Shown: positions 1-37,948 of the stretch, one piece after another
Layout of the letters: the number at the start of each line of letters is the position of its first letter
Position numbering within the stretch: position 1 is the stretch's first letter
Origin: Pseudomonadota bacterium
GTDB lineage: Bacteria > Pseudomonadota > Gammaproteobacteria > Halothiobacillales > Halothiobacillaceae
Assembly: GCA_021795795.1 (NCBI GenBank)
Contig: JAJYPA010000022.1
Span: 1-37,948 of the forward strand
Length of the DNA stretch: 37,948 nt
Direction of reading: 5' to 3'
Notes under the pieces: generated by a model
The model's input: the letters and a program-made list of their open reading frames with translations, nothing else
What the model was told of the DNA's origin: nothing
Databases searched by the model: none
Made by a program: the position numbers and the translations under genes

Positions 1-123
1 ACTCGCCCGAAGCAAGCCTGTTCGGCTGGCGTGCCAGGGTCAAATACAATAAACCGGACTAAGTATGTAGAACTGCCTGTAGAGGGCTTGCGGACGCGGG
101 TTCGATTCCCGCCGCCTCCACCA
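1..123 (+). ncRNA. ssrA: tmRNA, 3' portion (partial at window edge)
   Basis: The window opens inside a tmRNA. The last bases form the tRNA-like acceptor domain: a T-arm with GGTTCGATTCC flanked by GCGG/CCGC, and a 3' end reading CCTCCACCA with an encoded CCA at 121-123. The preceding GGACTAAGTATGTAGAAC segment is the usual proteobacterial tmRNA 3' region before the T-arm. The tag-peptide reading frame and 5' end lie left of the window. tmRNA rescues stalled ribosomes with SmpB. Its 3' end is also a frequent island attachment site, which fits the accessory genes that follow. Confidence 0.93.
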
Positions 124-130
124 ATAACAT

Positions 131-163
131 AAGGTCAACGCTTATCCGTTGGCCTTATTTTTT
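131..163 (+). terminator. Intrinsic terminator of ssrA
   Basis: A 10-bp stem pairs 131-140 (AAGGTCAACG) with 147-156 (CGTTGGCCTT), with one T-G wobble and a 6-nt loop. A T-rich tract follows to 163. It starts 8 nt after the tmRNA CCA end, so it is the natural terminator of ssrA. Confidence 0.85.
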
Positions 164-731
164 GCGTATCGTCGCGTATCCGTGGGGGTTCGTGCTAACT
201 CTTGCGGACTTCAACCCGCGCCATCCAGTCACGGTTTGGCCACGTTTTTCTCTCTCCGGGCCAGAATTCTCCGCTGCCTTGGCGGATAAAAAATCACGAA
301 GTCCGCAAGCCGAAAAAATTATATCGAGTAATTTCAATCAATTACACGTTTACTCGGGAGAACGGTTTGATTGGAGAATTGGTAGGCGGTGGGGATATGT
401 GCTGCCGGTTACCGGACCTTGCCCAATTCACACTCCCGACCCTGAAGAGACAGTCGTCGTCTCGTTGGTCCAGCGGCTGGTTTCTGAGTGGACCTGCCTT
501 ACATGGCAGAGACTGACTGCGAACTACTCGGCCAAAACGATCGGTCACACCAGACTCGGTTGAATTAGTCCTGGATGTCGGCTTTACGGCAGGCAGCTGG
601 GAAGGCACTATAGCCGCTGCGTGCCAATTTCAGACGGTCACTCTGCCCCACAAGTCCGCCACTCGATGGGCTGCATTACTTAGAACCCAGACGATAAACT
701 TGGGTGAAATTCAGTCAAGCCAGCACATGAA
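164..731. other. Gene-poor stretch after ssrA
   Basis: About 570 bases without a convincing gene. Short open frames exist on both strands (one of 133 codons from 162 on the plus strand) but none has a good ribosome-binding site, recognisable domain or protein-like composition. The first begins inside the ssrA terminator tract. The stretch may be decayed island sequence. No integrase remnant was recognisable by eye. Confidence 0.5.
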
Positions 732-760
732 TTGCATGAACTGCTGGCACTGAGTATACT
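732..760 (+). promoter_or_regulatory. Probable sigma-70 promoter of the fluoride operon
   Basis: A -35 box TTGCAT (732-737), a 17-bp spacer and a -10 box TATACT (755-760) would start transcription near 767, a few bases before the fluoride riboswitch aptamer. Position and spacing agree with a dedicated promoter for the crcB operon. Confidence 0.65.
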
Positions 761-770
761 GGATCCTAAT

Positions 771-826
771 CATCGGAGATGGCATTCCTCCGCATAACCG
801 CCCTTAGGGCTGATGATGCCTACTGG
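771..826 (+). ncRNA. Fluoride riboswitch (crcB motif RNA)
   Basis: The segment carries the conserved crcB-motif signature: GGAGATGGCATTCCTCC at 775-791, then AACCGCC, then GGGCTGATGATGCC at about 807-820. Riboswitches of this class bind fluoride with magnesium and switch on fluoride exporters. The 3' strand of the aptamer (TGCCTAC, 817-823) is also the 5' arm of the terminator hairpin that follows, so ligand binding and termination are mutually exclusive. It lies between a good promoter and crcB. Confidence 0.93.
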
Positions 827-864
827 TTTCCCGGAACGGGAAGGGGTAGGCATTTCGGCTTTTT
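816..864 (+). terminator. Terminator hairpin of the riboswitch expression platform
   Basis: ATGCCTAC (816-823) pairs with GTAGGCAT (846-853). An inner stem pairs 827-833 with 837-843 around a GAA loop. A short T tract follows at 860-864. The 5' arm overlaps the aptamer 3' end, which is how fluoride riboswitches control transcription: fluoride-bound aptamer prevents the hairpin and crcB is read. The T tract is offset a few bases from the stem, so termination may be leaky. Confidence 0.75.
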
Positions 865-901
865 CTTCGTTCCGGCCTCGAATTTGCATGAAAGGAACGA
901 A

Positions 902-1297
902 ATGGGATTATACGGTTTTATTTCAGTCGGCATAGGCGCTGCCATCGGCGCATGGCTCAGATGGTGGCTTGGCGTCATGCTCAACCCACTCTTTCCCACG
1001 CTGCCCCCTGGAACGCTTGCTGCCAACCTGCTGGGCGGTTATCTAATCGGCCTTGCCGTCGCTTTCTTTGCGCAACACCCTGGTTTGTCACCCGAGATCA
1101 GGCTTCTTGTCGTCACGGGCTTTCTCGGCGGGTTGACAACCTTTTCGACATTCTCGGCCGAAGTGGTGACGCTCTTTTCCAGATCAGAATATATTTGGGG
1201 AAGCATCGAGGCCGGAGTACATCTCTTAGGATCTTTCGCCATGACTGCGCTCGGCATGATGACGATCAGTCTGCTCAGGAATGGCGGGAAATCGTGA
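902..1297 (+). CDS. crcB: Fluoride channel CrcB (Fluc family)
   Basis: A 131-aa inner-membrane protein that exports fluoride by forming a dual-topology dimeric channel. Seen in the sequence: four hydrophobic segments; the family motifs NLLGGYLIG (about residues 41-49) and GFLGGLTTFSTFS (about 74-86), which hold the channel Asn and the Phe/Thr fluoride track. The frame is open upstream to 779, but that would start inside the riboswitch. The ATG at 902 follows AAAGGAACGA and gives the normal family length. It is the first gene of the operon controlled by the fluoride riboswitch, and its stop overlaps the GTG start of the next gene. Confidence 0.95.
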   Translation: MGLYGFISVGIGAAIGAWLRWWLGVMLNPLFPTLPPGTLAANLLGGYLIGLAVAFFAQHPGLSPEIRLLVVTGFLGGLTTFSTFSAEVVTLFSRSEYIWGSIEAGVHLLGSFAMTALGMMTISLLRNGGKS

Positions 1298-1659
1298 AAG
1301 AATGCCCATTCTGCAAGCTTGAAGGGATCCTTTTCCGTAACGAGCTGGCGCATGTCCGCGAAGACAAGTTTCCGGTCAGTCGAGGCCATCTGCTCGTTAT
1401 CCCCGATCGCCATATATCGGATTATTTCGATACAACGTGGGAGGAAAAGATGGCGATGAACGCCTTGCTCGAAAAAGCCAGGCGACACCTCGATAGCCAT
1501 CATCGTCCGGATGGCTACAACATAGGTATCAACGTCGGCACATTTGCAGGACAGACGATCCCGCATGTCCATATTCACCTGATTCCGCGCTACAAGGGCG
1601 ATATGCTTGATCCGCGCGGCGGAGTAAGGGGTGTCATTCCAGAAAAGCAATCTTATTGA
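1294..1659 (+). CDS. HIT family protein (histidine-triad nucleotide hydrolase-like)
   Basis: A 121-aa cytosolic protein. It begins ECPFCK, where a Cys-x2-Cys pair probably binds zinc, and ends with the histidine triad HVHIHLIP (about residues 94-101). HIT proteins hydrolyse or transfer nucleotide phosphates; the substrate is unknown here. The start is GTG at 1294, overlapping the crcB stop by 4 nt (GTGA), which implies translational coupling. No ATG in this frame lies between that GTG and the CPFC motif. Placement in a fluoride operon suggests a role in coping with fluoride inhibition of phosphoryl-transfer enzymes; that role is inference. Confidence 0.88.
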   Translation: MKECPFCKLEGILFRNELAHVREDKFPVSRGHLLVIPDRHISDYFDTTWEEKMAMNALLEKARRHLDSHHRPDGYNIGINVGTFAGQTIPHVHIHLIPRYKGDMLDPRGGVRGVIPEKQSY

Positions 1660-1671
1660 AAGGGAGTTCGC

Positions 1672-1992
1672 ATGAAAGGAACCTATCTCAAATTCTACGT
1701 CCATGAAAGCCAGCATCACCACCACATCCTGCTCTACGAATGGCTGCTGGAAGAGGCGAAGAAGCTTGGCATCCAGGGCGGTTCCGCATTCAAGGCCGTC
1801 GCTGGTTTCGGAAGGCACGGTGTGCTGCACGAGGACCATTTTTTCGAGCTTGCCGGGGATCTTCCCCTCGAAGTCGTTTTCGTGGTCAGCGATGAACAGG
1901 CAGAACGCTTGATCGAACTGATCCGAGGAGAGAAAATTCAGCTTTTTTACGTCAGCATGCCTGCAGAATTCGGAATATTGAATGGCAGCTGA
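1672..1992 (+). CDS. DUF190 family protein
   Basis: A 106-aa protein starting MKGTYLKFYVHESQ, with the family's His-rich stretch (residues 14-18) followed by a helix (LLYEWLLEEAKKLG), a GFGRHG motif and the downstream DLPLEVVFV strand. DUF190 proteins have a small ferredoxin-like fold similar to PII-type regulators and frequently sit beside crcB. The biochemical role is unknown; a regulatory or accessory function in fluoride export is inferred from the neighbourhood. AAAGGGAG lies about 6 nt before the ATG. The 3' end overlaps the next gene by 11 nt. Confidence 0.88.
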   Translation: MKGTYLKFYVHESQHHHHILLYEWLLEEAKKLGIQGGSAFKAVAGFGRHGVLHEDHFFELAGDLPLEVVFVVSDEQAERLIELIRGEKIQLFYVSMPAEFGILNGS

Positions 1993-2374
1993 TGCGTACT
2001 GTCCAAACTGCTTTACCATGATCCCTGTCGGGGTTTCGGTTTGCCCTATATGTTCGGTTGTCATCTCAGACATTTCGGGCATGGATTTCAGCGACAAGCT
2101 CCTTCATGCGCTAGAGCATCCGCTCGACGACGTGCGCATGCGTGCCATCATCGCGCTCGGTTTGCGGGGCGAAGAAGGGACTGCCTTGCCAATGGCAGAA
2201 TGCGCTTTGCGCCATCCCATGAATATCGAGGAAGGGTTGGAAGTGGTCGAAAGGCTGAAGAACTTCGCGCCATTCCCCGAGGTTTTTTCTGCGCTCGGGA
2301 TACTGGCGAATCACGAAGCGCATGCAGTACAGGAGGCAGCAACCAAGGCGATGCAATTTTTTGGTTACAGGTAG
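1982..2374 (+). CDS. Zinc-ribbon and HEAT-repeat protein
   Basis: A 130-aa protein of unknown function. The N-terminus has two Cys-x2-Cys knuckles (CPNC at residues 7-10 and CPIC at 21-24), typical of a small zinc ribbon. The rest is helical and HEAT-like: LLHALEHPLDDVRMRAIIAL is a standard repeat, with further helices to the end. It starts inside the DUF190 reading frame, so it is probably the last gene of the fluoride operon. It might be a scaffold or assembly protein; nothing in it suggests catalysis. Confidence 0.72.
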   Translation: MAADAYCPNCFTMIPVGVSVCPICSVVISDISGMDFSDKLLHALEHPLDDVRMRAIIALGLRGEEGTALPMAECALRHPMNIEEGLEVVERLKNFAPFPEVFSALGILANHEAHAVQEAATKAMQFFGYR

Positions 2375-2730
2375 CTTGGGTTCAGGTTTGCATGCTTTAC
2401 ATACCCTCGGTTCCCCAATCCGCCAAGAGAACGGCCGCGCCGGAAGAATGCGAGCCAGTCAGTCGATGGGCACCTTCACTCGGAAACCTGCTATTGGTGC
2501 CAAGTGACGAGGAATGACGGCATTGGGTCGATAGGGTGAGCTCGCCAATGTCCGCTGCCGGGCTGCTCAGTTTTTAGCACACCAAGAAATTTTCCTTGCG
2601 CTGGAGCGGCCCTTCGCCATAGTCGGTAGCCGACCCATTTGAGACATTCAGCTTGCATTTTAGAATGTGCTCGTGTCGAATAGAATCGCCGTCGTTATCG
2701 CCGCAACTACTCCGCTGTGCATTCCTGTCT
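2375..2730. other. Intergenic stretch without a recognisable gene
   Basis: About 350 bases between the fluoride operon and the 3' end of the merR-type gene. Short frames are present but have no good ribosome-binding site or domain. No clear terminator or transposon end was found. Confidence 0.5.
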
Positions 2731-3219
2731 TCATGATTCTTTCATTTTGGCAGTAGAGACTTTATGCATAGTGGCATCGTGCACATCGCGATGACAGGCG
2801 CATCCTTCACCATGTGCTGCTGCGACTAGCTCTTGGAGAATGCCGCATTCACTCGCGATATGGTTGGTATCGCAACTACTACGCAAAGCAGTCAATTGTC
2901 GCTCCAGTGCTCGCATACTTTTCAGTCGCGCCCGCACCCGAGACAGTTGCGCGTCGATCAGCCCGTCAATATCACCGCAGTCTGCGCCAGGATTCGCCAC
3001 GAATTCCAGCAGTCGTTTGATATCCGCCAACGGTATATCAAGCGCTCGGCAATGGCGTATGAAGGCTAGCCGTTCCAAGTGTTCCTGGCCATATGCGCGG
3101 TATCCGTTACTGCTGCGTGTCGGATTGGGCAGCAGCCCGGCTTTTTCATAGTAGCGGATTGTCTCGATGTCAACGCCGGTAGCCTGCCCCAGTTCGCCTA
3201 TGCGCATGGCACTTCCCAT
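2731..3219 (-). CDS. cadR: MerR-family Cd(II)/Pb(II)-responsive regulator (CadR/PbrR type)
   Basis: A 162-aa metal-responsive transcription activator. The N-terminal winged HTH reads MRIGELGQATGVDIETIRYY, followed by the long dimerisation helix. Metal-binding cysteines are at residues 81, 116 and 125, the spacing of PbrR/CadR proteins. The C-terminus adds a Cys/His cluster (ACHRDVHDATMH, with Cys140 and Cys142), as in CadR. AAGGAG lies 5 nt before the ATG at 3219; starting at the internal Met5 (3207) is also possible. It is divergent from the CDF transporter and presumably activates the operator-promoter at 3263-3293. The metal (Cd, Pb or Zn) cannot be settled from sequence. Confidence 0.9.
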   Translation of the reverse strand: MGSAMRIGELGQATGVDIETIRYYEKAGLLPNPTRSSNGYRAYGQEHLERLAFIRHCRALDIPLADIKRLLEFVANPGADCGDIDGLIDAQLSRVRARLKSMRALERQLTALRSSCDTNHIASECGILQELVAAAHGEGCACHRDVHDATMHKVSTAKMKES

Positions 3220-3262
3220 AACAGCTCCTTAAAGACGAATAAATGTTTCTGATAATACACGC

Positions 3263-3293
3263 TTGACCCCGGAGTTACTACAGGGTGTGTAAT
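3263..3293 (+). promoter_or_regulatory. MerR-type operator-promoter of the CDF transporter gene
   Basis: The -35 box TTGACC (3263-3268) and -10 box TGTAAT (3288-3293) are separated by 19 bp, the over-long spacer that MerR-family activators correct by DNA distortion. A dyad fills the spacer: ACCC (3266-3269), AGT and ACT around position 3276, and GGGT (3283-3286). It closely resembles the known cadA/pbrA operators. It reads towards the transporter gene. Confidence 0.88.
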
Positions 3294-3363
3294 CCAACCT
3301 TGGCTGTCGCTTCCCACATGCAACGCATGTGCGACGCGTAACTTTGTTGAAAGGTAAATATCA

Positions 3364-4293
3364 ATGTCAGGCTCTCATTCCCATGTTGTGACAATATCCG
3401 GCAAGCAATTGTGGGTTGCAACCTGTCTTACGTTCGCTTTTTGTCTGGGCGAGGCGGCAATGGGTTATTTCTCCAACAGTCTGGCGCTGATGGCAGATGC
3501 GGGTCACAATTTTGCAGATGCGCTGGCTTTGGCGCTCTCTGCCTTCGCCATATGGATGGCAACAAAGCCTGCTGACAGTAAACGGACTTTTGGCTACCAC
3601 CGCGTTGGCATTCTTGCCGCTTTAGTAAACGCCGCCGGTTTAGTCGTGATGGCTGGGGCAATCTTCTGGGAGGCTTTGCAACGCCTATCCTCCCCCGAGG
3701 CAGTCCGGAGCGGACCGATGATTTGGGTGGCACTCCTAGCCATCATCTTGAATTCGGGCATTGCGTGGTGGTTGTTCAGGGCTGCAAAAGAAGACCTGAA
3801 TATCCGAGGCGCCTATATGCACATGGTTGGCGATGCTGCGGCCTCTTTCGGTGTCGTCATTGCTGGCATCATTATCGCACTGACGGGTGCCTATATTGCT
3901 GATCCTATCGTTTCCATCCTATTCGCAGCCTTAGTCTTGTGGAGTTCGTGGGGTATCCTCACTGAATCTATTTACATACTGTTGGAGGCAATGCCAGCAG
4001 GCTTGGACTTGGCGAAAGTCGAGCAAGCAATTCGTGGTGTGGAGGGAGTCCTCGACACGCATGATATACACGTATGGACGGTCTCTTCAGGCTTGATTGC
4101 GGGAAGTTGCCACATCGTGGTGGCAGATCAGAGCGTAACTAACAGCCAGAAAATTCATCAGAATGTAGCGCACATGCTGGAACATGATTTCAGGATCAGC
4201 CACTGTACGATTCAAGTCGAGGTCGATGATTGTGGAGGACATGAGCACAAGGCACACAGCGAGCATCACCATCACCACGGACATGCCCACTAA
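3364..4293 (+). CDS. czcD: Cation diffusion facilitator metal exporter (CzcD-like)
   Basis: A 309-aa inner-membrane antiporter that expels Zn, Cd or Co in exchange for protons. Six hydrophobic segments are visible. The transport site is formed by HxxxD motifs: His48/Asp52 in TM2 (DAGHNFAD) and His153/Asp157 in TM5 (HMVGD). The cytoplasmic C-terminal domain contains DTHDIHVWTVSSG, the usual metal-binding fold of the family, and the tail ends in a His-rich string (HHHHHGHAH). The His-His set at TM2/TM5 suggests Zn/Cd selectivity. It is driven by the MerR operator 70 nt upstream, next to the divergent regulator. Confidence 0.93.
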   Translation: MSGSHSHVVTISGKQLWVATCLTFAFCLGEAAMGYFSNSLALMADAGHNFADALALALSAFAIWMATKPADSKRTFGYHRVGILAALVNAAGLVVMAGAIFWEALQRLSSPEAVRSGPMIWVALLAIILNSGIAWWLFRAAKEDLNIRGAYMHMVGDAAASFGVVIAGIIIALTGAYIADPIVSILFAALVLWSSWGILTESIYILLEAMPAGLDLAKVEQAIRGVEGVLDTHDIHVWTVSSGLIAGSCHIVVADQSVTNSQKIHQNVAHMLEHDFRISHCTIQVEVDDCGGHEHKAHSEHHHHHGHAH

Positions 4294-4473
4294 ACCCAAA
4301 GCAAGTTACTTCAAATGTTGGCGGCAATTTGTCCGCGACCGTCTGTTATTGGCACAGAGCACTCATTCTCCACCGCGAACTGCCAGCCGTAAACCGGCCC
4401 TTCGCGCATCCTACCCAAACTTCGGTATTCATATCAGTGCGGAAGGGAGGTCTGCGCGGCACGATTCATTTTT

Positions 4474-4881
4474 TCAAAGCCATACCAGCGGTGGGTCAGC
4501 AGCCAGTTCCAGCAGCGTGATGTTGTCCGGCAGGGTGTCGTCCAGAATCGCCGCAACCGTCCATGGCGGCAGCATGGTCAGGTTGATCATACGGCTGACG
4601 TAGCTGTTGTCCAACCCCTCCCGAGCCGCCAGTTCACGCATTGTTTGCACCTCACCCGATTCCAGCATGGCCAGCCAGCGATGGCCTCTGGCCAGAGCCA
4701 GCTGAAGCGGCGTGGTGGCAGTGTCCCAGGGTCTGGTTTTGATTGTTTCCCCGTTGGGTAGCGTAACCAGTTTTCGCCCACTGCGCCGCTTGATCTGGAT
4801 CGGCACTGACAAGGTCAGCCGGCCATCGCTGGCCTCAACGATGTCGGGCTCGCCCGTCTTCTGGATGCGGATCTCGCTCAT
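4474..4881 (-). CDS. Small HTH protein of the recombinase operon
   Basis: A 135-aa protein. The N-terminal half is beta-rich (LTLSVPIQIKRRSGRKLVTL); the C-terminal half contains a ParB/KorB-like helix-turn-helix (ELAAREGLDNSYVSRMINL, about residues 84-102) followed by a proline-rich turn and another helix. Proteins of this kind regularly follow large serine recombinases in proteobacteria and are sometimes labelled LacI-like without good reason. Its ATG overlaps the recombinase stop (ATGA), so the two are co-translated. It may be a DNA-binding accessory or directionality factor; that is inference. Confidence 0.75.
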   Translation of the reverse strand: MSEIRIQKTGEPDIVEASDGRLTLSVPIQIKRRSGRKLVTLPNGETIKTRPWDTATTPLQLALARGHRWLAMLESGEVQTMRELAAREGLDNSYVSRMINLTMLPPWTVAAILDDTLPDNITLLELAADPPLVWL

Positions 4882-6233
4882 GCCAAGGCCTCCTCGGGCG
4901 GGGTAACGTCCGCTGGTTGCAGTTCAAGCACCAGACGCTCGATGCCATTTGCGCGCAGCCGCACCTCGAGGTCATTGGGCGACACGATGACTTTCTCCAC
5001 CAAAAGCCTGACGATCCTGGATTGCTCAGCCGGGAAAAGCTGCTCCCAAATCACGTCGAGCCTGGTCATGGCCACGGTGATTTTGGCTTCGTCCAGGGTG
5101 GGATCGAGTTTTATCGCATGCGGTAGCATGTCACGCAAGAGTTCCGGCGCACGCAGCACCGTCCGCAGTTGCTCCAGTACCGCCGATTCGAGCTCTGCCG
5201 CTGGCAAGCGCGGCAGACCTGACGCACCGGCGTGCTCCTTGGCATCTCGTTGTGGCACATAGTATCGATACCGACGGCCATTCTTTTTCGTGGTGTGCCA
5301 AGGTGACAAGGCACGACCATCGTTGCCGAAAACGATGCCCTTGAGCAGATATGGCACAGTCGCTCGCGTCGCATTGCCGCGCACCCTGCCATTGGTAGCC
5401 AGAATTGCATGGACGTTGTCCCAGAGTTCCCGGTCAATGATGGGTAGATGCTCGGCTGGATACCACTGCTCCTTGTGGCGCAGTTCCCCAAGGTAGGTCC
5501 GATTGCCAAGCATCTTGTAGATCAGGCTCTTGTCGATCGGCTTGCCTTCCCTGACCTTGCCGTCCTGCGTAGTCCATGCCTTTGAGGTCACCCCGTCAAG
5601 GCGCAATTCCTTTACCAGCAAGGTCGAGGAACCAAGTTCGACAAAGCGCTGGAAGATGTGACGAACAATCTTGGCTTCGCGTTCGTTGGGCACCAGTCGC
5701 CGGTTCTCGACGTCGTAGCCGATTGGCGGTACGCCGCCCATCCACATGCCCTTGCGTTTGCTGGCCGCAAATTTGTCACGGATGCGCTCGCCGGTGACCT
5801 CACGCTCGAACTGGGCGAAGGATAGCAGGATGTTCAGCATCAACCGGCCCATCGAGGTCGTCGTGTTGAACTGCTGGGTAACGGAAACGAACGACACGCC
5901 ATGGCGCTCGAACACCTCAACCATCTTTGAAAAGTCAGTCAAACTGCGCGTCAACCGGTCAATCTTGTAAATCACGACCACATCGATCTTGCCGTCCTCA
6001 ATGTCCGCCATCAGACGCTTGAGTGCTGGCCGTTCCATGTTGCCGCCGGAAAATGCAGGGTCATCGTAATCGTCTGCCACCGGAATCCAGCCTTCTGCAC
6101 GCTGGCTGGCGATGTAGGCATGACCGGCGTCCCGCTGGGCGTCGATCGAGTTGTATTCCTGATCAAGTCCTTCGTCGGTGGATTTGCGCGTATATACCGC
6201 ACAGCGCATACGGCGCTTCAGAACTTCGCTCAT
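4878..6233 (-). CDS. Large serine recombinase
   Basis: A 451-aa site-specific recombinase, probably the integrase of the element. The resolvase catalytic domain starts CAVYTRKST, with nucleophile Ser18 and Arg16, and contains the conserved IYKIDRLTRS arginines and the FERE helix. A recombinase DNA-binding domain (GVPPIGYDVENRRLVPNE onward) and a C-terminal helical region follow. The usual zinc-ribbon cysteines are absent (KGIVFGNDGRALSPWH), as in the subgroup linked to DUF2924. AGGAGG lies 6 nt before the ATG at 6233; an upstream extension of the frame has no such site. Operon: DUF2924 protein upstream, HTH protein downstream, both overlapping by 4 nt. Confidence 0.92.
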   Translation of the reverse strand: MSEVLKRRMRCAVYTRKSTDEGLDQEYNSIDAQRDAGHAYIASQRAEGWIPVADDYDDPAFSGGNMERPALKRLMADIEDGKIDVVVIYKIDRLTRSLTDFSKMVEVFERHGVSFVSVTQQFNTTTSMGRLMLNILLSFAQFEREVTGERIRDKFAASKRKGMWMGGVPPIGYDVENRRLVPNEREAKIVRHIFQRFVELGSSTLLVKELRLDGVTSKAWTTQDGKVREGKPIDKSLIYKMLGNRTYLGELRHKEQWYPAEHLPIIDRELWDNVHAILATNGRVRGNATRATVPYLLKGIVFGNDGRALSPWHTTKKNGRRYRYYVPQRDAKEHAGASGLPRLPAAELESAVLEQLRTVLRAPELLRDMLPHAIKLDPTLDEAKITVAMTRLDVIWEQLFPAEQSRIVRLLVEKVIVSPNDLEVRLRANGIERLVLELQPADVTPPEEALA

Positions 6234-6730
6234 CGACGACCTCCTTTCTTGGAAGTGACTTTGGACGTGGCTGGTGGTTTGAGCCCGAAGAACAATGGAC
6301 CAGACCACCGTGTCCCGGTGATCTCCCGTGCAATCATGGAGAGGCTTGGGTACATGCGCCCCTGAAAGTCGTATTGGCCATCGGGGGTTACTATGACTCG
6401 GTGACTCACTCCCTTGTATTCTCGGGTCAGCACCGTACCTGCGACTGGGCGGTGATCGCGATCGCGCTTTTTGTTCTGGCCCGTTTCTATGATGGTTTTG
6501 ATGCGGCGGTCATTTCGGTCCATCAGGTTCCGATCAACTTTGCGAAACTCGATCTCCTGCAGCCGATAGGCAATACGCCGTTCCAGGAACTGGCGGTTGT
6601 GCGTTGGCGTCTCACCGCCGTACAGGCGCTTCCACAATGCCTTGATTGCCGTCATGTCCAGGCTCGGCAATTGGGTGATTTGCGCCACCACCGAGGGTGG
6701 CGTGACGAAGGGATGGGTTTTCTGGCTCAT
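6230..6730 (-). CDS. DUF2924 domain protein
   Basis: A 166-aa protein matching the DUF2924 pattern: a helical N-terminus with LWKRLYGGETPTHNRQFLE, an Arg-rich linker, then GTVLTREYKGVSHRVIV and a short beta region. The family occurs almost exclusively next to serine recombinases in proteobacterial mobile elements; its function is unknown but a recombination cofactor is a reasonable guess. The stop overlaps the recombinase start (ATGA), and its own start overlaps the stop of the 68-aa gene upstream. The Lys/Arg-rich C-terminus could contact DNA. Confidence 0.87.
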   Translation of the reverse strand: MSQKTHPFVTPPSVVAQITQLPSLDMTAIKALWKRLYGGETPTHNRQFLERRIAYRLQEIEFRKVDRNLMDRNDRRIKTIIETGQNKKRDRDHRPVAGTVLTREYKGVSHRVIVTPDGQYDFQGRMYPSLSMIAREITGTRWSGPLFFGLKPPATSKVTSKKGGRR

Positions 6731-6933
6731 GGGATCTCCTTTCTCATGGATGGGTTGGAGACCTTATGAACGCTTCGTTCAGGCGGAATAGCAAGTTCAA
6801 ACTCGCTCTCTGATGCGTCATTTTGCGGCGGCGATTTGATCCTGGCGATCCCGCGCGCCAGCAGTTTGGCAACCTCCAGCCGACGCTGCTCGGCCGTCAT
6901 CCGATCCGGCGGGGTTTGGTTCACATCCATCAT
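6727..6933 (-). CDS. Small protein at the head of the recombinase operon
   Basis: About 68 aa, unrecognised. The middle is an amphipathic helix (RRLEVAKLLARGIARI); the rest is polar and probably disordered. GGAAGGAG lies about 10 nt before the chosen ATG at 6933; a second ATG follows immediately. The frame is open upstream to 7005 but without a ribosome-binding site. The 4-nt overlap with the DUF2924 gene supports expression. Similar short genes commonly precede DUF2924 genes. Confidence 0.62.
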   Translation of the reverse strand: MMDVNQTPPDRMTAEQRRLEVAKLLARGIARIKSPPQNDASESEFELAIPPERSVHKVSNPSMRKEIP

Positions 6934-7067
6934 TTGGGTAGCACTCCTTCCGTCATCAAACTCATTGATGCGGAAATTGTGCTGGTGAAACCCACTCGAT
7001 GCCATGAGGGAATTTCAAGGGCGTGCGTGCGGCTACGAACTATTTCAAAACGCCCGGATCTGATTGC

Positions 7068-7982
7068 CTAACGTCTGTCTGGAAACTGTCCGTTTCGGAT
7101 GAATCGATCAAAGGTATCTTCTTCACCCTCTTCGGCATCATGCTGAGGCCGTTGCCATTCGGCATCAGGCATCAATAACAGTGTCAGCGTGTAATCGTAC
7201 TGACCTGCCGCACGAGTCATTTCGGTAATCTGCATGCTGGACGGCTCGCGGGAAAACCATGACTGCGCCCGGCCCGTGCGGCTATCGGCCATGTCAAAGG
7301 CGTTGTGGCTGTGCGCCAAGGCATCGCGGGGCAACTCGATAGTGTTTCGCCGGGTTGCAAAATAGGCTCCGGACCTGAGCGCCGCCATATTCGATTTGGC
7401 CCACAGCATGTGGTCGTCGCGGCTTGCTACCAGGACAGCACGTTTGGGCGCGATTTCGGTCCAGCGTAAGGCGGCAGCAGTCAGCGACACGCCATAGCGG
7501 TCGGCACAATGCCCCAACAGGTCGAAGCTGATCGGTTGTCCGTCGACCTGCCGCCTGAAATCATCCAATGGCATCAACAGGGTCGATGCGAAAAGATCTG
7601 CTTCGGCCTCGATGTCCCGTTCGTTGTTGTCACCTGTCTCGATGTCACCGTCACCACATTCAAAAAGTTCCTGCTGATTACGATGCAGGATATAGTGGCC
7701 GAACTCATGCGCGATCGTGAAGCGCTTGCGGCCCTCTGATGGAGTGGCGCTGTTGTAGAGGATCAGCCACTTCGACCGCGCTTTGTTCGATTTCAGCAGC
7801 CCATCAAAACCATCCAAGTCTTCGCCTTGGATCTTATCAATTGGCGAGTCTGCGAAGCACTGACGCGAATATTCCAGCGCCAGTTCATCCACCTTGACCG
7901 GAAACCGATCCGTCCCGAGCACCGTGTTGAGCATGGTCGAGATACGGTTGGCCTCAGCCATGGGCTTTTTCGCATCCGTCAT
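7068..7982 (-). CDS. ImmA/IrrE family metallo-endopeptidase
   Basis: A 304-aa zinc protease. The motif HEFGH in FTIAHEFGHYILHR (about residues 93-106), followed by an acidic segment with EAEADLFASTLLMP, forms the metal site of the ImmA/IrrE (peptidase M78) family. Such proteases cleave or inactivate a partner XRE repressor after DNA damage, releasing the prophage. The ATG at 7982 overlaps the stop of the XRE gene by 4 nt, so the pair is coupled as in ICEBs1-type ImmA-ImmR. Roughly 150 residues after the catalytic domain are unassigned and may sense the inducing signal. Confidence 0.9.
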   Translation of the reverse strand: MTDAKKPMAEANRISTMLNTVLGTDRFPVKVDELALEYSRQCFADSPIDKIQGEDLDGFDGLLKSNKARSKWLILYNSATPSEGRKRFTIAHEFGHYILHRNQQELFECGDGDIETGDNNERDIEAEADLFASTLLMPLDDFRRQVDGQPISFDLLGHCADRYGVSLTAAALRWTEIAPKRAVLVASRDDHMLWAKSNMAALRSGAYFATRRNTIELPRDALAHSHNAFDMADSRTGRAQSWFSREPSSMQITEMTRAAGQYDYTLTLLLMPDAEWQRPQHDAEEGEEDTFDRFIRNGQFPDRR

Positions 7983-8299
7983 TCGTCTTCCCATGCATCC
8001 AGGATTTTTCGGATTTTTTTCTTGTCCGGCTCGGACATGGCTTTGAACTTGCGGAAAAATGCTTCATCCAGCACGGCCTCATCCGGCGTGGCCGAGGATT
8101 GAGTGAGCAGGAACTCAGTAGTGACATCGAGCACCGCCGCAATCTTGCTGATTTTCTCAGCCGACGGTTTCGGATCTTCCTTGTTCTCTAACTCCCAAAT
8201 GTAGCTCTTGCTGGATTCTGTCAATTCGGCCAGTTGTTCAAGGCTAAGCTTCTTTTGCTTTCGCAGTGCGTGAATTTTGTCGCCCAAGGGGGATGGCAC
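7979..8299 (-). CDS. XRE-family repressor with ImmA-sensitive layout
   Basis: A 106-aa DNA-binding protein. The HTH domain (KIHALRKQKKLSLEQLAEL through YIWELENKEDPKPSAEKISK, residues about 8-50) is a standard XRE/Cro fold; the tail is helical and charged (KKKIRKILDAWEDE). GTG at 8299 is chosen because GAGGAG lies 6 nt upstream; a longer frame from 8380 would run across the promoter region. It is probably the lysogeny repressor, controlling the divergent promoter at 8368-8397 and its own promoter. It is co-transcribed with the ImmA-like protease, its probable antagonist. Confidence 0.88.
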   Translation of the reverse strand: MPSPLGDKIHALRKQKKLSLEQLAELTESSKSYIWELENKEDPKPSAEKISKIAAVLDVTTEFLLTQSSATPDEAVLDEAFFRKFKAMSEPDKKKIRKILDAWEDE

Positions 8300-8333
8300 T
8301 GTTTTCTCCTCAGTAGTCTGATTTAGTCCGCAA

Positions 8334-8421
8334 ATAATACCACCACGCCGAACGAATATGTACCTGCTTGACAAACCCATACCCGACCATCAATAATTGC
8401 GATCGTTCGGTACGCCGAACG
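8334..8421. promoter_or_regulatory. Divergent promoter/operator region of the prophage switch
   Basis: Rightward: -35 TTGACA (8368-8373), an 18-bp spacer and -10 AATAAT (8392-8397). A perfect inverted repeat CGTTCGG-tacg-CCGAACG (8404-8421) lies at the expected start of transcription. Leftward: a -10-like TATTAT on the minus strand (8334-8339), with another CCGAACG copy at 8348-8354 just upstream. The shared heptamer is a good candidate operator for the XRE repressor, blocking both directions. Operator assignment is inference. Confidence 0.6.
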
Positions 8422-8506
8422 CTATCGGTCTGTAAATCCCCAACATGTTGACGGGGTGCTCTGGGCTGGTGCCAACCCGATCAACGCCTTGCAAAGGGGA
8501 ATGACA

Positions 8507-9736
8507 ATGAACGATGCTGAAAATCTGTCCAAACTGCTCGGTCACCTGCCGCCGGCAGTATTCCGTGATTTCATGGTGAGTGAATTCAGTCTGATCATGC
8601 CAGACATGGATAAGGCCCAGGCAAAGCGAGAGCAGCGCGCGACGATGGAGGCCGTCATTTCGTCCCTTGGTGTGGGCGCACGACAGAAAATCGAGGAAGT
8701 GGCCGAGCGCATCATTCTCTTGTCGGATGGCGCCGGGCAAGACGTCATCGAAGGCATAAGCCAAGACATCTTCGATGACAATGACAAGGTCGAATTTGCG
8801 GCAATACGCAACCAGTATGAGCGCGCCCTCTGGCTGTACATCCATGCACCCGCATTGTTCGAGGAAGCGTTTAATGCCCGGCAGGCGGATGTCTTCCGGC
8901 AAAGCGCATCTTGCTACTCAGGCTACGTTGCGCCCAAAGACCTCACTGTCTTGGAGGACGCGGCAGCACGCCAGGCTTTCCACCAGGCCGTCGCCAAGCA
9001 ACTCGGCTGTGCTGAGGATGCTGTCGCCGTGCAGGTTTTCAAGCGGCTGCGACCCGACACGCTCACGGGCGAGGAAGTGGATCTTTATCAGGTCAGCGTA
9101 CATCACAACCAACCTCCGGAGATTGTCGATTGCGTCCAGGCCAGCGAGTTGGTCCCGCAAGAGGTGATCCGGGCAGTGTCTTCCCACATCACATATGAGC
9201 CGGCCAATGGACATCTGGAGGTGCTGTCCAAAGACACCGACGGTCGCGAGGCCCTGGCACGCATCATGGCGGATTCGCTTCTGCAATCGCCAATTACCGG
9301 CGATAAAATCCCACTGAAGCAGTATGACTACCAGAGCCTGGCTGCGCCACGCATCTTCGATCTGTCAGATGAGAATGTGGCATCAGTCAAAGTGATCGAA
9401 CTCGGCTATACGCTGGCCAACCATCGTTCCTTGCTGGTGAAGATCTGGTCGAAGGACGTTGATGACATCTACACCGCAGCACGTTCACTGATCTCCTCGT
9501 CGTTTGATTTCCGCCATCACCAGATCAACTACGCCAAGTTGTCGATCCGCATCAAGAAGGTCGGCAAGGAACGGGCGCGCACGATCAGCGTCATCCTGCG
9601 TGACGACAACAGGTGCAACATCAAGACCAAGCGGGAAAAGGATCGGGCGCTGTGCGACCGCCTGCTGGCCAAGTGGCATTTGGTGAAGGAGATCAGTGAT
9701 GTCGAAGATGAGCCTGCGGACGCGCTCGCTGCTTGA
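8507..9736 (+). CDS. Hypothetical protein, first of an unknown two-gene module
   Basis: A 409-aa soluble protein that I do not recognise. The N-terminal third is helical and acidic, with no membrane segment; the C-terminal third is basic and beta-rich (FDFRHHQINYAKLSIRIKKV, then VILRDDNRCNIKTKREKD). No nuclease or ATPase motif is evident. AAAGGGGA precedes the ATG at 8507 at a good distance; in-frame ATGs at 8501 and earlier are less well placed. The end overlaps the next gene by 38 nt, so the two are translated together. It is transcribed divergently from the repressor and could belong to lysogenic conversion, defence or regulation. Confidence 0.78.
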   Translation: MNDAENLSKLLGHLPPAVFRDFMVSEFSLIMPDMDKAQAKREQRATMEAVISSLGVGARQKIEEVAERIILLSDGAGQDVIEGISQDIFDDNDKVEFAAIRNQYERALWLYIHAPALFEEAFNARQADVFRQSASCYSGYVAPKDLTVLEDAAARQAFHQAVAKQLGCAEDAVAVQVFKRLRPDTLTGEEVDLYQVSVHHNQPPEIVDCVQASELVPQEVIRAVSSHITYEPANGHLEVLSKDTDGREALARIMADSLLQSPITGDKIPLKQYDYQSLAAPRIFDLSDENVASVKVIELGYTLANHRSLLVKIWSKDVDDIYTAARSLISSSFDFRHHQINYAKLSIRIKKVGKERARTISVILRDDNRCNIKTKREKDRALCDRLLAKWHLVKEISDVEDEPADALAA

Positions 9737-10703
9737 ACTGATCGATCTTTTTGAACGGTCGGCCCACGGCATTGCCGATGGGGATGGCCAGCGGCTACAA
9801 GGTGTGCCCGGTTGGGAACTGTCTCGATGTACTGCACTTTCCAATCGGGAAATGGGACAATGGACAGAGCGTCTTGGTTATGCCGGTTTTTACCCGGCAA
9901 CCAAGGGTGATGAACACCTGCCAGTCGAGATCGAGGAAGACGATAACCCGGAACGCTATCGTTACCGGTGCCCCGAGACATTTCGCACAAAATACGTCTC
10001 TGCCGATCTGGTGGCGGTTCATGCTGTCACGACCGCCAAACTGTTGAGCTACTTGGCGGATCTGTTGGCGATTCCACAGGCTCACCGACGCGGCATCGCG
10101 ACGCCGGCAATCGATGGTGTTTTGTGGACTCTCGGCAAGATGCGCATCGGCGATGCACAGGTCGATGTTTGGTTGGCGCGTGGCCTGATTACATCCATCG
10201 ACCAGGTCTTTGCACATTTCCATGCGGCGTCATTACCCGACCAAGGTTTGATCTTCACAACTGGCCAAACTCTGCCAGGAATCATCCCTCCACCCCGGAG
10301 CTATCGCATTATTCCAATCGCCGGCGTTCTGTTGGATCATGCGATCAAGCCATATATCGATGTCGACCTGATCCATCGCTTGCTGGTAGCACCAGTAGGC
10401 AGCAAGGTAGAAAAGTCCCTCCCGGTTCGCTTCGACCCATACACCAATACGCTCGTCATCGCCACCAAGGCCGACAAGCCTTGGACTATCAAAGGCCCCA
10501 AACAGGTGGCTGTAGTCAAATATCTGGTCGAACAGTTCGAAAATGGTCGCACTCGAGTTAGTGCGGGAGAAATTTTGGTTGCTGCACACGGTTCAAGGGA
10601 GGCTGCACGCGGCAAGCGGGTTCCGAGCATCTTCAGCAGTAACAGCCAGTGGCTCGACTACATCGAACATGACGACGATGGGTATGGCATCAAATTGGAA
10701 TAA
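9699..10703 (+). CDS. Hypothetical protein with a C-terminal winged-helix-like region
   Basis: A 334-aa protein, family unrecognised. The middle region (residues about 90-240) is hydrophobic-patterned, with a PPPRSYRIIPI strand. The last 80 residues resemble a winged helix: VAVVKYLVEQFENGRTRVSA, then EILVAAHGS and a strand pair near the end (SQWLDYIEHDDDGYGIKL). GGAG at 9688-9691 is 7 nt before the ATG at 9699; a GTG at 9696 is the alternative. It overlaps the preceding gene and is followed by a strong terminator, so the two genes form a closed transcription unit separate from the early operon. Confidence 0.78.
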   Translation: MSKMSLRTRSLLELIDLFERSAHGIADGDGQRLQGVPGWELSRCTALSNREMGQWTERLGYAGFYPATKGDEHLPVEIEEDDNPERYRYRCPETFRTKYVSADLVAVHAVTTAKLLSYLADLLAIPQAHRRGIATPAIDGVLWTLGKMRIGDAQVDVWLARGLITSIDQVFAHFHAASLPDQGLIFTTGQTLPGIIPPPRSYRIIPIAGVLLDHAIKPYIDVDLIHRLLVAPVGSKVEKSLPVRFDPYTNTLVIATKADKPWTIKGPKQVAVVKYLVEQFENGRTRVSAGEILVAAHGSREAARGKRVPSIFSSNSQWLDYIEHDDDGYGIKLE

Positions 10704-10731
10704 GTCAGAACCAGGATTCAACACCTCGCAC

Positions 10732-10753
10732 AACCGCCTTCGGGCGGTTTTTT
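10732..10753 (+). terminator. Intrinsic terminator closing the two-gene unit
   Basis: AACCGCC (10732-10738), a TTCG tetraloop and GGCGGTT (10743-10749), followed by T residues to 10753. A compact, strong hairpin 29 nt after the stop codon of the preceding gene. Confidence 0.92.
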
Positions 10754-10789
10754 GCTTTCTGGAGTCCGTTTTTCCCTGTTTTAGCTGAT

Positions 10790-10833
10790 CCCATACATCA
10801 GCCCGTACATGGCGGTGGCTGATGCCCGTACAT
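10790..10833 (+). promoter_or_regulatory. Three CCCRTACAT repeats upstream of the early operon
   Basis: CCCATACAT (10790-10798), CCCGTACAT (10802-10810) and CCCGTACAT (10825-10833) lie in the same orientation at intervals of 12 and 23 bp. Within them CATCAGCC (10796-10803) and GGCTGATG (about 10817-10824) form an 8-bp inverted repeat. The block precedes the AlpA-like gene by about 55 bp. It is probably a protein-binding array for an early regulator; the binding protein is unknown. Confidence 0.5.
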
Positions 10834-10886
10834 ACCAAATTTGAAAATGCCCTCACGTTTTCGCAATCACTTGAAAGGAGAAAAAC

Positions 10887-11099
10887 GTGAGTGTCAAACA
10901 TCTCAACCAACGCCAATTGGCCGACCGTTGGGGCCTCAGCGAAGCAAGTCTAGAACGCTGGCGCTCTGAAGGAATCGGGCCTGTCTTTCTGAAAATCCAG
11001 GGACGAGTCTTGTATCGGATCGAGGATATCGAATCGTACGAAGCGGACTGTCTGCGCAAAAGTACATCCGAACGTGCCATTGCAGGAGGTGCAGCATGA
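10887..11099 (+). CDS. AlpA-like / excisionase-type HTH protein
   Basis: A 70-aa protein. Residues 7-45 (LNQRQLADRWGLSEASLERW, then PVFLKIQGRVLYRIEDIESY) form a MerR-like winged HTH of the AlpA/excisionase superfamily. Such proteins act as early activators or recombination directionality factors. The start is GTG at 10887, preceded by GAAAGGAG at about 7 nt. It is the first gene of the long early operon and its stop overlaps the next start by 4 nt. Its position right after the repeat array suggests it could bind there; that is inference. Confidence 0.78.
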   Translation: MSVKHLNQRQLADRWGLSEASLERWRSEGIGPVFLKIQGRVLYRIEDIESYEADCLRKSTSERAIAGGAA

Positions 11100-11581
11100 G
11101 CGACCTCGTGATCAATACTGGTTCACTACCAGAACTCTCCGTCACCCAGCTTGCTGCCATGCCGCAGCAACAACTGCAGGAGTTTGATCTGTCGCTCAAC
11201 ATTCTGGCGACCTGGATCAAGCAGTCGCGGGACCGTCTCAATACCGCTCTGGATCAGCGCTACAACGAGCAGGCCAGGCAGACCTTGCAAGAGTCCGGAC
11301 GGGATTTCGGTGTATGTCATCTCGACGATGGCTCTTTACGAATCACGGTCGACATCCCCAAGCGGGTGCAATGGGATCAGACGCAACTTGCCGAGATCGC
11401 CCATCGCATCGCGGCTTCCGGCGACAACGTCAGCGACTACATCGACGTCGAGTACTCAGTTTCAGAATCCCGTTTCAACGCCTGGCCATCGACCCTCAAG
11501 GAAACATTCGCAAAGGCACGCACCGTCAAACCCGGCAAGGCCAGCTACCGCCTTGCCCTCGTACAGGGGAACCCAGCATGA
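11096..11581 (+). CDS. Hypothetical early phage protein
   Basis: A 161-aa protein, not recognised. The N-terminal 60 residues are helical (SVTQLAAMPQQQLQEFDL; WIKQSRDRLNTALDQRY), followed by a beta-rich half (SLRITVDIPKRVQWD; DVEYSVSESRF). No cysteine cluster or catalytic motif is apparent. It overlaps both neighbours by 4 nt (ATGA on each side), so it is certainly part of the early operon. A role in DNA metabolism is suggested only by the genes nearby. Confidence 0.72.
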   Translation: MSDLVINTGSLPELSVTQLAAMPQQQLQEFDLSLNILATWIKQSRDRLNTALDQRYNEQARQTLQESGRDFGVCHLDDGSLRITVDIPKRVQWDQTQLAEIAHRIAASGDNVSDYIDVEYSVSESRFNAWPSTLKETFAKARTVKPGKASYRLALVQGNPA

Positions 11582-11868
11582 AAACCCAAACCCTGCATCA
11601 GGACTTGCAACAAAAGCTCGGAAGCTGCGTCGGAGAGCATCTCAGCACCAGCATTCGTTACGAGGATCGCTACGGCAATGTCGTGGAGAAGCCCTTGATG
11701 GATGCCACACTCGACGAAGTTGCATTCGCGATCCAGACCTTGTGCCGTGAAAGCTCGGCCATCCATCGCCGCCGCAACGCGCTGGAAACTCTCTATACGC
11801 TGGCACGCGAGCATACCTGCCACGGTGCCGAAACCATCGGCTCAATCGCTGCGGAGGTGACGAAATGA
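11578..11868 (+). CDS. Hypothetical early phage protein
   Basis: A 96-aa protein, not recognised, mostly alpha-helical (LDEVAFAIQTLCRESSAIHR; NALETLYTLAREHTCHGAET). Starting at 11578 gives ATGA overlap with the preceding gene; a longer in-frame extension upstream would run back through that gene and has no ribosome-binding site. Its own stop overlaps the antirepressor start by 4 nt. Confidence 0.7.
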   Translation: MKTQTLHQDLQQKLGSCVGEHLSTSIRYEDRYGNVVEKPLMDATLDEVAFAIQTLCRESSAIHRRRNALETLYTLAREHTCHGAETIGSIAAEVTK

Positions 11869-12614
11869 GCAATATCGTTGCCTTTGACTTTGAATCGCAC
11901 AACGTCCGGGTAGTCGTTGGCCATGATGGCGAACCGATGTTCGTTGCGGCAGATCTGCTCTCAACCCTGAATCTCGACCGCAAGGCGTTGGAGCGCTTGG
12001 ACGATGACGAAAAGGGGGTGAGTTCAATTCACACCCCTGGCGGTAATCAGGAAATGTCGGTGGTCAACGAGTCCGGCCTGTACAACCTGGTGCTAGGCAG
12101 CCGCAAACCTGAAGCCAAACGCTTCAAGCGCTGGGTTACGCACGAAGTGTTGCCCTCGATCCGCAAGACCGGAAGTTATGCGGTACCCGGCTCGGTTGCC
12201 GCACTGCCTGCGCCCACCCAGGATCGCGTGCATGCCATCCTGATGATCGGCGAGGCTGTTGCCAAAGTACCTGGCGTCAAAGCCGGTATCGCCATGGCTG
12301 CGACGCTCACCTGCATCCATGACAACACCGGGCTGGCCATTGAGCACCTGCGGCGCGCGCTGCCGGTGTCCAAGGAGCCGATCTGCAGTCTGAATCCGAC
12401 ACAACTCGGTGAGCGGCTTGGATTGTCGGCCAGATCGGTCAACCTGCGCCTCCAATCCCATGGCTTCCAGTTCAAGAACGACCGCGACGAGTGGGAACTG
12501 ACCGAGTCCGGCAAATGCTGGGCGGAGGCGCTGCCGTATTCGCGCAACGGTCATTCCGGTTACCAGATTTTATGGAATCCGGAAGTCGTCGACGTAATCA
12601 GGGAGGCCGCATGA
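11865..12614 (+). CDS. BRO-family phage antirepressor
   Basis: A 249-aa protein. The N-terminal BRO-N domain (residues about 1-105) carries the family signatures VVVGHDGEPMFVAADLL, the VNESGLYNLVLGSRKPEAK block and KRWVTHEVLPSIRKTGSY. A linker and a C-terminal DNA-binding-like domain (LNPTQLGERLGLSARSVN, then a WELTESGKCWAEALPY stretch) follow. Antirepressors of this type counteract or modulate phage repressors and bind DNA. It sits in the early operon with 4-nt overlaps on both sides; the target may be the XRE repressor, which is inference. Confidence 0.9.
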   Translation: MSNIVAFDFESHNVRVVVGHDGEPMFVAADLLSTLNLDRKALERLDDDEKGVSSIHTPGGNQEMSVVNESGLYNLVLGSRKPEAKRFKRWVTHEVLPSIRKTGSYAVPGSVAALPAPTQDRVHAILMIGEAVAKVPGVKAGIAMAATLTCIHDNTGLAIEHLRRALPVSKEPICSLNPTQLGERLGLSARSVNLRLQSHGFQFKNDRDEWELTESGKCWAEALPYSRNGHSGYQILWNPEVVDVIREAA

Positions 12615-13426
12615 TGAGCCTTCCCATTATCTCCGCTGATCAGCGTCGTGCCGAAAAGCGTGGCGTGAAAATGGCCTTGCTTGGCAAAAGTGGCATCGGC
12701 AAGACCACCCAGCTCAAAACACTGAGCACAGATACCACGCTGTTCATCGATCTGGAGGCGGGCGATCTGGCGGTTGCCGACTGGAATGGCGACACCATCC
12801 GTCCGCGCACCTGGCCGGAGTTCCGTGATCTGGTGGTGTTCCTGGCAGGCCCCAATCCGGCGCTGCCCGCCGATCAGCCGTTCTCGCAGGCGCACTTCGA
12901 TCATGTCTGCCAGGCCTACGGCGAGCCAACTCAACTGGCGAAGTACCAGACCTACTTCTGCGATTCGATCACGGCGCTGTCCCGCCTGTGCTTCACCTGG
13001 GCCAAGGCACAACCGGCGGCGTATTCCGAGCGCACCGGCAAGCCGGATAGCCGGGGCGCCTACGGATTGCTCGGGCAGGAAATGATCACGGCACTCACCC
13101 ACCTGCAGCATGCACGGGGCAAGAACGTGGTGTTCGTCGCCATCCTCGACGAGAAGATCGACGACTTCAACCGCAAGGTGTTCGTGCCGCAGATCGAGGG
13201 CAGCAAAACCGCGCTCGAGTTACCCGGCATCGTCGACGAGGTCGTCACCCTTGCCGAACTCAAGGCCGAGGACGGCACGAGTTACCGCGCTTTCATCTGC
13301 CAAACCATCAATCCATGGGGATTCCCGGCCAAGGACCGCTCCGGTCGGCTGGACGTGCAGGAAGAACCCCACCTCGGACGGCTGATCGCCAAGTGCGCAG
13401 CCGCCACCCCAACAGACAAGGAATAA
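12611..13426 (+). CDS. Sak4-like single-strand annealing ATPase
   Basis: A 271-aa P-loop protein of the RecA-like Sak4 type (phage nucleotide-binding protein). The Walker A motif GKSGIGKTT (residues 25-33) and a likely Walker B strand followed by acidic residues (YFCDSITALSRL) are visible. The C-terminal half has KNVVFVAILDEKIDD and EGSKTALELPGIVDEVV, typical of the core. Such proteins promote annealing or strand exchange with a phage SSB. ATG at 12611 overlaps the antirepressor stop; a second ATG follows at 12614. The next gene is the likely SSB partner, and a Cas4-like nuclease is nearby. Confidence 0.83.
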   Translation: MMSLPIISADQRRAEKRGVKMALLGKSGIGKTTQLKTLSTDTTLFIDLEAGDLAVADWNGDTIRPRTWPEFRDLVVFLAGPNPALPADQPFSQAHFDHVCQAYGEPTQLAKYQTYFCDSITALSRLCFTWAKAQPAAYSERTGKPDSRGAYGLLGQEMITALTHLQHARGKNVVFVAILDEKIDDFNRKVFVPQIEGSKTALELPGIVDEVVTLAELKAEDGTSYRAFICQTINPWGFPAKDRSGRLDVQEEPHLGRLIAKCAAATPTDKE

Positions 13427-13429
13427 ATC

Positions 13430-14050
13430 ATGAGCATGAACTGGAACGATTTCAACGACGCAGAACAACAAACCTCTTTCGACTTGATTCCGAAAGGCAC
13501 GCTGGCGAAAGTCAGAATGACCTTGAAGCCCGGTGGGCACGACGATGCCGCGCGCGGCTGGACCGATGGTTACGCCACCGAGAGCTTCGACACCGGCTCG
13601 GTCTATCTTGCCGCCGAGTTCGTGGTGCTGGACGGGGAATATGCCAAGCGCAAGCTGTGGTCGAACATCGGGCTCCACTCTCCCAAAGGAGATGCCTGGG
13701 CCAACATGGGGCGCACCTTCATTCGTGCCGTGCTCAATTCGGCCTATGGGGTGCTTCCCTCCGATCAGTCGCCAGAGGCACAAAACGCTCGTCGCATCGG
13801 AAGTTTCAGCGCACTCGACGGAATCGAGTTCGTCGCGCGCATCGATGTCGAGAAGGACAGCAAGGGCGAGAACCGCAACGTGATCAAACTGGCCATCGAG
13901 CCAGATCACAAGGACTACGCGGCACTGATTGGATCAGCGCCCAAAGCGCTGACCGGTGGCGGCAGTTCCGGGACGCCGGCGCAGGCAGCCCCAGCCTATG
14001 CAGCCCCGCAGCGTCCCATCTCAACCAGCAAGCCCGCTTGGGCGCAATGA
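13430..14050 (+). CDS. DUF669-like protein, putative single-stranded DNA-binding partner
   Basis: A 206-aa protein starting 3 nt after the Sak4-like gene stop. Its core (residues about 15-150) is beta-rich with LIPKGTLAKVRMTLKP, VYLAAEFVVLDGEYAKRKLW and FIRAVLNSAYGV, followed by a disordered Gly/Ala/Pro-rich tail (GGGSSGTPAQAAPAYAAPQ) that ends in a short terminal segment. An OB-like core with a flexible tail is the layout of phage SSBs that accompany Sak4. The family call is by pattern, not by a clear motif. Confidence 0.6.
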   Translation: MSMNWNDFNDAEQQTSFDLIPKGTLAKVRMTLKPGGHDDAARGWTDGYATESFDTGSVYLAAEFVVLDGEYAKRKLWSNIGLHSPKGDAWANMGRTFIRAVLNSAYGVLPSDQSPEAQNARRIGSFSALDGIEFVARIDVEKDSKGENRNVIKLAIEPDHKDYAALIGSAPKALTGGGSSGTPAQAAPAYAAPQRPISTSKPAWAQ

Positions 14051-14059
14051 GGAGGGATC

Positions 14060-14536
14060 GTGAAATGTTGGATTTGTTCACGCGAGGCGCTTGGCTTTGG
14101 AATCACCGACACGCGGTATTCCATCGCCGACCCCAGGCGCTACCCGGTCAACTGGGTGTTCTGCTCAAAACGGTGTCAGGACGCATTCCATCGGTTCTAC
14201 AACCTGCGCATCGACGCGGAGGAGAAGGGAAAGGAGCGTCCCATGATTGATGCGACCGAATACGAACAGGCCGCTATCCGCCGTTGCCTGAAGGCGTTCG
14301 GCGAAGCGGCAGGTGAAATCGGCTTCGACAAACCCCTTGGCCAGTACAGCGAATCTGAGGCGCTCAAGGTATGCGATGCAATCGTTTCCTGCTTCACCGA
14401 CGCCATGGCCGAACAGCATGCATCGACCGCATTCCCCGCTGTGCGGGGGTTGCCGAATGTGGTGCAGGATCCGTTCGCCGATCTCGAGAGCGATCTGCCC
14501 TGGGAGGATTCAGTCTCCCAGAAAGGCGGTGCGTGA
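14060..14536 (+). CDS. DUF6511 domain protein with N-terminal zinc knuckle
   Basis: A 158-aa protein. Residues 1-45 hold two Cys pairs (CWIC and CSKRC) that probably bind zinc. The C-terminal part, from YEQAAIRRCLKAFGEAAGEI through KVCDAIVSCFTDAM, matches DUF6511 as I recall it from related prophages; function unknown. The frame begins with GTG at 14060 after GGAGGGATC. An internal ATG at 14243, preceded by AAGGAGCG, could express the DUF6511 part alone. It lies between the annealing module and the nuclease, so a DNA-metabolism role is possible. Confidence 0.65.
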   Translation: MKCWICSREALGFGITDTRYSIADPRRYPVNWVFCSKRCQDAFHRFYNLRIDAEEKGKERPMIDATEYEQAAIRRCLKAFGEAAGEIGFDKPLGQYSESEALKVCDAIVSCFTDAMAEQHASTAFPAVRGLPNVVQDPFADLESDLPWEDSVSQKGGA

Positions 14537-15291
14537 TGCTGGATTTCAATCACCGCCCGAAAGTGCATGAGGTCGTGACGGCACACATCGATGTGGCACT
14601 CACCGCCGAACGTGCGGGACAGGAACGGCGCACCTACCTTGGCGCATCCCGTCTGGGTGTGGCCTGCGACCGGGCGCTGCAATACGAGTTTTCCGGAGCG
14701 CCTGCCGATCCAGATCGTGACTTCGATGGCCGTGTGCTGCGGATATTCGAGGTGGGCCATGTGCTGGAAGATCTGGCGATCCGCTGGCTGCGCCTGTCCG
14801 GGTTCGACCTCTACACCCGTACCCGTTCGGGAGGCCAGTTCGGATTCTCGGTGTGTGACGGGCTGATTCAGGGACACGTCGACGGCATCGTTATGGCGGC
14901 ACCTGCCGATCTCGGCTGGACGTTTCCGATGCTGTGGGAGTGCAAAACCATGAACGCGCAGAACTGGCGCGATTGCGTCAAACGCGGCGTGTCGGTGGCA
15001 AAACCGGTCTATGCCGCGCAGATCGGGACCTACCAGGCATACATGGAATCCACGGTCGAAGGCATCAGCCGCAATCCGGCGCTCTTTACTGCCATCAACA
15101 AGGACACGCAGGAACTGTGGTTCGAACTGGTTCCGTTCGATGCGGTGCTGGCGCAACGCTCATCAGACCGCGCCGTGAAGATCATCACGGCCACCGAGCA
15201 CGGAGAACTGCTGCCCCGGTCGTTCAGTGATTCCACCCATATCGAGTGCAAGTTCTGCAGTTGGCAGGATCGCTGTTGGAGGTCCGCATGA
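14536..15291 (+). CDS. PD-(D/E)xK nuclease, Cas4/AddB-like with Fe-S cysteines
   Basis: A 251-aa nuclease. Active-site residues: His and Asp in GHVDGIV (about residue 115) and ExK in LWECKTM (about 134-136). A single N-terminal Cys in GVACDRAL (about 45) plus CKFCSWQDRC near the C-terminus (Cys238, Cys241, Cys247) matches the four-cysteine iron-sulphur layout of Cas4 and AddB. It probably resects DNA ends for the Sak4-like annealing protein. ATG at 14536 overlaps the previous stop by 1 nt (TGATG). Confidence 0.87.
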   Translation: MLDFNHRPKVHEVVTAHIDVALTAERAGQERRTYLGASRLGVACDRALQYEFSGAPADPDRDFDGRVLRIFEVGHVLEDLAIRWLRLSGFDLYTRTRSGGQFGFSVCDGLIQGHVDGIVMAAPADLGWTFPMLWECKTMNAQNWRDCVKRGVSVAKPVYAAQIGTYQAYMESTVEGISRNPALFTAINKDTQELWFELVPFDAVLAQRSSDRAVKIITATEHGELLPRSFSDSTHIECKFCSWQDRCWRSA

Positions 15292-15343
15292 ACGCAGGAC
15301 ATCGCCTCCTCTCAACAAAACCAAAACGAAAGTCAGGTGCAAA

Positions 15344-17632
15344 ATGATGGACTTCAACGACATCCCACCCCAGCAGAGTCAGCCACACGAATCGGACCGC
15401 GACGAAATTCGTAGCACGCTCCTGCTTAGGCTGGAATCGGTTCTGCTCACGCTATTCCCCGCTGGCAAGAAACGACATGGCAAATTTCATATCGGCGATG
15501 TGCTGGGAAGCCCCGGCGACAGCCTGGAAGTCGTGCTCACCGGCGACAAGGCAGGACTCTGGACAGACCGGGCCATTGGTGACGGTGGCGATATTTTCGA
15601 TCTAATCGCTCGGCATCATGGTTGCGATGCGCATAGCGATTTCGCCATCGTGCTCAATCATGCCCGAGATCTGGCGGGTCGCGCACCAGTACAGACTCCG
15701 CGCAAATCCAAACGCGAAGCGCTGGTCGATGATCTCGGACCTGCCACTGCGAAATGGGACTACCTCGACCGTGACGGCAAACTCATCGCCGTGGTGTACC
15801 GCTACGATCCGCCGGGTCGCCGAAAGGAGTTCCGACCATGGGATGCCAAGCGGCGCAAGATGGCACCGCCCGATCCACGCCCGCTGTACAACCAGCCAGG
15901 CATGGCAGCATCCGATGTTGTGGTGCTGACCGAGGGCGAGAAATGCGCGCAAGCCCTGATAGGCCATGGTGTGTGCGCCACCACGGCCATGCACGGCGCC
16001 AAGGCTCCAGTAGACAAGACTGACTGGTCGCCGCTGGCGGGCAAGCGGGTGTTGATTTGGCCGGACAAGGATAAGCCCGGCTGGGAATATGCGCAGGATG
16101 CCGGTCAGGCTGCTCTGGCTGCCGGTGCTGTCTCGTGCGCCATCCTGTTGCCGCCCGAGGACTGCCCGGAAGGATGGGATGCAGCGGAAGCCATTGCAGA
16201 CGGGTTTGATGTGGTCACATTCCTTACCAGTGGCCCACGTATGGAAATGCATCTCCCTGACGACACACCCGACATGGAAACTGAGGCCCAATCGGAGCAG
16301 ACCGTATGGGGCACCGACGATGCGCTTGCGCTCTCGTTCACGCGCCGTTACCACCATGACTGGCGGTATGTCGCATCCTGGGGCAAGTGGCTGATGTGGG
16401 ACGGTCAGCGTTGGCGCACCGAGGACACGCTGGCCGCCACCGATCTCATCCGGCACGTCTGCCGTCATGCAGCGCTGCGTACTGAAAACCCAAGAGTCGC
16501 CGCCAAACTCGCGGCCGCCAGCACGGTCGCTTCGGTAGAACGTCTGGCGCGCGCTGACCGCCGTCATGCAGGCACAACCGATGAGTGGGATGCCGACATC
16601 TGGCTGCTCAATACACCGGGTGGTGTCGTCGATCTGCGCACGGGTCGGATACGTCCGCATGACCGGAATGACCGGACGACCAAGATCACCACGGCCACAC
16701 CCAAGGGCGATTGCCCGACCTGGCGACAGTTTCTCGATGAGGTGACGGGTGGCGACAAGGAACTGCAGGCCTATCTGCAGCGGATGGTCGGCTACTCGCT
16801 GACTGGCTCGACACGGGAACATGCTCTGTTCTTCCTGTACGGCACCGGAGCAAACGGCAAGTCGGTGTTCGTGAATACGCTGGCGACAATCCTGGGTGAC
16901 TATGCCACCAACGCAGCCATGGACACATTCATGGAAACGCGCACCGATCGCCATCCGACCGATATGGCTGGGCTGCGTGGCGCGCGATTCGTGGCCGCCA
17001 TCGAAACCGAACAGGGTCGGCGCTGGGCGGAATCCAAGGTCAAGAGCCTGACTGGCGGTGACAAGATCTCCGCTCGCTTCATGCGGCAGGACTTCTTCGA
17101 GTTCTTTCCGCAGTTCAAGCTGTTTGTCGCAGGCAACCACAAACCGGCGATCCGCAACATCGACGAAGCGATGCGTCGCCGGCTGCATTTGATTCCCTTC
17201 ACGATCACGGTGCCACCCGAGCGGCGCGACAAGCATCTGCAAACGAAGCTGCTGGCCGAACGTGACGGCATCCTGGCCTGGGCGATTGAGGGTTGCCTCG
17301 AGTGGCAGCGCATCGGACGCCTCGATCCGCCCCAACAGGTACTCGATGCCACCGAGGAATACTTCGAGGCCGAGGATGCGCTGGGTCGCTGGCTGGATGA
17401 GCGATGCGTGCGTGTCACCACGGCCAATTCCCTGACCGCCGAACTCTTCAACGACTGGAAACAGTGGGCTGATGCCGCTGGAGAATTCGTCGGCTCGCAA
17501 CGTCGCTTCTCCGATCTGCTCATCACCAGAGGGCTGGAAAAGTGGCGCAACAGCACAGGCATTAGAGGGTTTCGCGGCATCGGATTGAAGGAACCGTTCA
17601 AGCCTGCCTACACCCCCTACAACGACAACTGA
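15344..17632 (+). CDS. P4-family primase-helicase
   Basis: A 762-aa replication protein. The N-terminal half has a TOPRIM-like core: VVLTEGEKCAQAL (about residue 197) and WPDKDKPGWEYA (about 239), the acidic metal site of primases. The D5_N region follows around residues 400-480, then an SF3 helicase with Walker A GTGANGKS (about 500) and the downstream FVAGNHKPAI and RRRLHLIPF motifs. It would prime and unwind phage DNA. ATG at 15344 (or the adjacent one at 15347) follows CAGGTGC; an extension to 15227 would overlap the nuclease gene without benefit. Confidence 0.92.
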   Translation: MMDFNDIPPQQSQPHESDRDEIRSTLLLRLESVLLTLFPAGKKRHGKFHIGDVLGSPGDSLEVVLTGDKAGLWTDRAIGDGGDIFDLIARHHGCDAHSDFAIVLNHARDLAGRAPVQTPRKSKREALVDDLGPATAKWDYLDRDGKLIAVVYRYDPPGRRKEFRPWDAKRRKMAPPDPRPLYNQPGMAASDVVVLTEGEKCAQALIGHGVCATTAMHGAKAPVDKTDWSPLAGKRVLIWPDKDKPGWEYAQDAGQAALAAGAVSCAILLPPEDCPEGWDAAEAIADGFDVVTFLTSGPRMEMHLPDDTPDMETEAQSEQTVWGTDDALALSFTRRYHHDWRYVASWGKWLMWDGQRWRTEDTLAATDLIRHVCRHAALRTENPRVAAKLAAASTVASVERLARADRRHAGTTDEWDADIWLLNTPGGVVDLRTGRIRPHDRNDRTTKITTATPKGDCPTWRQFLDEVTGGDKELQAYLQRMVGYSLTGSTREHALFFLYGTGANGKSVFVNTLATILGDYATNAAMDTFMETRTDRHPTDMAGLRGARFVAAIETEQGRRWAESKVKSLTGGDKISARFMRQDFFEFFPQFKLFVAGNHKPAIRNIDEAMRRRLHLIPFTITVPPERRDKHLQTKLLAERDGILAWAIEGCLEWQRIGRLDPPQQVLDATEEYFEAEDALGRWLDERCVRVTTANSLTAELFNDWKQWADAAGEFVGSQRRFSDLLITRGLEKWRNSTGIRGFRGIGLKEPFKPAYTPYNDN

Positions 17633-17650
17633 TGCCATGAAAAACCACCC

Positions 17651-17748
17651 GACTGACGCAGTTGACGCTGTTTATCGTAAGTCTCCATACGTGCGCGCGT
17701 GCGCACACAATATAGGGGTTTCGACAAACTACGTCGGCTGCGTCAGTC
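17651..17748 (+). repeat. Long interrupted inverted repeat in the resolvase leader
   Basis: The left arm (17651-17667, GACTGACGCAGTTGACG) pairs with the right arm (17732-17748, CGTCGGCTGCGTCAGTC). In DNA, 15 of 17 positions are complementary, and the two central T/G pairs become U-G wobbles in RNA, giving a 17-bp stem. Between the arms is a perfect small palindrome GTGCGC-gcgt-GCGCAC (17691-17706). The element sits just after the primase gene. It could be a replication-origin structure or an RNA control element for the resolvase gene. Confidence 0.7.
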
Positions 17749-17771
17749 CCCACGAAAAAAGGACTGACAAC

Positions 17772-18233
17772 ATGAACAAAATCCTACTCGCTCTCGACCT
17801 GGGCACGACCACCGGTTGGGCACTAGCAGCCCGTGACGGCAACATCACCAGCGGCTCGGCATCGTTCAAGCCACAACGCTTCGAGGGAGGCGGCATGCGC
17901 TTCCTCCGGTTCAAGCGCTGGCTCACCGAGATAAAACAATCGTCAGATGACATCGATGCCGTGTACTTCGAGGAAGTGCGTCGGCATCTGGGTGTCGATG
18001 CTGCGCACGCCTATGGCGGATTCATGGCGCATCTGACCGCCTGGTGCGAGCACCATCAGATCCCGTACCAGGGTATTCCGGTCGGCACGATCAAGAAACA
18101 CGCGACGGGCCGTGGCAACGCCAGTAAGGACGAGATGCTTGCCGCTGCGCGCAACCTCGGCCATATGCCTGCAGATGACAACGAAGCGGATGCTTTGGCC
18201 CTGCTCGACTATGCCCGCAGTCTGGAGGTGTGA
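17772..18233 (+). CDS. RuvC-like Holliday junction resolvase
   Basis: A 153-aa RNase H-fold nuclease. Acidic residues of the RuvC core are visible: Asp9 in LLALDLGTTTGW, Glu in AVYFEEV (about residue 66), and the C-terminal DDNEADALALLDY. Phage resolvases of this type cut branched DNA before packaging. AAGGA lies 8 nt before the ATG at 17772; the frame is open to 17637, but that segment crosses the long inverted repeat and does not look like protein. Confidence 0.88.
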   Translation: MNKILLALDLGTTTGWALAARDGNITSGSASFKPQRFEGGGMRFLRFKRWLTEIKQSSDDIDAVYFEEVRRHLGVDAAHAYGGFMAHLTAWCEHHQIPYQGIPVGTIKKHATGRGNASKDEMLAAARNLGHMPADDNEADALALLDYARSLEV

Positions 18234-18234
18234 C

Positions 18235-18432
18235 ATGAAACCACAACCTTATCGCTGCCCGCTGGGCAAGTTGCAGCCAAATGTCCCCGATCTGGAATCC
18301 ATCAAGGAGGCCGGTTGGCGCGAGCAGCACATCCTCGTGGTGAACGAGACGGATGATCGCCTGGATTTCGTCGAGCGCGAATTCGTGCGCCGAATCGGAG
18401 AACGGCTGTATGGAGGTAAACGTCATGTGTGA
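18235..18432 (+). CDS. Small hypothetical protein
   Basis: A 65-aa protein, unrecognised. It begins KPQPYRCPLGKLQPNVPDLE and continues with a helix and a strand (WREQHILVVNETDDRLDFVE). It starts 1 nt after the resolvase stop, preceded by GGAGGTGTGAC, and overlaps the next gene by 8 nt, which supports expression. Function unknown. Confidence 0.65.
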   Translation: MKPQPYRCPLGKLQPNVPDLESIKEAGWREQHILVVNETDDRLDFVEREFVRRIGERLYGGKRHV

Positions 18433-18850
18433 ATGGACATCCGAAACGGTCGCGGCCAGGTTTAGCGAAGCGGTTGAAACGGCCAGGCGTCTACCACCCG
18501 TTCGTGTTCAGGGGTATTTCAGCACTTGGCCAGCATTTATTCGGGAAGGATGGGAGCGATATTCGATTGAGGGACGTGGATACCGCCCGATCGCTCCCTG
18601 CCCTGAAGCGATCGATCGGATGCTAGAAACAATGCGATGGATGCAAATTCTGGACGTCGAGTCCCGGCACATCGTCTGGATGCGAGCCAGCCACTACGAG
18701 TGGTCGCAGATCGCCAAGCGCTTCGGCTGCGCCGCGCGCACTGTCCAGCGCAGGCGGAATATCGCGCTGTCGATTATTGCCGAAAAACTGAATGGCATGA
18801 GTGTAGTTTCGGCAAGTTACAAAGCGGTGCGAAACCATGCGGATAACTGA
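18425..18850 (+). CDS. DUF6362 HTH protein
   Basis: A 141-aa protein matching DUF6362: starts CEWTSETVAARFSEAVETAR, contains VRVQGYFSTWP, and ends with a sigma-factor-like HTH (HYEWSQIAKRFGCAARTVQR, about residues 95-114). GGAGGT lies 7 nt before the ATG at 18425. In phages, HTH proteins at the end of the early operon often control late genes; that role here is inference. A 140-bp gap with a terminator-like hairpin follows. Confidence 0.78.
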   Translation: MCEWTSETVAARFSEAVETARRLPPVRVQGYFSTWPAFIREGWERYSIEGRGYRPIAPCPEAIDRMLETMRWMQILDVESRHIVWMRASHYEWSQIAKRFGCAARTVQRRRNIALSIIAEKLNGMSVVSASYKAVRNHADN

Positions 18851-18958
18851 GTATTGGTGGGGGTTTCAGGCTATTTTCAGGGTGTCGCATTTGGGCCATT
18901 TTTTGGGTATATTTCTGCCATGGTCGAAGATTAAACGACCACCTCCAGCAAACATCCC

Positions 18959-18983
18959 AACCGCTCCAGAAGCGGTTTTTTTA
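18959..18983 (+). terminator. Intrinsic terminator at the end of the early operon
   Basis: AACCGCT (18959-18965), a 5-nt loop and AGCGGTT (18971-18977) are followed by T residues to about 18982. The T tract ends only 6 nt before the methyltransferase ATG, so it may also act as an attenuator for that gene. Confidence 0.85.
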
Positions 18984-18988
18984 CGCCC

Positions 18989-20260
18989 ATGGAAAACCTC
19001 AACATCGAATACCGACCGGTCGATTCGCTGGTGCCCTACGTCAACAACGCGCGCACCCATAGCGATGAGCAGGTCGCCCAGATCGCGGCCAGCATCCGCG
19101 AGTTCGGCTGGACCAATCCCATTCTGGTGGATGGCGAACGCGGCCTGATCGCCGGACATGGCAGACTCAAGGCCGCCCGCGTGCTGGGATTGACGCAAGT
19201 ACCGGTGATCGAGTTGTCGCATCTGTCGGCAGCGCAAAAGCGCGCCTACATTCTGGCAGACAACCGCCTGGCCGAGAATGCCGGATGGGACAAGGAACTG
19301 CTGGCACTGGAACTGTCGGAATTGCAGACTTCCGAGTTTGATATCGGTCTGTTGGGCTTCAGCGACGACGAACTGGACGACATGCTGAATTCCGGTGACA
19401 AGGAAGGCTTGACCGACGACGATGCAGTGCCGGAAGTGCAGGAAGTCGCCATTACCCAGTTGGGCGATATCTGGTTGCTTGGCCAGCACCGTCTGCTGTG
19501 CGGGGATTCCACCAAGACGGACGATCTCAAGCAACTGATGCGGGATGAACTGGCCGACATGGCGTTCACCGATCCACCCTACAACGTCAACTACGCCAAT
19601 ACCGCGAAGGACAAACTGCGCGGCAAAAACCGCCCGATCCTGAACGACAACTTGGGCGACGATTTCGGGACATTCCTGACCGATGTCTGCGCAAACCTAC
19701 TTTCGGTAACCAAGGGCGCGGTGTACATCGCAATGAGCTCATCCGAACTCGACACCTTGCAGGCAGCATTCCGTGCCGCCGGTGGCAAGTGGTCGACGTT
19801 CATCATCTGGGCCAAGAACACATTCACGCTCGGGCGCGCCGATTACCAACGCCAGTACGAACCGATCCTGTACGGCTGGCGAGATGGTGCCGATCACTTC
19901 TGGTGCGGAGCACGCGATCAAGGCGATGTCTGGCAGATCAAGAAGCCTGCCAAGAACGACCTGCACCCGACCATGAAACCTGTCGAACTGGTCGAGCGCG
20001 CCATCCTCAACAGCAGCAAGTCGCGCGACATCGTGCTGGACTTGTTCGGCGGCTCTGGCACTACCCTGATCGCTGCCGAGAAGTCCGGTCGACAAGCTCG
20101 TTTGATCGAACTCGACCCCAAGTATGTCGATGTGATCGTGCATCGCTGGCAAGATTGGACGGGTTTGCAGGCCACCCGCCAGTCAGATGGCCTGCCATTT
20201 GACTCGCTTGGCGCTATTGCGCATCAATCCGATAAACCCGATCTCGACCCGGCTCCTTGA
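18989..20260 (+). CDS. ParB-domain DNA methyltransferase (orphan, DPPY class)
   Basis: A 423-aa two-domain protein. Residues about 5-100 are a ParB/Srx-like nuclease fold (YVNNARTHSDEQVAQIAASI, then GLIAGHGRLKAARVLG). The C-terminal part is an N6/N4 methyltransferase: catalytic TDPPYNV (about residues 193-199) precedes the SAM-binding LDLFGGSGTTLIA (about 350), the beta-class order. No restriction partner is adjacent, so it probably protects phage DNA or tunes expression. The ATG has no clear Shine-Dalgarno sequence and is 6 nt after a terminator T tract. The 3' end overlaps the convergent DUF3489 gene by 47 bp. Confidence 0.92.
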   Translation: MENLNIEYRPVDSLVPYVNNARTHSDEQVAQIAASIREFGWTNPILVDGERGLIAGHGRLKAARVLGLTQVPVIELSHLSAAQKRAYILADNRLAENAGWDKELLALELSELQTSEFDIGLLGFSDDELDDMLNSGDKEGLTDDDAVPEVQEVAITQLGDIWLLGQHRLLCGDSTKTDDLKQLMRDELADMAFTDPPYNVNYANTAKDKLRGKNRPILNDNLGDDFGTFLTDVCANLLSVTKGAVYIAMSSSELDTLQAAFRAAGGKWSTFIIWAKNTFTLGRADYQRQYEPILYGWRDGADHFWCGARDQGDVWQIKKPAKNDLHPTMKPVELVERAILNSSKSRDIVLDLFGGSGTTLIAAEKSGRQARLIELDPKYVDVIVHRWQDWTGLQATRQSDGLPFDSLGAIAHQSDKPDLDPAP

Positions 20261-20681
20261 CCGAAGTAATTTCCAATCCCAGTTTCTTCTTGAATGCGCC
20301 GGCAAATGTGCCGCGCACCGTATGCTGCTGCCAGTCGGTGGCCTCGCAGATTTGCGCAATCGTCGCGCCCTCCGGACGCTTGAGCATGGCGATGACTTCA
20401 GCCTGCTTGCTGTTGGCGCGTGTGCGCCGCTGTGCGGATTCGATGGTTTGTGTGCCGCTGCTGCCGGGACGCGGCACGCCGACGGCGTCGTAGCCCTCTG
20501 CCGCAACGCACCAGCCATCCCCGTCGCGGGTGATAAGCGCACGGTTGAGCATGGCGTCGAGCACTTTGTTGCGCGCGCCGCCCTTAAGGTTGTCCGGGAA
20601 CCACTCGATCTTGCCAATGGTATTCAAGACAGCATATTCGATGATCTGGCGTTGGGTGTCGGTGAGTTTGATGTCGGTCAT
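20214..20681 (-). CDS. DUF3489 protein
   Basis: A 155-aa protein. The C-terminal half (KQAEVIAMLKRPEGATIAQI, ATDWQQHTVRGTFAGAFKKK) is the DUF3489 winged-helix-like domain; the N-terminal half (LTDTQRQIIEYAVLNTIGKI) is also helical and may be a second DNA-binding unit. AAGGAGATCATC precedes the ATG. It is the last gene of a three-gene minus-strand cassette embedded among plus-strand phage genes, a typical moron-like arrangement. Function unknown; a transcription regulator is plausible. Confidence 0.83.
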   Translation of the reverse strand: MTDIKLTDTQRQIIEYAVLNTIGKIEWFPDNLKGGARNKVLDAMLNRALITRDGDGWCVAAEGYDAVGVPRPGSSGTQTIESAQRRTRANSKQAEVIAMLKRPEGATIAQICEATDWQQHTVRGTFAGAFKKKLGLEITSVKEPGRDRVYRIDAQ

Positions 20682-20696
20682 GATGATCTCCTTGGA

Positions 20697-20876
20697 TTAC
20701 TTGGTTTGTTGGGATTGCTGGCCTGCGAGGTAGGCTGCCTCGAGAGCTGCCTTGATACCCCACACAGACACGTCGTGGAAATCCAGCCGGTCGCTGTGGC
20801 GGGTTTCGAGGGTTTCTACAAAGAGGTGCTGCTTGGCTATGTTTTCGAGAATCTCGTTGAGTGCTTGGGCTTTCAT
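20697..20876 (-). CDS. DUF6900 protein
   Basis: A 59-aa protein with the DUF6900 pattern: LNEILENIAKQHLFVETLET, then SDRLDFHDVSVWGIKAALEA. The ATG at 20876 is preceded by AAGGAGCGGCGAC; the open frame upstream to 20930 runs into the neighbouring gene. Proteins of this family accompany DUF3489 in proteobacterial plasmids and phages. Function unknown. Confidence 0.75.
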   Translation of the reverse strand: MKAQALNEILENIAKQHLFVETLETRHSDRLDFHDVSVWGIKAALEAAYLAGQQSQQTK

Positions 20877-20887
20877 GTCGCCGCTCC

Positions 20888-21085
20888 TTAAACGTTGTGG
20901 ATTTTTGCGGCCTTGTCGAACCCGACCCAAACCCCGTTTTGGTCCAAGCCGCGCGCGGCGAGTTCTTCGCGGGCAAGTCGGTTGAGGTCGAGTTCTCCCC
21001 GCGCTGCGGCGGCAAGCACCTTGGTCAGGGCGGTCTGGATAAAGCCGACTTCGTCGACCGTGAATTCGTTGGTGGTGTAGCTCAT
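20888..21085 (-). CDS. Small hypothetical protein, first gene of the minus-strand cassette
   Basis: A 65-aa protein, unrecognised: SYTTNEFTVDEVGFIQTALT, then an Ala/Leu-rich helix and GVWVGFDKAAKIH. The ATG at 21085 follows GCAGGAGACAAAC. It lies 11 nt upstream of the DUF6900 gene and is divergent from the HNH gene, so the promoter of the cassette should lie in 21086-21175. Confidence 0.68.
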   Translation of the reverse strand: MSYTTNEFTVDEVGFIQTALTKVLAAAARGELDLNRLAREELAARGLDQNGVWVGFDKAAKIHNV

Positions 21086-21175
21086 GTTTGTCTCCTGCAA
21101 TGTTGTTGATGACGGTGACATGAACGCTTCATTTTCGGAACCAATCAAGTTGTTTCTGCAGGAATTTTGATCGTC

Positions 21176-21562
21176 ATGGCAGTTGCCGCTCCGACTCCGT
21201 GTCGGTACCCCGGATGTCCGGCTTTGCTCTCCACGCCGGGGTATTGCAACAAGCATCTGCGTGTGACTCGAAGGCAACAGGACGAGCGTCGTGGGTCACC
21301 TGCGAGTCGTGGATATGATTCCCGATGGCGCAAGGCGCGTGCCTTGTACTTGAGCCTGCATCCACTGTGTGCGTCGTGCCAGCGCCTTGGCAGGACGGTT
21401 GCCGCCTCGGTCGTCGACCACATCGTGCCGCATCGAGGAAACCGTGATCTGTTCTGGGACGAGCACAACTGGCAGGCGCTCTGCAAACCCTGCCACGATG
21501 CCAAGACGGTCCGTGAGGACGGCGGCTTCGGGCGGCCTGTCAAACAATCTGTTGGCCGGTAG
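21176..21562 (+). CDS. HNH endonuclease
   Basis: A 128-aa nuclease. The HNH core reads DHIVPHRGNRDLFWDEHNW, with CKPCHDAKT completing it and CASC/CKPC forming the structural zinc site. The N-terminus has extra Cys/His ligands (CRYPGC and GYCNKH). HNH proteins directly upstream of terminase genes, as in HK97 gp74, assist terminase cleavage at cos sites, so this phage probably packages by cos. The start is uncertain: ATG at 21176 (chosen) or TTG at 21167 nearer to the AGGA sequence. Confidence 0.88.
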   Translation: MAVAAPTPCRYPGCPALLSTPGYCNKHLRVTRRQQDERRGSPASRGYDSRWRKARALYLSLHPLCASCQRLGRTVAASVVDHIVPHRGNRDLFWDEHNWQALCKPCHDAKTVREDGGFGRPVKQSVGR

Positions 21563-21645
21563 GGGGGTGAAATCCTTGCGGCCTCGCCACGCGGCACCGC
21601 CGCTGTGCCCAAATTTTGATGCGTGCAAATTCAAAGGATTTTTTT

Positions 21646-22134
21646 ATGGCTGTTGGCGGCAAACGGGCCGGCGCGGGACGCAAGCCGCTGCCTGTCGAGG
21701 TAAAGAAAATCAAGGGCACCTTGCAGAAGTGCCGTACCAACCCACGCGCACCGAAACCCTCCGGGATGCTATGCACACCGCCGGATTACATGTCGGAGTC
21801 CGCCAGGGAAGCGTGGAACTATGCGGTGAAGAACTCCCCTCCGGGGCTACTGTCGGCGCTGGATGGCGCGGTGCTGGAGCGCTGGGCGAACTGTTCCGGC
21901 ATGTATCGCGAGGCGCTGGCCAAGATCAACCGTTCTGGTGTGTCCGGCATGTTAATCAAGACGCCCAGCGGCATCTTGCGTCGCTCGCCGTTGATGGACG
22001 TGATCCGCGACCTGGCGATGGAAATGAAGGGATATGAGGCAGAGATGGGTTTCACGCCGGCATCACGCTCCCGGATTTCCATGCCGGCGGAAACCCCCAG
22101 GGATGACGACCCCTGGGCGGACATTGCAGGCTGA
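21646..22134 (+). CDS. terS: Phage terminase small subunit (P27 family)
   Basis: A 162-aa DNA-recognition subunit of the packaging motor. It begins AVGGKRAGAGRKPLPVEVKK, a Gly/Arg/Lys-rich start typical of the P27 family, and contains the LCTPPDYMSESAREAWN and LERWANCSGMYREAL helices. AAGGA lies 7 nt before the ATG at 21646. Its stop overlaps the large-subunit start by 1 nt. Partner: the TerL protein that follows. Confidence 0.88.
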   Translation: MAVGGKRAGAGRKPLPVEVKKIKGTLQKCRTNPRAPKPSGMLCTPPDYMSESAREAWNYAVKNSPPGLLSALDGAVLERWANCSGMYREALAKINRSGVSGMLIKTPSGILRRSPLMDVIRDLAMEMKGYEAEMGFTPASRSRISMPAETPRDDDPWADIAG

Positions 22135-23840
22135 TGGCGGCTTCGAAATTTACAACCATTGCACGGCATTACGCCGAGGCTGTGGTGGCGGGAGAAGTAT
22201 CGGCCTGCAAATGGGTGCATCTGGCCTGCCAGCGCCAGATGAACGATCTGGCCAAATTTCGTGGCAAGGCGAGCCCATTCCAGTTCAACCCGGTCCTGGC
22301 GGACGGCAAAGGGAAGGATTTTCGCCCCGCCGACAATCTGTGCGCCTTCATCGAACGCTTGCCGCACGTGAAGGGACCGCTGGCCTCCAAGCCGATCAGC
22401 CTGGAGCCGTGGCAGGTGTTCATCCTCTCTACGGTGTTTGGATGGGTCAAACCCGATGGAAAGCGGCGTTTTCGTCGATCCTACATCGAGGTGCCGCGCG
22501 GCAATGCCAAGTCCACGCTCTCGTCGGCGGTCGCACTCTACATGCTGGCGGCAGACCGTGAAGGCGGCGCCGAGGTATACAGCCTCGCCACCACCCGCGA
22601 CCAGGCGCGCATCGTGTTCGGGGACGCGCAAACCATGGCGCGCAAAAGCCCGGGATTTCGTTCCCGCTTCGGCGTGGAAGTCGGCGCGCACAACATGCAT
22701 GTGCTGGCTTCCGGATCCAAGTTCGAGGCGCTTTCCGCCGAGGGCTCGACGCTCGATGGCCTCAACATCCATTTCGGCTGCGTAGACGAATTGCATGCCC
22801 ACAAGACCCGAACGGTGTACGACGTGGTGGAAACCGGCACCGGCAAGCGCGACAACTCGCTGCTCTGGGTGATCACCACGGCAGGCAGTAACCGGTCCGG
22901 CATCTGCTATGAGATCCGCACCTTCGTTAACCGGCTGCTCGAAGGCCTGTTCGAGGACGATTCCCAGTTCGGCATCATCTATGGCCTGGACGACAACGAC
23001 GACTGGACATCTGAATCCGCCCTGATCAAGGCCAACCCGAACTGGAACGTATCGGTGCGGCCGGAAGTTCTGCTGCCGCTGCAGGCGAAAGCCATGCAGA
23101 TGCCCTCGGCGGCCAACAACTTCAAGACCAAGCATCTGAACGAATGGGTCAACGCCGATACCGCCTGGATGGACATGCGCGCATGGGACGCCTGCGCGGA
23201 TCCTCATCTCTCCGAGGACGATTTTCTGGGAGAGCCATGTCATGTCGGGCTGGATCTCGCGAGCAAGGTCGACATTGCGGCCAAGGCCAAAGTCTTTCAG
23301 CGGGATGGAAAGTTCTATGTGTTCCTGAACTATTACCTGCCCGAAGCGGCCGTCGATGACGGGCGCAACAGCCAGTATTCCGGCTGGGCGCGTCAGGGCC
23401 TCTTGACCGTCACTCCCGGGAATGTCACCGACTTCGACCAGATCGAAGCGGAACTGGTGGCAGACACAAGCCGCTTCCAGGTCGTGGAAGTGCCTTTTGA
23501 TCCGTTTCAGGCAACACAACTCTCCGCACACATGCTGGCCGAAGGGCTGCCCATGGTGGAGATGCGCCCGACGGTGCTGAATTTTTCCGAACCGATGAAG
23601 CAACTGGAGGCTCTGGTGCTGCAACAACGCCTGGTGCACAACGGCGATCCGATTCTCGCCTGGATGATCTCGAACGTGGTCTGCCACCGGGACGCCAAGG
23701 ACAACATCTATCCACGCAAGGAGCGCGAGGAGAACAAGATTGATGGCGTCGTCGCCCTCATCATGGCACTGGGCAGAATCATGACCTCAACCGACAGCCA
23801 CCCGGTGATCGGATCCGACTACGAACTGATGGTGGTGTGA
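22134..23840 (+). CDS. terL: Phage terminase large subunit
   Basis: A 568-aa packaging ATPase-nuclease. Variant Walker A VPRGNAKST (about residues 119-127), Walker B CVDELHAH (about 216-222), then an ATPase coupling motif around VITTAGSN. The nuclease domain has GLDLASKVDIAA (Asp near 372) and a later Asp in IDGVVALIMALG (about 536). It cuts concatemers and pumps DNA through the portal. ATG at 22134 overlaps the TerS stop, and its own stop overlaps the portal start. Confidence 0.95.
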   Translation: MAASKFTTIARHYAEAVVAGEVSACKWVHLACQRQMNDLAKFRGKASPFQFNPVLADGKGKDFRPADNLCAFIERLPHVKGPLASKPISLEPWQVFILSTVFGWVKPDGKRRFRRSYIEVPRGNAKSTLSSAVALYMLAADREGGAEVYSLATTRDQARIVFGDAQTMARKSPGFRSRFGVEVGAHNMHVLASGSKFEALSAEGSTLDGLNIHFGCVDELHAHKTRTVYDVVETGTGKRDNSLLWVITTAGSNRSGICYEIRTFVNRLLEGLFEDDSQFGIIYGLDDNDDWTSESALIKANPNWNVSVRPEVLLPLQAKAMQMPSAANNFKTKHLNEWVNADTAWMDMRAWDACADPHLSEDDFLGEPCHVGLDLASKVDIAAKAKVFQRDGKFYVFLNYYLPEAAVDDGRNSQYSGWARQGLLTVTPGNVTDFDQIEAELVADTSRFQVVEVPFDPFQATQLSAHMLAEGLPMVEMRPTVLNFSEPMKQLEALVLQQRLVHNGDPILAWMISNVVCHRDAKDNIYPRKEREENKIDGVVALIMALGRIMTSTDSHPVIGSDYELMVV

Positions 23841-25282
23841 TGGGAATCCGGTCCTGGGTTTCCGGGCTTTTTGCCAGCAGCGACCGTTCGCCCTGGGGCA
23901 GTTTCTGGTTCGAGCCTGTCGGCGTGCACACGACCGCCGGGATGCGCGTCACGGCCGATGGATCGATGCAACTTTCCGCCGTGTTTGCCAGTGTGCGCAT
24001 CATCTCGAGCCAGTTCGCAAGCCTGCCTTTTCGCCTGTACCGGAACCGGCCTGATGGCGGGAAAGATCGCGTAACCAACCATCCGATCTACAGCCTGATT
24101 GCGCGCCGCCCTAATCCATATCAAAACGCCTTCGAATGGCGCGAGATGATGGCCGGCCACCTGGCGCTGCGCGGCAATGCCTACAACCAGATCGTATCCG
24201 ACAACCGTGGCAATATCACGGCACTCATCCCGCTGCATCCGGATCGGGTCAAGATCCTGCTCGCAGCATCCGGCGACTACAGCTATCTGTACACCGATCC
24301 AGCAGGCAACGAGATCACTTTTTCCAGGGGGGAAATCTGGCACCTCCGGGGATTGTCCTCCGACGGCATCATCGGACTCTCGCCGATTGCGCTGGCACGC
24401 AACGCCATCGGTGGCGCCATGGCAGCCCAAGACTACGGCGCCCGGTTCTTTGCCAATGACGCCCGTCCCACCGGAGGATGGATCGAGTATCCCGGCTCGT
24501 TCAAGGACAAACAGGCGCGCGATCAATTTCGGGAATCCTTGCAGGAGGCTCAGTCGGGGGTCAACCGGGGCAAGATCGCTGTATTCGAGTTCGGCATGAA
24601 GTATCACCAGGTCGGCGTCACACCGGATGATGCGCAGTTTCTCGAGACGCGCAAATTCCAGGTCAACGACATCGCGCGCTGGTTCGGCGTACCGCCCCAC
24701 AAGATCGGGGACCTGGACCGCTCGACCAATAACAACATCGAGCAGCAGGCGCAGGAATTCGTGCAGGAGTGTCTTGGCCCCATGGCCGAACGCTGGGAGG
24801 CTGCGATCGAAGCGGATCTGCTGTTCGATGACGACGGGCTGGAAGCGGAATTCGACTTTGCCCAGCTGCTGCGCGGCGATTCGGAGGCACGGGCAAGCTT
24901 CTACATGCAGGGCATCAATGCCGGGTGGCTCACCCGCAACGAAGCGCGGATTGCCGAAAACATGAATCCGCTTCCCGGTCTCGATGCTCCTTTGCGGCCA
25001 CTGAATATGGCCGAAGAAGGCGAACAGGATGATGACGCGGCACCGCAGCCTACCCAGCAGAACGCACGACTCGCCGCCATCCTGCGATCCAACGCGGGCC
25101 GCATTGCGCGGCGGGTGTTGAAGGCCGGCATCGGCCCGAACGAACCACCCATCATCGCCGAATCCCTGGGCGTCTCCTGTGATGCGGCCGAGGCCTGGTG
25201 CGCGGCATTTTCTGGTGATCTGGACGAGGCGGCCATCACCGAGTCCCTCATCACACTTTCCAATTCCGAGGCGTTGCCATGA
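23840..25282 (+). CDS. HK97-type portal protein
   Basis: A 480-aa portal subunit that forms the dodecameric DNA gate. Features: SAVFASVRIISSQFASLPFR near residue 45, GNAYNQIVSDNRGNI (about 112-126), ARFFANDARPTGGW (about 206), and VNDIARWFGVPPHKIGDLDR (about 275-294), all signatures of the family. The acidic, low-complexity tail from about 395 (EEGEQDDDAAPQPTQQ) is longer than usual. ATG at 23840 overlaps the TerL stop; a GTG at 23837 is the alternative. It ends with a 4-nt overlap to the protease gene. Confidence 0.95.
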   Translation: MGIRSWVSGLFASSDRSPWGSFWFEPVGVHTTAGMRVTADGSMQLSAVFASVRIISSQFASLPFRLYRNRPDGGKDRVTNHPIYSLIARRPNPYQNAFEWREMMAGHLALRGNAYNQIVSDNRGNITALIPLHPDRVKILLAASGDYSYLYTDPAGNEITFSRGEIWHLRGLSSDGIIGLSPIALARNAIGGAMAAQDYGARFFANDARPTGGWIEYPGSFKDKQARDQFRESLQEAQSGVNRGKIAVFEFGMKYHQVGVTPDDAQFLETRKFQVNDIARWFGVPPHKIGDLDRSTNNNIEQQAQEFVQECLGPMAERWEAAIEADLLFDDDGLEAEFDFAQLLRGDSEARASFYMQGINAGWLTRNEARIAENMNPLPGLDAPLRPLNMAEEGEQDDDAAPQPTQQNARLAAILRSNAGRIARRVLKAGIGPNEPPIIAESLGVSCDAAEAWCAAFSGDLDEAAITESLITLSNSEALP

Positions 25283-26190
25283 CAACCGAAACGAATACTG
25301 AAGAATCCACCCTGATCGAGGTCGAGCGGCCAACGGTCGATGCGCGTGCCATAGAGATTGCCGCCACGCCCTGGGCGCTGATGCCCGAGTGTATTCCTGC
25401 GATGCTCGGGCGCATTGCGTTTTCCGGGATCGAGGCAAAACCTGTCCTGACCCGAGGTCCATCGGGAAATCAGTCGGGGGCCATCGCAGTGCTCTCGCTC
25501 TCCGGTGTCATCTCGCAACACCCCGACTGGTTTGCAGACACCAGTATTGATGCGTTTTCCGCAGACCTGATGTCGGCAGTTGCTGACCCTGGGGTGGCGG
25601 CGATCCTGGTGTCGATCGACTCCCCAGGCGGGTCGGTGTACGGGGTTCAGGAAGTCGCCGGCATGATGATGGCATCGCGCGAACAAAAACCCGTTGTGGC
25701 GCTCGCCAACAGTCTCGCAGCTTCCGCTGCCTACTGGATCGGCTGCAGCGCCTCCGAGTTTTACTGCACCCCGAGTGGCGAAGTCGGCTCGATCGGCGTG
25801 TGGCAGGCGCACATGGATATTTCGGGTGCGCTTGATCAAGCCGGCATCAAGACCACGCTGATTTCCGCAGGCAAGTACAAGACAGAGGGTAACCCCTACC
25901 AACCGCTTGACGAGGATGCCCAGTCCTTCATGCAAAGCCGCGTGGACGACTACTATAACGCTTTCGTCTCTGCGGTCGCGGCCGCAAGGGGGGTTGATTC
26001 CGGTGCCGTAAAGAACGGAATGGGCCAAGGCCGCGTATTGGGGGCACAGGCCGCCAAAAAGGCCAACATGATCGACGGCATCGCGACCTTCCCGCAACTC
26101 GTGCAGACCATGCAGAAGAAACTGGCCACAAGTACGCCGAAAAGGAGTGCGAGCAGGCGCATTTTGACCCACAGGATGTCGATTTTGTAG
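25279..26190 (+). CDS. S49 (SppA-like) capsid maturation protease
   Basis: A 303-aa serine protease. The ClpP/SppA fold shows ILVSIDSPGGSVYGVQEVA (about residues 112-130), the nucleophile Ser in NSLAASAAYW (about 149) and the catalytic Lys in SAGKYKTEGNPY (about 198). Located between portal and major capsid genes, it processes the capsid precursor and scaffold. No separate scaffold gene is seen; the coiled-coil N-terminus of the capsid protein may serve instead. After about residue 285 the chain becomes basic and repetitive, and the neighbouring -1 frame looks more protein-like up to 26237. Confidence 0.92.
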   Translation: MTTETNTEESTLIEVERPTVDARAIEIAATPWALMPECIPAMLGRIAFSGIEAKPVLTRGPSGNQSGAIAVLSLSGVISQHPDWFADTSIDAFSADLMSAVADPGVAAILVSIDSPGGSVYGVQEVAGMMMASREQKPVVALANSLAASAAYWIGCSASEFYCTPSGEVGSIGVWQAHMDISGALDQAGIKTTLISAGKYKTEGNPYQPLDEDAQSFMQSRVDDYYNAFVSAVAAARGVDSGAVKNGMGQGRVLGAQAAKKANMIDGIATFPQLVQTMQKKLATSTPKRSASRRILTHRMSIL

Positions 26191-26249
26191 CAAAAATGGG
26201 TTCAAAGACCCGAATTATCGGCCCGATGGCCGTGTAACGCCCAACAGCA

Positions 26250-26271
26250 AGCCGCATAGCGCGGCTTTTTT
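26250..26271 (+). terminator. Intrinsic terminator-like hairpin before the capsid gene (1)
   Basis: AGCCGC (26250-26255), a 5-nt loop, GCGGCT (26261-26266), then T residues to 26271. It lies 60 nt after the protease stop and is the first of two hairpins before the major capsid gene. Confidence 0.75.
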
Positions 26272-26280
26272 AGTTTTCAG

Positions 26281-26301
26281 ACCCGCTTTGGCGGGTTTTT
26301 T
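26281..26301 (+). terminator. Intrinsic terminator-like hairpin before the capsid gene (2)
   Basis: ACCCGC (26281-26286), loop TTTG, GCGGGT (26291-26296), then T residues to 26301. It ends 18 nt before the capsid ATG and is tandem with the hairpin at 26250. It may stop upstream messages or protect a processed capsid mRNA. Confidence 0.75.
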
Positions 26302-26319
26302 CATTTAAGGAACCCCATC

Positions 26320-27678
26320 ATGAGCAAGAAGCTCCGCGAACTGCAATCCAAAAAATCCGCTGCAGCCCAGGAAAAAACCTCCCTCCTGCAGGCCGCATCC
26401 AACATCCTCGACAAGGCCGCCACCGAAAACCGCGACCTGCAGGAGGCCGAAGCCGCCGAATTTGCCCGCCTCAAAGGGGCATCCGATGCCAAATCCACCG
26501 AGATCGAGCGGCTGCAGGCGATGATCGACCTCGAGCAGGAGATTTCCGCCGCATCCGCAGTTGCCGGTTCGGTGGTCATTCTGTCGGGCAACGGTTCGGA
26601 CATCGTGGTCGGCGAGGACAATGCAGCCAAGGACCCGAAACTCGGCTTCAGGAACTTTGGCGATTACGCCAGTTCGGTATTCAAGGCAGCACTTCCCGGC
26701 CATGCGCCGGATCCGCGCCTGCTGCCCCTGCGCAGCGCTGCGGTGCCCACCACCTACGGCAACGAAGGCGCGGGTGCGGACGGTGGCTTCCTGGTGCCGC
26801 CCGAGTTTTCCAAAGACATCTTTATGCTGTCTCTGGATGATGAGGCGCTGCTTCCGCTCACCGACAACGTGACCGTCACCGGCAACTCGATGGCTTTCCC
26901 CAAGGACGAGACGACACCCTGGGGTACGGACGGCATCACCGTGTCCTGGCAGGCTGAAGCCGCAGCCGCACCCGCATCGAAGCCCAAGTTTGGCGAATCG
27001 GCACTGAAGCTCAAGAAACTCATGGCGCTCGTTCCCATCACCGACGAACTGCTCTCCGACACCAATGCGCTGACCTCCTACATGCCGAAGAAGGTGGCGA
27101 GCCGCATGCAGTGGAAGATCAACGAAAGCATCCTGTTCGGCGGCGGACAGGGCATTCCGCTGGGGGCGCTGGCAAGTGCTGCAGTGCTGACCCAGGCCAA
27201 GGATTCCGGGCAGGCGACGAATACCTTGTCCGCTCTGAATCTGGCGAACATGATCGCGCGTCTGCCGCCTGGCAGTTTCAAGAACGCAGTGTGGATCGTC
27301 AACAACGACGTGTTGCCCGCGCTCTTCACCCTGAGCCTCGGCAACTATCCGATCTATCTGCCGGTGGGTGGTGGCGTTTCTTCGATCAAGGGCTCGCCCT
27401 ACGGCACACTGCTGGGCCGCCCGGTGTTCGTCTCTCAACATGCGAATTCCTTCTCCTCGCAGGGCGACGTGATCCTGGTCGATCTCTCCTACTACCAGAC
27501 CATCACCAAAGAGGGCGGCATGGAAACGGCAACCTCGATGCATCTGTACTTCGATGCCGACGCCGCAGCCTTCCGCACCATCTTCCGCATGGATGGCCAG
27601 CCCAAGATCGCCGCACCCATCGCGCCCGCCAAGGGTACGAACAAGCTCTCCCCGTTCGTGCAACTGGCAGCCCGGTAA
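26320..27678 (+). CDS. Major capsid protein, HK97 fold
   Basis: A 452-aa precursor of the head shell. Residues about 1-90 form a coiled coil (KKLRELQSKKSAAAQEKTSL; EAEAAEFARLKGASDAKSTE), the delta-domain scaffold removed by the protease. The HK97 fold follows: GGFLVPPEFSKDIF (about 155-168), SWQAEAAAAPASKPKFG (about 210), a KKLMALVPITDELL strand-helix, and ILFGGGQGIPLG. The C-terminal FDADAAAFRTIFRMDGQP is typical. ATTTAAGGAACCCCATC precedes the ATG. Confidence 0.95.
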   Translation: MSKKLRELQSKKSAAAQEKTSLLQAASNILDKAATENRDLQEAEAAEFARLKGASDAKSTEIERLQAMIDLEQEISAASAVAGSVVILSGNGSDIVVGEDNAAKDPKLGFRNFGDYASSVFKAALPGHAPDPRLLPLRSAAVPTTYGNEGAGADGGFLVPPEFSKDIFMLSLDDEALLPLTDNVTVTGNSMAFPKDETTPWGTDGITVSWQAEAAAAPASKPKFGESALKLKKLMALVPITDELLSDTNALTSYMPKKVASRMQWKINESILFGGGQGIPLGALASAAVLTQAKDSGQATNTLSALNLANMIARLPPGSFKNAVWIVNNDVLPALFTLSLGNYPIYLPVGGGVSSIKGSPYGTLLGRPVFVSQHANSFSSQGDVILVDLSYYQTITKEGGMETATSMHLYFDADAAAFRTIFRMDGQPKIAAPIAPAKGTNKLSPFVQLAAR

Positions 27679-27693
27679 TCAGGACTCGTCCAT

Positions 27694-27713
27694 AGGGGTC
27701 TGACGGCCCCTTT
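27694..27713 (+). terminator. Hairpin between capsid and decoration genes
   Basis: AGGGGTC (27694-27700), loop TGAC, GGCCCCT (27705-27711) with one T-G wobble; followed by a weak T tract (TTTCCC). A partial terminator or mRNA-stabilising hairpin after the capsid gene. Confidence 0.5.
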
Positions 27714-27739
27714 CCCTCACATACCAAGGAAAAAACACC

Positions 27740-28189
27740 ATGATCACCAATCAAAAACTCTCTGAATCGCTTGCGGTACTCGCCACCATCAACCCCTCGT
27801 CCCAGGCCGCCGGCGCCGCCTACAGTGGCTGGGTATCCATGGCCGAATTCGACCGGATTCTGGCGCTCGTGCAGGTGGGGGCATTCGGCGCCTCGGCCAC
27901 GGTCGACGCCAATATCCAGCAGGCACAGGACGCCACGGGCACCGGTGCCAAGGCAATCGGCACCGGCAAGGCCATCGCCCAGATGCTGGCTGCAGGTGGA
28001 AACAACGTGCAGGCACTGATCGACGTGCGTTCGACCGATCTCGATGTTGCCAACGGCTTCGGCTTCGTGCAACTGGAAATCATCGTCGGCACCGCCGCAA
28101 CCGAAACCGCTGGCGTGATCTTCGGCGGTGATGCGCGCTTTGAGCCGGCCTCCAGTTTCAACCAGGCTGGTGTCGTTCAGATCGTCTAA
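27740..28189 (+). CDS. Probable head decoration / small structural protein
   Basis: A 149-aa protein. It starts MITNQKLSESLAVLATINPS and is rich in Ala, Gly and Val with beta-prone stretches (FGFVQLEIIVGTAATETAGV) ending GGDARFEPASSFNQAG. No catalytic motif. I recall similar proteins next to HK97 capsid genes in alpha- and betaproteobacterial prophages, where they are labelled hypothetical. Position and composition suggest a capsid decoration or head-stabilising protein. AAGGAAAAAACACC precedes the ATG. Confidence 0.62.
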   Translation: MITNQKLSESLAVLATINPSSQAAGAAYSGWVSMAEFDRILALVQVGAFGASATVDANIQQAQDATGTGAKAIGTGKAIAQMLAAGGNNVQALIDVRSTDLDVANGFGFVQLEIIVGTAATETAGVIFGGDARFEPASSFNQAGVVQIV

Positions 28190-28243
28190 GGGACAGGGCG
28201 GCAACCGTTCAGATTACCGGACAGTTCCCGCCCATAAACGCTC

Positions 28244-29092
28244 ATGCCATTACAGATCATTCAGGAGCCTGCGGCAGAACCCTTGTCGCTTGCGGACGCA
28301 AAGCTTCATTTGCGGGTCGACATCACCGATGACGATGCACTGATTACAGCGCTCATTACTTCAGTTCGTCAGTATGCCGAGACGATCACGCGCAGGGCCT
28401 TCATCCAGCAGACCTGGCAGTATGTGATCGACTCTTTCCCGGGGCCGACCATGACCGGCGTTCCCTGGGGAAAGACGTTCACGCTGCCCGCACATGCGAT
28501 CGAGATCGAGAAATCCCGCGTACAGCAGGTCACGGCGATCAATTATCTGGACATGAGCGGTAACCCGCAGGTGATGCCTGCAGCTCAATATGTTGTCGAT
28601 TATTCGTCCGAGCCGTGTCGGGTGACGCCGGTGTTCGGGCAGATCTGGCCCATTCCCATGCCGCAGATCGGCGCGGTGAACGTGCAATTCGTCGCAGGGT
28701 ATGCGGCGCCGGTGACTTTCAGTGGCAACACCATGGCCGTGCAGGGTGCGTGGAAAACCTACGCCGTCGGCGATGCGGTGCAACTGTCGAACGTCGGGGG
28801 TGTGCTGCCCGTGGGGTTGTCGCCCAACACCAACTATTTCATCCAGTCGGTGGTGAGCCCTGGCGTCTACACGCTGTCCGCAACCCGGGGAGGCCAGGCC
28901 ATCACGTTAAGTGATGCGGGAAGTGGATTGAACCTTGTCGGCGTGGTGCCGGAAGGCATCAAGTCCTGGATGAAGATTCGCATCAACACCCTGTATGAGC
29001 AGCGTGCAGACGTGGCGATCCTTGATCGCGGCAAGGTGGAGCCGCTGCCTTATGTGGACCGGCTGCTCGACCCCTACAAGGTGATCTTCTGA
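28244..29092 (+). CDS. Head-tail connector (gp6-like) with an inserted beta domain
   Basis: A 282-aa protein. The N-terminus (LSLADAKLHLRVDITDDDAL, then RQYAETITRRAFIQQTWQYV) and the C-terminus (GIKSWMKIRINTLYEQRADV, ending near PYVDRLLDPYKVIF) are the usual gp6-like connector. Between residues about 160 and 240 lies an extra Gly/Val/Thr-rich beta segment (APVTFSGNTMAVQGAWKTYA through GGQAITLSDAGSGLNLVGVV) not present in the typical 100-200 aa family members. It connects the portal to the tail and lies next to the head-closure gene, overlapping it by 1 nt. Confidence 0.85.
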   Translation: MPLQIIQEPAAEPLSLADAKLHLRVDITDDDALITALITSVRQYAETITRRAFIQQTWQYVIDSFPGPTMTGVPWGKTFTLPAHAIEIEKSRVQQVTAINYLDMSGNPQVMPAAQYVVDYSSEPCRVTPVFGQIWPIPMPQIGAVNVQFVAGYAAPVTFSGNTMAVQGAWKTYAVGDAVQLSNVGGVLPVGLSPNTNYFIQSVVSPGVYTLSATRGGQAITLSDAGSGLNLVGVVPEGIKSWMKIRINTLYEQRADVAILDRGKVEPLPYVDRLLDPYKVIF

Positions 29093-29433
29093 TGGCAATC
29101 GTCGCATCCGGCCGTCTGGATCAGCGCATCACCCTCCAGAAAAAAACTGTTCTGCGCGGTTCGCTGGGCGGCCACGACGAGAGTTGGAGCATGCTTGCCG
29201 TCGTGTATGCCGAAACGCTGGACATGTCGGGGCGGGAACTCTTCAACGCGAAAGCGATGGGGAGTGAAGCCACGATAAAGATCACAATCCGCTGGAGAAA
29301 CGATGTTCATCCAGATATGCGGGTGGTTTTCCAGGACGGGACCATGGCCCGTATCGAATGGATCATGCGGGTCACGCGCAAGCAATACATGGAACTGTAC
29401 TGCCTGTCGCTCGATGACGGGAGTTACGAATGA
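29092..29433 (+). CDS. Phage head closure protein (gp16/HK97 gp7-like)
   Basis: A 113-aa small beta-barrel protein. The family start GRLDQRITLQKKT, the VYAETLDMSGRELFNA segment, and IKITIRWRNDVHPDMRVVF with the final strands are characteristic of the head-tail joining (SPP1 gp16-like) group. It closes the head after packaging. It overlaps both neighbours by 1 and 4 nt. Confidence 0.88.
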   Translation: MAIVASGRLDQRITLQKKTVLRGSLGGHDESWSMLAVVYAETLDMSGRELFNAKAMGSEATIKITIRWRNDVHPDMRVVFQDGTMARIEWIMRVTRKQYMELYCLSLDDGSYE

Positions 29434-29909
29434 GCGAAGAAGTGAAAATCTCCGGCCTCGCCGACCTGCAGTCGCTGCTCGACGAATTGCCCGCAAGAGT
29501 CGAGGCCAACGTAGTGCGCGGCGGGCTACGGGTGGCGGCCAAGGTGGTTGAAGCGGAGGCAAAGCGGCTTTGCCCCGTCGGTAAAACCGGTGCGCTCAGA
29601 GATTCGATTCACGTTTCCATGCGTGCAAAGCATGGCCACATCAGCGCCACGATCAAGGCGGGTGGCGGCAAGGTGTTTTATGCCGCCATGGTCGAATACG
29701 GCACCGCGCGGCACTGGATCAAGCCGACGAACCGCAAGAGCCTGTTCGTCGCAGGACTGATGCGGGAAGCCGTCGATCACCCCGGCGCCAGGAAGGAACC
29801 GTTCATGCGACCCGCGATCGACGGAAAGGCTAATGATGCCATCGATGCCATGGCTTCTTATATGCGCGACCGCATTCCCAAGGAGATCGACAAGGCGGGC
29901 AAAAAATGA
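29430..29909 (+). CDS. HK97 gp10-like tail completion/joining protein
   Basis: A 159-aa protein. VRGGLRVAAKVVEAEAKRLC and the motif CPVGKTGALRDSIHV (about residues 48-62), followed by YAAMVEYGTARHWIKP (about 88-103), are the markers of HK97 gp10 proteins. The C-terminal helix includes KEPFMRPAIDGKANDAID. It participates in head-tail joining. Overlaps of 4 nt on each side show tight coupling. Confidence 0.9.
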   Translation: MSEEVKISGLADLQSLLDELPARVEANVVRGGLRVAAKVVEAEAKRLCPVGKTGALRDSIHVSMRAKHGHISATIKAGGGKVFYAAMVEYGTARHWIKPTNRKSLFVAGLMREAVDHPGARKEPFMRPAIDGKANDAIDAMASYMRDRIPKEIDKAGKK

Positions 29910-30298
29910 GGGCCGAGGCCATTCTCTATTCCCTGCTCGGTGCATACCCTGGGCTTGCCGCTCTGGTGGGTACCCGGATTTATCTCGACACGCGCCCCGA
30001 AGAGGATCCGCTGCCCGCCGTGGTGTACGAACTCATCCACGAAAAACAGGACGACGCCCGAACAGGCGAGCGCGAAACCGTCACGGCACGTATGCAGGTC
30101 AATTGCCTCGCCGCAAATGCCGAGGATGCCGTTAACGTGCGTGAAACTGTGCGCCTCGCCTGCCACAACCAGTCGGGGACGATCGCCGGTTACACGGTGA
30201 TTGCCTCGCTCGAAGATTCGGCAGGCCCGGACTCCTACGACCATCTGGTGAACATTTACGCGAAACCGATGGATTTCATCATCCACTACCTGAGGTGA
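29906..30298 (+). CDS. DUF3168 tail terminator/completion protein
   Basis: A 130-aa protein of the DUF3168 family, similar in role to tail terminator proteins. It begins RAEAILYSLLGAYPGLAALV, with IYLDTRPEEDPLPAVVYELI and a central strand (TARMQVNCLAANAEDAVNVR). Such proteins cap the tail tube and join it to the head. ATG at 29906 overlaps the preceding stop by 4 nt. Confidence 0.87.
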   Translation: MRAEAILYSLLGAYPGLAALVGTRIYLDTRPEEDPLPAVVYELIHEKQDDARTGERETVTARMQVNCLAANAEDAVNVRETVRLACHNQSGTIAGYTVIASLEDSAGPDSYDHLVNIYAKPMDFIIHYLR

Positions 30299-30303
30299 AC
30301 ATC

Positions 30304-30525
30304 ATGCCCGAAGAAATAACCCCAAGCGCCCCGGCACAGACCGTCGAGAAACCCGCCCCCCGCAAGGGTGTCGCGGCCGCCATCGAACAGGACATGCTCT
30401 GCGCAGAGCAACACATCGAAACCTGGTTCCATGACCTGCTCTCAAGCCTGCCGCACCTGCGCGAGACGGCCACCTACAACCATTTACGCTCCGCAATCGA
30501 TGACCTCAAGAAGCGCCTGACCTGA
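30304..30525 (+). CDS. Small hypothetical structural-region protein
   Basis: A 73-aa protein, unrecognised: a proline-rich start (SAPAQTVEKPAPRKGVAAAI), then helices with HIETWFHDLLSSLPHLRETA and a Lys-rich C-terminal helix. GAGG lies 8 nt before the ATG at 30304; a GTG at 30295 overlapping the DUF3168 stop would add three residues. It sits between the tail terminator and the major tail protein; it could be a tail assembly factor. Confidence 0.65.
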   Translation: MPEEITPSAPAQTVEKPAPRKGVAAAIEQDMLCAEQHIETWFHDLLSSLPHLRETATYNHLRSAIDDLKKRLT

Positions 30526-30550
30526 TTTACCCAATCTGACCCATCCATCC

Positions 30551-30574
30551 AACCCGCCCAGTGCGGGTTTTTTT
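30551..30574 (+). terminator. Intrinsic terminator-like hairpin before the major tail gene
   Basis: AACCCGC (30551-30557), a 5-nt loop, GCGGGTT (30563-30569), and T residues to 30574. It ends 19 nt before the major tail ATG. The layout, hairpin then ribosome-binding site then ATG, matches that before the capsid gene. Confidence 0.82.
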
Positions 30575-30593
30575 ACATCCAAAGGAGTCAAAC

Positions 30594-31319
30594 ATGCTCG
30601 CATTCGGTTCTGGAAATTTCTACGGAATATCGTCGGCCGCGAATTCCACCCCGCGCAAGTTCGCCACCATGCAGGACGTGCAATTCGACCTGCAGTTCAC
30701 CACCAAACAACTCTACGGCCAGAACCAGGTCGCCCTCGACATCCGGCGCGGCCAGGCAAAGTTCACCGGCAAGGCCAAGTTTGCCCAGATCAGCGGTTCA
30801 ATGCTCAACGACCTGTTCTTCTCCCAGACCGCAACGACCGGGCTGCTGCTCTCGGCAGTGGGCGAAGCCGGAACAGTGTCGGCCACCCCGTTCACCGTGA
30901 CGGTGGCCAACGCCGCAACCTTCGATACCGACCTGGGTGTTGTGTATGCCGTAACCGGTACGCCATTGACCCGCGTCGCATCGGCCCCTACCCAGGGGCA
31001 ATACTCGGTGGCTTCCGGCATCTACACTTTCAATTCGGCAGACACCGGCGTATCGGTGCTGATCGACTACCTCTATACGTCGGCAACCGGCGGCACCAAG
31101 GTCGCGCTCTCGAATCAGAGCATGGGTACCACGCCGACCTTCATGGGCGTGTTCTCGACCACCGCCTCCGGCAAGAACGTCACGCTGAAACTCAATCTGT
31201 GCACGTCCAGCAAACTGTCGCTACAGACCAAGATCGAGGATTACACCATCCCCGAGCTTGATTTCGAGGTGATGGCGGACGCCGCCAACAACATCGGCAC
31301 GCTGTCGGTCGCGAACTAA
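30594..31319 (+). CDS. Major tail protein
   Basis: A 241-aa tail-tube subunit. It begins LAFGSGNFYGISSAANSTPR, continues VQFDLQFTTKQLYGQNQVAL and contains beta-rich stretches (TPFTVTVANAATFDTDLGVV; LSNQSMGTTPTFMGVFSTTA), consistent with a tube protein of the lambda gpV/phi11-like fold. AAAGGAG lies 7-8 nt before the ATG at 30594. It comes after the tail terminator and before the chaperones, as usual in siphoviruses. Confidence 0.85.
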   Translation: MLAFGSGNFYGISSAANSTPRKFATMQDVQFDLQFTTKQLYGQNQVALDIRRGQAKFTGKAKFAQISGSMLNDLFFSQTATTGLLLSAVGEAGTVSATPFTVTVANAATFDTDLGVVYAVTGTPLTRVASAPTQGQYSVASGIYTFNSADTGVSVLIDYLYTSATGGTKVALSNQSMGTTPTFMGVFSTTASGKNVTLKLNLCTSSKLSLQTKIEDYTIPELDFEVMADAANNIGTLSVAN

Positions 31320-31329
31320 GGGGACAACT

Positions 31330-31629
31330 ATGATCGACGGAAAACACATCACCCTGGGCGGCCGCGAATTCGTGGCGCCACCCGTTCCCTTCTCCTGCAT
31401 GCGACGCTTCGCCGACGTGTTCGAGGGCCGCGCATCGCCCACGGTCGATGTCATGGCCGACATCGTTTTTGCCGCCCTCAAGCGCAACTATCCCGATCTC
31501 GACCAGAAAGCCTTCGAGGATGAGTGCCTGGATGTGGGCAACCTGAATCTCGCCTTCATGGCCGTGATGCAGGCATCTGGCGGGAAGGAGGACAACCCGC
31601 CGGGGGAAGCGCCAGCCGGGAGCCAGTAG
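31330..31629 (+). CDS. Tail assembly chaperone, first frame (gpG-like)
   Basis: A 99-aa protein. It starts IDGKHITLGGREFVAPPVPF, with RRFADVFEGRASPTVDVMAD and VFAALKRNYPDLDQKAFEDE: a beta start then helices, typical of tail chaperones. It binds the tape measure protein and keeps it soluble. The last codons (PGEAPAGSQ) overlap a second frame (-1) that continues to 31880, so a longer frameshift product is likely, as in lambda G-GT. Confidence 0.85.
   Translation: MIDGKHITLGGREFVAPPVPFSCMRRFADVFEGRASPTVDVMADIVFAALKRNYPDLDQKAFEDECLDVGNLNLAFMAVMQASGGKEDNPPGEAPAGSQ
31602..31606 (+). other. Probable -1 frameshift slippery site (GGGGG)
   Basis: The zero-frame codons are CCG GGG GAA at 31600-31608. 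A tRNA-Gly on GGG (31603-31605) can re-pair perfectly with GGG one base upstream because 31602-31606 is a run of five G. The -1 frame then reads GGA AGC GCC and stays open to the TGA at 31878-31880. The run lies 21 nt before the zero-frame stop. It is not a canonical heptamer, so efficiency is unknown. Confidence 0.55.
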
Positions 31630-31880
31630 ATTGGGATGCCGTCTACTGTCTCATCATCGAGCGCACTGGCTGGACCTGGGACTATGTCGAGCATCACATG
31701 GATCTGCCGCGCTTCCTGGCGCTCGATCGACACTGGAGCCGCCATCCGCCTCTGCGCGACATGGTGCAGGCTTATCTCGGCATCAAGCCTCAAGTTCCAC
31801 CGAAAACAACCGGCAAAGACCAAGCCGACCTCGATGAATTCATCGAACTCTTCAAAGCCGCCGGCGGGAGCACGACATGA
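31605..31880 (+). CDS. Tail assembly chaperone, second frame (gpT-like extension)
   Basis: About 91 residues in the -1 frame relative to the first chaperone, without a well-placed start of its own. The segment is clearly coding: DWDAVYCLIIERTGWTWDYV, then DLPRFLALDRHWSRHPPLRD and VQAYLGIKP. A frameshift at 31602-31606 would give a fused protein of about 183 aa, equivalent to lambda gpGT, whose T part contacts the tail tube protein. The stop overlaps the tape measure ATG by 4 nt. Confidence 0.75.
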   Translation, partial: GSASREPVDWDAVYCLIIERTGWTWDYVEHHMDLPRFLALDRHWSRHPPLRDMVQAYLGIKPQVPPKTTGKDQADLDEFIELFKAAGGSTT

Positions 31881-34171
31881 CCAAAGTCGCTGAGTTACAG
31901 ATCGAGATTGCGGCCAATGTCGCGCGGCTGACCGAGGATTTCAGCCGCGCAAAATCCGAAGTCAATCGCTCGATGAACAGCATCCAACGGGACGTCAAGG
32001 AACATTTGGAGGGCGTCCAGGAATCGCTCAAATCCATGAAGGAGATGGTCGAGGCGATGGGTGTCGCGCTGCTGGCCGAGCACCTGGTGGAGGCGGCGAA
32101 GGGGGCCGCCGAGTTCGGCGACCAGATCGAACATGCCGCACAGAAGACCGGGATGAGCGCTGAATCACTGCAGGGTCTGGGTTTTGCGGCAAAAATGTCG
32201 GACGTTGATTTCGAGTCATTGTCGGTTGGACTCGAGCATCTGTCGCGCGCCATGTTGCAGACGCAGCAAGGTTCACTGCAGTCGGCTTCCGCCTTTCAGT
32301 CGGTCGGGATTTCGGCCCAGCAACTCAAGAGCATGAGCATGGACGAGGTGCTGTCCAAGGTAGCCGACAAATTCCACGCGACCCAGGATGGGGCCACCAA
32401 GACAGCACTGGCCATGCAGATTTTTGGGCGCTCTGGCGCGGAATTGATCCCGTTGCTCGACCAAGGATCCGAGGGAATCGATGCCCTCAAAGCGAAGGCG
32501 AAACAGCTCGGCATCGTGATGAGCGATGAGGCGGTCAAGCAGTCAGCCGAGTTTGCCGACAAGCTGAAAGAACTCTCGGCCGAGGGGGAGGCGACGACTC
32601 GCAACCTGATGGGCGAACTCATGCCAGCGATGAACAAGATCGTGGGTGCGTTCCTCAAGGGGAGTTCCGATGGCGGGGCGCTGAAGGAGATTTTCCGGCA
32701 AATTGGCGATGGCGCCGTCTGGCTGACCGGATTCATCGCTAAACTGTCTGCAACGGTGGTGGCGCTCGGCAAAACGATTGCCATGGTCGCGGCCGTGGTG
32801 TCGCACCCGCTTTCCGCGAAATCCATCTTCAAGGACTGGATCGATGATGTCAATGCGCTACAGGATAAGACCAACCAGTTCCTGGAAAAACTCAACGAGG
32901 CGCCTTCTAAATCGTCGGAATCCGAATCGGAAGGTGCGACGGGCACTGGCTCGTTCAAGGTTTACAAGACCAGCGGCACAGGCAACAAATCGCACATGTC
33001 CGAGTACGAGCAGCGGCTCGCGGACGCCAAAATCTACTACCAGCAGACCAATGATCTGAGGCAGTACTCGAAGCAGCAGGAAATCCAGTACTGGCAGGAT
33101 ATTCTCGAGACGGAAAAGGTTTCTGCGAACGACCGCCTCGCCATTCAGCGCCGCGTCTCCTCGCTACGGCTGGAACAGATGAAGAAGGAGTCCGCCGACC
33201 GGCAAAAGCTGGCCGAGGAAGCCATCCAGGCATCCCGTGACCGGGCGCTCGGCGAGGTCGCGCTCGATGAGCAGAGGGCGCAGACGCAGCTGCAGTCCGG
33301 CCAAATCACCCATGACCAGTTGCTGCAGATTCAGCAGGCCTATGAGGAGAAGAAATACCGGATCGAAGTGGAAGCGCAGCAGAAACGCATCGCGCTCCTG
33401 CAGGGCGATCCGAATCACGATCCGGTGGCGCTGCAGAAGCAGCTTGATCAACTCGCGCAGATCCAGCAGAAGCATACGCTCGACATAGAAAGGATGCACA
33501 CCCAGGCGGCCGCCGCGTCAGCGGCAGCCTGGCAAAAGGCCTTCCAGCCGATCGCGCAGGCGTTTGATACCACCATCAAGGGCATGATCATGGGCACGAC
33601 CACCTGGCAGAAGGGGGTGACGAATCTCCTGAATTCGGTGGTGGCCGAGTTCGTCAATGCCGGCGTCAAGATGGTCACCCAATGGGCAGCGAACGAGATG
33701 GCCAAAACCGTCGCCACCATGACCGGTACGGCGACGCGCACGGCAGCCGAGCAGTCGGCCAATGCCACAGGATTGGCGTCTTCCGCCATGACGGTCGTCA
33801 AAGCCATCATGAACGATGCGGCCAAGGTGTTCTCGGGAGTCTGGGCCGCACTTGCCGGCATTCCCTATGTAGGGCCTGCCATGGCCGCTGGGGCGGCACC
33901 TGCCGCCATGGCCACCGTCGCAGGTGTTGCCGGCAGTGTTGCTTCCTCTGCAGGGGGTGCCTGGCAAATCCCGTCCGACCGGCTCAACTTTGTCCACAAA
34001 AACGAGACCATCCTGCCCGCTGACAAATCCGCCGGGCTCGACCGGCTCATCAGTGGGGGCGGCGGCACGATCCACATCCACGGCCAGCCGCAAGACCGGA
34101 TTTCGGTTGCCGATCTGCAGCAGATGCTCAAACAGATGGGCCGCAATTTCGTTAACGTCCTGCCGACCTGA
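31877..34171 (+). CDS. Tail tape measure protein
   Basis: A 764-aa protein that sets tail length. The N-terminus (KVAELQIEIAANVARLTEDF, then SFSRA-like helices and MEEAMGV-like turns to about residue 100) is a TMP_2-type domain. A long coiled coil with Gln/Lys/Glu-rich helices covers about residues 390-560. A hydrophobic Ala/Gly-rich zone (about 575-700, with AALAGIPYVGPAMAAGAAPA) may form membrane-spanning segments during DNA entry. It ends SVADLQQMLKQMGRNFVNVL. It directly follows the chaperone frame. Confidence 0.92.
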   Translation: MTKVAELQIEIAANVARLTEDFSRAKSEVNRSMNSIQRDVKEHLEGVQESLKSMKEMVEAMGVALLAEHLVEAAKGAAEFGDQIEHAAQKTGMSAESLQGLGFAAKMSDVDFESLSVGLEHLSRAMLQTQQGSLQSASAFQSVGISAQQLKSMSMDEVLSKVADKFHATQDGATKTALAMQIFGRSGAELIPLLDQGSEGIDALKAKAKQLGIVMSDEAVKQSAEFADKLKELSAEGEATTRNLMGELMPAMNKIVGAFLKGSSDGGALKEIFRQIGDGAVWLTGFIAKLSATVVALGKTIAMVAAVVSHPLSAKSIFKDWIDDVNALQDKTNQFLEKLNEAPSKSSESESEGATGTGSFKVYKTSGTGNKSHMSEYEQRLADAKIYYQQTNDLRQYSKQQEIQYWQDILETEKVSANDRLAIQRRVSSLRLEQMKKESADRQKLAEEAIQASRDRALGEVALDEQRAQTQLQSGQITHDQLLQIQQAYEEKKYRIEVEAQQKRIALLQGDPNHDPVALQKQLDQLAQIQQKHTLDIERMHTQAAAASAAAWQKAFQPIAQAFDTTIKGMIMGTTTWQKGVTNLLNSVVAEFVNAGVKMVTQWAANEMAKTVATMTGTATRTAAEQSANATGLASSAMTVVKAIMNDAAKVFSGVWAALAGIPYVGPAMAAGAAPAAMATVAGVAGSVASSAGGAWQIPSDRLNFVHKNETILPADKSAGLDRLISGGGGTIHIHGQPQDRISVADLQQMLKQMGRNFVNVLPT

Positions 34172-34174
34172 GCC

Positions 34175-37100
34175 ATGGGGATCGCACCCGCACCCCGCCC
34201 GCAGCTCTATCCGACACCACGGGTATCCAACGGCCTGTCGGATGCCTACACCGATATTCTGGGCGGAGAGCCGCTGCAATCGAATATGTGCGGGAACAAT
34301 ACCGCGCTCAATGCAGGTGGATTATCAGCAGTGCTGACAGTTCAGGCAGGCGGCTCCACGGGGAAGCAAGTCATCATCCCGCAGTCGTGGTTTGGGGGCA
34401 ACGTCACCTGGGTGCGCGGGCTTTTCAGTCCAGCCGCAACACCGCGTTATCAGGCTTTCATGGCCGATTTCACGGGGACGGACACGTCCAACTACGCCGA
34501 CACAACCCAGCCGGCGGTGAACCTGTATTCAGGTGGGGTGCTGTCGACCACGGTGCCGGTACTGGCGTCGGTCTCGGTGGGAACGCAGTTGCAGGCGTAC
34601 TATTCCTATCGGGATGGCACGCTCTCCGTCAAAGGGCAGTCCATGGAGGGCTGGCCGCAACTGCACGTCGATCCCTACCAGGGCACGGCGAACGACGGCG
34701 ACGACTACCTGATGGTGTCGCTCTACCACGCCTACCTGACCTCGGGAAACGAGAAGTACAAGAAACTTGCTGACCGGATAGGCAACGCGCTGCTCGATGC
34801 CGGACGGTGGGACAGCAATCACGTCCGCTTCGACATCCCGTTCTCAGCTCTGGATGGCGAGGTCGGGTACTACGATTATTCGGCACCCACCACGCCCTTT
34901 GCTGTCGTCAACTCGCCCTTGGGCCTGGAGATCGAGACGACGGTGAATAGTGGCGGCCCTCCCTGGAACTATGCAGGTTTCGGCCTTTGGCCGACCATCA
35001 ATATTCCGGCGGGAGCCATTTTCTCGTCCCTCGATGTCACGCTGATCGGCGACGGATCCGGGCGCTCGGTCCTGGTGAATCTGAATACCGATCCCACGAA
35101 ATCGATCAATGGAGATTACTACCGGCGCATCACCATGATCCCGACCGATGCGCATGGCGCAGTAACCGCCTCTTTGACGCAATCGGATTTCTGGAAAGTC
35201 GGCAACGTCGTCTACGATTCCCTGCACCAGGACTACAGTTACATCGGCACCTACGGCAGCAATGTCGCTTCCCTGATTCAGGAGGTCGATGCGCCCAACC
35301 GGCGCATCCGCACCCAGTTCCAGTACGACTTCACCGGCAACGGCTACGGCTATGCCGGCTGTTATTTCGGCGCCGCAGCACAGTCTAGCGCAGGAACATC
35401 GCATCTCAACTTCGATTTCTATGCGGCTCAGCCGGGCATCGGCACGCTCACCGCCGTGGATTCTGCTGGGGTGAGTCATGCGGTGTGGCTCTCCTGGGTG
35501 GCCGGCAAGAACAGTTTTTCCATACCGTGGGTGGGTTCGATTCCGCTGCCGCAATGCCAGATTTATGCGCCGGTGCAGCCCTGTTACTGGGGCGATGTTC
35601 CAGCGGCAGGGCTCTATTGGGGGCCGGATCAGGTGGGTTTTTCGCAAAGCACCTTCGCGCACCCGGTGCAGGAATTCAAATTCGACGCCGTGGGAAGCCC
35701 TATCACGTTTTCCATCATCGAGAATTCCTGGTACGCAGTCCTGCAGAATTATCCAGGCTGCACTGCTAACACCATCGCCTTCGACAGCATGCGCTATGAC
35801 GCGGTGGCGACCATGGCGGGTACCAACCCGACGCTGCTCAACGGCGTGCAAATCTCCTTTCCGTCGAACAACCTGAATCAACCCTATCAGGTCACCTTCA
35901 AGGAAATCGATTTCCAGATCACGCTGCAGGATGGTCCAGCATCCGATCCGGTGCGTTATCAGGGCATTCCGCGCTGGACCTACAAATGGACGGATAGCTT
36001 GGGTTACCTTGGCTACGGCTCCTGGCGAGGACCCTCGGCGGTGGGATACAACTGGCTCGCGGGCTGGTATCAGTCTGGAATCGTCAATCCAGACAATGGG
36101 CGCCGCATCTCGGACATGATGCTGGATTTCATGATGGACGCGCAAAACCAGTATGCCGCATGGTGGCCTGCCAAACTCAAAGGACCTTTCGTGCCGCGAT
36201 ACGGCAGGCCATCCTGGGAGGCGCTGACAACCCAGGGCTATATCGCCGGGACGATGCAGCCCTCGACCTACAACCAGTGGTACTACCCGGATACCGACGA
36301 CTGGTACGGCTACATGTACCGCGCGCTGCTGTCCGTTGCGCAGTTCTACTACTATTCGCGCTCGAGTACAGCCAAAACCATCCTCGACAACTGGATGGCG
36401 TGGCTGGATCAGAACATCGTCGCCTCCGGCAACTACTGGGCGCCGCCTTCCGACTTCTATCCGGACGGCACGGTGGGCTACACCTATCAGCCTATCTATT
36501 CCTTCACCTGTATCGCAGCGGCTTGCATCTACAAATACTGGGTGGATGGCGATGCCATCGCCTTCAAGTGGTACCGGCGCATGCTCGATTCGATGTTCGC
36601 CACCCAGCGCCAGACCGCGACCGGCATGCTTGCAGGAATTTATCCGACCGCAGAAGGATCAGGCTACGCCACGGCGAGCGTGGCGTTCACGGTGAATAAC
36701 GGTGCGACCGCACCTGTTGCGACGGCTTTCATCGCAGGCGGCAAGATTACCCATTACGACGTGGTAAATCCTGGCGCCGGGATCACTTCAATCAGTTGTC
36801 AGGTCACAGGCGACGGCTCCGGGGCAGCAGGAAATCCCTATCTCTCGGACGATCTGGTGGGCGCGTTTTCCACGTCGCATACCGGCTGGGAAGCGGCGGA
36901 GATCCTCAACACCTACGGGATGCTCATCAACGGCGCGCGTGCCGGCGGCACGGTGAGTTTTGCGTTGTCTCCCACCGCCAACGACCTCACCGCCTGGGAA
37001 GGCTTGCTGGCGTTCTACCAGCGCACATCGCGCGATATGCGCCCCTCGATGCAGACGGCGGATTGGATCCCGATCCATGAATACCGCGTCGACCCTTACC

Positions 37101-37894
37101 ACAACGGCTCCGCCATCGAGAACCCGATGGTTAAAGACACCCACGCCAAGGGGGCCATGTGGACGGAAACCATCGCCCCGACGCTCTATGCCTCGGTGGA
37201 ATACGCGCGCTATACAAACGACTGGTCCTGGACGGATGCGATCTACGCGCTCCTGATCGAATTTACCGGCAATATTGAGGACAAAACCATGCAGATTTTT
37301 CCGGCGCTTCCCGGGCTATCCTGGAACGTGCAGAAGACCCCGCAGTTCAGCACCATTTCTCACCGCGCCGTCTCGGGATATGAAGTGCGCACTGCACTCA
37401 TGCAGTATCCGCTCTGGACCTTTTCGCTCGCCTACGACCTGCTGCGTGACAACGCGACCAACGAACTCAAGACCCTGATGGGATTCTTCCTGCAGAGCCA
37501 GGGAAGTTTCGCGGCCTTCCTCTACAGCGACCCATCGGACAATGCCGTGACCAATCAGGGATTCGGCACCGGGGATGGGGTGACGACATCATTCCAGCTG
37601 ATTCGCGCCTACGGCGGATTCATCGAGCCCGTGCAAAACCTCAACGGTACGCCCAGCATTTACCTCAATGGCGTGCAGCAGACGGTAGGGATCGGCAATC
37701 AGTGCCAGATCAGTTCGACCGGACTCGTCACCTTCACGACCGCTCCGGCATCGGGCGCGGTACTCACCTGGACGGGCAATTTCTATTACCGGGTGCGCTT
37801 CGCGGCTGACAAGGCCGATTTCAACCAGTTCATGTACCAACTCTATGAACTCAAGCAACTGTCCTTCGTCGGCAGCCCGCTGAACAAGGTGTGA
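34175..37894 (+). CDS. Giant tail protein: putative enzyme region fused to DUF2460 distal tail protein
   Basis: A 1239-aa protein. Seen: a beta-rich N-terminus (about 1-170), a helical stretch (YLMVSLYHAYLTSGNEKYKK, about 177-196), two beta-sandwich-like regions (about 240-590), then a Trp/Tyr-rich helical region (about 590-1035; GYLGYGSWRGPSAVGYNWLA, YAAWWPAKLKGPFVPRYG), interrupted at about 825-880 by a GSGY-type beta insert. Helix-pair content resembles (alpha/alpha) toroid glycoside hydrolases, but I cannot place catalytic residues. Residues 1039-1239 are a complete DUF2460 domain (FPALPGLSWNVQKTPQFST; GTGDGVTTSFQLIRAYGGF). The ATG at 34175 follows the tape measure stop by 3 nt and has no clear Shine-Dalgarno sequence, so it is probably coupled. 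Confidence 0.85.
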   Translation: MGIAPAPRPQLYPTPRVSNGLSDAYTDILGGEPLQSNMCGNNTALNAGGLSAVLTVQAGGSTGKQVIIPQSWFGGNVTWVRGLFSPAATPRYQAFMADFTGTDTSNYADTTQPAVNLYSGGVLSTTVPVLASVSVGTQLQAYYSYRDGTLSVKGQSMEGWPQLHVDPYQGTANDGDDYLMVSLYHAYLTSGNEKYKKLADRIGNALLDAGRWDSNHVRFDIPFSALDGEVGYYDYSAPTTPFAVVNSPLGLEIETTVNSGGPPWNYAGFGLWPTINIPAGAIFSSLDVTLIGDGSGRSVLVNLNTDPTKSINGDYYRRITMIPTDAHGAVTASLTQSDFWKVGNVVYDSLHQDYSYIGTYGSNVASLIQEVDAPNRRIRTQFQYDFTGNGYGYAGCYFGAAAQSSAGTSHLNFDFYAAQPGIGTLTAVDSAGVSHAVWLSWVAGKNSFSIPWVGSIPLPQCQIYAPVQPCYWGDVPAAGLYWGPDQVGFSQSTFAHPVQEFKFDAVGSPITFSIIENSWYAVLQNYPGCTANTIAFDSMRYDAVATMAGTNPTLLNGVQISFPSNNLNQPYQVTFKEIDFQITLQDGPASDPVRYQGIPRWTYKWTDSLGYLGYGSWRGPSAVGYNWLAGWYQSGIVNPDNGRRISDMMLDFMMDAQNQYAAWWPAKLKGPFVPRYGRPSWEALTTQGYIAGTMQPSTYNQWYYPDTDDWYGYMYRALLSVAQFYYYSRSSTAKTILDNWMAWLDQNIVASGNYWAPPSDFYPDGTVGYTYQPIYSFTCIAAACIYKYWVDGDAIAFKWYRRMLDSMFATQRQTATGMLAGIYPTAEGSGYATASVAFTVNNGATAPVATAFIAGGKITHYDVVNPGAGITSISCQVTGDGSGAAGNPYLSDDLVGAFSTSHTGWEAAEILNTYGMLINGARAGGTVSFALSPTANDLTAWEGLLAFYQRTSRDMRPSMQTADWIPIHEYRVDPYHNGSAIENPMVKDTHAKGAMWTETIAPTLYASVEYARYTNDWSWTDAIYALLIEFTGNIEDKTMQIFPALPGLSWNVQKTPQFSTISHRAVSGYEVRTALMQYPLWTFSLAYDLLRDNATNELKTLMGFFLQSQGSFAAFLYSDPSDNAVTNQGFGTGDGVTTSFQLIRAYGGFIEPVQNLNGTPSIYLNGVQQTVGIGNQCQISSTGLVTFTTAPASGAVLTWTGNFYYRVRFAADKADFNQFMYQLYELKQLSFVGSPLNKV
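37277..37291 (+). promoter_or_regulatory. Internal Shine-Dalgarno and ATG for a stand-alone DUF2460 protein
   Basis: Inside the giant reading frame, GAGG (37277-37280) lies 8 nt before an in-frame ATG (37289-37291), exactly where DUF2460 proteins normally begin (M then QIFPALPGL). Translation from here would give a 201-aa protein ending at 37894, the usual family length. In the fusion, the same bases are read as the linker NIEDKT. This looks like a preserved ancestral start. Confidence 0.65.
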
Positions 37895-37896
37895 TC

Positions 37897-37948
37897 ATGA
37901 AAGCCGCATCGCCTGCTCTGGTCGCGCTCCTGGCGTCCAATCAATATC
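37897..37948 (+). CDS. DUF2163-like tail protein, 5' end only
   Basis: Only 17 codons are in the window: MKAASPALVALLASNQY. This start, placed 2 nt after the DUF2460 stop, fits the DUF2163 (TIGR02218-like) tail protein that follows DUF2460 in gene transfer agents and related siphoviruses. The identification rests on order and a few residues. Confidence 0.6.
   Translation, partial: MKAASPALVALLASNQY

What the first reader, a model, noticed from the sequence alone, without database searches (positions are those of the whole stretch)
34175..37894. In-frame fusion of a ~1000-residue putative carbohydrate-active region to the distal-tail protein DUF2460
Seen: one uninterrupted frame of 1239 codons whose last 201 residues are a full DUF2460 domain, and whose first ~1038 contain beta-sandwich-like regions and a Trp/Tyr-rich paired-helix region. 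Known: DUF2460 is normally a ~200-aa protein right after the tape measure gene. Inference: the phage has mounted a large, possibly glycan-degrading module on the baseplate hub, giving a ring of enzyme copies at the tail tip. I could not identify catalytic acids, so the enzymatic role is open.
Basis: partly seen in the sequence, partly recalled or inferred. Interest (0 to 1): 0.78.

Follow-up and report, generated by a model that had tools for sequence, protein, structure and literature searches.

The report
Sugar-cutting ring on phage tail tip
A phage tail-tip protein carries an extra thousand-residue domain, predicted to be ring-shaped, that looks like a rearranged relative of cellulose-cutting enzymes and may bind or trim sugars on the bacterial surface; some of its relatives have the same domain opened and re-joined at other places.

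Summary
In detail: one 1239-codon frame directly follows the tape-measure gene and ends in a nearly full DUF2460 (distal tail protein, Dit) domain. The first ~1035 residues are a separate module with 30 relatives, predicted as an (alpha/alpha)6 toroid with three beta parts. Profile and fold searches point to GH48 cellulases, but with the helical pairs circularly permuted (B-C-D-E-F-A). In that register the GH48 acid, base and assisting histidine fall on E998, D174 and H976, invariant in the family; the evidence is good for E998, moderate for D174. Unexpectedly, 9 of the 30 relatives are themselves circularly permuted at two further cut points (two of the nine only partial). A distant family in Klebsiella, Alteromonas and other phages has a related ring with pair A first, in some phages apparently also on a Dit; two of three such proteins examined lack the acid, so a binding-only role remains possible. 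N-terminal extensions of DUF2460 exist in other forms (TIM barrel, F5/8-type), so this is a new variant of a known kind; the repeated permutation is the striking part.

The parts
31877..34171 (+). tail tape measure protein gene, directly upstream
   Evidence: PHROG tape-measure families, e.g. phrog_2854 E 2e-53
34175..37894 (+). the fusion gene: toroid module (res 1-1035) + DUF2460 Dit (res 1043-1232)
34175..34684 (+). res 1-170: N-terminal beta domain
   Evidence: model mcde8149bc47e, mean pLDDT 85.2, pTM 0.80
34691..34804 (+). res 173-210: helix pair 1 (taken as GH48 position B); D174 (34694-34696) aligns with the GH48 catalytic base
   Evidence: moderate
34862..35974 (+). res 230-600: beta-sandwich-like region between helix pairs 1 and 2 (458-486 and 510-524 are low-confidence); the cut points of the permuted relatives (about 296 and 570) lie here
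35975..36628 (+). res 601-818: helix pairs 2-4 (GH48 positions C, D, E); strongest GH48 similarity at 705-757
36629..36844 (+). res 819-890: beta insert
36845..37024 (+). res 891-950: helix pair 5 (GH48 position F by order)
   Evidence: best match in the KPNN133-type family at its last pair; not resolved against GH48 itself
37025..37279 (+). res 951-1035: helix pair 6 (GH48 position A); H976 (37100-37102) and E998 (37166-37168) align with the GH48 His and general acid
37301..37870 (+). res 1043-1232: DUF2460, distal tail protein domain
   Evidence: Pfam E 5.5e-41; RcGTA Dit 6tba by sequence

Best explanation
The gene encodes a distal tail protein that carries, on its N-terminus, a distant and circularly permuted relative of GH48 (alpha/alpha)6 glycosidases. 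Shown: the fusion, the relatives and their permutations. Predicted: the toroid fold. Inferred: the Dit part forms the ring at the tail tip (six copies, as in RcGTA), so that several toroids surround the tip; each takes a host surface glycan into its central groove and cuts it by an inverting mechanism, with E998 as acid (H976 tuning it) and D174 as base, while the beta domains hold the chain. This would clear a path through surface polysaccharide, or hold on to it, before the hub reaches the envelope.
For: Six helix pairs in the model. Foldseek's first seven PDB rows are all GH48 (best E 8e-7; 14 of the 50 rows shown). A profile of 15 family members finds GH48 4jjj at E 5.9e-5. Pfam GH48 is above its cutoff in P0006 and P0023. 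hhalign puts res 705-812 on GH48 at Prob 95.5; its next choice, res 974-1031, falls on the GH48 acid region, i.e. in the wrapped-round register. For the piece 951-1035 no column-shuffled GH48 profile reached the real score (0 of 60; 0 of 250), nor did 25 beta-part pieces of the same length; for 700-765, 0 of 60. Windows 992-1011 all choose the register E998 = acid Glu (z up to 5.9). Res 172-188 choose the register D174 = base Asp as best of 618 places and are in turn the best module window for that GH48 stretch. The base is identified by N224 in the chain of the D224N mutant 4jjj (title, chain); roles of acid, base and His from PMC4055089 (passages). E998 26 of 26, H976 26 of 26, D174 20 of the 20 rows with a letter there. 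All ten GH48 rows stop at model residue 931-933, before pair 6, while the 40 other rows run to 1009-1035. Dit and its position; hexamer.
Against: The window protein itself has no Pfam GH48 match; of 13 members scanned 2 are above the cutoff (over 61 and 72 of 619 positions), 1 below it, 10 without a match; the Limnobacter gene is below it too. hhalign's own probability for pair 6 on GH48 is only 2-7%. By hhalign, pieces for pairs 1, 2, 4 and 5 are not significant (reached by 10, 26, 9 and 37 of 60 shuffles), and pair 1 landed on GH48 pair D, not on the base. In the window scan, other stretches reach similar z in unexpected registers (749-756 up to 6.4, 528-530 up to 5.5), the 30-residue pair-6 window is reached by 11 of 488 beta decoys in z (none in score) and by 10 of 300 shuffles in score, a window 970-979 does not find the PYH place that 974-981 finds, and the pair-1 window was picked by eye (3 of 527 decoys reach its z, none its score). 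Pair 1 resembles pair A of the KPNN133-type family more than pair B (z 6.2 against 4.8). GH48 E44 has no acidic partner (K987 is variable; D988 is next to it). Foldseek TM-scores to GH48 are low (target-normalised at most 0.27), and epimerases and GH76 have higher VIA Z (23.6 and 22.2 against 19.1). I had no coordinates, so the distance E998-D174 is unmeasured. In the distant family two of three apparently Dit-fused proteins lack the acid.
Confidence: 0.66

Rival explanations
1. The toroid is a binding module only: a former glycosidase turned lectin, mounted on the Dit like the carbohydrate-binding modules of evolved Dits, that holds the phage on the cell surface without cutting.
For: Evolved Dits with CBMs are described in Gram-positive phages (search listing and abstract starts; e.g. 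PMC9128512). In the KPNN133-type family SAKp11 and Smarc1, both apparently fused to a Dit, have GTSA and GTSL in place of GTSE and no aligned segment in the pair-B region. Eight of 30 relatives carry propeller-type domains (precomputed Pfam).
Against: In the window's own family the three catalytic-type residues are invariant, which binding alone does not require.
Confidence: 0.23
2. The toroid is a sugar-active enzyme of another (alpha/alpha)6 kind (epimerase-, GH76- or GH8-like); the GH48 likeness is only that of a shared fold.
Against: Identity to the non-GH48 rows is 6-12%, to GH48 15-16%; among solved structures only GH48 is found by the family profile for the helical part. GH8 was not tested.
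Confidence: 0.08
3. Structural extension only, without sugar contact.
For: Little; tail proteins often carry spacer domains (general knowledge).
Against: The same module occurs on a Dit, behind DUF2612 (P0026), joined to a tail-fibre-type region (P0012, P0017) and alone in a tail-fibre region, and keeps invariant residues.
Confidence: 0.03

Closest known systems
GH48 cellulases (Cel48F, CelS, Cel48A; PF02011)
   Same: (alpha/alpha)6 toroid; aligned acid Glu, base Asp and His; sequence similarity strongest in the fourth helical pair, D
   Different: helical pairs in circularly permuted order, large beta parts, no E44 equivalent, phage tail context, no Pfam signal in most members scanned (10 of 13)
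KPNN133_028-type tail proteins (Klebsiella phage YMC16/01/N133, MF476925; Alteromonas R7M, R9Y1, R8W; Javan394; LASTA)
   Same: related toroid (hhalign Prob 97.6, E 2.6e-12 over res 617-765); the Klebsiella gene sits right after the tape measure gene, as here
   Different: pair A at the N-terminus (order A-beta-B-beta-C-D-E-F, read); no DUF2460 match by Pfam; other anchors by annotation (distal tail, GTA ORF15-like/megatron, tail fibre)
DUF2460 with NCTSP_N and TIM-barrel_NCTSP (PF23844, PF23845)
   Same: large N-terminal enzyme-like fold fused to DUF2460 (L045, L047, L048)
   Different: TIM barrel, not a toroid
Evolved Dits with carbohydrate-binding modules (Gram-positive siphophages)
   Same: sugar-type domain carried by the distal tail protein (titles and abstract starts)
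   Different: here a whole toroid at the N-terminus; the named bacteria with relatives (Limnobacter, a Neisseriaceae isolate) are Gram-negative
alpha/alpha toroid depolymerase candidates of DepoScope (PMC11326577)
   Same: same fold class in phage proteins
   Different: there 11 of 984 fold hits; no GH48 assignment or Dit fusion in the passages seen

Membership tests
DUF2460 / distal tail protein Rcc01695 family | match to PF09343 above its cutoff over nearly the whole profile | tested here: met
   140.7 bits (cutoff 30.4), 6-202 of 205
DUF2460 / distal tail protein Rcc01695 family | NCBIfam TIGR02217 subfamily cutoff | tested here: not met
   57.9 bits against 136.65; so a Dit of the wider family, not of the TIGR02217 subfamily
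DUF2460 / distal tail protein Rcc01695 family | gene directly after the tape measure gene | tested here: met
DUF2460 / distal tail protein Rcc01695 family | hexameric ring at the tail tip | not testable with these tools
   known for RcGTA (PMC7296036 passages)
GH48 | PF02011 above cutoff | tested here: not met
   window protein: no match; relatives P0006 28.4 and P0023 29.1 bits, cutoff 25
GH48 | (alpha/alpha)6 toroid | tested here: met
   prediction and PDB comparison
GH48 | catalytic Glu acid and Asp base | tested here: met
   E998 and D174 by alignment in the permuted register; good for E998, moderate for D174; no geometry
GH48 | order of helical pairs A to F | tested here: not met
   order here B-C-D-E-F-A
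GH48 | hydrolysis of beta-1,4-glucan with inversion | not testable with these tools
   -
Evolved Dit | sugar-binding domain within or on a Dit | tested here: inconclusive
   module on a Dit shown; sugar binding inferred from fold only

The most novel reading that the evidence does not exclude
A family of phage tail glycosidases whose closed ring of domains evolution has opened and re-joined repeatedly: the A-first form (KPNN133 type), the window's A-last form, a form cut at about residue 296 and one cut at about 570, plus a form split over two genes. The same catalytic ring can thus be hung on a Dit, a hub or a fibre by different edges. This would be a natural series of circular permutants of one enzyme, selected for how it is mounted on a virion.
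Probability: 0.5. Interest if true: 0.82.

Novelty: new variant of a known kind. Interest (0 to 1): 0.62.

Why it matters
In one survey of phage depolymerase folds beta-helices and propellers made up nearly all hits and toroids about 1% (PMC11326577 passages). This family gives named candidate catalytic residues to test, ties DUF2460/Dit proteins to surface-glycan processing, and offers a natural set of circular permutants of one ring-shaped domain.

Tried and rejected
A profile search of res 936-1035 alone against the PDB found no GH48 (one chance hit at E 0.68); the wrapped-round register rests on hhalign and window scans with GH48 sequences from plasmids instead. tblastn of a distant member (P0028) against phage genomes found nothing; tblastn of the window protein found only the DUF2460 end, from residue 1036 on, in 56 phage records. 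GH48 by Pfam in genomes of the Limnobacter phylum: 1 of 299, the Limnobacter module itself, below cutoff. The module in the same phylum: 3 of 398, two of them only a short stretch near the beta insert. Viral-contig scans with P0023 and P0017 found no relatives; the scan with P0018 found three loci of other forms. So the genomic context of the permuted genes is unknown. KPNN133-type against GH48 directly by hhalign: only Prob 6.9, and its pair-B Asp does not fall on the GH48 base in the window scan.

A second model, res 590-1239 without pair 1 and the N-terminal beta parts, fell to pLDDT 62.6. Res 951-1000 dropped from 86-92 to about 31-43, but DUF2460 was poor as well and that alignment was shallower (16 rows against 27), so I draw nothing from it and did not search with it; the Dit part rests on sequence.

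The PHROG name 'glycoside hydrolase' (phrog_2913) was rejected as evidence: it matches res 1023-1235, the DUF2460 end. Foldseek rows for birnavirus capsids and Cry proteins were set aside as beta-sandwich matches with TM below 0.2. 'The permuted relatives are assembly errors' was rejected as the sole cause: P0012, P0013, P0017 and P0018 are 59-73% identical to each other in the stretches compared and, with P0027, share the start near residue 296 and the 1032-to-5 or 1039-to-11 junction.

Rows dropped or partial: both relative searches scored only the candidates sharing most words, so 30 is a lower bound. A1 holds the window piece and 14 of the first 25 relatives. A2 holds the window piece and 26 of 30 (P0023, P0024, P0030, P0031 left out); five permuted ones are in it with one half aligned, which with the truncated P0006 makes the six rows without a letter at D174. 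P0029 was dropped from the counts because its C-half is another protein; one search counted it. The tree used 27 of 31 sequences. My notes say 4 bases to the tape-measure gene (entry 1) and, in the entry, 8 permuted relatives; 3 bases and 9 relatives are right.
Full report
The frame 34175-37894 (+) has 1239 codons and an ATG start, lies three bases after the tape-measure gene, and ends in a nearly complete DUF2460 domain, residues 1043-1232. DUF2460 is the distal tail protein family of the RcGTA protein Rcc01695. The same fusion is found in a 91% identical protein and five further relatives with PF09343, in the viral contig L001 and in Limnobacter litoralis. There the gene follows a 967-aa ORF at the tape-measure place (not scanned) and is followed by genes matching tail assembly, minor tail and hub-type tail families, so it is taken as a prophage. 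Downstream of the homologous gene L001 has a gene of the same hub-type family. The window carries integrase, primase, terminase, portal, protease and capsid genes, so a temperate tailed phage is likely.

The first 1035 residues are a module of their own. Two capped searches gave 30 relatives. Six carry DUF2460 (precomputed Pfam). Others are about 1000 aa and stand alone (e.g. P0008, P0022, P0027, P0028); one follows DUF2612 (P0026); one N-half is joined to an esterase-type domain (P0029, name and domain as given by the source). Eight of the 30 carry propeller-type domains (precomputed Pfam). In Neisseriaceae JH1-16 the stand-alone P0022 lies in a Mu-like baseplate operon, after hub, gpJ-type, Gp48-type and short tail-fibre-type genes and before another gene with tail-fibre matches (L012). 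This is how an exchangeable receptor-binding or receptor-cutting part behaves (inference).

Sequence points to GH48 and explains this. A family profile finds 4jjj at E 5.9e-5; Pfam GH48 is over its cutoff in P0006 and P0023, over 61 and 72 of 619 positions, and absent in 10 of 13 members scanned, the window's included. With five GH48-type proteins from plasmids hhalign aligns res 705-812 at Prob 95.5 and, as second choice with a low probability of its own, res 974-1031 with the GH48 N-terminal acid region. Window scans place pair 1 on the base region (601-603 in L027 numbers), pair 2 at 679, pair 3 at 790, pair 4 at 879 and pair 6 at 417, i.e. the circular order B-C-D-E-(F)-A.

Controls. By hhalign no shuffle reaches pair 3 (0 of 60) or pair 6 (0 of 60; 0 of 250 and 0 of 25 beta pieces); pairs 1, 2, 4 and 5 are reached by 10, 26, 9 and 37 of 60, and pair 1 lands on GH48 pair D. 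By windows, pair 3 is reached by 0 of 443 beta decoys and 0 of 300 shuffles; the 17-residue pair-1 window by 3 of 527 decoys in z and none in score, and by 1 and 0 of 300 shuffles; pair 2 by 5 of 488 decoys in z, none in score, and by 5 and 3 of 300 shuffles; the 30-residue pair-6 window by 11 of 488 in z, none in score, and by 6 and 10 of 300; pair 4 is not significant; other stretches reach similar z in unexpected registers. So pairs 3 and 6 are well placed, pairs 1 and 2 moderately, 4 and 5 by order only.

Catalytic residues. 4jjj is a D224N mutant (title); its chain reads APNADARA where the other GH48 chains printed read APDADARA, so the base is the first Asp. It falls on D174. The acid Glu falls on E998, and the His that hydrogen-bonds it (H36 in Cel48F, PMC4055089 passages) on H976. 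They are invariant in the rows that have a letter: 20 of 20, 26 of 26, 26 of 26. E44 of Cel48F has no acidic partner (K987).

A distant sister family. Foldseek against viral models found tail proteins of Klebsiella, Alteromonas and Pseudomonas phages. One, taken to be KPNN133_028 by phage name and length (1175 aa), sits directly after the tape measure gene of Klebsiella phage YMC16/01/N133. tblastn finds 120 phage records with a match, but only that phage's own two records over at least 80% of it. Its N-terminal part is related to the module (Prob 97.6, E 2.6e-12) but begins with the pair that has the GTSE motif, whose best GH48 place is the acid region (z 4.2). GTSE is kept in 6 of 8 proteins aligned and an Asp in pair B in 6 of 6 rows; SAKp11 and Smarc1 lost the Glu and have no row there. 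So some Dit-mounted toroids are probably inactive binders.

Circular permutation inside the family. Of the 30 relatives, 21 are collinear with the window (P0006 starts at 180, P0029 has only the N-half) and 9 are permuted: five are cut near 296 (P0012, P0013, P0017, P0018, P0027), two near 570 (P0023, P0024), two are partial (P0030, P0031: 881-1032, then 10-296, then sequence without a family match for P0030). P0027 is 993 aa: window 295-1039 followed by 11-293 and nothing else. In all nine the window's C-terminal end (1032-1039) is joined to its N-terminal end (5-18) within 12 residues. In a tree of a 218-column core the 570 pair lies apart from the 296 group, which is not a clean clade (collinear P0008 nests in it with support 0.67; P0027 lies apart), so at least two events or much recombination. 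In viral contig L008 the module is split over two neighbouring genes. Such tolerance is expected of a ring whose ends meet.

Known context. DUF2460 fusions are not new in kind: of six long open frames fetched, three are NCTSP_N + TIM-barrel_NCTSP + DUF2460, one has two F5/8-type domains before DUF2460, and two have DUF2460 near the start of the reading frame (L046, 212 aa; L049, 504 aa). Evolved Dits with sugar-binding modules are described in Gram-positive phages (abstract starts). No title on a GH48-like or permuted toroid on a Dit appeared in the listings (open-licence PMC only, listings capped).

Judgement. I think most likely that the Dit ring displays several toroids around the tail tip which cut surface polysaccharide; fold about 0.95, GH48-type permuted core about 0.78, activity about 0.68 (my estimates). 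It is not filed as GH48, since two defining features were not met; what it works like, an inverting toroid glycosidase, stands apart from that.

Noticed in passing
P0012, P0013, P0017, P0018, P0023, P0024, P0027, P0030, P0031: Relatives of the module with circularly permuted order (cuts near window residues 296 and 570; P0030 and P0031 partial).
   Followed up: yes
L008:3747-7964 and 7995-9275: In an 85-kb viral contig the module is split: N-half joined to an esterase-type region, C-half as the next gene, complementary at about residue 608.
   Followed up: partly
P0005, P0007, P0010, P0012, P0013, P0020, P0025, P0026: Beta-propeller-type domains (SGL, Lactonase and similar models) inserted at different places of the same module.
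   Followed up: partly
L050:1345-3249: DUF2460 protein of 634 aa with two N-terminal F5/8-type C (galactose-binding) domains.
   Followed up: partly
L006:4402-6852: Brevundimonas phage Polewnik: 816-aa DUF2460 protein with an N-terminal glycine-rich (ALK_LTK_GRD) match.
   Followed up: no
window residues about 375-453 of the fusion protein: Part of the beta region matches a solved '32 kDa protein' (9e99, 9lbz, 9ld7) at E 5.6e-4 in the family profile search.
   Followed up: no
phrog_2913: The PHROG name 'glycoside hydrolase' belongs to a family that matches the DUF2460 end here, so the name may mislead annotation pipelines.
   Followed up: no
window 3364-4293: Cation-efflux-like gene (phrog_7308) in the moron category, near the integrase.
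   Followed up: no
window 18989-20260: Protein matching both ParB-like and DNA methyltransferase families.
   Followed up: no
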